Shown here: piece by piece, positions 1 through 58,200 of the stretch
Position numbering within the stretch: the first letter of the stretch is position 1
Layout of the letters: each line of letters starts with the position of its first letter
NCBI GenBank assembly: GCA_913778085.1
Contig: CAJYXJ010000005.1
Coordinates: forward strand, 1-58,200
Direction: 5' to 3'
DNA from: an uncultured Chryseobacterium sp.
GTDB taxonomy: Bacteria; Bacteroidota; Bacteroidia; Flavobacteriales; Weeksellaceae
DNA length: 58,200 nt
Translations under genes and position numbers: made by a program
Notes under the pieces: model-generated
The model's input: the letters and a program-made list of their open reading frames with translations, nothing else
Told to the model about the DNA's origin: nothing
The model's database searches: none

Positions 1-96
1 AGACGGCTGGATAAAGACCATGAAAAGACACCTGAAAGTCAGCAATATTGGATATTATGGCAGAATTGTCAAATTATCCTCAATAAAATCAGATAA
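1..96 (+). CDS. C-terminal end of an unidentified protein (5' end outside the window)
   Basis: Reading frame 1 is open from the first base and stops at TAA 94-96, giving 31 residues that begin RRLDKDHEKTPESQQYW and end LNKIR. The charged start and tryptophan-containing middle look like a normal protein tail, but the fragment is too short to name a family. It could also be chance, since an open run of this length is not rare. Confidence 0.35.
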   Translation, partial: RRLDKDHEKTPESQQYWILWQNCQIILNKIR

Positions 97-198
97 ATAA
101 TACAAATCTTTTTTAAACATACTCTAAATTGTTATTATCCTTATGAAAACACAAATACAAAATTAAAACCCAATATCATTATTTATTACATACAAATA

Positions 199-924
199 TC
201 ACGATCCCATTTGACTTTTTAATCTGTCAAGAGACATGTCTTCGGGTAGTCTGTGTAACATTCTATGGCAATTAGAGCATACTAATGCAAGATCATCTAA
301 TGTCGTTTTTTGATTAGTATTGTAAGTTGAAAGTTGTTGCGTGTGATGACATTCGATAAATCCTTTTCCTATTTCTCCATATTTTTTATGAAAATCAAAA
401 TCACAGACTTGACATAATAATTTACCAGTTTCTTTAAGAACTTGCAGTTTCTTTGAATTTATGAGTTTTTGGTTCCTTTCTCTTACTTTATGTAATTTAA
501 AAATTATTTCACCTTCGATTGCCTCTGTAATAGGTGCTTCCGAAAGTTCCTCAATTTGATAGATCTTAGTATTTAGTTCCTCATCACCTAAAGTTTCAAT
601 AATAACATTAGAAATATTTTTTAATACAGTTTGATTGTTCTGAAATTCGAAAAAAATCTGTTTGTCTAATTTAGAGAAACGTTCTAGACCTTTTGAAGGA
701 TTGTTAGGATCAATTGATGTAAAATTATTTAGTTTCATTGCAACACCATTAGGATTTCTAAAGTCAGAATTTCTGTTTTGTTTAGAATGCAATGGTAATT
801 TGTTCAAAATTTCAGAGAGTTTGATAATCTCTGGGTTGATACTAATAAATGAACTTGATTCCAAATTAAAGTAGAGATTCAATGTTAGGATAAGTTCGTC
901 TCTTTGCCATTTGGGGTTTTTCAT
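199..924 (-). CDS. HNH endonuclease, McrA-like putative restriction nuclease
   Basis: A 241-residue protein with a C-terminal HNH nuclease fold. The zinc-type CQVC pair is near residues 171-174, the catalytic ECHH near 191-194 and CSNCH near 216-220. The N-terminal ~130 residues (start KNPKWQRDELI, later FRNPNGVAMKL) resemble the recognition half of stand-alone HNH restriction enzymes of the type annotated as 5-methylcytosine-specific, so modified or foreign DNA is the likely target; that specificity is inferred. No methyltransferase is adjacent. The XRE gene upstream on the same strand ends in its own terminator (1028-1057), so the nuclease is probably transcribed separately. Confidence 0.8.
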   Translation of the reverse strand: MKNPKWQRDELILTLNLYFNLESSSFISINPEIIKLSEILNKLPLHSKQNRNSDFRNPNGVAMKLNNFTSIDPNNPSKGLERFSKLDKQIFFEFQNNQTVLKNISNVIIETLGDEELNTKIYQIEELSEAPITEAIEGEIIFKLHKVRERNQKLINSKKLQVLKETGKLLCQVCDFDFHKKYGEIGKGFIECHHTQQLSTYNTNQKTTLDDLALVCSNCHRMLHRLPEDMSLDRLKSQMGS

Positions 925-1027
925 GGTTGTTATGGTTTTGATGATTTGAATTGCTTTAAAAAATTCTAAGATTATAAAAAAACGTCTTCAAAATAGTGTT
1001 AATAGCTTAATAGTTATATTTATAAAT

Positions 1028-1057
1028 AAAATCCTAACTGTATTTAGTTAGGATTTT
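1028..1057 (-). terminator. Hairpin terminator overlapping the end of the XRE gene
   Basis: Perfect 12-bp arms AAAATCCTAACT (1028-1039) and AGTTAGGATTTT (1046-1057) surround a 6-nt loop. Read on the minus strand it is followed by a T-rich stretch. The XRE stop codon (1044-1046) lies in the loop and first arm position, so the last codons are part of the terminator stem. Confidence 0.7.
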
Positions 1058-1301
1058 CAGAGTTGTACTTTTCAAAATCAAACTTAAAGTCGAGTAAGTC
1101 TTTAGGCTTAACTTTTAGAGCATTTGATAATTTTATAAGTGTTTTCATAGTTAGATTTATTTTACCCAACTCATATTTATTAATGTCACTTGAATCAATT
1201 CCAGTCAGAAATTCAATATCATCCAAAGTCTGTTCATTTTTACTTCTAATTTCAGAAATTCTCTTTCCAATTGCACTCAAAAAGTCCTCTGTAATATTCA
1301 T
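1044..1301 (-). CDS. XRE-family helix-turn-helix regulator (module copy 1)
   Basis: An 85-residue protein made almost entirely of a Cro/CI-type HTH domain (about residues 10-70) with the pattern IGKRISEIRSKNEQTLDDIEF...GIDSSDINKYELGK. Its tail (KPKDLLDFKFDFEKY) matches the tail of the XRE protein at 15710-15967 (HPKELFDIAFDFEEY), so the two are paralogs. It is divergent from the 178-aa gene at 1795 across a region with two palindromes (1319-1332 and 1343-1366). Autorepression plus repression of the divergent transcript is the likely mode. No toxin or protease domain is fused. Confidence 0.85.
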   Translation of the reverse strand: MNITEDFLSAIGKRISEIRSKNEQTLDDIEFLTGIDSSDINKYELGKINLTMKTLIKLSNALKVKPKDLLDFKFDFEKYNSENPN

Positions 1302-1318
1302 TTTAATGATTTGAAGCT

Positions 1319-1387
1319 AAAGTCCTGACTTTTATAAAATTTATTTTGGGGATATATCCCCAAAATGAAAATAATTTAATATATTTG
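1319..1387. promoter_or_regulatory. Two palindromic operators and the rightward -7 box of module copy 1
   Basis: A short palindrome AAAGTC-CT-GACTTT (1319-1332) lies just outside the XRE start. A perfect 24-bp palindrome with half-site ATTTTGGGGATA covers 1343-1366. A Bacteroidota -7 box TATATTTG (TAnnTTTG) follows at 1380-1387, 13 bp after the palindrome, so the palindrome covers the -33 region. The same layout recurs at 15584-15626 and 16010-16053. A second box, TAACTTTG at 1409-1416, is an alternative start. Binding by the adjacent XRE protein is inferred. Confidence 0.6.
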
Positions 1388-1390
1388 TGA

Positions 1391-1794
1391 CATAAGTTAT
1401 ATATACTGTAACTTTGCGATACTTCAAAGAATATTAGAAGCTATTGCTTAGAATCTCTAACTGAAAACTGGTAATTTTTAAACATACGAGATGATAAGCA
1501 GGAAACTCACGACCTAGGCGTTGGCTCTCTTATCTGTATGTAAGGTATACCAGTACCTCAGTTAGGATAATGTAGAGTCCCATGCCGTTTTATTTTCCAT
1601 GCCGTCCGCCTTTCTACAGACCTTCTAAGCTTGCTTTACCATACAGAGTATCAGAAAAAGATACAATAGGAAGGTACCGCTTATTGCCGCGGGGTTCAAC
1701 AGGCCCGGCTATTAAAGATCATTTATTATTGTATTGAGCCATAGGGTCATTCCTGCATGGCCGGATAACACGCAAGCCTAAAAAAACAAAACAA
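1391..1794 (+). ncRNA. Long structured 5' leader / candidate RNA element
   Basis: About 400 nt with no convincing ORF separate the predicted promoter from the 178-aa gene. Complementary arms: CTAACTGA 1456-1463 with TCAGTTAG 1558-1565; ACTGGTA 1466-1472 with TACCAGT 1548-1554; an inner CATAC/GTATG and AAG/CTT helix around 1482-1541; TGTAGA 1571-1576 with TCTACA 1613-1618; ACCTTCTA 1620-1627 with TAGGAAGGT 1667-1675, enclosing GTATC/GATAC (1648-1664); and a GC-rich hairpin around 1686-1710. TGCTTA-GA-ATCTC (1445-1457) can instead pair with GAGAT-GA-TAAGCA (1488-1500), competing with the outer helix. I do not recognise a known RNA class. The paralog at 16130 lacks this leader. Confidence 0.4.
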
Positions 1795-2331
1795 ATGAAA
1801 AAGAAAAAAACAGACCTTGAATCCCGGTTTTGGTCCGGCCGGAGCAACCTTTCACCCGTATCGCTGCTGGAAGCGTTTTTCCAGTTCCATGATCTGGCTA
1901 CGGCCAAAGAACGGCTTAACTGCATCATGGCGCATGCGGTTCAGGGGAAAGTCCGGATCAGCGAAGATCCTTCCGTTATCTTTCATTTCCACCAGTCGAT
2001 GCGGTCGTTCATCCTCGCCGGATATGGCCTGAGGAAGAAATCCGGGAAATGGTTGGTCAATACACTTTCCGGGCAGGGGAGTGCGCTGGAGCTGGGTTCG
2101 CTTTCGGAGGAAGAATACCGCGATCCGGTTTTGGTCTTCCGCAAAGCCTTTCAGGAATACCGTCCGGCGCAGTTCCTGGATTTCCTGGCGGACGTGGTGT
2201 ATTTCTCGCTCGGCACTTTTAATAACGTACCGGAAGGCAATATCGTGGGGCCGTACCTGCACCTCTGCAAAATGCTGGATGCCGCCGGGCTGATCGTGGA
2301 GAGAAGGGCTCAGGAAGGGAAGGATCAATGA
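1795..2331 (+). CDS. Conserved protein of unknown function, ~178 aa (module copy 1)
   Basis: A 178-residue soluble-looking protein with no signal peptide or membrane segment and a lysine-rich start (MKKKKTDLESRFWSG). It is a clear paralog of the protein at 16130-16666. Shared blocks are the ARFWSG/SRFWSG start, FFQF-DLA-AKE, EPS-(V/I)FHF--SMRS-I-AGY, (S)LxEEEYRDP--VF-KAF and the C-terminal PYLHL-KMLDAA. The regular helical pattern suggests an all-alpha fold. No catalytic motif is visible and I do not recognise the family. It faces an XRE regulator across palindromic operators and sits behind a long structured leader. Confidence 0.8.
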   Translation: MKKKKTDLESRFWSGRSNLSPVSLLEAFFQFHDLATAKERLNCIMAHAVQGKVRISEDPSVIFHFHQSMRSFILAGYGLRKKSGKWLVNTLSGQGSALELGSLSEEEYRDPVLVFRKAFQEYRPAQFLDFLADVVYFSLGTFNNVPEGNIVGPYLHLCKMLDAAGLIVERRAQEGKDQ

Positions 2332-2425
2332 CCGGCGATGGTTTGTCCGGCTGTGAACCGTCCTGCAATTGGAACAAGTATTGCTGGTTTTGGGGAACGC
2401 TAAATTAATCACTTAAGCTATTCCA

Positions 2426-3091
2426 ATGAACGATTTTTATGATAAATTCAGGCATAGAAATAGATTTGACGAACATGCGGAAGCCATATCCGCGCATCTG
2501 GATGAGCGGTTTACCTCTGATGAAATCACCGTTTACCATGAAATGTTTTCCCCCGATTTTCACCTGGATGTCTATTTTGTACAACCTGAGAAATACAATT
2601 TCAATATCTTACTCACGGCCGGCATGAGTACGCTCGAAATGACTGTTCCTCCGGACGTGGAAAACCCGCAGGAGTATCAGTTTGCGGAGCTCATGCTCCT
2701 GCTTCCGAAATCCATTGCTTTCGGTGAGGTCACCGGCGATAATCCCAACGACTGGCTCATCGATATGCTGAAAGAAAATGCCCGGTTCCCGCACCATTAC
2801 GATACCTGGCTGACGATCGGCCATACCCTGCAGGCCACGGCCGATATGGAACCGTATGCGGAACAGACGGAGTACACGGGCGTCGTAATCCTGCCGTCCG
2901 TGAACTTTGACGAAGATTTTACGACCCTGCAGGCCGGAGAAAACCGGATCAACATCTATTCTGTGTTCCCGCTCTACGCTGACGAAATGAATTATAAGAT
3001 ACAAAACGGATACAACGCCCTTCTGGACCGGCTGATCGTGAAAAATGCGAAGGAGGTTTTTGATGAAGGCAGGGAAAGCTTATTGAGTTAA
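2426..3091 (+). CDS. Suppressor-of-fused (SUFU) domain protein
   Basis: A 221-residue protein matching the bacterial SUFU-like family. Typical elements are the DEITVYHEMFSPDFHLDVYFVQP start of the domain (around residues 36-58), AGMSTLEMTVP, the central FAELMLLLP, the middle NDWLIDMLKENARFPHHYDTW and the late INIYSVFPLYADEMNYKIQNG. Bacterial members are cytosolic and often associated with immunity or polymorphic-toxin contexts; their biochemical role is unclear. It lies 94 bp after the 178-aa gene on the same strand and may share its transcript. Similar GC content suggests the two travel together, but no such gene follows the second module copy. Confidence 0.8.
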   Translation: MNDFYDKFRHRNRFDEHAEAISAHLDERFTSDEITVYHEMFSPDFHLDVYFVQPEKYNFNILLTAGMSTLEMTVPPDVENPQEYQFAELMLLLPKSIAFGEVTGDNPNDWLIDMLKENARFPHHYDTWLTIGHTLQATADMEPYAEQTEYTGVVILPSVNFDEDFTTLQAGENRINIYSVFPLYADEMNYKIQNGYNALLDRLIVKNAKEVFDEGRESLLS

Positions 3092-3172
3092 ATGATCTGT
3101 TGGTCATGCGATCCATATCATTTGCCCGCATTAAATAACCGGATCAACTGCTAAACCCGATCAACCCTGATT

Positions 3173-3211
3173 CAAACAAAAAAGCTGAAGTGAAAACCTC
3201 AGCTTTGTTTG
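3173..3211 (+). terminator. Hairpin terminator after the SUFU gene
   Basis: The arms around AAAGCTGA (3181-3188) and TCAGCTTT (about 3198-3205), extended by CAAACAA on the left and GTTTG on the right, form a hairpin with a T-rich 3' side about 90 bp after the SUFU stop. The near-symmetry would also let it act on the opposite strand. Confidence 0.6.
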
Positions 3212-3299
3212 ATATGAACCCGGCCGTATTCCGTTGTTTACTGAATGGCAAAATAAAACTTAAGCCTCCAGTCTACATCTTCCAGCCTGTTAACCTTAC

Positions 3300-3575
3300 T
3301 CTGATAATCATCATACCTTTGACTCTGTTATCGACACCGGAAACACCCAGCCTCCAGCATCCCTCTTCCAGCCCATTAACCTTATTTCTGATAATCCTCA
3401 TACCTCTGACTCTGTTTTCGACACCGAAAACCTCCGGCACCCAGCTTCCCTCTTCCAGCCTGTCCATCTGATTTCTGATAATCATCATACCTCTGGCTCT
3501 ATTGTCAACACCGGAAACATCCAGCTTCCAGCACCCAGCTTCCGGCCTGTCAACCTTATTTCTTCTTCGGGTTTA
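3300..3575. repeat. Tandem array of an ~87-bp repeat (about three units)
   Basis: Units beginning TCTGATAATCATCATACC start at 3300, 3387 and 3474, an exact 87-bp period, with a partial unit before and after. Each unit continues CTCTGACTCTGTT, then GACACCGGAAAC, and ends in runs such as CCAGCTTCC and CTCTTCCAGCC. The array fills the gap between two convergent genes (SUFU and the NTF2-like gene). Further copies lie at 4070-4220 and 5636-5770. Open frames through it are by-products of the period being divisible by three. Confidence 0.85.
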
Positions 3576-3588
3576 GGCTAAGTACCCA

Positions 3589-3906
3589 TCAGCCGCTTAT
3601 TTTCAGCGACTCAATAAGCCCGTCAGCCAACTGGAAACGGTATTTCAATACGATGGGGCTGCCCGGGAAGTTTCCTGAAGTTTTGGCGGAGAGGATGTTT
3701 TCTTTTTCGTCATAAGCTACAGGTTCCATCGTGGCCCGGTATTCTTTATTGGCCTGGTCGATCCAGCTTTCAATTTCGGATTTGCCGTGGTGGGTTTTGC
3801 CTTCGTCGAAGACCTGTGCGTTTTCAGCAAAACACCGGGCGTAGGCGGCACTGTCAAATTCATTCTGGGCTTTGATTAATACTGAGATGATGTGAGGTAA
3901 ATTCAT
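3589..3906 (-). CDS. SnoaL/NTF2-like family protein
   Basis: A 105-residue single-domain protein with the NTF2-like pattern: N-terminal helices (LPHIISVLIKAQNEFDSAAYARCFA), the FAENAQVFDEGKTHHGKSEIESWI segment and C-terminal strands. It resembles small nuclear-transport-factor-2 family proteins, whose members include isomerases, dehydratases and ligand-binding proteins; the actual ligand cannot be read from the sequence. It lies downstream of the SDR gene on the same strand, separated by 330 bp that contain repeats, so it probably has its own promoter. Confidence 0.75.
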   Translation of the reverse strand: MNLPHIISVLIKAQNEFDSAAYARCFAENAQVFDEGKTHHGKSEIESWIDQANKEYRATMEPVAYDEKENILSAKTSGNFPGSPIVLKYRFQLADGLIESLKISG

Positions 3907-4069
3907 AGGTTGGTATTTTAAATTAATTTAGTTGTATTGTGTTGATATGCATTATTTTGTTGAAGCAGAAATAAGGCTAAGAGTTGTGGGTAGGATTTAG
4001 ATAGAGTCCGCTTTTACAGAATGCTCAACCATCTCGTTTACCTGTCAACACTTTTGACCGTATTTTGAC

Positions 4070-4220
4070 AAAAGGAACCTCCGGCACCCAGCTTCCCTCT
4101 TCCAGCCCGTTAACCTTCTTCTGATAATCAGCATACCTCTGACTCTGTTTTCAACACCGGAAACACCCAGCATCCAGCACCCATCTTCCAGCCTGCTAAC
4201 CTGATTTCTGCTTCAGGTTC
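4070..4220. repeat. Dispersed copy (about 1.5 units) of the 87-bp repeat
   Basis: The stretch carries GGCACCCAGCTTCCCTC, CTGATAATCAGCATACC, CTCTGACTCTGTTTTC and AACACCGGAAACACCCAGC in the same order as the array at 3300-3575. It sits between the end of the SDR gene (minus strand) and the upstream region of the NTF2-like gene. The rest of the gap 3907-4069 is AT-rich with nothing else recognisable. Confidence 0.8.
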
Positions 4221-4236
4221 ACCTTATTTAAAATCA

Positions 4237-5031
4237 TTAAACGGTAGGTACGGTACCGCCGTCAATGACAAATTCGGTCCCGGTTAAATAACCGGCTTTC
4301 GGTGAAACGAGGAAGCCCACGAGTTCAGCCACTTCTCCGGGTTCGGCAGGTCTTCCGAAAGGAATTCCGCCCAGGGCATCCATCACCCCTTGCTGCGCTT
4401 CCGCTATCGTCGTGTTGGCGTTTCTTGCAATTTCACCCAGCCAGGCTTCCGATGCAGAGGTATTGATCCATCCCGGTGAAACCGTCAGTACGCGGATGCC
4501 TTTTGGCGTGACTTCATTCGATAAACTTTTGCTGTAGTTTCGCAGTGCTGCTTTGGCGGCGGCGTAGGGCAGCGTGGAATCATAAAGGGGAAGTTTACCC
4601 TGGATGGAGGCGATGTGAATGATGACCCCGCTTTTCCGTTCGATCATCTGTGGGAGAAATCCCCGGTCCAGACGTACCGGAGCCAGAAGGTTAGCCTGCA
4701 GGGTCGATTCCCAGTCTTCATCGCTGAGGGCTGCAAACCCGCCGGCGGGGGTGGATGATCCGCCCAGGTTGTTTACAAGAATATCCAGCCTTCCGTAAAC
4801 CGACAGCACGTCGCCGATCAGTTTCTGGGTTCCTTCCGCTTTGCTTAAATCCGCCGGGATAAAATGCAGGTTGCCGTTTTCTTTTTCAGGGGCATTCCTC
4901 GCAGTGATGATCACCGTTGCGCCGGCCTGTAGCAGTCTTTCTGCAATAGCTTTGCCTGCGCCTTTGGTTCCTCCGGTGACCAGGGCAATTTTACCCTGAA
5001 GTTCGTTGTTGTCATTGAATACATTTTCCAT
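4237..5031 (-). CDS. SDR family NAD(P)-dependent oxidoreductase
   Basis: A classical short-chain dehydrogenase of about 264 residues with the cofactor motif TGGTKGAGKA near the start, NNLGG, the catalytic serine in IHIASIQG, the YAAAK active-site pair, and a PGWI segment after the catalytic residues. A longer in-frame start at 5136 would run through the control region of the divergent HxlR gene; MENVFNDNNELQGKIALV at 5031 gives the usual family start. It is divergent from an HxlR regulator, a common pairing in which the regulator controls the dehydrogenase in response to reactive or aromatic compounds. The substrate is unknown. Confidence 0.85.
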   Translation of the reverse strand: MENVFNDNNELQGKIALVTGGTKGAGKAIAERLLQAGATVIITARNAPEKENGNLHFIPADLSKAEGTQKLIGDVLSVYGRLDILVNNLGGSSTPAGGFAALSDEDWESTLQANLLAPVRLDRGFLPQMIERKSGVIIHIASIQGKLPLYDSTLPYAAAKAALRNYSKSLSNEVTPKGIRVLTVSPGWINTSASEAWLGEIARNANTTIAEAQQGVMDALGGIPFGRPAEPGEVAELVGFLVSPKAGYLTGTEFVIDGGTVPTV

Positions 5032-5120
5032 TGTCGAATTGTTTGATACAAATTTCCGGAGTATCTCCTTCCCGGGCAATAACGGAAAACCGAATCGCAT
5101 AGGGATAATTTTTTCCCCTA

Positions 5121-5155
5121 TTGTCCGGTTTGGCACATTGGGTTAAATTTGTATA
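5121..5155 (+). promoter_or_regulatory. Predicted promoter of the HxlR gene
   Basis: A TTG at 5121-5123 is followed about 20 bp later by the -7 box TAAATTTG (5144-5151). The expected start of transcription, about four bases after the box, coincides with the ATG at 5155, so the message would be leaderless. This is a pattern match only. Confidence 0.45.
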
Positions 5156-5520
5156 TGCACGAAAGAAAAATACCTCTGAACTTAAACTGCGGCCTCGACC
5201 TGATCGGCGAGGTGCTTTACGGCAAATGGAAAATCCGCCTGCTATGGTTTATCCACCAGGGGCATCTGCGTCCGAGCGAATTGCAGCGTAAGATTCCGGA
5301 TGCTTCAAGGCGTGTTCTCAATCTCCAGCTGAAAGAACTGGAGGAACATGAACTGGTAACCAAAAAGATTTACGCCCAGATTCCGCCGAAAGTCGAATAT
5401 TACCTGACCGATTTCGGCAAAACCCTGATCCCTGTAATTTCTGCTTTGGGAAACTGGGGTGACCAGCACGAAGAACGGCTAAGGAACGTCATCATGAAAA
5501 GGATGGGGGAGAATGCGTAA
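5155..5520 (+). CDS. HxlR-type winged-helix transcriptional regulator
   Basis: About 121 residues forming one winged-helix domain. The redox-type cysteine (LNLNCGLDLIGEVL) and the diagnostic YGKWKIRLLWFI precede the HTH (RPSELQRKIPDASRRVLNLQLKELEEHELV) and the wing (PPKVEYYLTDFGKTL). HxlR regulators sense formaldehyde, quinones or oxidants through the N-terminal cysteine. ATG 5155 is preferred over TTG 5149 because the promoter box overlaps the latter. It probably regulates itself and the divergent SDR gene. A strong terminator follows at 5591-5626. Confidence 0.85.
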   Translation: MHERKIPLNLNCGLDLIGEVLYGKWKIRLLWFIHQGHLRPSELQRKIPDASRRVLNLQLKELEEHELVTKKIYAQIPPKVEYYLTDFGKTLIPVISALGNWGDQHEERLRNVIMKRMGENA

Positions 5521-5590
5521 ATATCTTGCATTAAAAAGGATTCGTCATTGCAGGAATAAAAGGAATCTGCAGAATTTGTGTGAACCGATA

Positions 5591-5626
5591 AAATAAATGC
5601 CGTCACAACCGGCGGCATTTATTTTT
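5591..5626 (+). terminator. Strong intrinsic terminator after hxlR
   Basis: Perfect 12-bp arms AAATAAATGCCG (5591-5602) and CGGCATTTATTT (5613-5624) enclose a 10-nt loop, and Ts follow. Confidence 0.8.
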
Positions 5627-5635
5627 CACGAAAAG

Positions 5636-5770
5636 AACTTCCGGCATCCAGCTTCCAGTTTCCAGTCTGTCAACCTTATTTCTGATAATCACACCTCTGA
5701 CTCTGTTTTCAACACCGGAAACACCCAGCCTCCGGCTTCCCTCTTCCAGCCTCTTAACATGATTTCCATT
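5636..5770. repeat. Dispersed copy of the 87-bp repeat between convergent genes
   Basis: CCGGCATCCAGCTTCC, CTGATAATCACACC, CTCTGACTCTGTTTTC, AACACCGGAAACACCCAGCC and CCCTCTTCCAGCC appear in the order of the main array. The copy fills the gap between hxlR (+) and the YihY gene (-), immediately after the hxlR terminator. Confidence 0.8.
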
Positions 5771-5791
5771 GTGAGCTCAAACTGATCCTAT

Positions 5792-6739
5792 TTACTTTTT
5801 ATCCGAAGAAGGCTTCGCTCCCGCGACCACTTCCTCGTTATCTTCCTGCGGAATGGTCTGCGGGTTCCATTTGGCGTGTTTCGACGGTTTAAGCTTATAT
5901 CCGTTTACTTTCGTGTATACTTTAGTGAATTCGGCACCGAAGAAGATGAGCTGGCAGGTATAGTTGATCCAGAGCAGAAGCAGGATTACGGTTCCCGCTG
6001 TCCCGAAGGACGAACTCGGGTTGAATTTATCAAAATAAAACGTCAGGATGTATTTTCCTAAAGTAAAGAGAACGGCCGTTACTGCCGCACCGACCCAAAC
6101 GGATTTCCATTGCAGCTGCACATCCGGCAGGATCTTGAACATCGCGGCAAAAAGGAAAAGGGAAACAAGAAAGCCGATGACGATATTTAAGATGTTGACG
6201 AAAACCAAAGTTTCAAGACCGAAATGACGGACCACCCATTCACTTGCCAGGCCGATGACTGAACTTAAAAGCAGGGTAACCAGTAGCAGGAAAGCAATCA
6301 CGATAATTAGCCCCAAAGAGTTCGCTCTGTCAAGAAGATATTTTTCCCAGGCTTTTTTCGGGGTGGCTACCACATCCCAAAGCTTGTTCAGTGTTTTCTG
6401 GAACTGGAAAAACAGGGAAGTCGCCCCGAAGATCAGCGTCAGGATTCCGACTATTTTCATGACCACATTCTTTTTATCGACCATCCCGCCGATGACCATT
6501 TCTTCCAGGCTTTTGCCGACATCCTTGCCCATCATGCTGCCGATGAATTTTGTAATTTCACCCTGTACCGCTTCTGAACCGAAGAAAATTCCGGCGATCC
6601 AGATCACGATAATCAGCAGGCCGGGGATTGAAAATATGGCACTGTAAGCCAGGCTGGCCGCTTCTGCCCCGAGATCGCGGGCGCTCCAGTCTTTATACGT
6701 TGCTTTAAGAATGTCCCAAAAGTTGTTCAGTATTTTCAT
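5792..6739 (-). CDS. YihY/virulence factor BrkB family inner-membrane protein
   Basis: A 315-residue membrane protein with about six hydrophobic segments (for example LAYSAIFSIPGLLIIVIWIAG, SLGLIIVIAFLLLVTLLL, VNILNIVIGFLVSLFLF, AGTVILLLLWINYTCQLIFF). It carries the family signatures SLAYSAIFSIPGLL near the N-terminus, FQKTLNKLWDV in the middle and FGAEFTKVY near the C-terminus, followed by a charged tail. The family was once called ribonuclease BN in error; its transport or envelope role is unresolved. It is divergent from katE across 316 bp. Confidence 0.9.
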   Translation of the reverse strand: MKILNNFWDILKATYKDWSARDLGAEAASLAYSAIFSIPGLLIIVIWIAGIFFGSEAVQGEITKFIGSMMGKDVGKSLEEMVIGGMVDKKNVVMKIVGILTLIFGATSLFFQFQKTLNKLWDVVATPKKAWEKYLLDRANSLGLIIVIAFLLLVTLLLSSVIGLASEWVVRHFGLETLVFVNILNIVIGFLVSLFLFAAMFKILPDVQLQWKSVWVGAAVTAVLFTLGKYILTFYFDKFNPSSSFGTAGTVILLLLWINYTCQLIFFGAEFTKVYTKVNGYKLKPSKHAKWNPQTIPQEDNEEVVAGAKPSSDKK

Positions 6740-7055
6740 AATTTAATTTTTTCGATTAAACAGTCTGCAAAAACTCAATACTGAAACGCTCTGTAAGTGA
6801 TGGTATGACCTTCAAATTCCGTACCCACTTAAAATAAAGAGAAAAAACTTAGAAATTTACCGGGAATTTTTAGTCTGAAATAAGAATAGAGACTTTTATC
6901 TGTTCAGAGGTGGAGCGTTGCGCGAAATAATGCTGAATAGATCTCGGATCGTAATTATTATTTATAATGGTTATTAATTACAAGTCCGTCTATCAAAGGG
7001 GTATAATTGTTGTTCCATCATCGCCGACTTCTAAATCACAACAAATTATTATATT
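6740..7055. other. Divergent intergenic region between the YihY gene and katE
   Basis: The 316 bp are AT-rich and must hold both promoters. A degenerate box (TATAATTG) lies near 7001-7008, about 50 bp before katE. I see no repeat, ORF or clear operator. Confidence 0.4.
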
Positions 7056-9197
7056 ATGGAAAAAAAAGATTTTTCTGACGAAAAATTAGATCAGCTTCAG
7101 GATCATACCACCGATAATTCCGGAGCGACGCTGACCACCAATCAGGGTTTGAAAATTAGCAACAATCAGGATTCCCTGAAAGCGGGCGAAAGAGGGCCCA
7201 GTTTGCTGGAGGATTTTATTTTAAGAGAAAAAATTACCCATTTCGATCATGAAAGAATTCCGGAAAGAATTGTTCACGCACGCGGATCGGGTGCACATGG
7301 AACTTTTAAGCTCAATAAAAGCTTAGCCAAATATACAAAAGCTAAATTTCTTTCGGAAGAAGGCAAGGAAACCCCTGTTTTTGTACGCTTTTCTACAGTG
7401 GCAGGAAGTGCGGGCAGTACGGATCTCGCCAGGGACGTAAGAGGTTTTGCCGTTAAATTTTACACCGAAGAAGGCAACTACGATCTGGTAGGAAATAATA
7501 TTCCGGTATTTTTTATCCAGGATGCGATGAAGTTCCCGGATCTGGTTCATGCCGTAAAGCCGGAGCCGGACAACCAGATTCCGCAGGCGGCCTCTGCCCA
7601 TGATACGTTTTGGGATTTTATCTCCCTGATGCCGGAAAGCATGCATATGATTATGTGGGCGATGAGCGACCGGGCGATCCCGCGAAGCTTGAGAATGATG
7701 GAAGGCTTTGGGGTTCATACTTTTAAATTCATTAACGAAGAAGGGAAAATGCACTTCGTGAAGTTCCATTTCAAGCCGAAATTGGGAGTCCATTCGGTGG
7801 CTTGGGATGAGGCTACTAAGATCTCGGGTAAAGATCCGGATTTCCACAGGAGGGATCTATGGGAAGCCATTGAAAACGGAGCGTTCCCCGAATGGGATTT
7901 CGGTGTGCAGATCGTGGCAGAAGAAGATGAGCATAAATTTGATTTTGATCTGTTGGATCCTACCAAGCTGATTCCCGAAGAAGAAGTTCCGGTAGAATTG
8001 GTCGGAACACTGACGCTTAACAGAAACCCGGATAATTTCTTTGCGGAAACCGAACAGATTGCTTTCCATCCGGGACATTTGGTGCCGGGAATCGATTTCA
8101 CGAATGATCCTTTATTGCAGGGAAGACTATTTTCTTATACCGATACGCAGTTATCGAGATTAGGTTCACCCAATTTCCACGAGATTCCGATTAACCGTTC
8201 CATCAATACCGTTCATAATAATCAGCGGGATGGCCATATGCGCCAGCAGATCGTAAAAGGAAAAGTGAGTTACGAACCGAATTCCATGGGCGGTGGATGT
8301 CCTTTCCAGGCGATGATGAAAGAAGGCGGTTTCGCAACACAGGAGGAAAGAATCGACGGGAAAAAGATCCGGGCAAGAAGCAAAAGCTTCGTCGACCATT
8401 ATTCCCAGGCTAAGTTATTCTACAACAGCCAGTCTGCTCCGGAAAAGAAGCACCTTCAGAATGCATTGATCTTCGAATTGTCGAAAGTAACGATTCCTGC
8501 CATTCGGGAAAGGGTAGTAGGGCAGCTTGCATTTATCGATAAAGACCTGGCCGGTAAGGTTGCAAAAAAAGTCGGGGTCCAGGTAACCAAACTGGATCAG
8601 CCTAACGGAAGCATCCCTGCAGATGCAGATCCCAAAACGCTTCAAAGCGAAGAAAGGGAACCTTATACAAAAAGTTCGGAAGCTTTAAGCATGAAAAATA
8701 CCGTCAAAGATTCTATTGAAAGCCGGATCATTGGTTTCATTATGGAAGACGGTGTGGATGCGGCTGAAGTGAATGCGCTGAAATCAAAACTGGAAGGCAA
8801 AGGAGCAACCGTTCAGGTTATCGCCGGAAGCCTTTCACCGGTTACTGCAGATGACGGAACCAGCTTTACGCCGAAACATTCGCTAACCAGTACGGCCAGT
8901 GTGTGCTTTGATGCCTTGTATATTGCCGGCGGAAAAAAGTCTGCCGAGAATCTGTTGAATGAAGAAAACAGGCCGGGAACCCTTCTGTTTGTCAACGAGG
9001 CTTATAAACATTGCAAGACTATCTATTTCGGAAGTGAGACCGATGATATCCTGCAACAGAGTAATGTAGGCAGTAAGAAACATGAAGATCCTGCTGTCAT
9101 CAAGGCAGATCAGCAGAATGCCGACGATAATTTTATAAAAGCAGTTGCCAATCACAGAGTATGGGAACTGGAGGCTGAGAGAAATAATCCGGCCTAA
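7056..9197 (+). CDS. katE: Large-subunit monofunctional heme catalase (HPII/KatE type)
   Basis: Converts hydrogen peroxide to water and oxygen in the cytoplasm. The 713-residue length marks the large-subunit clade (E. coli HPII is 753). The active-site His is at residue 74 (ERIVHARGSGAHG) and the distal Asn near 147 (LVGNNIPVFFIQDA). The proximal heme Tyr lies in RLFSYTDTQLSRLG with the following PNFHEIPINR. The extra C-terminal domain (from about residue 560, SRIIGFIMEDGVD) is the glutaminase-like flavodoxin fold unique to this clade. There is no signal peptide. It is a single-gene transcript ending in the terminator at 9236-9260. Confidence 0.95.
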   Translation: MEKKDFSDEKLDQLQDHTTDNSGATLTTNQGLKISNNQDSLKAGERGPSLLEDFILREKITHFDHERIPERIVHARGSGAHGTFKLNKSLAKYTKAKFLSEEGKETPVFVRFSTVAGSAGSTDLARDVRGFAVKFYTEEGNYDLVGNNIPVFFIQDAMKFPDLVHAVKPEPDNQIPQAASAHDTFWDFISLMPESMHMIMWAMSDRAIPRSLRMMEGFGVHTFKFINEEGKMHFVKFHFKPKLGVHSVAWDEATKISGKDPDFHRRDLWEAIENGAFPEWDFGVQIVAEEDEHKFDFDLLDPTKLIPEEEVPVELVGTLTLNRNPDNFFAETEQIAFHPGHLVPGIDFTNDPLLQGRLFSYTDTQLSRLGSPNFHEIPINRSINTVHNNQRDGHMRQQIVKGKVSYEPNSMGGGCPFQAMMKEGGFATQEERIDGKKIRARSKSFVDHYSQAKLFYNSQSAPEKKHLQNALIFELSKVTIPAIRERVVGQLAFIDKDLAGKVAKKVGVQVTKLDQPNGSIPADADPKTLQSEEREPYTKSSEALSMKNTVKDSIESRIIGFIMEDGVDAAEVNALKSKLEGKGATVQVIAGSLSPVTADDGTSFTPKHSLTSTASVCFDALYIAGGKKSAENLLNEENRPGTLLFVNEAYKHCKTIYFGSETDDILQQSNVGSKKHEDPAVIKADQQNADDNFIKAVANHRVWELEAERNNPA

Positions 9198-9235
9198 GCA
9201 TATTGTAGGTAGTTTAATAACTTTAGATAACTAAG

Positions 9236-9260
9236 AAAAGACCGTATTTACGGTCTTTTT
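9236..9260 (+). terminator. Intrinsic terminator of katE
   Basis: Arms AAAAGACCGT and ACGGTCTTTT around a 4-nt loop ATTT, followed by T, 39 bp after the katE stop. Confidence 0.85.
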
Positions 9261-9776
9261 CTATGAATAATCATGATATAAATGGGCCGGTCTTTTCTTA
9301 TTTTCAAAAAATATTCTAAAACGATCGGCATTGTAAAAGCTAAAACTATTTCTTTTCGTGCCGGGAAATAAGTGGTTGTAAAGGATTGAATTTTGTAATC
9401 TTGAGAAAGTATTTCTCTAAAATGGATTTAATTGTTTTTATATTTTTCGTTGTGTTTTACCTTAATCCATAAAATGGAACAGGAGGAAAATTTGTATTCT
9501 GTAAATAGAGAAGAATGCTATTTTAGATCTGCTAAAATTGAGGAAACCAGCGATATTGTCAGCTTTGAATCTGATTATTCCTGATAACAGGTAATCCAAT
9601 CGGAGTGCGATATTCATATTTCTGATGCATCTTAAAACCATTTTTATAATAGAATAATAAGCCGAAAGTCTTGATCGGACTTCGATTTTACCTTATCTTT
9701 ACTGAGAAGGATGCATATATTGGTCATGCACATATATGTATAACCCGTATTTGAATTCGACTATATAAAATGCATT
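9261..9776. other. Gap between katE and the Crp/Fnr gene with two tiny adjacent ORFs
   Basis: The region is AT-rich with no repeats recognised. It holds a 16-codon hydrophobic ORF (9422-9472, MDLIVFIFFVVFYLNP) and, one base later, a 36-codon ORF (9474-9584). The remainder up to 9776 presumably contains the promoter of the Crp/Fnr gene. Confidence 0.4.
9474..9584 (+). CDS. Possible 36-aa acidic small protein
   Basis: ATG 9474 to TGA 9582-9584 encodes MEQEENLYSVNREECYF, continuing to a serine/glutamate-rich end. The composition is protein-like, and the ORF begins one base after the stop of a 16-codon hydrophobic ORF (9422-9472), which would suit translational coupling or a single frameshifted gene. 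There is no homology I can name. It may be spurious. Confidence 0.25.
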   Translation: MEQEENLYSVNREECYFRSAKIEETSDIVSFESDYS

Positions 9777-10355
9777 ATGTTCGGAATATTAGCCAAACAC
9801 ATCAGGCAGAAAGTGGATTTAAGCGAACAGGATATGGTTCTGCTGAAAACCTTTTTCGTACAGAAACGCCTCGGAAAGAAACAGTATTTGTTGCGGGAAG
9901 GAGAAATCTGCAATTACCTGACGTTCGTAAGCCGCGGAATTCTGAAGTCCTATGCAAGCGATGAAAAAGGGCAGGACCGCATCAGCCTTTTTGCTTTTGA
10001 AGGCTGGTGGATTTCGGATTTCAACAGTTTTATCAACCGGGAAAAAGCACGGTTAAGTATCGATGCCATTGAAGATTCTGAATTGCTTCTGATCAGTTTT
10101 GATGATTACGAACGGTTAATGCTTCAGATTCCGGTAATGGACCGTTACTTCAGGATTTTATACCAAAACAGCCTGGTGACCAAAGACCGCCGGCTGATGA
10201 TTTCCAATAAATCGACCGCTGAAGAAAAATATGTATCGCTGGTAGAGACCAATCCCGAAATCGCAAAGAGAATCCCGCATACCCTGATTGCTTCCTATTT
10301 GGGCCTGAGTCCGGAGACAGTAAGCAGGATCAGAAAAAAACTCCTGTTTCAATAA
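9777..10355 (+). CDS. Crp/Fnr family transcriptional regulator
   Basis: A 192-residue protein with an N-terminal cyclic-nucleotide-binding-like barrel (LGKKQYLLREGEICNYLTFVSRGILKSY at about residues 33-60) and a C-terminal winged helix (IPHTLIASYLGLSPETVSRIRKKL). Cysteine clusters of FNR are absent. In Bacteroidota such proteins usually lack a known ligand and often control a neighbouring gene. The PRISE-type reductase starts 103 bp downstream on the same strand, a plausible target. Confidence 0.85.
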   Translation: MFGILAKHIRQKVDLSEQDMVLLKTFFVQKRLGKKQYLLREGEICNYLTFVSRGILKSYASDEKGQDRISLFAFEGWWISDFNSFINREKARLSIDAIEDSELLLISFDDYERLMLQIPVMDRYFRILYQNSLVTKDRRLMISNKSTAEEKYVSLVETNPEIAKRIPHTLIASYLGLSPETVSRIRKKLLFQ

Positions 10356-10458
10356 TTTTAGTTTTTTCTTTTTTAAACGCTTGATCTCTGTCAAGTTTTT
10401 TAAGGCCGGTCCGTGCTTATTTTTGTTAGGCTTAAACAAGTTAAACAAAAATATTCTT

Positions 10459-11526
10459 ATGAAAAATATAGCCTTGGTTGTTGGCGCAACCGGAATTACA
10501 GGAAGCAATCTTGCTGAAGAACTAATCTCGCAGAACTGGATCACTTATGGTCTCGCACGAAATCACCGGTCGGCTGTAGCCGGTTTAAAGCCGGTTAAAG
10601 CAGATCTGCTGGATGAAGAAAGCTTATCGGAAGCCCTTAAAGATGTTGTTCCTACTCATGTTTTCTTTACCACATGGATGCGAAAGGAGAATGAACAGGA
10701 AAACATCACCGTCAACAGGGCGATGGTTCAAAATCTGCTCAATGTTTTATCGTCGAAAAAATCGGTCCGGCATGTAGCGTTGGTTACAGGATTGAAACAT
10801 TATCTGGGACCATTTGAAGCCTACGTCAATGCAGGGATTTTACCTCAAACCCCGGTGCGGGAAGAGCATCCCAGGCTGGAATATCCCAATTTCTATTATG
10901 CCCAGGAAGATGCGGTATATGAAGCGGCGGAGAGGGATCACTTTTCATGGAGCATTCACAGGCCTCATACCGTGATAGGATATGCCATCGGCAACCTGAT
11001 GAATATGGGAATCACACTAGCCGTTTATGCAAGTATATGCAAAGAAACGGGGGCGAAATTTGTATGGCCTGGTTCTGAAGCGCAGTGGAACGGGTTATCA
11101 GACGTTACCGATGCAAAAATTCTGGCAAAACAGTTGATCTGGGCATCAACCACAGAGGAAGCAGGAAATCAGGCTTTCAATGTTACCAATGGGGATGTTT
11201 TCCGATGGAAATGGTTATGGAACAGAATAGCAGACTATTTCGGAATCGAGGCAGACGGTTACAACGGTACCATCAGACCTCTCGAAAAAGAAATGGAAAC
11301 CAGACAGGAAGCCTGGAGCAAAATTGCCGATAAATATGATCTGAAAGAAAAAGACCTTAACCGGCTAAGTTCAGCCTGGCACACCGATCTGGACCTGGGG
11401 AGGCCGCTGGAAGTGATGACCGATATGTCTAAAAGCAGGAAACTGGGATTTACGGCTTTTGAAAGTACGGAAGATTCTTTTATCCGTCTGTTTGAAAAAC
11501 TGAAAACGGAAAAAATAATCCCTTAA
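10459..11526 (+). CDS. PRISE-type (SDR75) NAD(P)-dependent enone reductase/epimerase
   Basis: About 355 residues. The nucleotide-binding motif GATGITGSNL is at the start and the PRISE signatures follow: VTGLKHYLGPF with its catalytic lysine region, EEHPRLEYPNFYYAQED with the active-site tyrosine, and HRPHTVIGYAIGNLMN followed by LAVYASICKETG. The plant family reduces conjugated enones (progesterone 5-beta-reductase, iridoid synthase); the bacterial substrate is unknown. The start at 10459 is chosen because GATGITG then sits at the usual position; the earlier in-frame ATG at 10381 overlaps the promoter region. Two hairpins follow the stop. Confidence 0.85.
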   Translation: MKNIALVVGATGITGSNLAEELISQNWITYGLARNHRSAVAGLKPVKADLLDEESLSEALKDVVPTHVFFTTWMRKENEQENITVNRAMVQNLLNVLSSKKSVRHVALVTGLKHYLGPFEAYVNAGILPQTPVREEHPRLEYPNFYYAQEDAVYEAAERDHFSWSIHRPHTVIGYAIGNLMNMGITLAVYASICKETGAKFVWPGSEAQWNGLSDVTDAKILAKQLIWASTTEEAGNQAFNVTNGDVFRWKWLWNRIADYFGIEADGYNGTIRPLEKEMETRQEAWSKIADKYDLKEKDLNRLSSAWHTDLDLGRPLEVMTDMSKSRKLGFTAFESTEDSFIRLFEKLKTEKIIP

Positions 11527-11532
11527 CCAATC

Positions 11533-11606
11533 CAGGCAATGCCTGCTTGTTTTTACATTTTTTTTTGAATGAAGAATGCAGGACTTCTATCCTGCATCTT
11601 TTATTT
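11533..11606 (+). terminator. Two consecutive hairpin terminators after the PRISE-type gene
   Basis: CAGGCA-A-TGCCTG (about 11533-11545) is followed by a T-rich run. Then ATGCAGGA (11576-11583) and TCCTGCAT (11590-11597) form a second hairpin followed by CTTTTATTTT. Confidence 0.7.
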
Positions 11607-11625
11607 TCTGCTAAATGATTTACAA

Positions 11626-11832
11626 TCACAGGGTAATCTTGAAAACAGGTTTCAGATTGACTTTCAATTCATCCGGATTAAATTTTACGCCTTTTACTTC
11701 TAAAATCAATGAATTCTGTTTGGATTTGAAATACTCGATGAGTTCTGCATCAATCCAAAGTAGCTGTGCCACTGAACAAAACGGTAAAGTTGTGTTCAGG
11801 TTTTTTCTTTCTTGAAAAGAGTTGCCCGGCCT
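11626..11832 (-). pseudogene. Possible C-terminal remnant of an unidentified gene
   Basis: On the minus strand a frame without ATG runs 68 codons to TGA (11626-11628). It includes CSVAQLLWIDAELIEYFKSK and EVKGVKFNPDELKVNLKP, which look like real protein with flavobacterial codon use. It is cut off upstream by TAA at 11833-11835. I cannot name the family. It might instead be a chance frame. The surrounding gap 11607-11966 otherwise holds only AT-rich DNA and the promoter of the next gene. Confidence 0.3.
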
Positions 11833-11966
11833 TTAGATAATCGGTACACCTTTTGGTTATACTTAAAATATAAAGCAGTTACATCCTTTATTTCAATCAT
11901 TTAGTACTACAATGAATAAAAGAGAGGAAAATAATTCGTACAAACCAAACTTCACAAAAAAATAAA

Positions 11967-12383
11967 ATGAAAAAAGCATCCTTAGAAACCATTGCGGAAC
12001 AGATGAAAGACCTCGACTTCTGCATGATGATTACACAAGATGAAAACCAGGTACCTCATTCCAGACCGATGAGCAATAACGGTAAAGTAGAATATGACGG
12101 AGACTCCTGGTTCTTTACCTACGACGACAGCAATAAAGTGAGGCAGATTGAGAGTAACAATAAGGTAAGTCTGATCTATCAGACTGACGATATGTTATTC
12201 ATCGATTGCTATGGCAAAGCAACAGTCGTGAAGGACAAAGAAACCTTAGAAGAAAAATGGGTGGAAGGCCTTGAGCAGTGGTTTCCCGAAGGGACCGACA
12301 CACCGGGAATCTGTTTGCTGAAAGTAAGTGCGGAACGGGTTACTTTCTGGCATAAGGAAGAAGAAGGAGAGTACACCGCTTAA
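11967..12383 (+). CDS. Pyridoxamine 5'-phosphate oxidase-like general stress protein
   Basis: A 138-residue split-barrel protein similar to the general-stress-protein-26 branch. The core pattern is DLDFCMMITQDENQVPHSRPMSN near residues 15-37, then DSWFFTYDDSNKVRQIESNNKVSL and a late WHKEEEGEY. Family members bind FMN or related flavins; no substrate can be assigned. It stands alone and is followed by a terminator at 12424-12453. Confidence 0.85.
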   Translation: MKKASLETIAEQMKDLDFCMMITQDENQVPHSRPMSNNGKVEYDGDSWFFTYDDSNKVRQIESNNKVSLIYQTDDMLFIDCYGKATVVKDKETLEEKWVEGLEQWFPEGTDTPGICLLKVSAERVTFWHKEEEGEYTA

Positions 12384-12423
12384 AAGACAGATCTTATTCT
12401 TAATAACTGATCATTATAACAGG

Positions 12424-12453
12424 ACACCGGAACAATATTTCGGTGTTTTTTTA
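12424..12453 (+). terminator. Intrinsic terminator after the stress-protein gene
   Basis: ACACCG (12424-12429) pairs with CGGTGT (12441-12446), followed by eight Ts. It lies between convergent genes and may serve both. Confidence 0.8.
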
Positions 12454-12498
12454 TGTGTTTGAAATCCTGCGCTATTCAGGATGGTTCCTTCGCTGTCT

Positions 12499-14505
12499 TT
12501 AACGATAGGCAGCCGGTTCACCGAGCGGTAAAACGAATGAGAAAACGGAACCTTCATCCTGTGAGCTTTGAACATCAATATGGCCCTGATGAAGCTCAAT
12601 GATCTCCTTGCAGAGATAAAGTCCTATGCCAAAGCCTGCAATAGAGGAACTCTGAGCATCATTTACCCGGTAATACCGCTCAAAAATCCGTTGCTGATCC
12701 TCTTCTGAAATTCCTATGCCCTGATCCTGAACTTTAATTATCAGGCTGTTGTTTTCTGTGATTAAATATTCAACCGTTACCGAAGCTCCCATCGGAGAAT
12801 ATTTTACCGCATTGCCAATTAGGTTATGGATCACCTGTGATATCTTATCGCGGTCCGCGGATACATATACGGAACCGGAGGTCCTGAAATCGAACGAATG
12901 GCTATGAATTACCGAAAGCACCTCATCCTCGATTTCCGAAAATAACACCTGAACATCAAAAGATGTTTTTTCAATATGCATCTGTCCCGAATCGAGACGG
13001 GATACATTAAGGAAACTGTTGATCATCGTAGCCATATGATCGATCTGCTTCAGCGATTTTTCCAGGGTATTCTGCTGTAAGACCTGTCCCGTCTTCATTG
13101 CCATGCGCTGCAAAACCTGGAGATAAGCTTTCAGGGAAGTGATCGGGGTTTTAAGCTCGTGGCTTACCATCCCCATAAAATCATCCTTACGTTCTTCCTC
13201 TTTTTTCTGTTCCGTAATGTCCCTTAGGGTCCCGTTAAGGCTTAAGGGCAGGCCCTTCGTATCATAGAAAACCCTTCCGCGGGCCTGGAGTAACCTTACC
13301 TTATGATCCGTTTTATTTCTGATCTTATATTCGATGAAGTAATGGCCGTTGGAACTTTCACTTAATGTTTGGGCAATCGTATAAGCCACGCGTTCACGGT
13401 CTTCCGGAACGATTACTTCCAGGGCAATCGACAGGTCTAAATTTTCAGTGGATGACAGGCCAAACCAGTTCTTGAGCAGCGTATTGCCGGAAAACAGGTT
13501 GGTGGCGGGCTGATAATAGAAGGTTGCGAGGTCTCCCGCATCAATCGCCAGGGCCAGCATCTGCTGGTCGTTTTCATTTTTCCGCCGCTCCAGTACCTGT
13601 TGGGTAATTTCTTCAAGGATGATCAGCACTCCGGAAATTTCCCCGTTCCCTGAAAATATGGGCTGATAGATGGAGTTGACAATGGCTTCCCGAAGGCCGT
13701 CTTTGTGGTGTAATCTCACCACAAATTCATTATTGATTTTCGGGATTCCGCTTTCGTAAACTTCCCGGAGCCAGCCGTTTACCGGCTGACCGCGCAGCTC
13801 AGGACGTACCTCTTCGTGTGGCTGACCGATAACTTCCGCTTCCGTGCGTCCCCAGATTTCCAGAATCGCCGGATTGGCAATTTCGATGATATGATCGGGA
13901 CCTTTCAGCATGGCGATTCCCACGGGAGCCTGTTCTATAATCGCGCGGACGTATTCCCTGCTCTGGGCAAGCTGCTGAATAGAATGGCCCAGTTCTTCAT
14001 TGGTGAAAGTAAGCTCTTCTAAGGTGGCGGCCATTTCTTCGTTCAGGGCCTGCTCCCGTTCTTCCTTCACACTGATCTGTTTCAGGAATTCACGGCGCGA
14101 GGTAACGTTCAGGGCCGTGTTCAGGATGCACCAGGTTTTCTGGCTATCATCCAGAAGGGCGCGGTATTCGTAATCGAAATAATCCAATGTTTCCTTACCG
14201 TTCTTCATGAGCTTTGCCGGAGCCTCCGTTACGGAATACGTTTCCCCGGAACGCCAGACCTGCTGCAGCAAACCCAGGAAAGGCTGTCCTTCCAGTTCCG
14301 GAAGGGCCTCCATCAGTGGTTTCCCGATCACAGAAGCATCTTTGCCCCAGAGTTCCAGCATTCCTTTGTTGGCAAAACGGATAACAATATTTTCGCCGGA
14401 GTAAAGGGCGGTGGGTGCGGGAGAGCAGGCGAGGGCCTGAATCAGTAAGTCAGAAGTAAAATTGTTTTCGAATGAACGGTCTGCAGTTATCATAAAATTC
14501 AACAA
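12499..14505 (-). CDS. Soluble multi-PAS sensor histidine kinase
   Basis: A 668-residue hybrid-free histidine kinase without signal peptide or membrane segments. Three PAS domains lie roughly at residues 25-135, 185-300 and 315-435, with a coiled coil (KEEREQALNEEMAATLEELT) between the first two. The H-box is GMVSHELKTPITSLKAYL. The ATPase domain follows, with N-box HNLIGNAVKYSP, G1 DQGIGISEEDQQRIFERYYR and G2 GFGIGLYLCKEI. It presumably senses an internal signal and phosphorylates a response regulator encoded elsewhere, since none is adjacent. Confidence 0.9.
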   Translation of the reverse strand: MLNFMITADRSFENNFTSDLLIQALACSPAPTALYSGENIVIRFANKGMLELWGKDASVIGKPLMEALPELEGQPFLGLLQQVWRSGETYSVTEAPAKLMKNGKETLDYFDYEYRALLDDSQKTWCILNTALNVTSRREFLKQISVKEEREQALNEEMAATLEELTFTNEELGHSIQQLAQSREYVRAIIEQAPVGIAMLKGPDHIIEIANPAILEIWGRTEAEVIGQPHEEVRPELRGQPVNGWLREVYESGIPKINNEFVVRLHHKDGLREAIVNSIYQPIFSGNGEISGVLIILEEITQQVLERRKNENDQQMLALAIDAGDLATFYYQPATNLFSGNTLLKNWFGLSSTENLDLSIALEVIVPEDRERVAYTIAQTLSESSNGHYFIEYKIRNKTDHKVRLLQARGRVFYDTKGLPLSLNGTLRDITEQKKEEERKDDFMGMVSHELKTPITSLKAYLQVLQRMAMKTGQVLQQNTLEKSLKQIDHMATMINSFLNVSRLDSGQMHIEKTSFDVQVLFSEIEDEVLSVIHSHSFDFRTSGSVYVSADRDKISQVIHNLIGNAVKYSPMGASVTVEYLITENNSLIIKVQDQGIGISEEDQQRIFERYYRVNDAQSSSIAGFGIGLYLCKEIIELHQGHIDVQSSQDEGSVFSFVLPLGEPAAYR

Positions 14506-14632
14506 TACTAGGCAGAAGCAATTTTGTTGCCATTGGGGTGGAGTTGATGAAATTTATGGAAGGTTGCAGTAGAAAGGTTACCGGAACTTATAATATTTTC
14601 AGTAGACCTATTTAGACTTTCACACATCAAAA

Positions 14633-14680
14633 TTCGACGGAGTCAAAAGTCACAAAAAATATTAACTGCACACATTAAGT
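14633..14680. repeat. Half copy of the MITE-like element
   Basis: TTCGACGGAGTCAAAAGTCA followed by CAAAAAATATTAACTGC matches 49653-49700 (TTCGACGAAGTCAAAAGTCA, then CAAAAGATATTGATACTGC). Only one end is present here. Confidence 0.7.
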
Positions 14681-15030
14681 TATATATGCCAAATCAAATA
14701 AGTACGCGAAAGTTTGAAAATATGGGATTATTAATCTGATGGATTGGGATTGTTAATTTACAATTAGTTTAATTAGATTCCTGTAATTATTGAGAATATT
14801 CAGCACTATTAGAATTCCCTTCCTCTGGAGGGGTGTCGAAAATTCAAAGAATTTTTGACGGGGTGGTTATCAAGAATAATCTGTTTAAAAACTTTGCAGG
14901 AAAATTTTGCGCTGTCCATAAAAATTGGTTTTTAAATTTAATCTCTTTCAATTGATTTGAAATATAAACTACTGCAAAATTATCTGTCAGTATTTTCACG
15001 GAATTTTTTGATTATTTAAAATTTGTACAT
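14681..15030. other. AT-rich gap with one copy of the CCCCTCC...GACGGGGTGG element
   Basis: At 14816-14868 the gap carries TTCCCTTCCTCTGGAGGGG, then TGTCGAAAATTCAAAG, AATTTTTGACGGGGTGG. It is nearly identical to 49563-49618. AAAATTC/GAATTTT can pair, as can the GC-rich ends. The rest is AT-rich with no ORF. Confidence 0.75.
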
Positions 15031-15282
15031 TCAAAATCCCAACTCTCGTGAAGATTTTCCGTCAATTTTAAAATTAAATAATTCTTGAGGATGAACTTCC
15101 AAACCTTTGGACAGCTCATATATGGTTGAAATTCTTAAATCGACTTCGCCTTTTTCAATCTTGCTGATGTTGCTGTGATCCACGTCGCATTTTTGAGCCA
15201 ACTGCCGGTAACTCAGACCCAGGCTTTTTCTAAATTTTTCAACATTCTTTTCAAAAGCCAACCGGAATTCAATTTTATCCAT
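15031..15282 (-). CDS. XRE-family regulator, downstream member of the XRE cluster
   Basis: An 83-residue Cro/CI-type HTH protein (LSYRQLAQKCDVDHSNISKIEKGEVDL at about residues 24-50) with the paralog tail VHPQELFNFKID. It begins 21 bp after the next XRE gene (15304-15552) on the same strand and is probably co-transcribed with it. It has no divergent partner of its own, so it may be what remains of a further module. Confidence 0.85.
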   Translation of the reverse strand: MDKIEFRLAFEKNVEKFRKSLGLSYRQLAQKCDVDHSNISKIEKGEVDLRISTIYELSKGLEVHPQELFNFKIDGKSSRELGF

Positions 15283-15303
15283 TACACTTGATTTCGTCAG
15301 TGC

Positions 15304-15552
15304 TTATTTAAACAACGGATCATCAAAAAATTCCTGCAGGGTAATTTTTACGAGCATACAAAACTTTTGAATGGTGTAGATGGTAACGCCCCTTTCGCTT
15401 TCAAAGCTTTCCCAGCGGTTGACCTGTTGTCGGTCAATTTCATGAAGTTTAGCAAACTCACTCTGATTCAGCCCGGTAGATTTTCTCAGATTGATTAATC
15501 TCTGAGTAATCTTATTCCTCAATTCTATATCGTCTTTGCTAAGTTTGCTCAT
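15304..15552 (-). CDS. XRE-family regulator of the decayed module copy
   Basis: An 82-residue HTH protein (LNQSEFAKLHEIDRQQVNRWES) more diverged than the other three XRE proteins: recognition-helix residues and the tail (LQEFFDDPLFK) differ. Its upstream region carries a 22-bp near-palindrome and a rightward TAnnTTTG box leading into the start of a truncated ORF (15664), the same layout as the two intact modules. Confidence 0.8.
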   Translation of the reverse strand: MSKLSKDDIELRNKITQRLINLRKSTGLNQSEFAKLHEIDRQQVNRWESFESERGVTIYTIQKFCMLVKITLQEFFDDPLFK

Positions 15553-15583
15553 AAGACAATTTTAGAATATTTAATAAAATTTT

Positions 15584-15626
15584 TTGTAATCCATTTGGTT
15601 TACAATTGTCTTTTTGTATATATTTG
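15584..15626. promoter_or_regulatory. Operator palindrome and -7 box of the decayed module
   Basis: TTGTAATCCA-TT-TGGTTTACAA (15584-15605) has one mismatch between arms. The box TATATTTG lies at 15619-15626, 13 bp further. An outer pair AAGACAATT (15554-15562) and AATTGTCTT (15604-15612) flanks it. The spacing equals that at 1343-1387, while the sequence is unrelated. Confidence 0.55.
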
Positions 15627-15663
15627 ACAACGATAACTGAATAAGTTAAAACTCAAAAACCAA

Positions 15664-15709
15664 ATGATGAAAAAGAATACAAAAAAAACAGAATTTACGT
15701 CAGAACTGT
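15664..15709 (+). pseudogene. Truncated start of a third 178-aa-family gene
   Basis: ATGATGAAAAAGAA at 15664 is identical to the start of the gene at 16130. It is placed 38 bp after a -7 box, as expected for a real gene, but only about 15 codons remain before the sequence becomes the 3' end of the next XRE gene on the other strand. The frame closes at TAG 15790-15792. Homology rests on the start and context alone. Confidence 0.4.
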
Positions 15710-15967
15710 TTACTGATCAAGTTCAGAATAATATTCTTCAAAATCAAAGGCAATATCGAAAAGTTCCTTGGGATGAATTCTCAGACCGGTAGCGATTTCA
15801 AGTAAAGTGCTCAGCTGACAGTCGATTTTATTGTTGGCCACATCACTAATTCTGGCTGAGGTGACATTGCATTTTTCGGCAATTTTTGAGTAAGGAATAT
15901 CACCTTTTGCTGCTTTAATTTTTTCAGCGATTAACCTCTTGATTTCTTCCGTCTTAAATTCATTCAT
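15710..15967 (-). CDS. XRE-family regulator (module copy 2)
   Basis: An 85-residue HTH protein (PYSKIAEKCNVTSARISDVANNKIDCQL) with the tail IHPKELFDIAFDFEEY shared with the XRE protein at 1044. ATG 15967 (MNEFKTEEIK) is preferred because the alternative ATG at 15982 lies inside a 21-bp inverted repeat that looks like an operator. It is divergent from the 178-aa gene at 16130 and probably represses both itself and that gene. Confidence 0.85.
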   Translation of the reverse strand: MNEFKTEEIKRLIAEKIKAAKGDIPYSKIAEKCNVTSARISDVANNKIDCQLSTLLEIATGLRIHPKELFDIAFDFEEYYSELDQ

Positions 15968-16053
15968 AATTGCATGTTTCATGCAATTTGATATTTAATT
16001 AAAAAAATATCGTTACCGAATTCGGTAACGAATAAAAATTATTATTACATTTG
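15968..16053. promoter_or_regulatory. Two palindromes and -7 box of module copy 2
   Basis: AATTGCATG-TTT-CATGCAATT occupies 15968-15988 next to the XRE start. A perfect 22-bp palindrome with half-site TCGTTACCGAA occupies 16010-16031. The rightward box TACATTTG is at 16046-16053. The centre-to-box distance (about 25 bp) matches the other two copies. Confidence 0.65.
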
Positions 16054-16129
16054 TATCCGAAGCCACAGCAAAATAACCTGTCGCTTCAAAAATTCCGTAT
16101 ACCGGAAAGAAAGAACTCTAAAAAACAAA

Positions 16130-16666
16130 ATGATGAAAAAGAAAAATTTAGATCTGGAAGCCCGGTTTTGGTCCGGCAGTAAAATGTATTCAGCGTTGGG
16201 GCTTATGGAAACATTTTTTCAGTTTAACGATCTGGCGGCGGCTAAAGAAACGTTAAGCACGATGATGCAGCATGCGGTGAAGAAAAACAGCCGGATCGGG
16301 GAGGAGCCTTCCGCGGTCTTTCACTTTTACCTGTCGATGCGCTCGTTGATCCGGGCAGGTTATCTTATCAGGAAGCAGTCAAAGCAAGGGAAGCTGAACC
16401 TGCATTCTGAAATCCGGTCTCCGCTCATGCAGGGTTCTCTTCGCGAAGAAGAATATCGGGATCCGCTGCGGGTTTTCCAAAAAGCCTTCAAAGCCCACAG
16501 CCTGCAGGAATTCGACGGTTTTATGGCAGGAATCGTGTATTTTTCCCTCGGAAGCGGCAGCTGTGAAACGGAAAGCAGTATCGTAAGTCCTTACCTCCAC
16601 CTTACCAAAATGCTGGATGCCGCATGGCTGCTCTTGGAAAGATCTTCAGCAGAAAAGGCAACCTGA
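16130..16666 (+). CDS. Conserved protein of unknown function, ~178 aa (module copy 2)
   Basis: A 178-residue paralog of the protein at 1795-2331, sharing the RFWSG start, the FFQFNDLAAAKE block, EEPSAVFHFYLSMRSLIRAGY, REEEYRDPLRVFQKAF and PYLHLTKMLDAAWLLLER. The middle (residues about 83-100, IRKQSKQGKLNLHSEIR) is the most diverged stretch and could hold specificity. There is no signal peptide, membrane segment or catalytic motif. The predicted leader is only about 75 nt, in contrast to copy 1. Function unknown. Confidence 0.8.
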   Translation: MMKKKNLDLEARFWSGSKMYSALGLMETFFQFNDLAAAKETLSTMMQHAVKKNSRIGEEPSAVFHFYLSMRSLIRAGYLIRKQSKQGKLNLHSEIRSPLMQGSLREEEYRDPLRVFQKAFKAHSLQEFDGFMAGIVYFSLGSGSCETESSIVSPYLHLTKMLDAAWLLLERSSAEKAT

Positions 16667-16813
16667 TTTTCTTCTAATGTGCTCTAAAATATTTTCAGCC
16701 TATCAAAAAAATCTTCTATGACTTCTGTGTTAAAATCTTTTATGAACTTTAAAAGCATACCGTATTTTACTTTATAAAGCAGTATCAAATTCTTTTGTGA
16801 CTTTTGTGGTAAA
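16664..16813. repeat. MITE-like element copy, right end intact
   Basis: CTTCTAATGTGCTCTAAAATA near 16674, then TTCTATGACTTCTGTGTTAAA, and the terminal CTTTTGTGACTTTTGTGGTAA at 16792-16812. These blocks appear in the same order at 49740-49850 and 55230-55313. The left CCACAAAAG end is missing. Confidence 0.7.
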
Positions 16814-16916
16814 TGTATTTTCAAAGTTGTGAAACATTTCGGCTACAACAAACCGACTTTTGGCTACATTCGGCTTCAGCATTTGTTGCAACTTTGCTTC
16901 AACAAAAAATAATACA

Positions 16917-17807
16917 ATGAAAGTATTGGTAACAGGCGCATCGGGCTTCAATGGCACGGCGGTCGTAAAAGAATTAATCGATAACGGACATCAGGTGGTG
17001 GGGCTGGCCCGGTCTGAAAAATCAGCTGAGGTTATACAGCATCTTGGTGCTGAAGTGCTTCGCGGCAGCCTGGAAGACCTGGAGATCCTGAAACAGGCGG
17101 CTGCCGGTGCGGACGGCATCATTCACTGTGGGTTTAACCATGATTTTATGAAAGGCGGGTCCGCTACATTTTCGGAAGCTGCCGCAGCGGATGAAAATGC
17201 CATTCTTGCCATGGGCGAAATGCTCACAGGAACGGACAAAGCCATCATCGTAACTTCAGGAATGTTGGGATTACCCGCTGGCAAAGGAGCTGTCACCGAA
17301 GATGACAGGGCTGAAAATTCACCGAGAAAATCGGAAGCCGCCGCATGGGCGCTGGCCGAAAAAGGCATACATGCATCGGTGGTCCGCCTGGCTCCTTCCG
17401 TACACGACAGAGGGGACGCAGGTTTTATACCGGCTATTATCCAGATGGCCCGGAAGAACGGTGTTTCGGCGTATCCCGGTGAAGGCACCAACCGATGGGT
17501 CGGCGTACATCGGCTGGATGCGGCGAGGGCTTTTCGGCTGGCGTTGGAAAAAGGGCATCGCGGAGCAGTGTACAACGTGGTGGACGAAGATGCGATTGAA
17601 ATGAAAACCATAGCAGCACTGATTGGGGAACAGCTCCATATTCCCGTGGCTTCCGTTTCCGGCGAAGCGTTGCAAAAGCATTTTGAGTGGATGAGCCACT
17701 TCATTTCTTTGGATTGCCCTGTCAGTACCGTCAAAACAAGGGAAATGCTGCGCTGGAAACCCGAACAGATAGGGCTGCTGGAAGATATGCAGCAAAATTA
17801 TTTTTAG
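16917..17807 (+). CDS. NAD-dependent epimerase/dehydratase-like SDR protein
   Basis: An atypical (extended) SDR of about 296 residues beginning with the cofactor motif VLVTGASGFNGTAVVKEL. GADGIIHCGFNHDF, the VTSGMLGLPAGKG strand and VVRLAPSVHDRG follow, as in the NAD(P)-binding group related to dihydroflavonol reductases. A classical YxxxK is not evident. The ATG at 16917 is chosen; the longer frame from 16860 reads through repeat-flanked upstream DNA. No operon partner is obvious and the substrate is unknown. Confidence 0.8.
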   Translation: MKVLVTGASGFNGTAVVKELIDNGHQVVGLARSEKSAEVIQHLGAEVLRGSLEDLEILKQAAAGADGIIHCGFNHDFMKGGSATFSEAAAADENAILAMGEMLTGTDKAIIVTSGMLGLPAGKGAVTEDDRAENSPRKSEAAAWALAEKGIHASVVRLAPSVHDRGDAGFIPAIIQMARKNGVSAYPGEGTNRWVGVHRLDAARAFRLALEKGHRGAVYNVVDEDAIEMKTIAALIGEQLHIPVASVSGEALQKHFEWMSHFISLDCPVSTVKTREMLRWKPEQIGLLEDMQQNYF

Positions 17808-18108
17808 GTCTTTATCCTATCAAAGGAAGTGGCATTGTCATTCTTGGTCAGTCGAAGGGAGCTTATCTACGCTGTGAAGTCTGATGATCCGGCTTTGGCT
17901 AAAAAGTATGATAGGTTTTGGCTAAAGCCGGATCTTAAACGGCTATAATGACATCGGGCTGAAGCCCGACGCTATTGATGAATGTGTAATGGCTTGAATT
18001 TTAAAGTATTTGAATTGTTTATAATATCAGAACTCAAATTATAATACAATTAAGATAAACCAGACTCACTTATCACAAGCTCTTATAAAGTCCAAATAAC
18101 ATTAAAAA
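17808..18108. repeat. REP-like hairpins in the gap after the epimerase gene
   Basis: A long hairpin spans 17886-17934 (GATCCGGCTTTGGCTAAAA with TTTTGGCTAAAGCCGGATC). A second, TCGGGCT-GA-AGCCCGA, lies at 17954-17969. Both carry the GGCT(TT/GA)AGCC core found at 34501, 36361 and 58076. The remaining sequence is AT-rich and presumably includes the promoter of the next gene. Confidence 0.7.
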
Positions 18109-18828
18109 ATGAAGAAAATACTTATCACCGGAGCCAATCAGGGTATTGGCTTTGAAACGGCGAAACAACTGGCTGCGCTTGGTCATTACGTTTATCTCGG
18201 AAGCCGAAATTATTCCAATGGAATGGAAGCGCAGAAAAAACTGAATGATGCCGGTTTCCGACAGGTAGAATGTATTGAAATAGATGTTACCGATATTCAA
18301 TCCGTACACTCTGCAAAAGAGCTGCTGGAATCCAAAACGCAAGGGTTGGATGTGTTAATCAATAACGCTGGGATTGCGGGGGAGCAGCCTCAAAATTTTT
18401 CGACGGGACACATAGGTAACTTACGGAATATTTTTGAGACCAATTTCTTCGGAGCGGTACAGACGACACAGATGTTTCTGGATCTGCTGAAAAAATCGGA
18501 TGCGCCAAGAATAATCAATGTGTCGAGTCCGTTAGGTTCGCTTTCCCTGCAGAGCCAATCCTCAAATCCCAACTTCGGAGGATACGATGCTTACAGCGCA
18601 TCGAAAACGGCACTTAATGCTTTTACGGTTTTATTGTCAAAAGAATTGCAGGAAACGAATTTTACCGTCATCAGCGTAGAACCCGGTTATACCGCAACGA
18701 ATCTTAACCAATACCAGGGGACCCAGACCGCTGAAGAAGCCGCAGGCATCATTGTGAAATCCGCAACAGATCGCGAGATGCCGACCGGTAAGTTTTTTGA
18801 CCGAAATGGCGATGAATTAGCGTGGTAA
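18109..18828 (+). CDS. Classical SDR family oxidoreductase
   Basis: A 239-residue classical SDR with TGANQGIGFETAK (cofactor), NNAGI, NVSSPLG (catalytic Ser) and YSASKTALNAF (catalytic Tyr and Lys), similar to carbonyl reductase-like SDRs of Bacteroidota. The AraC regulator starts 37 bp downstream on the same strand, and an SDR followed by AraC is a common arrangement in this group. Substrate unknown. Confidence 0.85.
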   Translation: MKKILITGANQGIGFETAKQLAALGHYVYLGSRNYSNGMEAQKKLNDAGFRQVECIEIDVTDIQSVHSAKELLESKTQGLDVLINNAGIAGEQPQNFSTGHIGNLRNIFETNFFGAVQTTQMFLDLLKKSDAPRIINVSSPLGSLSLQSQSSNPNFGGYDAYSASKTALNAFTVLLSKELQETNFTVISVEPGYTATNLNQYQGTQTAEEAAGIIVKSATDREMPTGKFFDRNGDELAW

Positions 18829-18853
18829 CCACCATAACCTCAGAAACAATTTC

Positions 18854-18866
18854 TAATTTTGTATCA
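18854..18866 (+). promoter_or_regulatory. Predicted -7 box directly before the AraC gene
   Basis: TAATTTTG (18854-18861) lies five bases before the ATG at 18866, so a transcript from it would be leaderless, as inferred for hxlR. The gene may also be read from the SDR upstream. Confidence 0.4.
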
Positions 18867-19786
18867 TGGAAAAGCGTGAGACCCAGAGAATAAAGACCAT
18901 TACCGAATTTCACCGGCTGCGTGGTTTGCCGGCGCCGGAGCATCCGCTGATCAGCGTAGTGGATTATGCTTCGATCCAAAGACCGGCAGATATTGGAGAA
19001 ATCAATCTGATGGTAGGCTTTTATATGATTTCCCTGAAAAAAGGTATTGGCGGAAAGATGTATTACGGGCAGCAGGAATTCGATTTTGATGAAGGCGTCA
19101 TGGCTTTTATGGAACCGAACCAGGTTTTCAGGATACAGTCTAACCCGTCTGCTGTTGAAAAACGTATGGGATGGATGCTCCTCATTCATCCCGATTTTTT
19201 GTGGCATACTTCGCTTGCCAAAACCATTAAAAGGTACGATTATTTTCATTATTCGGTACATGAGGCATTGTTCCTGTCGGAAAAAGAACAGAACATTCTC
19301 ACCGCCATAATTGAGAATATCCGGCTGGAATACCATACCAATATGGATAAATTCAGTAAGCAGATCATCGTTTCGCAGATTGAAACCCTGCTCAGCTATT
19401 CCGAACGTTTTTATCAACGGCAGTTCATTACCCGGGAGAAAGTGAATCATCAGATTTTAGATCGTCTTGAAAGTCTGCTGGCCGGTTATTTCAGCAGTGA
19501 AGACCTGTCGGTAAAAGGACTGCCGACCGTTCAGTACATAGCCGATGCTTTAAACATTTCGCCGAAATATCTCAGCGGTCTGCTCAAAACACTTACCGGG
19601 CAAACCACCCAGCAGCATATTCATGAAAAGCTGATTGAAAAAGCGAAAGAAAAATTATCGACCACGAATCTTTCGGTGAGCGAAATCGCCTACGAAATGG
19701 GGTTTGAGCATTCGCAGTCGTTCAGCAAACTGTTTAAAACCAAAACGGAGATGTCGCCACTGGAATTCCGGGCTTCTTTTAATTGA
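18866..19786 (+). CDS. AraC family transcriptional regulator
   Basis: A 306-residue regulator with an N-terminal cupin-like effector domain (FDFDEGVMAFMEPNQVFRI at about 72-90). The C-terminal double HTH of the AraC/XylS type covers about residues 215-305: VQYIADALNISPKYLSGLLK for the first helix pair and LSVSEIAYEMGFEHSQSFSK for the second, ending in KTEMSPLEFR. It probably regulates the SDR gene just upstream in response to a small hydrophobic ligand. There is no clear link to the pentose locus. Confidence 0.9.
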   Translation: MEKRETQRIKTITEFHRLRGLPAPEHPLISVVDYASIQRPADIGEINLMVGFYMISLKKGIGGKMYYGQQEFDFDEGVMAFMEPNQVFRIQSNPSAVEKRMGWMLLIHPDFLWHTSLAKTIKRYDYFHYSVHEALFLSEKEQNILTAIIENIRLEYHTNMDKFSKQIIVSQIETLLSYSERFYQRQFITREKVNHQILDRLESLLAGYFSSEDLSVKGLPTVQYIADALNISPKYLSGLLKTLTGQTTQQHIHEKLIEKAKEKLSTTNLSVSEIAYEMGFEHSQSFSKLFKTKTEMSPLEFRASFN

Positions 19787-20063
19787 AGGAATACCGGAAT
19801 TTTTGAAATAAAATAAAAAAAAACGAATTGCCTGCTACATGATTTGGCAAAAAATATCAACTTCCGCTGCGGGCAATGGAAGCAAAGGGCATTCTCGAAT
19901 AAAAATTATTTTCTCTGTTTGACCTATATGAATGGATATTAACGGGAATAAAGAAATTTTAGTTATAAATTAATTTTTACGTTTTTACATATGGTCCTTA
20001 TAGTTGACAGTTTTCATTAAAGCATCAGATCTTTTCGTGAGAAAATCCGATCGGCATCGCAGT

Positions 20064-20450
20064 TTATGTTCTTTCCCCGGCGAATATTTCTATTAAGCCA
20101 AACTCATCTCTTTCATATTCATACCGATACAGTCCTCTTGTGCTTCCTATATACAGATAACATCCGTCTTCCGTGAAACCGTATCCCTGCTGTAATGCGG
20201 GAAAGTTCTTAAAATGATACTTGAGATTATACACCTTTACCGTAGAGCCGTCATAGCGGTTAAGAGCATCGTTTCCGGTGATCCACATAAAGCCGTGGCG
20301 GTCCCTCAAACCGGAAGTAATTAGACCCCTGGAGAGGCCGTCATCCTGTGTAAGCCTGGTTGTAGAAAAATAATCAAAATTGTTCTGTGCCTTGCTAATG
20401 ATCAGAAGGAAAATAAAGGATAAGCAGAGAAAAAATTTAGGCTTTTCCAA
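20064..20450 (-). pseudogene. N-terminal remnant of a periplasmic-propeller sensor protein
   Basis: 128 codons comprise a signal peptide (FFLCLSFIFLLIISKAQ) and the first blades of a two-component-regulator propeller. QDDGLSRGLITSGLRDRHGFMWI, GNDALNRYDGS and GSTRGLYRYEY are diagnostic. Intact relatives are roughly 900-1400 residues, with further blades, a membrane anchor and a kinase or HTH output domain. Here the frame stops at 20064 and no continuation is seen on this strand in the 270 bp that follow. It is probably a truncated relic of a carbohydrate-sensing regulator next to the xylan locus. Confidence 0.65.
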
Positions 20451-21068
20451 AATAGGGTTATTATAAACGAATGTAATAAATAATTCAAGCCGGCTGATAT
20501 CTTCATATGTATAGTTATACTTTTATTTAACGGAAGCTTTTGCAGGATAAATCCACGGCATCCACTGCAACTATTACGAAAGGGCGATTTACATCTACTT
20601 TTATTATCATCTGCTTCATGATCGGTTAAAATGAAAGTAAATTAAAAAAACGTCTCAAACCTTACCAATTATTTGTCCGAATTCCACTTTTTACAATTTT
20701 AGATACGCTAACATACAAAAATGGTAAAAAAATTAATGTTTTTTTAATGCTTTTTTGGCTGTAAAAGTGTTTTTTTTACACTTGTTTATATTTTTTTAGA
20801 AATTTTTTTCAACAATTCTTATCATATTATTTTGCCGGAAAAAATAAGGTCATTTTTGTGTGAATTTTGTCTATAAATGCTTGTAAAATGATCTTTTACA
20901 TTGTTTATAAGTGTTATTTTTATGATAACCTTATCATTGTTTATATACAATTGTTATCATAAAAAATCGATATGTAAATTGCTGATATTTAAGTGTTAGC
21001 AATAAAAATATTTTTTTTATTCATCTGAATTTTTATATTTGTCATGTTACATAAATGTTAACACCTTA
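20451..21068 (+). promoter_or_regulatory. Control region of the pentose locus with repeated TGTAAAA palindromes
   Basis: An AT-rich gap of about 620 bp. TGTAAAA-N7-TTTTACA lies at 20760-20780 and TGTAAAA-TGATC-TTTTACA at 20882-20900. ATGATAA-CC-TTATCAT lies at 20922-20937 and ATTGT-N6-ACAAT at about 20935-20951. A -7 box TATATTTG is at 21034-21041, 27 bp before the regulator's ATG. The repeated half-site TGTAAAA suggests a dimeric repressor, most simply the adjacent NUDIX-type regulator; that is inferred. Confidence 0.55.
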
Positions 21069-21785
21069 ATGAGCCCTGAATTTATACATACTTATGTTTC
21101 TGTTGATTGTGTCGTTTTTGGATTTGACCATGAAAACAGACTGAATATTTTACTCGTAGAGCGACATCTTGATGCAGAAAAGCAGATCAAGCTTCCTGGA
21201 AGCTTAATTTTCAGTGATGAAGATGTGGATGATGCGGCAGAAAGAGTTCTTCACGAGCTTACGGGGATCAGGAAAATGGTATTAAAGCAGTTTAAATGTT
21301 TTGCAGACCCGATGAGGGCAAATAATGAAAAGGACATCAACTGGATGGGAGAGGAGTATAAGCATCATATCGATAGGATTATTACCGTAGCTTATCTCTC
21401 GCTTTGCAAAATCGATCATAAGATCAACAGCACCAAGTACAGCACGGTAGACTGGTTCCCGATCGACCAGGTACCTTCGCTGCCTTTCGACCATAATAAG
21501 ATCATCAGCGAATCGCTGATCGAAATCAGAAAATGGATCGAGTCGGACTTCTCGATTATTTTCGAGCTTCTGCCGAAGAGATTTACCATAAGGCAGTTGT
21601 ACCAGCTGTATAGCGCGCTGAGCGAAAAATATATAGATATTAAAAACTTTCATAAAAAAATATCATCCTTCAACTATATTGTACCGCTGGATGAAATCGA
21701 AAAAAACGTATCGCACCGTGCCGCCAGATATTATAAGTTTGATGCCAAGGTCTTTAAGAAAAACAATACTAAACTAATTAAATAA
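21069..21785 (+). CDS. NUDIX-domain (NrtR/AraR-like) pentose-responsive transcriptional regulator
   Basis: About 238 residues: a NUDIX-like domain (VSVDCVVFGFDHENRLNILL to about residue 140) followed by a C-terminal winged helix (LLPKRFTIRQLYQLYSALSE, HKKISSF). The NUDIX box is degenerate (PGSLIFSDEDVDDAAERVLHEL), as expected for a sugar-binding regulator rather than a hydrolase. In Bacteroides a relative called AraR responds to arabinose. Position 16 bp upstream of xylB suggests a xylose or arabinose-derived effector here. ATG 21069 is preferred over TTG 21039, which overlaps the -7 box. Confidence 0.85.
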   Translation: MSPEFIHTYVSVDCVVFGFDHENRLNILLVERHLDAEKQIKLPGSLIFSDEDVDDAAERVLHELTGIRKMVLKQFKCFADPMRANNEKDINWMGEEYKHHIDRIITVAYLSLCKIDHKINSTKYSTVDWFPIDQVPSLPFDHNKIISESLIEIRKWIESDFSIIFELLPKRFTIRQLYQLYSALSEKYIDIKNFHKKISSFNYIVPLDEIEKNVSHRAARYYKFDAKVFKKNNTKLIK

Positions 21786-21801
21786 TACCCTCCTTTATAC
21801 T

Positions 21802-23286
21802 ATGTACTTATTAGGCTATGACATTGGCAGTTCTTCTGTGAAAGTGTGTCTCATCGAGGCATCCAGCGGAAAAGTGATTGCTTCAGAATTTTCTCCGAAA
21901 AAGGAAATGAAAATTACGGCAATCCACCCGGGCTGGGCAGAACAAAACCCGGGGGACTGGTGGACCAATCTGAAGCTTGCTCATGAAGCCGTGATGCACG
22001 AATCCGGTGTACAGGCAGAAGATATTAAAGGAATCGGGATTACCTGGCAGATGCATGGGCTGATTCTTGTAGATAAGGACCAGAACCTGCTGAGACCTTC
22101 GATCATCTGGTGCGACAGCCGTGCCGTTCCTTACGGCGAAAAGGCTTTCAAGACCATCGGAGAAGAAAAATGTTTATCGCATTTACTGAATTCGCCGGGA
22201 AACTTTACCGCTTCCAAACTCGCATGGGTAAAGGAAAATGAACCTGAGATTTTTGAAAAAATAGATAAGATCATGCTTCCGGGAGACTATATCGCGATGA
22301 GACTCTCCGGACAGATCGGAATCACAATAGAAGGATTATCCGAAGGGATTTTCTGGGATTTTAAAAACAACTGCATTTCGGAAGATGTCATCAATTACTA
22401 CGGAATCCCGAAAAGCTTTTTCCCGGAAATCGTACCTACGTTCGGAATCCAGTCTACGGTTTCTGCAGCTGCTGCTCAGGAACTGGGATTAAAGGAAGGT
22501 ACCCCGATTTCATACAGAGCTGGGGACCAGCCGAATAATGCATTGTCACTGAACGTTTTCAATCCGGGGGAAATTGCTTCCACCGCAGGAACTTCAGGCG
22601 TCGTTTATGGAGTACTTGATCAGCTGGAGTACGATAAACTGTCCAGAGTAAACACATTTGCCCATGTAAATTATACACCGGAACAGACCCGGCTAGGAGT
22701 CCTGCTTTGCATCAACGGAACCGGGATTCTTAATTCATGGCTGAAGCACAATTTCGCCACTTCGCTTTCTTCTTACGGAGATATGAATGATATGGCTTCG
22801 CTTTCGCCGATCGGTTCCAAAGGATTAAGCATTATCCCATTCGGAAACGGTGCTGAAAGAGTATTGGAAAATAAGGATACCAGCTGCTCGATCCACGGGA
22901 TCAATTTCAACATCCACTCCAAAGGGGATATTCTGCGCGCGGCGCAGGAAGGAATTGTTTTCTCTTACGAATACGGAATGAATATTATGAGAAACATCGG
23001 GATGGATATCCAGGTAATCCGTGCAGGAAACGCCAATATGTTTTTAAGTTCGATTTTCCGGCAGTCGCTCGCCAGTGTCAGCAACGCGGTTATCGAATTA
23101 TATGATACCGACGGAGCCGTGGGTGCTGCCAGGGCTGCGGGAATGGGAATCGGATTCTATGCGGATTCCAAAGAAGCTTTTTCATCACTTGAAAAAATCG
23201 CCGTTATAGAGCCTGAGCATGAAAAGCGCGAGCAATATTTAGAGGCCTATTCAAGATGGAAAAATCATCTTAACGAAATTATCTAA
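21802..23286 (+). CDS. xylB: Xylulokinase
   Basis: Phosphorylates D-xylulose to xylulose 5-phosphate for the pentose phosphate pathway. The 494 residues match the FGGY sugar-kinase family (E. coli XylB is 484). The ATP-binding start is LLGYDIGSSSVKVCLIE, the substrate motif TWQMHGLILVD and the catalytic-region AGDQPNNALSLN; TAGTSGVVYGV and the late RAGNANMFLSSIFRQSLA are also typical. Only 16 bp separate it from the regulator and xylA follows after 108 bp, forming a regulator-xylB-xylA unit. Confidence 0.95.
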   Translation: MYLLGYDIGSSSVKVCLIEASSGKVIASEFSPKKEMKITAIHPGWAEQNPGDWWTNLKLAHEAVMHESGVQAEDIKGIGITWQMHGLILVDKDQNLLRPSIIWCDSRAVPYGEKAFKTIGEEKCLSHLLNSPGNFTASKLAWVKENEPEIFEKIDKIMLPGDYIAMRLSGQIGITIEGLSEGIFWDFKNNCISEDVINYYGIPKSFFPEIVPTFGIQSTVSAAAAQELGLKEGTPISYRAGDQPNNALSLNVFNPGEIASTAGTSGVVYGVLDQLEYDKLSRVNTFAHVNYTPEQTRLGVLLCINGTGILNSWLKHNFATSLSSYGDMNDMASLSPIGSKGLSIIPFGNGAERVLENKDTSCSIHGINFNIHSKGDILRAAQEGIVFSYEYGMNIMRNIGMDIQVIRAGNANMFLSSIFRQSLASVSNAVIELYDTDGAVGAARAAGMGIGFYADSKEAFSSLEKIAVIEPEHEKREQYLEAYSRWKNHLNEII

Positions 23287-23394
23287 AAAAATCACAAAGA
23301 AAATTCCATTGTACTTGCTGACCTTCAAAAATCAGTGAGCCGGGAGTTTTTATGCAAAAAAATTAAAGAAAATTAAAAAATAAATAAGACAAAT

Positions 23395-24723
23395 ATGAAC
23401 ACTTTAACAGGTACGAAAGAGTTTTTCACAGGGATCGATAAGATTAAGTTTGAAGGGAAGGAAAGCAGAAATCCGATGGCGTTCCGCTATTATGATGCAG
23501 AAAAAGTAATCATGGGGAAACCTATGAAAGACTGGACCCGTTTTGCAATGGCCTGGTGGCATACATTATGTGCCAACGGAAGCGATCCATTCGGTGGAGC
23601 AACTATTCACCACCCTTGGGATATCGGAAACGATGCCGTTAGCAGAGCAATGCACAAACTGGATGCAGGTTTTGAATTTATGTCCAAAATGGGCTTTAAC
23701 TTCTACTGCTTCCACGATATCGATCTTGTAGATCCTGCAGATAACTGGAAAGATTATGAGAAAAACCTTCAGGCTGTGGTAGAATACGCCAAGCAGAAGC
23801 AGGCAGAAACAGGAATCAAGCTTCTTTGGGGTACCGCAAACGTTTTCACCCACGAAAGATACATGAACGGAGCTTCTACCAACCCGAACTTCGATGTATT
23901 GGCTTGTGCTGGAACTCAGGTAAAAAACTCAATCGATGCAACTATTGCATTAGGCGGAGAAAACTATGTCTTCTGGGGAGGAAGAGAAGGATATATGAGC
24001 CTTTTGAACACGGATATGAAGCGTGAAAAAGACCATCTGGCCCGTTTCCTTACCATGTCCAGAGATTATGCCCGTCAGCAAGGTTTCCAGGGGAACTTCC
24101 TGATCGAGCCTAAGCCGATGGAGCCTACCAAGCACCAGTACGATTACGATTCTGAAACGGTAATCGGATTCCTGAGACATTACGGATTAGACAAAGATTT
24201 TAAATTAAATATTGAAGTAAACCATGCTACCTTGGCAGGACATACTTTTGAACACGAACTTCAGGCAGCAGTAGATGCAGGAATGTTAGGAAGCATCGAT
24301 GCAAACAGAGGAGATTACCAGAACGGTTGGGATACCGATCAGTTTCCGGTAGATTACCTGGAAATGGTTCAGGCCTGGTTGGTATTGCTACCAGCAGGAG
24401 GTTTAGGAAAAGGAGGAGTAAACTTCGACGCTAAAATCAGAAGAAACTCTATTGATCCTGAAGATTTATTCATCTCTCATATTTCAGGAATGGATGTATT
24501 TGCAAAAGGCCTGTTGGCTGCTGCCGACATTCTTGAAAACTCAGACTACAACAAATTAAGAACAGACCGCTATGCTTCTTTTGACAACGGGCACGGAAAG
24601 GCATTTGAAGAAGGATCTCTTACCCTAGAGGATCTTCAGAGAATCGCACATGAAATCGGGGAACCTCAGCCAAAAAGCGGAAAACAGGAATTGTTTGAAG
24701 CTATTGTGAACATGTATATCTAA
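23395..24723 (+). CDS. xylA: Xylose isomerase
   Basis: Interconverts D-xylose and D-xylulose in the cytoplasm with divalent metal ions. The 442 residues equal the class II enzyme length (E. coli 440). Signatures are [30 protein letters not shown] with catalytic His and Asp, the VFWGGREGY motif, [17 protein letters not shown] with metal-binding Glu, and [18 protein letters not shown]-type metal residues (here [12 protein letters not shown]). It lies directly after xylB and before susC, from which a hairpin separates it. Confidence 0.97.
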
Positions 24724-24731
24724 AATAAATG

Positions 24732-24784
24732 AAAAGGCTGCTAAACACTAAGGATTTTTAAAATAATTATTACCAGCCTTTTTA
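24732..24784 (+). terminator. Long-loop hairpin between xylA and susC
   Basis: AAAAGGCTG (24732-24740) pairs with CAGCCTTTTT (24774-24783) across a 33-nt AT-rich loop. It probably ends the xylBA transcript or attenuates read-through into susC, which starts 31 bp later. Confidence 0.6.
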
Positions 24785-24814
24785 TTTCAACCCTAATATT
24801 TAAAAATAATAATT

Positions 24815-27709
24815 ATGAACCGATTTTATTTTTCAAAAACCAATAAGGCGGCCCTCTTTTTTGCCATGGCCTTATTACCTGCCGGCATGGCGTATGCTCA
24901 GGTTAAAAAAGATACGGTGCCGAAGGAGAAAAAGATAGAGGAAGTTGTTGTCATCGGATATGGTACCCAGAGAAAAGAAGCTGTAACGGGGTCCGTAGCT
25001 TCTGTAAAAGGTGATGTTCTTCGTGAGGTGCCTACCGCCAATATTACGCAGGCATTACAGAGCAGAACTGCGGGGGTAGATATTTCCCAAACTTCTACTA
25101 AACCGGGTGCAACAATGCAAATTCGTATTCGTGGAGTAAGATCACTAAGTGGTGATAATGATCCTCTGATCGTTTTGGATGGAATCCCTTTTGTTGGTTC
25201 GCTCTCAGATATCAGCTCCAGTGATATAAAAAGTGTTGACATCCTTAAAGATGCTTCTGCAACGGCTATCTATGGTTCGAGAGGAGCAAACGGGGTTATT
25301 TTGGTAACGACCAATAGAGGCTCAAAAGGTCAAAAGCCAAGATTTACTTACAATTCTTTCACAGGTGTTCAGACTTTGTTCTCAAGATATCCGATGATGG
25401 ATGGTCCAACCTTTGCTAGGCTAAGAGCTTATGCTATACCTGCAGGAAATACTACACCTTTATATACTAACGGTGCTGATGAAAGCAGTACAACTAATAC
25501 CGACTGGCAAAAGCTTTACTATAAGCCTGCTATGATCACCAATCACGATATCGGTGTATCCGGAGGTACGGAAGGAGGAAATTATAACGTAGGTTTATCT
25601 TATTTCAAACAGGATGCTGTAATTCCTTTACAAAGTTATGAAAGATTTGCACTTCGTGCTGCTATTGATCAACAGGTAGGTAAAGCGTTCAAATTTGGAT
25701 TAACTTCAAATACCAATTATGCTATATCAGAGGGGAATGGAGTAAACCCAGGAGCAGTCTTAGGATATTCTCCATTGGTAAATCCTTATAATGCTGATGG
25801 TAGTATGAAAAAATTAATGACTACAGCCGGAGGTATTGATCAAACCTGGATTTATTCCCGATCTAATTTGGAAAGTCTGGGGAATAAATATGTTGATGAG
25901 ACAAAATCTTTTGCTTCCTATAATAATTTGTATGGTGAAGCAAACCTACCTTTAAATGGATTAAAGTACAGATTAAATGTAGGTTTGGATTATCGTACTT
26001 CCAATAGTGGAAACTATACAGGGGTAGGTGTATTTAGTACTAATCCTACTGCTCCCTCTAATGCAGGAAGGGGTAATGATCAGACTTATCACTGGACATT
26101 GGAAAACCTTTTAACATATGACCGTACTTTTGGTAAACATAAAATTAATGCAGTTGGTCTATATTCTGCGGAAGGTAGTAGATATATAAGTAGTTATTTA
26201 AGTGCTAAAAATGTACCTGCAGACTTTTTTCAATATTATAATTTAGGCCAGTCACCACAGGCTGATATTACGGTTGATCCAAATAATCAAAATTATGTTC
26301 AATGGGGATTGTTATCTGCTATGGGGCGGGTAATGTATACTTTTAACAATAAATACATGCTTACTGCAACTTTGCGTGCAGATGGATCTTCTAGACTAGC
26401 CCCAGGAAATAAATGGCATACTTATCCTGCTTTGTCTCTTGGATGGAATGTTACCAATGAATCTTTCATGCAAAATGTGAAGTTTGTTAACCTCTTGAAA
26501 TTCAGAGCTGGATGGGGACAGACTTCAAACCAAGCTGTTACTCCATATTCAACTCTTGGCAGACTTACTATTACACCATATAATTTCAATACTACAAATT
26601 CTACAGGTGTATATGTAAGTGTTGCTCCAAATTCTACCCTTGGCTGGGAATATTCCAAAACGCAGAACTACGGGGTTGATTTTGGATTATTTAATAATAG
26701 GCTTACGGGAAGTGCAGAATACTATAGAACCCATACTTTTGACCTTTTAACCAACAAAAATTTACCACCTTCTTCTGGTCTTAGTTATGTAACAAAAAAT
26801 GTTGCTGAAACCGAGAATAAAGGGGTAGAAATAGCACTTAATGGGATTATTTTTGATAACAAAAATGGTTTCTCTTGGGATGCAGGGGTGAATTTTTATT
26901 CCAACCAAAATAAAATCTTATCTTTAGCCTCTGGTTTAGACAAAGATCCCGGTAACTTATGGTTTGTAGGCCATAATATCAACTCGCTTTATGATTATCA
27001 ATATGTTGGTCTGTGGCAGGCTGGTGATCCTTATCAAAATATATTAGAGCCAGGATCTGCAGCTGATGTCGTAGGATCGATTAAAGTTCTCTACACCGGC
27101 GGCTATAATGCTGATGGAACACCTGTTAGGGCAATTAATGCTGACGACCGACAAATTATTGATACTGCTCCAAAATTCCAGGGAGGTTTTAATATGCGTT
27201 TTGCGTACAAAAATTTTGAATTAAGTACTGTAGGAGCATTTCAGGACGGTGGTGTGTTAATCAGCACATTATACGGATCTGCCAGTTACCTAAACAGACT
27301 GACGGGTAGAGGAAATAACGTTGATGTAGATTACTGGACTGAAGATAATACAAATGCTTATTTTCCACGTCCAGGCAGACATTTGAGTGGAGATAATCCA
27401 AAGTATGCGTCTACATTAGCTATGTTTGATGCGTCCTATGTTAAATTGCGCACAATTACCTTAGGATATAATGTGGATAAAGATTATTTGAAGGATTTGA
27501 ATATTACCAATTTAAGAATATATTTTACAGTAACAAATCCGCTAATTATCTATTCTCCTTATCATAAATTCTCAGGAATGGATCCAGAACCAAACTCGAC
27601 AGGTAACCAAAATCAGGCCGTAAGTGGTTATGCGGCACGTCAATTGGTAATTGGTACAAATAATCCTACAACCAGAAATTTCTTAATGGGAATTAATTTA
27701 ACTTTCTAA
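24815..27709 (+). CDS. SusC/RagA family TonB-linked outer-membrane transporter
   Basis: A 964-residue outer-membrane porin that imports oligosaccharides with SusD. A signal peptide (FFAMALLPAGMAYAQ) is followed almost at once by the TonB box/plug region (IEEVVVIGYGTQRKEAVTGS) and the plug core (RIRGVRSLSGDNDPLIVLDG, ATAIYGSRGANGVILVTT). The remainder is beta-barrel, ending in a C-terminal LMGINLTF strand. The usual carboxypeptidase-regulatory-like N-terminal extension is absent. Context points to xylan-derived substrates. Base composition is more AT-rich than the glycosidase genes from about 25,340 onward. Confidence 0.95.
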   Translation: MNRFYFSKTNKAALFFAMALLPAGMAYAQVKKDTVPKEKKIEEVVVIGYGTQRKEAVTGSVASVKGDVLREVPTANITQALQSRTAGVDISQTSTKPGATMQIRIRGVRSLSGDNDPLIVLDGIPFVGSLSDISSSDIKSVDILKDASATAIYGSRGANGVILVTTNRGSKGQKPRFTYNSFTGVQTLFSRYPMMDGPTFARLRAYAIPAGNTTPLYTNGADESSTTNTDWQKLYYKPAMITNHDIGVSGGTEGGNYNVGLSYFKQDAVIPLQSYERFALRAAIDQQVGKAFKFGLTSNTNYAISEGNGVNPGAVLGYSPLVNPYNADGSMKKLMTTAGGIDQTWIYSRSNLESLGNKYVDETKSFASYNNLYGEANLPLNGLKYRLNVGLDYRTSNSGNYTGVGVFSTNPTAPSNAGRGNDQTYHWTLENLLTYDRTFGKHKINAVGLYSAEGSRYISSYLSAKNVPADFFQYYNLGQSPQADITVDPNNQNYVQWGLLSAMGRVMYTFNNKYMLTATLRADGSSRLAPGNKWHTYPALSLGWNVTNESFMQNVKFVNLLKFRAGWGQTSNQAVTPYSTLGRLTITPYNFNTTNSTGVYVSVAPNSTLGWEYSKTQNYGVDFGLFNNRLTGSAEYYRTHTFDLLTNKNLPPSSGLSYVTKNVAETENKGVEIALNGIIFDNKNGFSWDAGVNFYSNQNKILSLASGLDKDPGNLWFVGHNINSLYDYQYVGLWQAGDPYQNILEPGSAADVVGSIKVLYTGGYNADGTPVRAINADDRQIIDTAPKFQGGFNMRFAYKNFELSTVGAFQDGGVLISTLYGSASYLNRLTGRGNNVDVDYWTEDNTNAYFPRPGRHLSGDNPKYASTLAMFDASYVKLRTITLGYNVDKDYLKDLNITNLRIYFTVTNPLIIYSPYHKFSGMDPEPNSTGNQNQAVSGYAARQLVIGTNNPTTRNFLMGINLTF

Positions 27710-27721
27710 AATTACAAGGTC

Positions 27722-29677
27722 ATGATAAATTTCAACAAAAAAATATTAATCGGATCAATATTTCTGTCATTAGCATTTACAGGGTGTAATGAGATCCTTG
27801 ATGAGCAGCCAAGATCAATCTATACTGTGGATTATTTTAGCACTGCCGATGGTGTTAATCAAAGTTTTACTTCATTATACAGAGAGCTACGTTTATTATA
27901 TGGAAATGGTTATTTCATGAGTAACTGTCAAAATGGTACTGATGAATCAACCTATGCACAAAGTGCTGATGGAAACTTCAGAGATTTAGATATGTCCCCT
28001 GGAAGCGGGGCAATCAATTCAAATACTTTTCCTACAAGTATGGTTTGGGGAGCTGTTTTTCCATATATCAATACGGCAAATGGAATTATTGAAAAAGGAC
28101 CGGGTTTTGGAATCGCAGAATCAAAAATATCAGAAGCAAGATTTTTTAGGGCATTTGATTATTTCATGCTCGTTCAGACTTATGGCGGAGTTCCATTGGA
28201 TCTAGGATCTGGTGAATTAAAATTTAATATAGAACCTGTAGCTACTTCCGTAAGAAATACGGTGCCGGAAGTTTACACAAAATCAATTTTCCCCGATTTA
28301 CTTAAGGCAATTGATAATTTGCCTACTTCACCAAGAGTACCAGGCGGAGTTACACAGAATGTTGCAAGGCTATTTTTGGCAAAAGCTTATCTAACATATG
28401 GTTGGTGGCTTCAAAATCCAAATAATATTCCTACATATCCAAATGCCCAGCGAGTAGATCCTAGTGGTCATGATGCAAACTGGTATTTTCAACAAGCATA
28501 TAATGTAGCTCTTACAGGGATCAGTAATCCTGGCCCATATGCATTGCAGTCTACATTCTACGATGTAAACGTAGGTTCAAATGATAGAAGCAATAGTGAA
28601 TCAATGTTATACGCTGATCATACTGCATCAAGTTTATATTATAATGAGTCTGATCCTGTTGGCTTTGGTTCTGGCTGGGCACCAGATAATTTTGCAGCTT
28701 GGATGCAAACCTGGAATTATACGGCTATTAAAAGTAGTTCTTCAGCAACAACTTTTAATGGAGTAAGTTCTGTGCAACGTGAGGCAGCTCAGTCATTAGG
28801 ACGTCCTTGGGTACGTATGTGTCCTACTATTGGTGTTATCAAAAATACATTTGCTGATAAGACCAATGATTCTCGATATGACGGTACTTTTGTAACAACT
28901 TACAGAGGTAACTGGAATAAAGGAGCGGCTCCACTTTCTACTACTCCAACATTGTATAATGCTAATAACTTGCCTGTACAACCTGGAGGAGCTATCCTAA
29001 GTTTCCTTAGTGATGACTCGCAGACGCCTACTTACCCTTCAGGAGCAGGACAAAATGCTGTAGGAGCTGGAACATTACCTGGAAGAGCAGACTGGGTGAT
29101 TGCACCAAATGGAATAAGCAGAATTGTATATCCTGGACTTTGGAAGATTGGTACTTATCGTACAGATGATCCAAATGGATTAGGATATCCAAATGCGGGT
29201 CTTACTCGTCCTTTTAGCGTAGCTAAGTTTTCAGAATTTTACTTTATTGCAGCGGAAGCAGCCGTGAAAGGAGCTTCTGGAACCATGAGCGCCAGAGATC
29301 TGATTAATGTGATCCGAGCAAGAGCGGGTAAATGGAAATTTAATAATGCTCAGAATACAGCTTATGTAGCTGATAACAGCGCAGCTATGATTGCAGCAAC
29401 ACCGGCAACAATTACTATTGATTACATACTTGCAGAAAGATCTAGAGAATACTATGGAGAATTCTACAGATGGTATGACCTGGTGCGTACACAGAAATGG
29501 GGCGAATATGCGGCTACTTATCAAATCGGAGGATCTTCATATGGAAACCATACTCCTCAGACGGTTACAAGAACGATTCAGCCATATCATTATTTGAGAC
29601 CAATTCCTCAAAATCAATTGGACTTAATGGAAATGTCTGCGGCAGATAAAGCAAAATACCAGAATCCTGGATACTAA
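27722..29677 (+). CDS. SusD/RagB family glycan-binding lipoprotein
   Basis: A 651-residue surface lipoprotein that caps the SusC transporter. The lipobox is LSLAFTGC with the acylated Cys at about residue 22, followed by the SusD start NEILDEQPRSIYTVDYFSTADGV. The TPR-like helical core includes SEARFFRAFDYFMLVQTYGGVPL, and the C-terminal signature is DYILAERSREYYGEFYRWYDLVR with YLRPIPQNQLDLM. It begins 12 bp after susC, so the two are co-transcribed. A hairpin follows at 29709. Specificity for arabinoxylan fragments is inferred from context. Confidence 0.95.
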   Translation: MINFNKKILIGSIFLSLAFTGCNEILDEQPRSIYTVDYFSTADGVNQSFTSLYRELRLLYGNGYFMSNCQNGTDESTYAQSADGNFRDLDMSPGSGAINSNTFPTSMVWGAVFPYINTANGIIEKGPGFGIAESKISEARFFRAFDYFMLVQTYGGVPLDLGSGELKFNIEPVATSVRNTVPEVYTKSIFPDLLKAIDNLPTSPRVPGGVTQNVARLFLAKAYLTYGWWLQNPNNIPTYPNAQRVDPSGHDANWYFQQAYNVALTGISNPGPYALQSTFYDVNVGSNDRSNSESMLYADHTASSLYYNESDPVGFGSGWAPDNFAAWMQTWNYTAIKSSSSATTFNGVSSVQREAAQSLGRPWVRMCPTIGVIKNTFADKTNDSRYDGTFVTTYRGNWNKGAAPLSTTPTLYNANNLPVQPGGAILSFLSDDSQTPTYPSGAGQNAVGAGTLPGRADWVIAPNGISRIVYPGLWKIGTYRTDDPNGLGYPNAGLTRPFSVAKFSEFYFIAAEAAVKGASGTMSARDLINVIRARAGKWKFNNAQNTAYVADNSAAMIAATPATITIDYILAERSREYYGEFYRWYDLVRTQKWGEYAATYQIGGSSYGNHTPQTVTRTIQPYHYLRPIPQNQLDLMEMSAADKAKYQNPGY

Positions 29678-29708
29678 TTAAATTTTATTCTACATTCATA
29701 TTAGCAGC

Positions 29709-29736
29709 AAAATAGGTGTTGAAAAGCACCTATTTT
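29709..29736 (+). terminator. Perfect hairpin between susD and uxuA
   Basis: AAAATAGGTG (29709-29718) and CACCTATTTT (29727-29736) form a perfect 10-bp stem with an 8-nt loop and end in TTTTGTTT. It terminates or attenuates read-through into uxuA, whose start is under 30 bp away. Confidence 0.75.
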
Positions 29737-29764
29737 GTTTAGTATGAAGAAAAATTCAAAACTT

Positions 29765-30943
29765 ATGGAAAAAACCTGGCGTTGGTTTGGTAAAAAAGAT
29801 AAAATAACATTGGAGACACTCCGTCAGATCGGGGTCGAAGGAATTGTTTCGGCACTACATGATATTCCCAACGGGCAGGTCTGGAGTCTGGAGGCGGTGA
29901 ATGATTACAAAAATTATATAGAAAGTTACGGTCTTCGGTGGTCTGTGGTGGAAAGCCTGCCGGTAAGCGAAGCGATCAAGTATGGAGGTGGAGACCGCGA
30001 CTTTTTGATAGAAAACTACATCACAAGTCTCGAAAACCTGGGCAAAGCTGGTGTAACAACAGTTTGTTACAATTTTATGCCGGTGCTCGACTGGGCAAGA
30101 ACAGACCTTTTTCATGCATGGGAAGACGGTTCGTCATCCTTATATTTTGACAAAGCCAAATTCGCTTATTTTGAGATCCATATCTTAAAAAGAAAAGGAG
30201 CGGAAAACGATTATACACAGGAAATCCTTCAGAAAGTAGAAGAACTGAAAAATACCCTCACTGAAGAAGACAACAATCATCTGATCGATTCGGTGATCGT
30301 AAAAACCCAGGGATTCGTCAACGGGAACATTAAGGAAGGCGATCTGAACCCGGTAGAAAAGTTCAATAATTTATTGGCTTTGTACGATGGAATCGATAAA
30401 AACCAGCTGCGTGAAAACCTGAAATATTTTCTGGAAAGAATAATGCCGGTTTGTGAAGAATGGGGCATCCAGATGTGTGTACATCCTGACGATCCGCCTT
30501 TCGCTTTACTGGGCCTTCCAAGGATTGTTACCAACGAGGAAGATATCGACTGGTTCTTAAACGCCGTAGACAATCCTCACAACGGACTGACGTTTTGCGC
30601 AGGATCACTAAGCGCAAACCTTAACAATGATGTTCCGAAACTTGCGCAGAAGTTTGCGCACCGTACGAAATTCGTTCACCTCAGAAGCACCAACGTTTTT
30701 GATAACGGCGATTTCATCGAGGCCCATCATTTGGGCGGAAGAGGAAAACTGATCGACGTAATCCGCGTATTTGAAAAAGAAAACCCGGATCTGCCAATGA
30801 GGATCGACCACGGAAGACTGTTAACGGAAGATATTGATAAAGGTTACAATCCGGGCTATTCATTTTTAGGCCGAATGCTGGCTTTAGGACAGATTGAAGG
30901 CGCAATGGCTGCCATTCAAAACGAAATGGCCAGACAAAATTAA
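29765..30943 (+). CDS. uxuA: D-mannonate dehydratase
   Basis: Dehydrates D-mannonate to 2-keto-3-deoxygluconate, the step after UxuB in glucuronate catabolism. From the ATG at 29765 the protein has about 392 residues (E. coli UxuA 394) and starts with the family MEKTWRWFGKKDKITLETLR. Further signatures are EGIVSALHDIPNG, LPVSEAIKYG, VCYNFMPVLDWARTDL, CVHPDDPP and FCAGSLSANLNNDVP. ATG 29744 is an alternative. It is followed after about 40 bp by an SDR that probably catalyses the preceding step. It implies that glucuronate released by GH115 is consumed. Confidence 0.95.
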   Translation: MEKTWRWFGKKDKITLETLRQIGVEGIVSALHDIPNGQVWSLEAVNDYKNYIESYGLRWSVVESLPVSEAIKYGGGDRDFLIENYITSLENLGKAGVTTVCYNFMPVLDWARTDLFHAWEDGSSSLYFDKAKFAYFEIHILKRKGAENDYTQEILQKVEELKNTLTEEDNNHLIDSVIVKTQGFVNGNIKEGDLNPVEKFNNLLALYDGIDKNQLRENLKYFLERIMPVCEEWGIQMCVHPDDPPFALLGLPRIVTNEEDIDWFLNAVDNPHNGLTFCAGSLSANLNNDVPKLAQKFAHRTKFVHLRSTNVFDNGDFIEAHHLGGRGKLIDVIRVFEKENPDLPMRIDHGRLLTEDIDKGYNPGYSFLGRMLALGQIEGAMAAIQNEMARQN

Positions 30944-30982
30944 CACTCATTTTTGATCAATCATCAATTATCAATCATAAAA

Positions 30983-31798
30983 ATGAACGAAATATTCAGC
31001 ATAAAAGATAAAATAGCCGTTATTACAGGAGCTTCCGGTGTTCTGGGAGGAAGTCTTGCCAAGAGTTTCCTTGCAGCAGGAGCAAAAGTAGTGGCGTTAG
31101 GCAGAAACCAGGAAAAACTGGATGCCTGTATAAAAGAATGGACGGACCTCGGCGGCGATGCTTTTGCCGTTGAAGCTAATGTGATGGACATTGAAAGTCT
31201 TGAAGCGGCTTCAAAAAAAATTACCGAGAAATATGGAAGGATCGATATTCTGCTAAATATTGCAGGCGGAAACATTCCCACTGCAACTTTATCTCCCGAA
31301 CAGTCATTCTTCGATATGAATATGAAAGGATGGGATGAAGTTACCGATCTCAATATCAACGGAACCGTTTATCCGAGCTTTGTCTTCGGAAAAGCAATGG
31401 CAGAACAGGGAAGCGGTAGCATCGTCAATATCTCTTCCATGGCAGCCTATTCAGCGATCACCAGAGTAGCAGGATATTCGGCCGCAAAATCAGCGATCAC
31501 CAACTTCACACAATGGCTGGCTTCTGATGTAGCTTTAAAATTCGGAGATAAAATCCGTGTTAATGCTGTAGCACCGGGATTCTTCATCGGCGATCAGAAC
31601 CGTGCGATTCTCCTGAATCCGGATGGTTCGTTAACCGACAGAAGTAAAAAAGTAATCGCCAAAACCCCGATGCAGCGTTTCGGAGAAGTGGAAGAGCTCA
31701 ACGGAGCCGTACAGTTCCTGTGTTCCGAAGCCGCAAGCTTCATTACCGGTGCCTTATTGCCGGTAGACGGAGGTTTCAGCGCCTTTAGCGGCGTTTAA
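30983..31798 (+). CDS. uxuB: SDR-type D-mannonate oxidoreductase (fructuronate reductase)
   Basis: A 271-residue classical SDR with ITGASGVLGGSLAK (cofactor), NIAGGN, NISSMAAYSA (Ser) and YSAAKSAITNF (Tyr, Lys), and the C-terminal PVDGGF. The FFIGDQNRAILLNPDG stretch is typical of the SDR branch that replaces the larger E. coli-type UxuB, as in Bacillus YjmF. Position directly behind uxuA supports reduction of fructuronate to mannonate. The ATG at 30983 is used; the earlier in-frame ATG at 30953 precedes any SDR homology. A terminator follows at 31833-31869. Function rests on context as well as family. Confidence 0.85.
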   Translation: MNEIFSIKDKIAVITGASGVLGGSLAKSFLAAGAKVVALGRNQEKLDACIKEWTDLGGDAFAVEANVMDIESLEAASKKITEKYGRIDILLNIAGGNIPTATLSPEQSFFDMNMKGWDEVTDLNINGTVYPSFVFGKAMAEQGSGSIVNISSMAAYSAITRVAGYSAAKSAITNFTQWLASDVALKFGDKIRVNAVAPGFFIGDQNRAILLNPDGSLTDRSKKVIAKTPMQRFGEVEELNGAVQFLCSEAASFITGALLPVDGGFSAFSGV

Positions 31799-31832
31799 CA
31801 AAGTTTGTTATTTTTCTTCATATATAGTTAGA

Positions 31833-31869
31833 GAGACCTTGACTATAACACGTTGAGGTCTCGTTTTTT
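31833..31869 (+). terminator. Intrinsic terminator after the uxuAB pair
   Basis: GAGACCT (31833-31839) pairs with AGGTCTC (31856-31862), followed by GTTTTTT. Confidence 0.8.
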
Positions 31870-31944
31870 AAATTTTGTTTGTCAATACGCAGATGATGAT
31901 GCCTAAAAAGAAACTGTTAAGTTTAACAGACAAAATAAAAATTA

Positions 31945-34407
31945 ATGAAACCCAAACATTGCATATTTATCCTCTGTCTACTTATAAGCGGATTTTCCTT
32001 TGCTCAGAAAGGAGGAAAATACAAGCTGTGGTATGACAAGCCTGCCAAACAGTGGGTGGAAGCATTGCCGATTGGAAACGGTAGGCTGGCAGCAATGGTT
32101 TTCGGAGATCCTCTTAAAGAAAAGCTTCAGCTTAACGAAAGCACTTTCTGGTCCGGCGGTCCTTCCCGCAACGACAATCCGGATGGTCCTAAAGTCCTGG
32201 ATTCTATCAGATATTACCTTTCTAACGGAAATTACAAACGTGCCCAGATTCTTGCGGATAAAGGTTTAACGGCAAAAACCCTTCACGGTTCAGCCTTCCA
32301 GAATATTGGTGATTTAATTCTTGATTTTAAAAATAGTAGTGATTTTAAAAATTACTACAGAGAATTAGATATTGAAAAAGCAATTACAACAACCACTTTC
32401 TCAGCCAATGGGATCAATTTTAAAAGAGAAGTTTTCGCTTCGATTCCTGATAATGTAATTGTTATCAAATTAAGTTCAGACAAAAAAAATACACTGAGTT
32501 TTTCAGCTCAATTCAACAGCGAACTCAAAAAAAATAGCAAAGCAATTAATACTAATACATTGCAAATGGACGGTTTGTCTTCAACTTTAGACGGCGTTCA
32601 GGGACAAGTCAGATTCAGTGCAATTGCAAAAATCCTTAATAAAGATGGCAAAACGGAAGTTTCAGAAAACAGTATTGCCGTAAGCAACGCCAGTGAGATT
32701 ACCATTCTGATTTCCATTACAACCAATTTTACCGATTACAAAACTTTAAACACCGACGAAGTTTTAAAAAGCAAAAAATACATTTCGGAAGCAGAACCTA
32801 AAAGCTTCAACACTTTACTTAAAAATCATCTGAATACCTATCATAGCTATTTTAAAAGAGTTAATTTAGATTTAGGCACTTCCGATGCGGCAAAAAATCC
32901 CACCGATATTAGGATTAAAAACTTTGCCACATCTTACGATCCTGAACTGATTGCATTGTACTACCAATTCGGACGTTATTTGCTGATTTCCTCATCACAG
33001 CCAGGCGGTCAGCCCGCCAATCTCCAGGGAATCTGGAACAACTCCAACAAACCAGCCTGGGACAGCAAATACACCATCAACATCAACACGGAAATGAACT
33101 ACTGGCCGGCCGAAAAAACAGGACTTCCGGAAATGCACGAACCGCTGATCCAAATGGTAAAAGACCTGAGCGAATCCGGAAAGGAAACGGCAAAAACCAT
33201 GTACAACAGCCGTGGCTGGGTCGCTCACCACAACACCGACTTCTGGAGAATTACCGGAGTGGTGGATTTCGCCAACGCCGGCATGTGGCCGATGGGCGGA
33301 GCCTGGCTTTCCCAGCACCTGTGGGACAAATACCTGTACAGCGGGGATCTGAATTACCTCAGATCGGTCTATCCGGTTCTGAAATCTGCTGCTCAATTCT
33401 ATGAAGATTTTCTGATAGAAGAACCGACGCATCATTGGCTGGTTGTGAGTCCATCGATGTCTCCTGAAAATATTCCGCATGGTCATCAGGGAAGTGCCTT
33501 GGCAGCAGGCAATACCATGGATAACCAGTTGATCTTCGATCTGTTCACCAAAACCAGGAAAGCAGCGGCGATACTTAATCTCGACTCAGATAAAATTCCG
33601 GTTTGGAACACCATCATTTCAAAATTACCGCCGATGCAGATCGGAAGATACGGACAACTACAGGAATGGATGGGTGATTGGGACGACCCGAAAGACAACC
33701 ACCGCCACGTTTCCCATCTGTACGGATTATTTCCGTCCAATCAAATTAACCCGTTCACCACACCGGAACTGACAGACGCAGCAAAAACCGTTCTCATCCA
33801 TCGCGGCGACGTTTCCACCGGCTGGTCGATGGGATGGAAAGTGAATCTCTGGGCAAAACTGCTCGACGGAAATCATGCTAATAAATTAATCAAAGACCAA
33901 TTAACTTTGGTGGAAAAAGACGGCTGGGGAAGCAAAGGCGGAACGTATCCGAATCTGTTCGATGCCCATCCGCCGTTCCAGATCGATGGAAACTTTGGCT
34001 GCACTTCGGGAATCACCGAAATGCTTTTGCAAACCCAAAATGGTTTCATCGACATTCTTCCGGCCCTTCCCGACGAATGGAAAAACGGCCATATTTCCGG
34101 ACTGAAAACGTACGGAGGTTTTGAAATCGATATGATTTGGGAAAATAATAAAGCGAAAGAAGTCATCATAAAATCAAATTTAGGCGGAAACTGTAGACTG
34201 AGAACACCTAACGAAATGCAGCTCACCGGAAACATAAAGCTAAAAAAAGCAGAAGGTAAAAACCTGAATTCCTTTTTTGATACCCCGGAAATAAAAATAC
34301 CGTTGATCTCAAAAGAGGCAAAACTGAATCCCATTGAAATTAAAAACCATGTGATTTACGATTTCCCGACCGAAGCCGGAAAAATTTATAAATTAAAATT
34401 TAAATAA
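31945..34407 (+). CDS. Glycoside hydrolase family 95 (alpha-L-fucosidase or alpha-L-galactosidase)
   Basis: An exported 820-residue enzyme (signal ILCLLISGFSFAQ). The N-terminal GH95 domain begins LWYDKPAKQWVEALPIGNGRLAAMVFG with LNESTFWSGGPSRNDNPDG. The (alpha/alpha)6 core carries INTEMNYWPAEKTGL (catalytic Asn region), GWVAHHNTDFWRITG, SPSMSPEN and FQIDGNFGCTSGITEMLL (catalytic Asp). GH95 enzymes invert and remove terminal alpha-L-Fuc or alpha-L-Gal. In a glucuronoarabinoxylan locus the L-galactose caps of grass xylan are a likely target; the distinction cannot be settled by eye. Confidence 0.9.
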   Translation: MKPKHCIFILCLLISGFSFAQKGGKYKLWYDKPAKQWVEALPIGNGRLAAMVFGDPLKEKLQLNESTFWSGGPSRNDNPDGPKVLDSIRYYLSNGNYKRAQILADKGLTAKTLHGSAFQNIGDLILDFKNSSDFKNYYRELDIEKAITTTTFSANGINFKREVFASIPDNVIVIKLSSDKKNTLSFSAQFNSELKKNSKAINTNTLQMDGLSSTLDGVQGQVRFSAIAKILNKDGKTEVSENSIAVSNASEITILISITTNFTDYKTLNTDEVLKSKKYISEAEPKSFNTLLKNHLNTYHSYFKRVNLDLGTSDAAKNPTDIRIKNFATSYDPELIALYYQFGRYLLISSSQPGGQPANLQGIWNNSNKPAWDSKYTININTEMNYWPAEKTGLPEMHEPLIQMVKDLSESGKETAKTMYNSRGWVAHHNTDFWRITGVVDFANAGMWPMGGAWLSQHLWDKYLYSGDLNYLRSVYPVLKSAAQFYEDFLIEEPTHHWLVVSPSMSPENIPHGHQGSALAAGNTMDNQLIFDLFTKTRKAAAILNLDSDKIPVWNTIISKLPPMQIGRYGQLQEWMGDWDDPKDNHRHVSHLYGLFPSNQINPFTTPELTDAAKTVLIHRGDVSTGWSMGWKVNLWAKLLDGNHANKLIKDQLTLVEKDGWGSKGGTYPNLFDAHPPFQIDGNFGCTSGITEMLLQTQNGFIDILPALPDEWKNGHISGLKTYGGFEIDMIWENNKAKEVIIKSNLGGNCRLRTPNEMQLTGNIKLKKAEGKNLNSFFDTPEIKIPLISKEAKLNPIEIKNHVIYDFPTEAGKIYKLKFK

Positions 34408-34612
34408 TCAGTAGGAACGGACAATGTCATCCTGAGCTTGAGTTTATCGTGAGCTTGACGAAGGGAAGGAAGCCCGTTCACAAAGATCAATGTAGCAATT
34501 GGCTTTAGCCAAATTTAAATAATATTAATCATAGTCCCGAAGGGACGGCTTAAACCAGAATAGGACGAAATCCTATTAAAAATATTATAAGAAAAAAATA
34601 AGAAATTTATAT
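34408..34612. repeat. Gap with two kinds of dispersed flavobacterial repeats
   Basis: GTCATCCTGAGCTTGA, then GTGAGCTTGACGAAGGG (34425-34467), is the GTCATCCTGAGCTTG-type element frequent in Bacteroidota. GGCTTTAGCC (34501) and AGTCCCGAAGGGACGGCTTA, then GAATAGGACGAAATCCTATT (34533-34580), are REP-like. The promoter for the next gene, if separate, must overlap these. Confidence 0.7.
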
Positions 34613-36331
34613 ATGAAAAAGAGACCCATGAATCCGAATTTTTTAAAGAACAGATTGACCCTGCTGACGGCAGCAGCGTTCTTAAGCGTGAGCAACATTT
34701 CTGCCCAGACCTTTTCCGATTTCAACTACCGTGGAAACGATAAAATATACAACGACAATCCGCTGAAGCCGGATGAATTCTACTCGCCGATCCTTCAGGG
34801 TTGTTATCCGGATCCGAGCATCACCAAAAAAGGAGACGACTATTACCTGGTGAATTCCTCATTCTCCATGTTTCCTGGAGTTCCGATTTTTACATCTAAA
34901 GATATGGTTAACTGGAAGCAGGTGGGCCATGTGCTGGACAGGCCTTCACAGTTGAAAGTAGAAAAAGGTGGAGTATCGCAGGGAATTTATGCACCGGACA
35001 TTAAGTATAACAAATACAACGACACGTTCTATATGATCACTACGCAGATCGCGGGAGGAGTCGGAAATATGGTCGTAAAAACCAAAGACCCGGCAAAAGG
35101 CTGGAGCGAAGTTCAGAAGCTGAATTTCGACGGGATCGATCCTGCGATCTTCTTTGACGACGACGGAAAAGCCTATATCGTCCACAACGATGCGCCGCCG
35201 AAAGGAACCGAGCTGTATCAGGGGCACCGCGTCATCAAAATGTGGGATTACGATCTGGAAAAAGACCAGGTGGTAGCAGGATCCGATAGGATTATTGTTA
35301 ATGCCGGTGTCGATATTACTCAGAAACCGATCTGGATCGAAGGGCCGCATTTATACAAATACAAAGGAAAATATTACCTGATGTGTGCGGAAGGCGGTAC
35401 CGGCGGATGGCACAGCGAAGTGATCTTCATGGCCGATTCCCCAAAAGGACCTTTTGTTCCGGCAAAGAACAACCCGATCCTGACACAGCGTTACTTCCCG
35501 AAAGACCGTAAGGAAAAAGTGGACTGGGCAGGCCACGCCGACTTGGTGGAAGGACCGAACGGACAATGGTACGGCGTATTTCTGGCCATTCGTCCTAATG
35601 TCAATAACCGCGTGAACAAAGGCCGGGAAACCTTCCTGCTTCCGGTGGACTGGAGCGGAACGTATCCCGTATTCCAGAACGGATTGGTACCGATGAAGCC
35701 GACATTGAAATTGCCGGCAGGAACCGAGAATAAGACCGGACAAAACGGATTTTTCCCGAACGGAAACTTTACCTACAACGATAAGCTGACCGATAAAAAC
35801 CTGGATTTCCGCTGGATCGCTATGCGCGGACCGCGTGAAAACTTTATTACTTCCACGAAAAACGGGGTAAAAGTAAATCCGATGGATACGAACATCAAAG
35901 CTTTGGCTCCGGTATCCGCCTTGTTCCACAGGCTGCAGCATGAGGATTTTGAAACGTCCGTAACCCTGGATTTCAAACCGAAATCAGAAAAGGAACTGGC
36001 CGGAATCACTTGCTACCAAAGCGAAAGGTTCAACTATGTCTTCGGAATTACGAAAAAAGACAAAGATTATTATATTGTTCTCGAAAGAACCGAAAAAGGA
36101 GCCTCCAAACTGGTTGCCAGTGAGAAGATTTCATTGTCCAAAACCATTAAACTGCAAGTAGTAGGTGAGAATGATAACCTCAGCTTCAACTATACCGTGG
36201 ACGGAAAGAGCTTTAAAAACCTGGGAGGACCGGTTTCCGGAGACATCTTATCTACCGATGTGGCCGGCGGTTTCACCGGAAGCTTGATCGGGCTATACAG
36301 CACGTTGTCTAACGATATTGTACCAAATTAA
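34613..36331 (+). CDS. Glycoside hydrolase family 43 with C-terminal concanavalin-like domain (beta-xylosidase/alpha-L-arabinofuranosidase)
   Basis: An exported 572-residue enzyme (signal ending NISAQ). The five-bladed propeller holds the three acidic residues in YPDPSITKKGDDYY (base), GIDPAIFFDDDGKAY and WIEGPHLYKYKGKYY (acid). From about residue 385 a beta-sandwich of the xylosidase C-terminal type follows (FRWIAMRGPR, VTLDFKPKSEKELAGITCYQ). The protein stops at YSTLSNDIVPN, about 10-20 residues before the usual final strand (typically FDWFEY-like). A REP-like hairpin begins 27 bp after the stop. The substrate is inferred as xylan or arabinoxylan oligosaccharides. Confidence 0.9.
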   Translation: MKKRPMNPNFLKNRLTLLTAAAFLSVSNISAQTFSDFNYRGNDKIYNDNPLKPDEFYSPILQGCYPDPSITKKGDDYYLVNSSFSMFPGVPIFTSKDMVNWKQVGHVLDRPSQLKVEKGGVSQGIYAPDIKYNKYNDTFYMITTQIAGGVGNMVVKTKDPAKGWSEVQKLNFDGIDPAIFFDDDGKAYIVHNDAPPKGTELYQGHRVIKMWDYDLEKDQVVAGSDRIIVNAGVDITQKPIWIEGPHLYKYKGKYYLMCAEGGTGGWHSEVIFMADSPKGPFVPAKNNPILTQRYFPKDRKEKVDWAGHADLVEGPNGQWYGVFLAIRPNVNNRVNKGRETFLLPVDWSGTYPVFQNGLVPMKPTLKLPAGTENKTGQNGFFPNGNFTYNDKLTDKNLDFRWIAMRGPRENFITSTKNGVKVNPMDTNIKALAPVSALFHRLQHEDFETSVTLDFKPKSEKELAGITCYQSERFNYVFGITKKDKDYYIVLERTEKGASKLVASEKISLSKTIKLQVVGENDNLSFNYTVDGKSFKNLGGPVSGDILSTDVAGGFTGSLIGLYSTLSNDIVPN

Positions 36332-36571
36332 TTTTAACGTTATTGGACATCAATAGGAACGGGCTTTAGCCCGTTTTCAAAAAGAAAAATGCGTTCGGCT
36401 TTAGCCAAAACTTAAAAAGGTTGAGTTGGATGATAAAACCACAAGTGGTTGTTAATCTAAAACGTTGAAAATAGTATTGCTTTGCTGAGTTTACGCCTTT
36501 GCGAACCTAAAAGCAGTTGGTAGTTAAAAAATCTTTGCGGGCATTGCGTTTAAAAATAAAATTTTCAAATC
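36332..36571. repeat. REP-derived hairpin terminator and CTTTGCG-type repeat
   Basis: AACGGGC-TTTA-GCCCGTTTT (36358-36377) can act as a terminator. GTTCGGCTTTAGCC follows at 36394. The segment around 36490-36552 (ACGCCTTTGCGAACC, AAATCTTTGCGGGCATTGCGTT) belongs to the dispersed CTTTGCG...TTGCG element common in Chryseobacterium-like genomes. Confidence 0.65.
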
Positions 36572-38182
36572 TTGAATAGTAAAAAATCATTTTATATAGT
36601 TTCTTTTTTGGGATTTATCGGGCTGAATTCACTTTCGGCCCAGATAAACCCTTTTCAGAAGGCAACGACGCCATTTACCAATCCCATCATCTGGGCAGAT
36701 GCCCCGGATTTATCCATTACCCGGAAAGGTGACGATTTTTATCTCATCAGTACCACGATGCACCTCATGCCGGGTGCTCCGGTAATGCATTCCAGAGACC
36801 TGGTGCACTGGGAAATGTCTAGCTACGTTTTTCAAACTCTGAATGACAATTCCAAATACGATCTGCTGAACGGAACCGTCTACGGGCGCGGACAATGGGC
36901 ATCGTCCATCCGGTATCACAAAGGAAAATATTATGTTCTGTTTTCCCCGAATGACGAACCTTTCAGATCCTATTTCTATGTCACCGAAAATCCCGAAAAA
37001 GGAAACTGGAAGCTATTGACCAGAACAAGACATTTTCACGATGCATCCCTGCTGTTTGACGATGACGACCGCGTTTATGTTTTCACTTCTAATAAAGTTT
37101 TTGAGCTGAGCCCGGATTTTAAAACCATTATTGGGAATCAGGACGGTACAGAGGTTTTCCAGAGAGATGAATCTGAAACAGGACTTCTGGAAGGCAACCA
37201 GATCATTAAAAAAGACGGAAAATATTACATGATGATGATTTCCTGGCCAAGAGGCGGAAAACGTCGTCAGGAAGTGTACCGGGCGGATCAAGTAACCGGG
37301 CCTTTTGAGAAGAAAGTCGTGCTTGAAGACAATTTTTTAGGATTTTCCTACGCAGGGCAAGGTGCTCTCATTGATGATAAAAACGGCAACTGGTATTCCC
37401 TGATCTTTCAGGACAGAAACGGCGTAGGGCGGGTTCCTGTTTTACTTCCCGTGAAATGGGAAGACGGCTGGCCGGTGTTAGGTGACAACGGAAAAGTCTC
37501 TTTAAAAGGAGAGATTCCGCTTCCGCCGTTCAAGCCGAAAAACCATCTGGTGGAAAGTGATGAATTTTCAGATAATAAAATGAAAATCCAGTGGCAGTGG
37601 AACCACAATCCGGTGAATGAAGCCTGGTCCTTATCTGATCGAAAAGGCTTTTTAAGACTGAAAACCAGCAGGGTAGTGAACAACCTTTACCTTGCACCGA
37701 ATACATTGACGCAGAGAATGGAAGGCCCGAAATCCAGCGGAGTAGTAGCCGTGGATGTAAAAGGAATGAAAGACGGTGATGTGGCTGGGTTCAGTGCATT
37801 CAACGGAGATTCCGGAATCTTGTCAGTCATTATGGAAGGTGGCAAAAAGTACGTGGTATTTTCAACCGATGAAGTCAGTTTAGACAATAAAACCAAGGCA
37901 GTGACCGGCGTAAAAAAGGAAGAGAAAAAACGAATTCCTTTAAATGCTGATAAAGTCTATTTTAAAATCGATGCCGATTTTAATCTCGGAAAAGATTTAG
38001 CGGATTTTTATTACAGCACCGATCAGAACAACTGGACCGAAATGGCAAAAGGCTATAAAATGATTTTCGATTACCGTAGGTTTTTTATGGGATCTAAGTT
38101 TGCAATCTTCAACTACGCGACCAAAAGTTTAGGAGGCTTTGTGGATGTTGATTTTTTCAGGGTTAAAACTGATGTAAAATAA
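36572..38182 (+). CDS. Glycoside hydrolase family 43 (xylan side-chain/beta-xylosidase type)
   Basis: An exported 536-residue GH43 with a C-terminal beta-sandwich. The start is TTG (no ATG in frame upstream); it is supported by the immediately following signal peptide NSKKSFYIVSFLGFIGLNS, ending SAQ. Catalytic acids lie in ADAPDLSITRKGDDFY, FHDASLLFDDDDRVY and LLEGNQIIKKDGKYY. The second domain begins at about residue 330 (FSDNKMKIQWQWNHNP) and ends normally (VDVDFFRVKTD). It follows the other GH43 gene after 240 bp of repeats. Exact substrate not determinable. Confidence 0.9.
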   Translation: MNSKKSFYIVSFLGFIGLNSLSAQINPFQKATTPFTNPIIWADAPDLSITRKGDDFYLISTTMHLMPGAPVMHSRDLVHWEMSSYVFQTLNDNSKYDLLNGTVYGRGQWASSIRYHKGKYYVLFSPNDEPFRSYFYVTENPEKGNWKLLTRTRHFHDASLLFDDDDRVYVFTSNKVFELSPDFKTIIGNQDGTEVFQRDESETGLLEGNQIIKKDGKYYMMMISWPRGGKRRQEVYRADQVTGPFEKKVVLEDNFLGFSYAGQGALIDDKNGNWYSLIFQDRNGVGRVPVLLPVKWEDGWPVLGDNGKVSLKGEIPLPPFKPKNHLVESDEFSDNKMKIQWQWNHNPVNEAWSLSDRKGFLRLKTSRVVNNLYLAPNTLTQRMEGPKSSGVVAVDVKGMKDGDVAGFSAFNGDSGILSVIMEGGKKYVVFSTDEVSLDNKTKAVTGVKKEEKKRIPLNADKVYFKIDADFNLGKDLADFYYSTDQNNWTEMAKGYKMIFDYRRFFMGSKFAIFNYATKSLGGFVDVDFFRVKTDVK

Positions 38183-40537
<2,355 letters not shown>

Positions 40538-40551
40538 GAATACACAGAACC

Positions 40552-40586
40552 CATCTTTTGCTGAATCGTAAATTCAGCAAAAGATG
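40552..40586 (+). terminator. Perfect 15-bp hairpin after the esterase gene
   Basis: CATCTTTTGCTGAAT (40552-40566) and ATTCAGCAAAAGATG (40572-40586) with a 5-nt loop, 15 bp after the stop. There is no T tract, so it may stabilise the upstream mRNA end as much as terminate. The following 150 bp to the GH31 start hold an open frame but no recognisable protein. Confidence 0.6.
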
Positions 40587-40740
40587 TAAATCTAAACCGT
40601 ATAGTAAAGACCTGTCAGACGGCAAGCCTATAAATAACACTCAAAAAAACACCATCGGCCATCTGCATGATCCTGCAGCCAAAGCTTTGAAATTTGATGA
40701 AAAAAAGAGATCTGAATCCGATTTCAATTCCTCTTATGTC

Positions 40741-43191
40741 ATGAAATACAAAGATATCAACCTTAAAAAAGCAACCGTTACCGTCATCATGATCACGGCG
40801 GGATGGTACCAATCGGTCTACGCACAGGCCTACGTTAAAAATGATTCGGGACTGAGCTTTACCGCTGATCGTATGGAAGTAAAAGTCATGTTTTACGGGC
40901 CGGATATCATCCGGGTGGTCAAATACCCTGCCGGTAAGCCATTTGCAAAAAACAGCCTGGCAGTTATTAAAAAAGAACGGAAAACCCGATTTTCCGTTTC
41001 AGAAAAAGAAGGTTTTATTGTATTGGAATCAGATGCTTTACAGCTTTCTATTGATGCCGGAACCGGAAACATAGTCTATCGGTCAACCTCAGGGCAGGAA
41101 CTGCTGAAAGAAGCCGGAAGCGGTTTTAAACCCTTTAATGATGCCGGCAACCAGACACTTTCCGTTGCACAATCGTTTCAGCTGGAAAAAGAAGAACCCA
41201 TTTACGGTTTGGGAATTTTACAGAACGGAAAAATGTCCCAGAGGAATACGGATGTCAGGATGGTTCAGAACAACACCTGGGATTTTGTACCATTCTTTCA
41301 GTCGGTAAAAGGATATGGCGTCTTCTGGGATAATGAGTCGCCGACCCAATTTACAGACAACCTTCAGAACACCTCTTTCTCTTCCGAAGTCGGAGAAGGA
41401 ATCGACTATTATTTTATCTATGGGAAGAATGCCGACGGCGTGGTGGCCGGAATGCGTAATCTTACCGGCAATGTACCGATGCTCCCCTTGTGGACCTACG
41501 GCTACTGGCAGAGCAAGGAACGGTATAAAAGCCAGGACGAGCTGACAGAAGTGGTTAAAAAATACCGGGACCTGAAAGTTCCTCTGGACGGCATCATCCA
41601 GGACTGGCAGTATTGGGGCAACAATTACCAGTGGAATGCCATGGATTTCATCAGTCCCGATTTTTCCGATGCCAAAAAAATGATTCAGGAGATCCATGAC
41701 AGGAATGCCCACCTTGCCGTTTCCATCTGGTCCTCTTTCGGGCCGATGACCAATCCTTATCGTGAAATGGATCAGAAAGGAATGCTGTTCAACTTTAAAA
41801 CCTGGCCGGAGTCGGGAAGGGAAGTCTGGCCACCCGACATGAATTATCCTTCCGGGGTCCGCGTTTATGATGCCTACAACCCTGAAGCCCGGGATATTTA
41901 CTGGAAATACCTAAATAAAGGCGTATTCAGCCTTGGGGTAGATTCGTGGTGGATGGATTCTACGGAACCGGATCACCTCAGCCAGAAACCCGAAGATCTG
42001 GATACCAAAACCCATCTCGGCTCCTTCAGAAAAGTAAGGAATGCCTATCCGTTGATGACGGTAGGCGGGGTCTATGATCACCAGCGCGGAACAACCAATG
42101 ATAAAAGGGTTTTTATCCTCACGAGGTCAGCTTTTGCCGGCCAGCAGCGATATGCGGCCAATACCTGGTCGGGCGATATCAATTCCTCCTGGGAAAACCT
42201 GCGCAATCAGGTTCCTGCCGGACTGAATTTCAGCCTCACCGGAAACCCGAATTTCAATTCCGATATCGGGGGCTTCTTTGCCGGAGTCTATAAAAGAAAC
42301 GGCGGTGCACAAAACAAAATGTTCCAGGAATTGTATGTTCGCTGGCTTCAGTACGGGACTTTTACCCCGATGATGCGTTCCCACGGAACCGATGTGCCGA
42401 GAGAAATCTATCAGTTCGGAAAAAAAGGTGATGTGGTTTATGATGTGATAGAAAAGTTTATCCGATTGCGTTACGCGATGCTGCCGTACATCTATTCCGT
42501 TTCCCATGACGTTTCCCAAAACGGCTCTAGCTTTCTACGAGCACTGTCGATGGATTTTTCTTCAGATAAAAAGACCTGGGATATCAATAATCAATATCTC
42601 TTCGGTAAATCATTCCTGGTCGCTCCCGTACTGGATCCTCAGTACACCCCTGAAAAAATCGTGAAAACCGATGAAAATCAGGGCTGGGATAAAAAAGACG
42701 AAAGCAAAGAAAACTCCGTTACCGATGTAGATTTTACTCAACCGAAAACCGTAAAAGTCTATCTTCCTGCCGGAGCCGGCTGGTTTGATTTCTGGACGAA
42801 TCAGAAATACAACGGCGGCCAGGAAATTGAAAAAAACGTTAACCTTCAGAGTATTCCATTGTATGTGAAAGCGGGAAGCATTATTCCGTTCGGTCCTGAT
42901 GTGCAATATGCAACGGAAAAAAAATGGGATTACCTTACCATAAAAATCTATCCGGGAGCTGATGCGGATTTTGTGCTGTACGAAGACGAATTCGATAATT
43001 ACAACTATGAAAAAGGCGACTTTACCGAAATCCCTTTTCACTGGAATGAAAAATCAAAAACTTTAACGGTTCATACACGGAAAGGAAAATATCCCGGAAT
43101 GATTGAGAAACGGAAGTTCAACATCATTCTTCCTGACGGCCGGCAGAAAACGGTGGATTATTCAGGAAAGAAAATACACATCAGTTTCTGA
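40741..43191 (+). CDS. Glycoside hydrolase family 31 (alpha-xylosidase type)
   Basis: An exported protein of about 816 residues starting at ATG 40741, which gives a signal peptide ending in VYAQ; the open frame continues 5' to 40492 but overlaps the esterase gene. Domains: N-terminal beta-sandwich with EEPIYGLGILQNGKM, a (beta/alpha)8 barrel with PLWTYGYWQSKERY, nucleophile Asp in GVDSWWMDSTEPDH and acid Asp in ANTWSGDINSSW, then C-terminal beta domains. The WWMDSTEP form is typical of Bacteroidota GH31 alpha-xylosidases. Alpha-galactosidase activity is also known in the family and would fit this locus. Confidence 0.9.
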   Translation: MKYKDINLKKATVTVIMITAGWYQSVYAQAYVKNDSGLSFTADRMEVKVMFYGPDIIRVVKYPAGKPFAKNSLAVIKKERKTRFSVSEKEGFIVLESDALQLSIDAGTGNIVYRSTSGQELLKEAGSGFKPFNDAGNQTLSVAQSFQLEKEEPIYGLGILQNGKMSQRNTDVRMVQNNTWDFVPFFQSVKGYGVFWDNESPTQFTDNLQNTSFSSEVGEGIDYYFIYGKNADGVVAGMRNLTGNVPMLPLWTYGYWQSKERYKSQDELTEVVKKYRDLKVPLDGIIQDWQYWGNNYQWNAMDFISPDFSDAKKMIQEIHDRNAHLAVSIWSSFGPMTNPYREMDQKGMLFNFKTWPESGREVWPPDMNYPSGVRVYDAYNPEARDIYWKYLNKGVFSLGVDSWWMDSTEPDHLSQKPEDLDTKTHLGSFRKVRNAYPLMTVGGVYDHQRGTTNDKRVFILTRSAFAGQQRYAANTWSGDINSSWENLRNQVPAGLNFSLTGNPNFNSDIGGFFAGVYKRNGGAQNKMFQELYVRWLQYGTFTPMMRSHGTDVPREIYQFGKKGDVVYDVIEKFIRLRYAMLPYIYSVSHDVSQNGSSFLRALSMDFSSDKKTWDINNQYLFGKSFLVAPVLDPQYTPEKIVKTDENQGWDKKDESKENSVTDVDFTQPKTVKVYLPAGAGWFDFWTNQKYNGGQEIEKNVNLQSIPLYVKAGSIIPFGPDVQYATEKKWDYLTIKIYPGADADFVLYEDEFDNYNYEKGDFTEIPFHWNEKSKTLTVHTRKGKYPGMIEKRKFNIILPDGRQKTVDYSGKKIHISF

Positions 43192-43222
43192 AGATGAATG
43201 GAAATCCGTATAAAAAATTAAT

Positions 43223-44344
43223 ATGAAAAAAAACTTCACCAATATTCTGACCGCTTCGGTATTCATTTTTCTGATGAATAAAAACTTTGCACAGACAGGT
43301 AACGCTGACAATGCGGTGAAAAAAGAATTCCGCTATACCAATCCTGTGACAAGGGATTCCGCGATTTCCATGCGAGACCATTTTATCATCAAAGAAGGCG
43401 ACACCTGGTATTGTGTAGGAACCTCCAACCCGGTCTGGGAAGGGCAGAACCCGGGAGTCCGGCTGTTAGTTTCAAAAGACTTAACCCACTGGAAGCAGCA
43501 TTCTTTCCTGATTGACGCTAAAAAACTGCCTCCCGATACCCTGTACAACGGAAGATTCTGGGCACCCGAAATTCATAAGATAAAAGGGAAATTCTATATG
43601 ACGGTGAACAGCGGCCAGGTGACCAAAGAAGACCCGAAAGGAATGGCCACGCACGGCATCTGGCTTTTCTCTTCCGATAAAGTGACGGGCCCCTACAAAC
43701 TACTCAACGGTCCGCTGACTTCACAATATAATAACGATGCCACGCTGTTTGAGGATGAAGACGGACAGGTCTATCTATACTGCAGCGGCAACGGATTGTT
43801 TCAGGCTAAAATAGACCTAAAAACAGGAAAACTTACCACGCCGGTTCAAAAATTTCTGGATAAGAAACAGCCTGGGTGGCCAGATTGGATGCAGGGTGGC
43901 ATCGAAGGCCCTTTCGTCATCAGGAAAGAAGGGATGTATTTCATGTTTTTTTCTACATGGACAAGAGGATATGAAGTGGCTTTACTGAAATCCAAAAACC
44001 CGATGGGTCCCTGGGAACTCGCTGCTCCGGAACCTATTTTCGGAACCCGCAAAAGGGGATACCGACAGGCCATGGCCAGAGAAAACGGCTATGAAAACCT
44101 GGAATTTACCGACACCCCCGATCCTTATCAGGAGACAGGGCACAATGCTTTATTCATCGGACCTGACGGGAATTTATGGAATTCCTGCCATTACTTTATG
44201 GATGAAAAACGGCCGTATCCGTACAGCCGGAGCTTCCAATCCTGGGAACTCGGTCCGCAAATGGGAATCGAGCCGGTCCATTACAGGAACGGGATGTTCT
44301 ATATCGACGGACCTACCTGGACGGAACAAATCATTAAATATTAA
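43223..44344 (+). CDS. Family 43-type glycoside hydrolase, single domain
   Basis: An exported 373-residue five-bladed propeller enzyme (signal ending NFAQ). Likely catalytic acids are in SMRDHFIIKEGDTWY, NNDATLFEDEDGQVY and GIEGPFVIRKEGMYF. The histidine-bearing late motif QETGHNALFIGPDGNLW is typical of GH43. There is no accessory domain. It begins 31 bp after the GH31 gene and is followed after 14 bp by a GH43-CBM6 gene, so it sits inside an operon. The substrate is probably an arabinose or xylose linkage; the subfamily is not clear by eye. Confidence 0.85.
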   Translation: MKKNFTNILTASVFIFLMNKNFAQTGNADNAVKKEFRYTNPVTRDSAISMRDHFIIKEGDTWYCVGTSNPVWEGQNPGVRLLVSKDLTHWKQHSFLIDAKKLPPDTLYNGRFWAPEIHKIKGKFYMTVNSGQVTKEDPKGMATHGIWLFSSDKVTGPYKLLNGPLTSQYNNDATLFEDEDGQVYLYCSGNGLFQAKIDLKTGKLTTPVQKFLDKKQPGWPDWMQGGIEGPFVIRKEGMYFMFFSTWTRGYEVALLKSKNPMGPWELAAPEPIFGTRKRGYRQAMARENGYENLEFTDTPDPYQETGHNALFIGPDGNLWNSCHYFMDEKRPYPYSRSFQSWELGPQMGIEPVHYRNGMFYIDGPTWTEQIIKY

Positions 44345-44358
44345 ACTAAAAATCAATC

Positions 44359-45753
44359 ATGATCACGAAAATATTTTTAAAACATATATTTACTGCAGGT
44401 CTGGTATCGGCAGGATGGTCACTGGCTGCCCAGAATCCCATCATCCAGACCAAATTCACCGCCGACCCTGCGCCAATGGTATACAAAGACACCGTTTACC
44501 TTTATACCAGCCACGACGAGGACGATGCTTTCGGATTCAAAATGAAAGACTGGCTGCTTTACACTTCCACCGATATGGTCAACTGGACCGATCACGGGGT
44601 GGTGGCTTCCCTCAAAGATTTCAAATGGATAAATACCGACAACGGGGCCTGGGCACCGCAGGTCATCGAAAGAAACGGTAAATTTTATATGTACTGTCCC
44701 ATGCCCAACAATATGGGAATCGGTGTCCTGGTAGCGGACAGTCCGTACGGTCCTTTTACGGATCCGATAGGAAAGCCGCTGATCAAAAATTCTTTGGATG
44801 ACATTGATCCTACGGTTTTTATTGATGACGACGGGCAGGCTTACCTCTACTGGGGAAACCCGAACCTCTGGTATGCAAAGCTGAACGAAGATATGGTTTC
44901 GCTTGCCGGACCCATTACCAAAGATCCGTCGTTTGCCAAGGTAAAAGATGCACCTGATCCTTTCCACTACCAGGAAGGGCCATGGGCATGGAAGAAAAAC
45001 GGCATCTATTACATGGCCTACGCTTCCAGATGCTGTCCTGAAGGAATCGGCTATGCAACGGCAAAATCACCGGTCGGCCCGTGGAAATATGGCGGCGTAA
45101 TCATGGAAGGCGATCAGCGGTCCAGTGGAAACCACCCCGGAATCATCGATTTCAAAGGAAAATCCTATGTATTCGGGTTCAACCACATGCTCAGGATGCA
45201 GACCATGAGCAAACATTACGAACGCCGGTCCGTCAGTGTCACGGAACTTACCTACAACACGGACGGTTCGATCCGGAAGCTTCCTTTCTGGACAGCGGAG
45301 GGCGCAAAGAGAGTGGGTACGCTTAATCCCTATCAAAAAGTAGAAGCGGAAACCATGGCGTACAGCGAAGGCCTGAAAACAGAAATGGTGACGGAATGGG
45401 AACGCAATCAGCCGTACAACCGCGGTAAGAAAATTACTGATCGTATCATTGTCACTTCCATCAATCAGGGAGATTACATCAAAGTACAGGGTGTTGATTT
45501 TTCGAAAGGAATTAAATCTCTGGATGTGAATACCGCTTCCCTTCACGGCGGAAAGATAGAAGTGCGCACCGATGCGCCGGACGGGCCTTTGCTGGGAACC
45601 GTACAGATTACCGGAAAAGGCGAAGGCGATCTTTATAAGACCATCAAGACCCCTATGAAAAATGCTAAAGGCATCCATGATCTCTATTTTGTCTTTAAAG
45701 GAGATAAAGACCTTTTCTATTTCGATTGGTGGAAGTTTAATAAAATGAATTAA
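44359..45753 (+). CDS. GH43 with C-terminal CBM6-like domain (paralog 1 of 3)
   Basis: An exported 464-residue protein (signal ending SLAAQ). The GH43 propeller (about 25-320) has catalytic acids in [34 protein letters not shown] and YQEGPWAWKKNGIYY. A beta-sandwich of the CBM6 type (about 330-464) starts NPYQKVEAETMAYSEGLKTE and ends FVFKGDKDLFYFDWWKF. It probably removes arabinofuranose from arabinoxylan. Two paralogs follow at 47788 and 49896. Only 3 bp separate it from the GH27 gene. Confidence 0.9.
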   Translation: MITKIFLKHIFTAGLVSAGWSLAAQNPIIQTKFTADPAPMVYKDTVYLYTSHDEDDAFGFKMKDWLLYTSTDMVNWTDHGVVASLKDFKWINTDNGAWAPQVIERNGKFYMYCPMPNNMGIGVLVADSPYGPFTDPIGKPLIKNSLDDIDPTVFIDDDGQAYLYWGNPNLWYAKLNEDMVSLAGPITKDPSFAKVKDAPDPFHYQEGPWAWKKNGIYYMAYASRCCPEGIGYATAKSPVGPWKYGGVIMEGDQRSSGNHPGIIDFKGKSYVFGFNHMLRMQTMSKHYERRSVSVTELTYNTDGSIRKLPFWTAEGAKRVGTLNPYQKVEAETMAYSEGLKTEMVTEWERNQPYNRGKKITDRIIVTSINQGDYIKVQGVDFSKGIKSLDVNTASLHGGKIEVRTDAPDGPLLGTVQITGKGEGDLYKTIKTPMKNAKGIHDLYFVFKGDKDLFYFDWWKFNKMN

Positions 45754-45756
45754 AAA

Positions 45757-47781
45757 ATGCTGAAGAACAAAATACTCATCCTTTCCACGGCTTTCTTATT
45801 GGCAGGTCAGATTTCCAAAGCCCAATCCACCGTATGGCTGGATAAAATGGACCTGAGTGTTGCCACACAGGGGAATGGCAAACCTAGAATCAATACGTCC
45901 GTCGACGGAAAAAAACTGACGATTGCCGGCAAAACTTTCGACCGGGGTTTCGGAACCCACGCTGAAAGTTCTCTGCTGATTAAACTAAATGGAAAAGCCA
46001 CAAAGTTCTCGGCATGGGTCGGGATCGATGATGAGATGAAAGGCCATGAGCCCGCAGTGGAATTTGAAATTTACGGCGATAACAAAAAATTGTGGTCCAG
46101 TGGCATTATGCATCTGGATGATAAAGCAAAACCGGTTTCAATATCTTTAAAAGGAATTAAACAGCTGGAACTGATGGTTACGGACGGCGGCAACGGACCT
46201 TATTACGATCATGCCGATTGGGTAAATGCGAAGTTCGAAACCGCCGGAGTTAAAACCCTGGAAACCTTCAATCCTATTTCTTCCGAACCTTATATTTTAA
46301 CCCCGAAACCTGCGGCGGTACCGAAAATCAATTCCGCAGGGATTTACGGCGTCCGTCCCGGCTCGCCCTTTCTGTTCAGGATTCCGGCAACGGGTGACCG
46401 TCCGATGACATTTTCAGCAGCAAATCTTCCGGCTGGTTTATCCATCGATCTGCAAACCGGAATCATTACGGGAAAAGTAAACACCGGAGGAACGTACGAA
46501 GTGGTCCTGTCGGCAAAGAATGCCAAAGGTACAGCCTCAAAAAAATTAAAGATTGAATGCGGTGATAAAATAGCTTTAACACCAACAATGGGCTGGAACA
46601 GCTGGAACTGTTTCGGGCACGAAGTATCTGCCGACAAAGTAAAAAGGGCAGCGGATGCGTTAGTGAGAACCGGGCTGGTTAACCACGGCTGGAATTACAT
46701 CAATGTTGATGATTCCTGGCAATACAACCGGGACGAGAAAGACCCGTCTTTCAAAGGGCAGTTCCGGGATAAGGACGGTTATATTTTAACCAACTCCAAA
46801 TTTCCGGATATGAAAAACCTGGGCGATTACATTCATGCCAACGGACTGAAAATGGGGATCTATTCCTCTCCGGGACCCTGGACCTGCGGCGGATGTGCCG
46901 GAAGCTACGGCTACGAAAAGCAGGATGCCGAAAGCTACGCCAGATGGGGCGTCGATTACCTGAAATACGACTGGTGCAGCTACGGCGGCGTGATCAACGG
47001 TCTGCCGGATAACGACCCTAGCAAAGTTCCTTCACTGGCATTCAACGGCGGTGGCGATCTGGATAAAGGGGTAAAGCCATTTAAACTGATGGGCGACCTG
47101 CTCTACGGACAGCCGAGGGATATTGTCTACAACCTCTGCCAGTATGGGATGGGCGATGTCTGGAAATGGGGTGATGAAACCCACGCCCAGTCCTGGCGCA
47201 CCACCAACGATATTACCGATACCTGGGCCAGCGTGAAAAGTATTGCGCTTGCGCAGGATAAAGCCGCTCCGTATGCAAAACCCGGCAACCGGAATGATCC
47301 GGATATGCTGGTCGTAGGCGTGGTCGGCTGGGGAAATCCCCATCAGAGCAAGCTAAAACCCGATGAGCAGTATCTCCACATCAGCCTTTGGAGCATCTTT
47401 TCCGCACCGTTGCTGATCGGCTGTGACCTTGAAAAGCTGGATGATTTTACCTTAAACCTTTTAACCAACGATGAGGTAATTGCTGTCAATCAGGACGCTT
47501 TGGGAAAACAGGGCGTCTGCCTGGACACCGTTGGCGAACTGAAAATCTATGTCAAAGACCTTGAAGACGGCGGCAAAGCGGTGGCTTTTGCCAATTTCGG
47601 AAGGGAAAAAGTGAAAATGTCTTACAAAGATTTTAAAACATTAGGAATTTCAGGAAATTGGACGGTGCGCGATCTGTGGAGACAGAAGGATATTGCAAAA
47701 ATCAATACATCGAATCAGGCATTATCATTAGAGATTCCGGCGCACGGTGTAGCTTATTATAAGTTTATTTTATCAAAATAA
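45757..47781 (+). CDS. GH27 alpha-galactosidase with N-terminal NPCBM domain
   Basis: An exported 674-residue enzyme (signal AFLLAGQISKAQ). An NPCBM-type carbohydrate-binding domain covers about 23-165 (KTFDRGFGTHAESSLLIKL) and an Ig-like putative domain about 190-270 (FSAANLPAGLSIDLQTGIITG). The GH27 barrel starts at TPTMGWNSWNCFGHEVSADK, with nucleophile Asp in YLKYDWCSYGG and acid Asp in RNDPDMLVVG, followed by a C-terminal beta domain. It removes alpha-galactosyl residues, which decorate complex cereal xylans and galactomannans. It is in tight operon with GH43 genes on both sides (3 and 6 bp). Confidence 0.93.
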   Translation: MLKNKILILSTAFLLAGQISKAQSTVWLDKMDLSVATQGNGKPRINTSVDGKKLTIAGKTFDRGFGTHAESSLLIKLNGKATKFSAWVGIDDEMKGHEPAVEFEIYGDNKKLWSSGIMHLDDKAKPVSISLKGIKQLELMVTDGGNGPYYDHADWVNAKFETAGVKTLETFNPISSEPYILTPKPAAVPKINSAGIYGVRPGSPFLFRIPATGDRPMTFSAANLPAGLSIDLQTGIITGKVNTGGTYEVVLSAKNAKGTASKKLKIECGDKIALTPTMGWNSWNCFGHEVSADKVKRAADALVRTGLVNHGWNYINVDDSWQYNRDEKDPSFKGQFRDKDGYILTNSKFPDMKNLGDYIHANGLKMGIYSSPGPWTCGGCAGSYGYEKQDAESYARWGVDYLKYDWCSYGGVINGLPDNDPSKVPSLAFNGGGDLDKGVKPFKLMGDLLYGQPRDIVYNLCQYGMGDVWKWGDETHAQSWRTTNDITDTWASVKSIALAQDKAAPYAKPGNRNDPDMLVVGVVGWGNPHQSKLKPDEQYLHISLWSIFSAPLLIGCDLEKLDDFTLNLLTNDEVIAVNQDALGKQGVCLDTVGELKIYVKDLEDGGKAVAFANFGREKVKMSYKDFKTLGISGNWTVRDLWRQKDIAKINTSNQALSLEIPAHGVAYYKFILSK

Positions 47782-47787
47782 TTAAAT

Positions 47788-49197
47788 ATGATTCAATTTA
47801 AATCAAAATATATTGCCTTATCATTTTTGTTGGGAGGGATTTGTACTTCTGCACAGAACCCCGTGATCCAGACCCATTTCACACCTGATCCGGCACCAAT
47901 GGTTTACAAAGGCAAGATGTACCTGTACACGGGAGACGACCAGCCGGGATTCGATTTTTATACGATGACCAGGTGGCATGTCTATTCATCGGATGATATG
48001 GTGAACTGGACCAACCATGGATCTCCGATTTCGCTCGAATCGTTCACTTGGGCAAGAGACCGGGCGTGGGCGGCACAATGTGTAGAGCGCAATGGTAAAT
48101 TCTACTGGTACATCTGCGCGCAGACCGTAGACAACAATATGGCCATTGGGGTAGCCGTTTCAGACAGCCCGACCGGTCCTTTCAAAGATGCGTTGGGAAA
48201 GCCGTTGGTAACCACCGGAACCTGGGACAATATCGATCCGACGGCTTTTGTGGATGACGATGGGCAAGCCTATCTCTATTGGGGAAACAGCAAATTGTTT
48301 TACGTTAAACTGAACAAAAACATGACCACCTACAACGGGCCCATCACGGAAGTTCCGCAGTCAGTGGAAGCTTTCGGCGGACTCAGACGGCCCGGAAAAA
48401 GCGATGAAGTTTTGCAGAAACAGGAAAAATTCGACGATGTTTATGTGGAAGGTCCGTGGTTTTACAAACGGAACAAACAATATTACATGATGTACGCAGG
48501 AATGACCAACAGAACGGAATGCCTGTCGTATGCAACAAGCAATTCACCTACCGGACCATGGAAATACCGTGGAAAAATCATGACCGATCAGCCGACCAAC
48601 AGCTTTACCAATCACGGTGGAATCATCGATTACAAAGGAAAATCCTACCTCTTCTATCATAATGCTTTATTGCCGAACGGCGGAAGTTATGGGCGGGCAA
48701 CAGCCATCGAAGAATTTAAATACAATGCCGATGGCAGCATCCCAAGAATTACCATCACCAAAGAAGGAGTAAATCCTGTAGGAACCTTAAATCCATATCA
48801 GAAAAACGAAGCCGAAACCATGGCGTGGTCGGAAAAATGCAGCACTTCCGAAAATAAGAAAACCGGGGTCTACGTTTCCGATATCCGGACCGGAGGCTAC
48901 ATCAAAGTCAGGGCGGTGGATTTTGGAACCAAAGGGCCTGCCGAATTTTCAGCTTCGGTGGCTGCAGGAATCGACGGCGGGATCCTGGAAGTTCATCTGG
49001 ATGATGTAAAGGGAACCAAGATCGCCCAGATTGAAATCCCGAGAACAGGCGGCTGGGAAGACTTCAAAACCTTAACCGCAACGATATCAGAACCTATTTC
49101 CGGCGTCCACGATGTCTATTTTGTCTTTCAGGGAAAAAACATCACCGCCGGAAGAAAGCTGTTCAACTTCGATTCCTGGAGCTTTCAGAAAAGATAA
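47788..49197 (+). CDS. GH43 with C-terminal CBM6-like domain (paralog 2 of 3)
   Basis: An exported 469-residue protein (signal ending GICTSAQ). Catalytic acids lie in [34 protein letters not shown] and YVEGPWFYKRNKQYY. The CBM6-like part begins NPYQKNEAETMAWSEKCSTS. It shares the full architecture of the proteins at 44359 and 49896, but has extra sequence around residues 190-210 (VEAFGGLRRPGKSDEVLQKQ) before the acid motif, which could alter the substrate pocket. It ends the tight operon: 698 bp of repeat-rich DNA follow. Confidence 0.9.
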   Translation: MIQFKSKYIALSFLLGGICTSAQNPVIQTHFTPDPAPMVYKGKMYLYTGDDQPGFDFYTMTRWHVYSSDDMVNWTNHGSPISLESFTWARDRAWAAQCVERNGKFYWYICAQTVDNNMAIGVAVSDSPTGPFKDALGKPLVTTGTWDNIDPTAFVDDDGQAYLYWGNSKLFYVKLNKNMTTYNGPITEVPQSVEAFGGLRRPGKSDEVLQKQEKFDDVYVEGPWFYKRNKQYYMMYAGMTNRTECLSYATSNSPTGPWKYRGKIMTDQPTNSFTNHGGIIDYKGKSYLFYHNALLPNGGSYGRATAIEEFKYNADGSIPRITITKEGVNPVGTLNPYQKNEAETMAWSEKCSTSENKKTGVYVSDIRTGGYIKVRAVDFGTKGPAEFSASVAAGIDGGILEVHLDDVKGTKIAQIEIPRTGGWEDFKTLTATISEPISGVHDVYFVFQGKNITAGRKLFNFDSWSFQKR

Positions 49198-49895
49198 ATG
49201 AAACGTTTGGATTTGATCAATAAAAAACTTTAACACATAAGAAACATGAGATTAGATTTTATACGTCGCAAATATTTTAGATCACATGAGATTAAAAATC
49301 AAAGATTTTCAGTAATGCAGCCAAAAGATGACTTGAACCATTAAAGAAAAATCTTAACCACAAAAGCTACAAAAGCTAGTGACGCCGATTATTAAAGATG
49401 TATGTCATACGTTAAACAAGCTCACAAAGTTTTTAAAAATCAAAGATTTTTAATCTGATGTGTTCTAAAAATATACGCAATACTTAAGACTAAATCTTAT
49501 GTGACTTATGTGTTGAACATTAAAAAATGAAATGTAAAATGTCAAATATCAACGGAATAAAAATTCCCCTCCCTTGGAGGGGTGGCGAAAATTCAAGGAA
49601 TTTTTGACGGGGTGGTTTATCACGGACGGAGAAAATCTAACCACAAACCGCAGGTTCGACGAAGTCAAAAGTCACAAAAGATATTGATACTGCTTATTAA
49701 AGTTAAATGGAATACGTTAGATAAATACACAAAAACTTTTACAAAATCTTTGATTTTTAATCTCATGTGATCTAAAATATACGCAATAATTAAAACTAAA
49801 AAGATCTAATGTGCCTCCTGTGTTAAAGCTTTTGTGACTTTGGTGGTCATAAATAGACATTCAGTATTCAAACAATAAACAATGAAATAGAAAAT
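49198..49895. repeat. Repeat cluster: three MITE-like copies and one CCCCTCC element
   Basis: An inverted partial copy occupies about 49230-49310 (TTTAGATCACATGAGATTAA). A copy begins at 49354 with TTAACCACAAAAGCTACAAA and ends near 49519 without its right end. The CCCCTCC...GACGGGGTGG element lies at 49563-49618. A fuller copy spans 49637-49850, ending CTTTTGTGACTTTGGTGGTC. No real ORF is present. The promoter of the next GH43 gene, if any, lies within the last 45 bp or inside the repeat. Confidence 0.8.
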
Positions 49896-51272
49896 ATGAA
49901 AAAGACTCTACAATCCATACTCTGCCTCTTCCTGATCGGATATTCAGCGGATGCATTTGCCCAGAATCCCATCATTCAGACCAACTATACCGCTGATCCG
50001 GCACCGATGGTCTACAACGGCAGGTTGTACGTGTATACGACCCACGATGAAGACGATTCTACCTGGTTTACCATGAATGACTGGAAAGTCTATTCCACCG
50101 ACGATATGGTGAACTGGACCGATCATGGAACCATTCTTTCCTATAACGATTTCGATTGGGCCAAGCGGGATGCCTGGGCGGCACAATGTGTGGAAAGAAA
50201 CGGCAAATTTTTTATGTATGTGCCGATGTGGTCCAAAACCAATAACAAAGGCGCAATCGGTGTGGCGGTGGGCGACAGTCCGTTCGGACCGTTTCATGAC
50301 CCGCTGGGAAAACCTCTGGTACAGAGCGAATGGGGCGACATCGATCCGACCATTTTTGTGGACGATGACGGTCAGGCCCACATGTACTGGGGGAACCCGA
50401 AGCTGAAATATGTAAAACTCAATCAGGATATGATTTCCTATTCCGGCGATATTGTGGAGGTTCCGATGACCGCTGAATCCTTTGGGAAGAGGGACGGAAA
50501 AGAAAACCCGGAAAGACCGACCAAATACGAGGAAGGACCGTGGCTCTACAAAAGGAAAAACCTGTATTACTTGTTCTGGCCGGGCGGTCCGCTTCCTGAA
50601 TTCATTGGTTATTCCACCAGCAAAAGCGCGCAGGGACCGTGGAAATACGGCGGAATCGTGATGCCCACCGAAGGGAAATCCTTTACCAACCATCCGGGAG
50701 TGATTGATTTCAAAGGCAAAACCTACTTTTTCTATCACAACGGCGCGTTGCCCGGCGGAAGCGGATTTACCCGTTCCGTCAGTGTTCAGGAACTGGAATT
50801 CAATAAAGACGGTTCCATTTCGCCTATCAAAATGACGAATGGAATTACTAAAGCTATTGCCTCCGTGAATCCGTACCGCTTCAACCAGGCTGAGACCATC
50901 GCCTGGTCGGAAAACGTCAAATCCTATCAGAACAAAGAAGCCGGTGTGTTTGTCAAGGCTAAAAAAAGCGGCGCTTACACCCGTGTGAAAAATGTAGATT
51001 TCGGCAAAAAAGGAGCAGCGGGTTTTACCGCAAGGGTAGGAACTACGCATAACAGCGATGTAACGATGGATGTCCGCCTGGACAGGCTTACCGCGCCGGT
51101 GATTGCTACGGTAAAAGTACCGCTCACCGGAGGCGACGACCGTTGGGAAACCGTGAAAACCCAATTAAAAGAAAAAATCACCGGGGTTCACGACCTGTAT
51201 TTTATATTCAATGGGAAAGCAGCAAAGGATGTGATGTTTTTCGATTACTGGACTTTTCTTGAAAATAACTGA
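49896..51272 (+). CDS. GH43 with C-terminal CBM6-like domain (paralog 3 of 3)
   Basis: An exported 458-residue protein (signal ending DAFAQ). Catalytic acids lie in [34 protein letters not shown] and [15 protein letters not shown]. The CBM6-like part begins [20 protein letters not shown]. It differs from its paralogs in the active-site rim (for example [14 protein letters not shown]). The GH97 gene starts 2 bp after its stop, so it opens the second glycosidase operon of the locus. Arabinofuranosidase or xylosidase activity is inferred from family and context. Confidence 0.9.
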
Positions 51273-51274
51273 TT

Positions 51275-53215
51275 ATGAATAAACTTTTTTTAAAACTATT
51301 ATTTACCCTGGGTATTCTCCTGGTGAATACCGTGAAGGCGCAGGTTGCCGAAGTTTCGAGCCCTGACGGAAAACTGAAACTGAGCGTCTATTCGGAGAAC
51401 GGGAAAGCGCTGTACAACGTGACCTTCCAGGGAAAAGCCATGCTGGAAAAATCTCCGTTGGGCCTTGTAACCAACGAATCGGATTTTTCCCAAAACCTGA
51501 AATTTGCCGACAGTAAAACAGACCGGATCTCAAAAACCTACACCAATGAAAAAATCAAAAAATCTCAGGTGGCTTACAACGCCAATACCTTGGCCGTTCA
51601 TTTTACCAATGCCGACCAGTACCAGCTTGGTATAGATTTTCAGGTGAGCAACAATAACATCGCTTTCCGGTATGATCTTCAGCCGATGAAAGACCGTTTA
51701 AGCGCCGTGGTACAGTCGGAAATAACGGGATACCGTTTTCCTTCGCAAACCACAACGTTCATTTCTCCGATGATGAAGCCGATGACCGGTTTCGCGAGAA
51801 CCGCTCCAAGCTATGAAAGCGGCTATAAAGCGGATGCGGAACTGGGAACAAAAGCGGATTACGGTTATGTTTTCCCGGGACTGTTCCATATCGGAAACGA
51901 CGGCTGGATCTTACTGTCTGAAACCGGTGTGAACAGCCTGTACTGCGCGTCCCATCTCGATACGACATCCGAAAAAAATCTCTACCAGATGGCGTACCCG
52001 AATATGGCGGAAAACAACGGTTTCGGAAGCACCGGGGCGGCCATTTCACTGCCGGGAACAACACCGTGGAGAACCATTACTATCGGTGAGTCCTTGAAAC
52101 CGATTGTGGAAACCACCGTTCCCTTCGATGTTGTGGAGCCGATATATGCGCCTTCACAAAAATACGGTTTCGGAAAATCGACCTGGAGCTGGATCCTGTG
52201 GCAGGACAACAGCATGAATTACGACGATCAGAAGAAATTCATCGACCTGGCCGCGGCCATGAACTACCAGTTCATCCTGATGGATGCGCTTTGGGATAAA
52301 AATATCGGTAAAGAACGGATGAGGGAACTTGTTCAGTATGCGCGATCTAAAAATGTAGGCGTGATGCTTTGGTACAACTCCAACGGAGCGGCGAATGATG
52401 CACCGATGGGCCCGAGGAATAAAATGAGCTCTGCCATCGAACGTAAAAAAGAAATGAAGTGGCTGAAAGAAATCGGTATCAAAGGACTGAAAGTGGATTT
52501 CTTCGGTGGTGATAAACAGGAAACGATGCGCCTGTATGAAGATATTCTTTCCGATGCCAACGATTTCGGTATTACCATCATTTTCCACGGGGCCACTTTA
52601 CCGAGAGGCTGGGAAGTTATGTACCCGAACTACGCCGGAAGTGAAGCCGTCCTGGCTTCCGAAATGCTGTATTTTTCAGAAGATGTCCGTAAGCAGGAAG
52701 CCTTTTTTGCGTCACTCCACCCATTCATCCGGAACACGGTCGGAAGTATGGAATTTGGCGGAACTTTCCTGAACAAGTATTTAACTAAATCCAATAAAGA
52801 CAAAAACAAACGCTATACGACAGACGGCTTCCAATTGGCAACGGCGGTATTATTCCAGAACCCGATACAGATGTTTGCCGTAATGCCGAACAATCTGGAG
52901 GACGCTCCGAAATTCGAGCTTGATTTTATGAAGGAAATCCCGACCTTGTGGGACGAAACGGTTTTCATCGACGGCTACCCCGGGAAATATTCCATTATTA
53001 CCAGAAGGCATCAAAACCATTGGTATGTGGCCGGCGTGAATGCTGAAAACAACGCTCAGAAATTAACGCTGAAATTTCCGATGCTGGCCGGAAAGACGGT
53101 AAAACTCATCAATGATGATGCAAAAGGGATGACTTCAGAGAAATCCGTGACCATCAATAAAAACGGGGAATTAAAAATAGAAATCCAGTCCAAAGGCGGA
53201 TTTGTTATTCATTAA
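51275..53215 (+). CDS. Glycoside hydrolase family 97 (predicted retaining alpha-galactosidase)
   Basis: An exported 646-residue enzyme (signal LLVNTVKAQ). The N-terminal beta-supersandwich (about 20-270) starts VSSPDGKLKLSVYSENGKA. The (beta/alpha)8 domain has KSTWSWILWQDNS and Asp408 in GLKVDFFGGDKQE, the position of the nucleophile in the retaining subgroup (as in Bacteroides BtGH97b) rather than the inverting SusB type. GSEAVLASEMLYF probably contains the acid. The C-terminal domain includes WYVAGVNAENN. The calcium-dependent active site is periplasmic. Alpha-galactosidase activity fits the GH27 gene in the same locus. Confidence 0.88.
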   Translation: MNKLFLKLLFTLGILLVNTVKAQVAEVSSPDGKLKLSVYSENGKALYNVTFQGKAMLEKSPLGLVTNESDFSQNLKFADSKTDRISKTYTNEKIKKSQVAYNANTLAVHFTNADQYQLGIDFQVSNNNIAFRYDLQPMKDRLSAVVQSEITGYRFPSQTTTFISPMMKPMTGFARTAPSYESGYKADAELGTKADYGYVFPGLFHIGNDGWILLSETGVNSLYCASHLDTTSEKNLYQMAYPNMAENNGFGSTGAAISLPGTTPWRTITIGESLKPIVETTVPFDVVEPIYAPSQKYGFGKSTWSWILWQDNSMNYDDQKKFIDLAAAMNYQFILMDALWDKNIGKERMRELVQYARSKNVGVMLWYNSNGAANDAPMGPRNKMSSAIERKKEMKWLKEIGIKGLKVDFFGGDKQETMRLYEDILSDANDFGITIIFHGATLPRGWEVMYPNYAGSEAVLASEMLYFSEDVRKQEAFFASLHPFIRNTVGSMEFGGTFLNKYLTKSNKDKNKRYTTDGFQLATAVLFQNPIQMFAVMPNNLEDAPKFELDFMKEIPTLWDETVFIDGYPGKYSIITRRHQNHWYVAGVNAENNAQKLTLKFPMLAGKTVKLINDDAKGMTSEKSVTINKNGELKIEIQSKGGFVIH

Positions 53216-53247
53216 TCCTGATTTACAACTTAAAATAAATCTTAAAA

Positions 53248-55137
53248 ATGAAAACCGGATATTTCAGACCGTCCCTGATTTTTAAAATACTCTTCCTGAT
53301 GGCTTTTTTCAGTCATCAGCTCTCGTTCGGGAAAATAAAGCTCCCGGATCTGGTCAGTGATAAAATGGTGCTGCAGCGTGATGTAGAACTTAAGATCTGG
53401 GGCTGGGCGGACCAAGGCGAAAACATTACCATCAGGTTCCGCAATGAAACCTACAATACTTCACCGGATAAAAACGGAAAATGGTCTGTACAACTGAAAC
53501 CGCAGAAAGCAGGAGGTCCGTTCGTGATGGAAATTAACGAAATTACGATCCGGGATATCCTGGTGGGCGATGTCTGGCTGGCTTCTGGACAGTCAAATAT
53601 GGAAACCCCGATTGCCCGGTTGACAGACCGTTTTCCGGAAATTAACGTTTCGGACTTTAATAAAATCCGGTATTTCAAAGTACCTACCCAAAACAGCGTG
53701 GAATCCGTTCAGGAGAACATCGCACCCGGTGGAAAATGGTTCACCGGAACGGCTTCGGAAGTTATGAACTGGACTGCTTTTGCTTATTTTTACGCACTTG
53801 AAGCGTATGAACATACCAAAATTCCGCAGGGAATGCTGGTTTCCAGTCTGGGTGGTTCGGCCATTCAGAGTTGGATCAGCCAGGAGCATCTGAAGGATTT
53901 TCCCAATGACCTGATTGACAAGCAGGCATTGTCCGCACTCAATTCCTCAAAACTCGACAAAGGAAGGAATCTTTGGAATCAGAAGGATTTTGACGACGCA
54001 GACTGGCAGAAAGCAAAAGTTCCCGGAAAATGGAAAGACAACGGCATCCAGGCCAAAGGTACCGTCTGGTTCAGGAAAAATTTTGAGCTTCCGGCTTCCA
54101 TGGACGGGAAGTTTGCCCGGCTGTACCTGGGCGTCATGGTCGACAGCGACTCGGTTTTCATCAACGGAAAATTCGTAGGCGCCACTTCATACACGTATCC
54201 GCCAAGGAAATATGATATTCCCGGCGGAATATTGAAACAGGGGAAAAATACCATTGCCATCCAGCTGACTTCCAACTTCGGGAACGGTGAATTCGTTGCC
54301 GATAAGCCTTATAAGATCGTGGGAGACGGCGTTTTGGTTGATCTAACGGGCGAGTGGAAATACAACATCGGCCGGGATATGAGTAAGGATGAAGACTATA
54401 AATCAAAGCTGAAAAACCTGCGGAATACGCCTTCCGGATTGTACAACGGGATGATTTACCCGGTCCGCGACTACAAAGTCAGGGGTGCCATCTGGTACCA
54501 GGGGGAAAGCAACGCCGGTCAGTCTGAAAACTATGCCGGTTTACTGAAAAATCTGATCGGAAACTGGCGGGAAGTGTTCCAGTGGAACCGGATGCCGTTT
54601 TTATTGGTTCAGCTTCCCAACTTTATGGAAAAAATAAACGATCCCAATGCACCAAGCGGGTGGGCGGGAATCCGTGAAGCCCAGTTTAAAACCTCACAAA
54701 CTATACCGTACACAGCAATGAGCGTGAATTATGATCTCGGGGAATGGAATGACATTCATCCCCTTAATAAAAAAGATATGGCAAAACGCCTGTTCCTGGC
54801 CGCCCGGAAACTGGTGTACGGCGAAAAGCTGGTCAGCAGCGGTCCTGTCTTTAAGTCGATGAAGGTAGAAAATTCAACGGTGATCCTTTCATTCGACAAC
54901 GTAGGAAAAGGATTGAAAAGCAGAAACGGAGCACTGAAACATTTTGCCATTGCCGGAAGCGATAAAAAGTTTGTCTGGGCCGAAGCCAAAATCAAAGGCA
55001 ATACCGTTGTGGTCAGCAGCAAGGACATCAAAAACCCGGTAGCGGTACGGTATGCATGGAGCAACAATCCCGAAGAGGCGAATCTTGAAAATGCGGAAGG
55101 TCTGCTGGCATCGCCGTTCAGAACCGATGACTGGTAA
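53248..55137 (+). CDS. SGNH-type SASA-domain acetyl esterase (sialate O-acetylesterase-like)
   Basis: An exported 629-residue protein (signal ending QLSFG). A small N-terminal sandwich (LVSDKMVLQRDVELKIWGWA) precedes an SGNH esterase split by an inserted jelly-roll of the beta-galactosidase type (about 240-375, VWFRKNFELP...VFINGKFVGAT). The nucleophile is Ser116 in ASGQSNMET, the later block is GAIWYQGESNAGQS, and the catalytic Asp/His pair is in WNDIHPLNKKDMA. Family members remove O-acetyl groups; in this locus acetylated xylan is the likely substrate rather than sialate, for which no pathway is seen. Confidence 0.88.
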   Translation: MKTGYFRPSLIFKILFLMAFFSHQLSFGKIKLPDLVSDKMVLQRDVELKIWGWADQGENITIRFRNETYNTSPDKNGKWSVQLKPQKAGGPFVMEINEITIRDILVGDVWLASGQSNMETPIARLTDRFPEINVSDFNKIRYFKVPTQNSVESVQENIAPGGKWFTGTASEVMNWTAFAYFYALEAYEHTKIPQGMLVSSLGGSAIQSWISQEHLKDFPNDLIDKQALSALNSSKLDKGRNLWNQKDFDDADWQKAKVPGKWKDNGIQAKGTVWFRKNFELPASMDGKFARLYLGVMVDSDSVFINGKFVGATSYTYPPRKYDIPGGILKQGKNTIAIQLTSNFGNGEFVADKPYKIVGDGVLVDLTGEWKYNIGRDMSKDEDYKSKLKNLRNTPSGLYNGMIYPVRDYKVRGAIWYQGESNAGQSENYAGLLKNLIGNWREVFQWNRMPFLLVQLPNFMEKINDPNAPSGWAGIREAQFKTSQTIPYTAMSVNYDLGEWNDIHPLNKKDMAKRLFLAARKLVYGEKLVSSGPVFKSMKVENSTVILSFDNVGKGLKSRNGALKHFAIAGSDKKFVWAEAKIKGNTVVVSSKDIKNPVAVRYAWSNNPEEANLENAEGLLASPFRTDDW

Positions 55138-55175
55138 GTTTTGATTACTTAATCTATTTAAACTAATTTCAAAAA

Positions 55176-55313
55176 TTAACCACAAAAGTTACAAAAGATA
55201 ATACTGTAATGATGAGAATATGGAAAGTTCATGTGGTCTAAAATATCCGTAATACTTTAACCTAAATCTTATGTGACTTATGTGCCAAAAAGCTTTTGTG
55301 ACTTTGTGATTAA
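55176..55313. repeat. Complete MITE-like element with inverted ends (138 bp)
   Basis: The left end is TTAACCACAAAAGTTACAAA (55176-55195). The right end is CTTTTGTGACTTTGTGATTAA (55293-55313), imperfect inverted complements. The inside contains CATGTGGTCTAAAATATCCG, AATCTTATGTGACTTATGTG, as in the other copies. It lies between the SASA esterase and GH115 genes. Confidence 0.75.
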
Positions 55314-55362
55314 ATAAAAAGTTTAAACGATCTATTAAATAAATACGCAATAAATAACGATT

Positions 55363-57891
55363 ATGAAGACGATATTCAACTATTTTTCTCTTTTGGTCAC
55401 TTTGGTTTTTACAACCATGGTAAAAGCCGCCGACCCGTTTATTTCTTTTGTGAAGACGGAAAATTCGATGGTATTGAAAGAAGGCAGTTCAGGACTGATG
55501 CTGTTTTCGGATAGCGATTCGGACAAAGGAATTCTTCGGGCAGTGGCGAACCTTCAGTCCGATTTCCAGAAAGTCACCGGCATTCAGCCTCATCTCATTT
55601 CCCAGAATTCCGGGGTCAACGGGATGCTGATCATCATCGGCGAGGCTGGTAAGAGCAAAACCGTCGATGCTTTAATTAAGCAAAAGAAGATTGATGGAAA
55701 TTCGCTAAAGGGCAAGAATGAGAAATTTATCATTCAAAACATAAGCAATCCGTTTCCCGGTGTTTCCGAAGCGATTGTGATTGCGGGAAGCGACAAAAGG
55801 GGAACGATTTACGGCATCTATGAAATGTCGCAGCAGATCGGCGTTTCGCCCTGGTATTACTGGGCGGATGTTCCGGTTGCGAAAAAGGAAAATCTATACT
55901 TTAAAAAAGGGATCTATACCGACGGAGAGCCTGCCGTTGAATACCGCGGGATTTTCTTAAACGATGAAGAACCTTCATTAGGAAGTTGGGCCAGAGCCAC
56001 TTTTGGTGGCATCAATTCCAAATTTTATGAGAAAGTTTTTGAGCTGATCCTGCGGATGAAAGGGAATTATATCTGGCCGGCGATGTGGGGAAAAGCATTT
56101 TATGACGATGATGCTTTGAGCGGACCATTGGCGAACGAAATGGGCATCGTCATGGGAACTTCCCACCATGAACCGATGGCATTGGCGCAAACCGACTGGC
56201 ACCGGTACATTAAAAGAAACAACCTGCCAAATGTCTGGGATTATGCTAAAAATGCTGAGGTCCTGCAAAAATTCTGGAAATCCGGGATGGAAAGAAGCAA
56301 AAACTGGGAAAAGCTGGTAACGGTAGGCATGCGTGGCGACGGTGATGAAGCGATGGGAGAGGGTACCAATATTTCCTTACTTGAGAAAATCGTGAAAGAC
56401 CAACGGAAGATCATTGCCGATGTCACCGGGAAAAAACCGGAAAGGACACCGCAGGTCTGGGCTCTGTACAAAGAAGTTCAGGATTATTACGACAAAGGAA
56501 TGCGCGTTCCTGATGATGTGATTCTGCTGTTCTGCGACGACAACTGGGGCAACGTGAGAAAACTTCCGGACCTGTCAAAACCACTACACAAAGGCGGTTA
56601 CGGGATGTACTACCACTTCGATTATGTGGGCGGACCGAGAAACTCCAAATGGATCAACATCAGTCCGATCCAGCGCGTCTGGGAGCAGATGAACCTTTCC
56701 TACGAGCATAAAGTGGATAAGGTTTGGGTCGTGAATGTCGGTGACCTGAAACCGATGGAATTCCCGATCAGCTTTTTTCTCGATATGGCCTGGAACCCGA
56801 AACAGTTCAATGCCAATAACCTGTTTCAGTATACCGAAAAATGGTCGGCTCAGCAGTTCGGTGAAAAACACGCGAAAGAAATTGCGGAAATGATCAACAC
56901 GTACGCAAAATACAACCGCAGGGTAACACCTGAAACCCTGGACTGGAAAACCTACAGCCTTCAGAATTACAACGAGTTTGAAACGGTTCTCAATGATTAC
57001 CGCGCTTTGGCATTAAAAGCATTGCGTTTGAAACAGGACATTCCGGCGGAATATCAGGATGCCTATTACCAGCTGGTGCTGTACCCAATTGACGCTTGCA
57101 GCAACCTGTACGAAATGTATTATGCCGTTGCCAAAAACAGGGAACTGGCTGCTAAGAAAGATCCAGAAGCCAATCAATATGCCGATCAGGTAAAACAATA
57201 TTTTGAAAGAAATGCTGAGCTGGACAACTATTATAACAATGTAATGGCCGGCGGAAAATGGCAGCACATGATGGACCAGATGCGGATCGGTTATAAAACC
57301 TGGGCCGACGGAAAGGAAAATATCATGCCTGAAGTAACCTATGTTTCTGAAGCGGACATTCCGAAAGAAAAAATTTTCCTGGAGAAGAATGGCTATGTTT
57401 CGATAGAAGCGGAACACTTTGCCCGTATGCACAATTCGGACCGGATCCATTGGGAAGTGATTCCTGATTTTGGGAAGACCAAATCCGGCGTAACGACTTT
57501 TCCGCAAAATGCTTATCCGAAAGCTGACGAAAACGTGTATCTGGAATACGATATGAATTTCGAGTCCAAAGGTGAATTTGAAGTGCAACTCTTGCTGGCT
57601 CCAACCTTGAATTTCAATCACAATAAAGGATTACGCTACGAAATCTCATTCGATGGGCAAGCTCCGCAGGTGGTGAATTTCAACGGCCACTACAAAGGCG
57701 AACTGGGAAGATGGCAGTCGGAACACATCATCCGGTCCATTACCAAACACCAGATTTCAGAGCCCGGAAAGCATACGCTGCGGTTCAGGGTGTTGGAACC
57801 TGGAATCGTCCTGGAGAAAATCCTGATCAATACCGGCGGACTGAAACCGAGTTATCTCGGTGCTCCGGAAAGTGATTACACCGGAAAATAA
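55363..57891 (+). CDS. GH115 xylan alpha-1,2-glucuronidase
   Basis: An exported 842-residue enzyme (signal ending TMVKA) that removes (4-O-methyl)glucuronic acid from xylan, including from internal positions. Family features: the N-terminal domain with GTIYGIYEMSQQIGVSPWYYWAD and EYRGIFLNDEEPSLGSWA, the barrel with KGNYIWPAMWGKAFYDDD, GTSHHEPMALAQTDW, VGMRGDGDEAMGEGTN, LLFCDDNWGNVRKLP and KVWVVNVGDLKPMEFP. The C-terminal beta-sandwich (from about 665) begins YVSIEAEHFARMHN. Together with uxuAB it links side-chain removal to uronate catabolism. It ends in a terminator at 57905. Confidence 0.95.
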   Translation: MKTIFNYFSLLVTLVFTTMVKAADPFISFVKTENSMVLKEGSSGLMLFSDSDSDKGILRAVANLQSDFQKVTGIQPHLISQNSGVNGMLIIIGEAGKSKTVDALIKQKKIDGNSLKGKNEKFIIQNISNPFPGVSEAIVIAGSDKRGTIYGIYEMSQQIGVSPWYYWADVPVAKKENLYFKKGIYTDGEPAVEYRGIFLNDEEPSLGSWARATFGGINSKFYEKVFELILRMKGNYIWPAMWGKAFYDDDALSGPLANEMGIVMGTSHHEPMALAQTDWHRYIKRNNLPNVWDYAKNAEVLQKFWKSGMERSKNWEKLVTVGMRGDGDEAMGEGTNISLLEKIVKDQRKIIADVTGKKPERTPQVWALYKEVQDYYDKGMRVPDDVILLFCDDNWGNVRKLPDLSKPLHKGGYGMYYHFDYVGGPRNSKWINISPIQRVWEQMNLSYEHKVDKVWVVNVGDLKPMEFPISFFLDMAWNPKQFNANNLFQYTEKWSAQQFGEKHAKEIAEMINTYAKYNRRVTPETLDWKTYSLQNYNEFETVLNDYRALALKALRLKQDIPAEYQDAYYQLVLYPIDACSNLYEMYYAVAKNRELAAKKDPEANQYADQVKQYFERNAELDNYYNNVMAGGKWQHMMDQMRIGYKTWADGKENIMPEVTYVSEADIPKEKIFLEKNGYVSIEAEHFARMHNSDRIHWEVIPDFGKTKSGVTTFPQNAYPKADENVYLEYDMNFESKGEFEVQLLLAPTLNFNHNKGLRYEISFDGQAPQVVNFNGHYKGELGRWQSEHIIRSITKHQISEPGKHTLRFRVLEPGIVLEKILINTGGLKPSYLGAPESDYTGK

Positions 57892-57904
57892 TTTTGTCAC
57901 CTCT

Positions 57905-57934
57905 AAAACCATCGGATTTTTCCGGTGGTTTTCC
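57905..57934 (+). terminator. Intrinsic terminator after the GH115 gene
   Basis: AAAACCATCGGA (57905-57916) pairs with TCCGGTGGTTTT (57921-57932), with one wobble pair and a TTTT loop, and TT follows. Confidence 0.8.
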
Positions 57935-58200
57935 TTTTGGTGATTTTAAAATGCAATTTAATTCAACCGGAAAATTCGGTAACTTTAATCTATCGATGTT
58001 AAATTACGTAAATTACATATTTAAATAATTTAAAATAGGTAATAATTAGTGAGTTAGGTGATTATCAAGAGCGTCGGGCTTTAGCCCAATGTCATTAAGT
58101 TAAGGTCTTATAGATTTTTTTTATAGTTTTTAGTGACCTTTGGTTTCGCTCTGACTCTGTATTTTAAAATATTCCTTTTAAAAGATCTTTTGGGCCTGAT
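57935..58200. other. Terminal AT-rich region with one REP-like hairpin
   Basis: GGGC-TTTA-GCCC lies at 58076-58087. No ORF begins before the window ends. The AT-rich stretch 57960-58060 may contain a promoter for a gene beyond the edge. Confidence 0.5.

Follow-up and report, generated by a model that had tools for sequence, protein, structure and literature searches.

A putative repressor-governed switch cassette with exchangeable payloads and exchangeable defence cargo in Chryseobacterium

The DNA analysed here, a stretch of 58,200 nucleotides from an uncultured Chryseobacterium sp. (hereafter, the window), contains two divergent pairs of a small XRE gene and a gene for a 178-aa protein. In the first pair, an 85-aa XRE repressor at 1044..1301 on the minus strand (PF12844, 8.4e-12) faces the 178-aa gene at 1795..2331 on the plus strand. 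The interval between them holds a perfect 22-bp palindrome at 1344..1365 (z 5.0 against shuffles), which is a putative operator of the XRE, followed on the plus strand by a sequence match to a Bacteroidetes-type promoter, TTTG-N21-TAACTTTG, at 1384..1416 and by a structured leader RNA or small RNA at 1413..1597, of which 1413-1574 match our model R1. The apical hairpin of this RNA (1505..1528) has a 3' strand (1517-1528) that can instead pair with a terminator-like strand at 1574-1586, the RNA ends in a T-rich run (1588-1596), and a second conserved non-coding stretch follows at 1598..1710. On the far side of the XRE, in what we term the cargo slot, a 241-aa HNH nuclease-like protein is encoded at 199..924 on the minus strand (PF01844, 9.5e-8; PADLOC HNH model, 2e-15 across residues 3-125); because the contig begins at position 1, this slot is possibly incomplete. 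A SUFU-domain protein is encoded directly downstream of the 178-aa gene (2426-3091; PF05076, 4e-35), so that Pfam agrees with both neighbours named in the first-pass annotation, and the SUFU gene is also present at the orthologous places L056 and L057. Farther along, direct repeats of about 82 nt are interspersed at 3307-3562, 4041-4208 and 5636-5775 with a spacing of partly 86-87 nt (six copies of D1, seven of D3), and related repeats occur at L056 and L057.

The second 178-aa gene lies at 16130..16666 (+), where no leader RNA was found, and is preceded by another 22-bp palindrome and putative operator at 16010..16031. Its nearest XRE gene, at 15710..15982 (-), has a weak Pfam match (PF13443, 0.0037) and scores 9e-20 against the XRE profile built in this analysis, of which it is itself a seed. 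Two extra XRE genes stand behind it, at 15304..15552 (-; PF13443, 2.7e-5) and 15031..15282 (-; PF01381, 4.7e-13); neither these nor the RNA inside the first pair had been noticed earlier. The positions first given for the two pairs hold except for 15967, which is an internal ATG, the XRE start being 15982. The pairs had been read as a duplicated two-gene module, and for the 178-aa halves this is right: the two proteins are paralogous, with 55% identity over 174 aa (E 3e-65). The XRE halves have been exchanged rather than duplicated. They are alignable over only 50 aa, at 36% identity (E 9e-12, a single comparison), and fall into separate clusters at 50% identity, with unlike palindromes, while sharing one large cluster at 40%. 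Given the short match and the different clusters, the XRE half represents a shared superfamily and not a duplicated partner.

The description of the 178-aa protein as lacking a recognisable domain is accurate, as neither window protein has a Pfam or NCBIfam match at E<=1. An AlphaFold2 model is all-helical (pLDDT 81, pTM 0.80), the family is basic (median pI 9.5), and dN/dS values of 0.13-0.33 in 11 hand-chosen pairs, one with saturated dS, indicate purifying selection on the gene. A profile search of the PDB gave four matches at E 0.053-0.59, three of them to NF-YB, which we judged to be chance. Nor did we retain a plasmid or phage origin: the gene has no tblastn match at E<=1e-5 in plasmid and phage collections, and PHROGs yielded one weak match (0.0075) to 1 of 51 members. 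The gene is present in 30 of 60 genomes, comprising 30 of the 37 of the genus (the window's genome included) and 0 of the 23 others, and all 12 loci in named records are from Chryseobacterium. Searching 247 genomes of the class with a profile of 51 members gave homologues in five: two from the genus, one from family f3 and two from family f55. Nine matches, one partial, occur in the window's own genome, which also contains a remnant of the gene with stops (G000:C14:171184-171312), and several copies elsewhere are broken. Thirteen listed places fall outside the long-flank set, being fragments, contig-edge matches and some tail rows, including L049.

We inspected the flanks of 85 places in Chryseobacterium-type genomes, 83 of which have usable upstream sequence; this count excludes the fragment L097_10744 and L055_215, whose upstream sequence is 52 bp long. 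A divergent small XRE gene lies within 1.5 kb of the 178-aa gene in 78 of these 83, so the arrangement first seen at both window copies is genuine and recurrent, and a small XRE does face nearly every copy, as had been proposed. At L067 the XRE sits beyond an inserted 448-aa ORF, and no XRE was found within 1.5 kb at four evaluable copies (L089, L111, L112 and the broken copy L128). The pairing is not due to chance: across the 921 kb surrounding the 85 copies, in which some regions overlap, 85 of 94 XRE profile matches fall between -1500 and +60 of the 178-aa start, a 57-fold density, and all 85 are on the strand opposite to the 178-aa gene; the profile was trained iteratively on the same regions, which biases its reach but not the position of its matches.

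The XREs themselves are diverse. The 78 nearest ones form 22 clusters at 50% identity (24 clusters for 97 XREs when loci with the RNA only are added), and the window XRE at 1044-1301 clusters with that of L071 only. This diversity extends to orthologous places: the window gene at 1795 and those at L056 and L057, together with their downstream sequence, share 88-92% nucleotide identity, yet their XREs belong to three clusters and their upstream contents are three different ones. Orthologous 178-aa copies about 91% identical in protein thus face unrelated XREs, and the suggestion that each protein faces its own repressor does not stand. Forty-four of the 78 XREs, one of them truncated by a contig end, have no co-directional gene of at least 90 aa within 400 bp, from which it follows that the cargo slot is not always filled and that the XRE need not control cargo.

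The structured RNA lies between XRE and gene in 39 of the 85 copies, including the first copy of the window. These 39 have about 315 conserved non-coding bases in common and three more copies keep parts of them, so that with 46 copies lacking the full-length RNA it is not essential. The first ~180 bases fold into a hairpin and a long rod, with 98.9% of cells paired among 29 distinct sequences. Covariation reached 0.140, versus 0.064 for shuffled alignments and at most 0.036 for slid structures, and compensatory cells numbered 52 versus 17; two of five measures were weak (further pair types, 21 versus 20.1; pairs changed on both sides, 7 versus 5.1, with 7 of 500 shuffles as high for the latter). 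Almost all compensatory changes lie within one helix (columns 43-54 with 154-164), and the conserved, covarying secondary structure is that expected of a structured RNA, albeit with its variation mostly in that helix. Alignment A1 is without the short RNA of L063, and A2 without 9 of the 39. No Rfam 15 match was found for window positions 900-2500 at E<=1 or for five other loci at E<=0.1. We considered Rfp18 of F. psychrophilum as a counterpart and set it aside, since this sRNA acts on proteases and the word XRE is absent from the text (PMC9723704).

The apical strand of the RNA, GGCGTGRGCTC, is also able to pair with the tail just before the T-run. Although the tails, present in 60 of 63, were picked by pattern, the comparison of own with shuffled partners is a fair one, and it favours the own partner (-18.03 versus -17.11 kcal/mol, sd 0.25, 0 of 500 shuffles, 28 distinct pairs). 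At the level of sequence, a terminator-like helix with a U-run, mutually exclusive with another helix, is what an attenuator would present; since pairing of the terminator strands would be pseudoknotted with the rod, it may alternatively be a tertiary contact. Upstream, TTTG-N19..23-TAnnTTTG, which we take to be the Bacteroidetes-type promoter consensus, occupies the promoter place in 53 of 59 RNA loci. The spacer between the -33 and -7 boxes (about 1388-1411 in the window) contains an inverted repeat whose sequence varies while its symmetry tends to stay (mean arm 6.6 versus 4.3 for one shuffle per RNA locus); it could be a second operator or a hairpin. Seven copies (L053, L055, L118, L119, L123, L126 and L127) have long XRE-gene spacers without the RNA; in L053 and L055, about 500 bases of the spacer are alike (74% identity), perhaps a different leader.

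The RNA is not confined to the 178-aa gene. At E<=0.001, model R1 matched 36 of the 60 relatives and 31 of the 37 of the genus, some matches being weak, and five genus genomes have the RNA without the 178-aa gene; at E<=1e-12 it matched 7 of 247 genomes of the class, in 4 of 135 genera. A divergent XRE accompanies 19 of the 20 RNA loci with long flanks that lack the 178-aa gene. Downstream of these 20 we found a large SusC-like receptor gene in 15 (SusC and SusD confirmed by Pfam at L150 only, the others assigned by length and N-terminal similarity by eye) and an operon of a sigma factor and dCas12f in two; two more stop at contig edges, and one, L164, differs and has no XRE. Among five further RNA loci, seen with 1.5-kb flanks, an XRE is present at L175, L176 and L177; none is in view at L180 (1.5-kb flanks) or at L144, a weak match in the window's own genome. 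L177, from family f31, has an ECF sigma gene behind the RNA and a gene for an AAA ATPase behind the XRE. The stretch corresponding to 1598..1710 recurs in other 178-aa loci and in SusC loci of the genus and has no match in the sigma/dCas12f loci L149 and L159.

Palindromes accompany the XREs in a type-specific manner. In 40 of the 58 loci that carry the RNA, the best palindrome found ahead of the promoter lies 46-56 nt before the RNA box, and in only 31 of the 58 do palindromes stand out from shuffles (z>=2). Many XRE clusters have a cluster-specific palindrome; the core of that at 16010..16031, for instance, recurs at L084, L086, L088, L102 and L109, which have XREs of the same cluster. Within clusters, the longest shared string averages 9.0 (81 pairs) against 4.25 between clusters (1515 pairs), and none of 1000 label shuffles over the 58 RNA loci was as high. 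Like palindromes precede 178-aa loci (RNA-less ones included), SusC loci and sigma-dCas12f loci of the same XRE type, albeit not at every locus or in every cluster. XRE types therefore go with palindromes of their own, a point in favour of the first interpretation; the likeness within clusters may also reflect common descent rather than binding.

Copies within one genome tend to have different XRE types. Only 1 of 144 within-genome pairs (94 copies, 34 genomes) shares an XRE cluster, where shuffles gave 7.19 +/- 2.60 and 0.5% of 2000 were as low; the test covers fetched copies, and its clusters are not independent of phylogeny. Clustering at 40% identity gave 13 such pairs versus 24.65 expected. 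Copies in one genome thus differ, at the level of XRE clusters, in predicted repressor specificity, as repressor incompatibility would have it. A corresponding insulation of the P1 stems was not retained: stems differ in 47 of 47 within-genome pairs, which is not significant (18% of shuffles as low).

Anti-phage models are frequent among the genes on the XRE-distal side, in keeping with the defence setting proposed at the outset. With models rather than proteins as the unit, and with one gene (the nearest) scanned at each locus, 363 PADLOC models matched at 1e-5 among the first genes on the XRE-distal side of 97 loci, including GajA, PtuA, AbiLi, AriA and reverse transcriptases, compared to six among the downstream first genes of 92 loci; three of these six are Cas12 models, matched by two members, in line with the presence of two dCas12f genes in the set. 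Known defence systems often occupy the slot, among them SIR2-HerA, DRT, Gabija and RdrA-like ones. A single slot, recognised by a left flank gene common to L060/L130, L062/L131, L063/L132, L064/L133 and L051, contains SIR2-HerA at L051, DRT UG9 with an MBL partner at L062, a UG5-nitrilase DRT at L060, an RdrA-like ATPase at L064/L133 and, at L063, two scanned genes without a match. The right side of the L051 slot is truncated by a contig end, and its first ~200 bp there match L062. The same flanks thus enclose different defence content in different genomes, as in a defence hotspot, and the terminator of the left flank gene closes the common stretch in six of seven sequences viewed, L066 being different. 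At L130, positions -11227..-5608 relative to the 178-aa start hold the left flank gene (172 aa), three genes and a partial second copy of the flank gene; the next cassette comes after this copy, an arrangement resembling two stacked cassettes. In the slots of L109 and L115 we observed by eye an arsenic resistance-like operon (DUF6428 in two members), and the slot is therefore not solely for defence.

The distant homologues in family f55, possibly Sphingobacteriaceae, point in the same direction, since the 178-aa-type domain is fused or adjacent to HEPN proteins in five of seven loci viewed, mostly with a divergent XRE; an immunity-like accessory setting, as first suggested, gains support from this coupling. 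Three loci of G259 encode the domain as a fusion with a HEPN at the C-terminus, and a divergent XRE accompanies each. PF05168 matches the L186 fusion (the L188 locus) at 2.1e-12, and the neighbour at L185 has a HEPN match at 4.2e-11; at L191 and L214 the domain lies next to a HEPN gene, and none is in view at L189 and L202. An XRE is in view at five of the seven loci, the exceptions being L189 and L214. By eye, the f55 XREs look similar to those of L052 and L083, which are 137 aa long, and this resemblance suggests that XRE and domain may be the older pair. In the two window 178-aa proteins themselves, Pfam gave no match to HEPN. The 178-aa protein probably represents, as a stand-alone version, a domain found elsewhere in the company of HEPN proteins, and for this reason an accessory role in immunity appears the most likely one for it.

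We propose, with a probability of roughly 0.55, that the XRE/178-aa pair belongs to a modular, repressor-governed switch cassette with an exchangeable payload and exchangeable defence cargo. The pair would be one form of a bacterial switch with interchangeable repressors, DNA sites of their own and, often, a folded RNA. The small XRE would bind the palindrome between its own gene and the divergent promoter, controlling the divergent transcript and probably its own as well. Transcription away from the XRE would yield the structured RNA in about half of the copies, in which the apical hairpin and the terminator-like helix may compete for one strand; with that strand common to both, read-through into the payload would be a second control step. 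Three kinds of payload are seen, namely the 178-aa protein, outer-membrane receptor operons of SusC/SusD type and operons of a sigma factor with dCas12f, and in the slot distal to the XRE anti-phage systems are swapped. XRE and palindrome would move as a unit, and because the XRE types of copies that share a genome differ, these copies may be insulated from each other like heteroimmune phage repressors.

Several other explanations share parts of this evidence. The XRE might regulate the defence cassette only, with the 178-aa or SusC gene as a bystander that serves as the fixed chromosomal anchor of a passive hotspot. The XRE genes are indeed AT-rich (mean GC 0.31 versus 0.45 for the 178-aa gene, and lower in 77 of 78), and the left junction of the slot described above directly follows the flank gene's terminator. 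However, XRE, palindrome and promoter remain at the 44 of 78 copies whose XRE has no close co-directional cargo gene, and one front end stands before three payload classes; we consider this explanation unlikely. Were the pair a toxin-antitoxin system derived from HEPN modules, with the XRE as antitoxin and the 178-aa protein as toxin, its multicopy state, the broken copies and the XRE/HEPN coupling of the homologues would be readily accounted for. The genes are nevertheless divergent rather than in one operon (all 85 in-zone XREs are on the opposite strand), intact copies without a detected XRE exist (L089, L111, L112), and the 178-aa protein has no HEPN match. Because XREs have been swapped between 178-aa proteins about 91% identical, leaving no cognate co-inheritance, we dropped this as the best reading: neither the single operon nor the jointly inherited pair of a type II system is found here, and we regard such a system as improbable.

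The front end may also be viewed as the conserved end of a mobile element that a site-specific recombinase inserts before host genes. The same XRE-RNA block before unrelated genes in several families would be consistent with this, as would a resolvase-like ORF in the slots of L056 and L065, but the gene lists contain no integrase common to the slots and no RNA remnant lies on the far side of the cassettes. A search there for RNA copies as att sites found none, att repeats being judged by eye in one slot only, and we find this view very improbable. Even less credible to us is that the RNA is a guide RNA acting in trans for a dCas12f/sigma system, with the 178-aa protein as its accessory or target. 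The published dCas12f-sigmaE system (PDB 9n9c, 9n9q) reportedly performs RNA-guided transcription, and the RNA does lie directly upstream of sigma-dCas12f at L149 and L159; at L149, matches are to 9n9c for dCas12f (1.7e-156) and to RpoE of 9n9q for the sigma factor (7.1e-76). What led us to reject the idea is that a search at E<=1e-10 found no dCas12f in 29 of the 37 genus genomes, the window's (a draft of completeness 100) among them, yet the RNA occurs in 31 of the 37. Moreover, the RNA was not found at four of nine dCas12f loci (1.5-kb flanks), and its 3' part shows conservation across the 178-aa loci, whereas variation would be expected there of a guide.

The proposed switch cassette resembles several known systems in part. 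Phage CI-type immunity regions combine a small HTH repressor, a palindromic operator, divergent promoters and mutually avoiding specificities, all of which have their likeness here, but our cassette is chromosomal and its payload consists of a conserved 178-aa protein, of an operon for a receptor or of one for a sigma factor and dCas12f. The C proteins of restriction-modification systems and BrxR/CapW are, like the XRE, small DNA-binding regulators beside anti-phage operons; unlike them, the XRE is turned to a separate payload on the side opposite the cargo, and a single kind of front end is shared by many unrelated defence systems. Defence hotspots hold different defence systems between the same flanks, as seen here, whereas these slots number several per genome and are marked by an XRE-palindrome(-RNA) front end. 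The dCas12f-sigmaE operon can carry the same front end, but it was not found in the window's genome, and, as the evidence now stands, the RNA is not its guide. Transcription attenuators and riboswitches have in common with the leader RNA a covarying helix, conserved internal loops and exclusive terminator-like and anti-terminator-like pairing, although this leader has no Rfam 15 match and is nearly always beside an XRE. HEPN/MNT-type proteins share the homologous N-terminal domain fused or adjacent to HEPN, mostly with a divergent XRE, in f55, whereas the Chryseobacterium 178-aa protein stands alone.

Among the matches listed from the open PMC literature, no description of the XRE/178-aa unit was found in the portions of text available. 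The analysis adds a structured RNA class without a match in Rfam 15 and places a domain without a Pfam family beside HEPN proteins. In practical terms, the RNA covariance model and the XRE-palindrome pairs offer a sequence handle for defence slots in Bacteroidota. It is a tentative possibility that a repressor-incompatible Bacteroidota element made up of an XRE, its operator and a new attenuator-type RNA couples exchangeable anti-phage cassettes to the expression of outer-membrane receptors, RNA-guided regulators or a HEPN-related protein, such that acquiring a defence system would rewire the expression of surface receptors. Surface receptors are common entry points for phages, and the switch cassette suggests that a single switch may link the acquisition of defence to the expression of these receptors.
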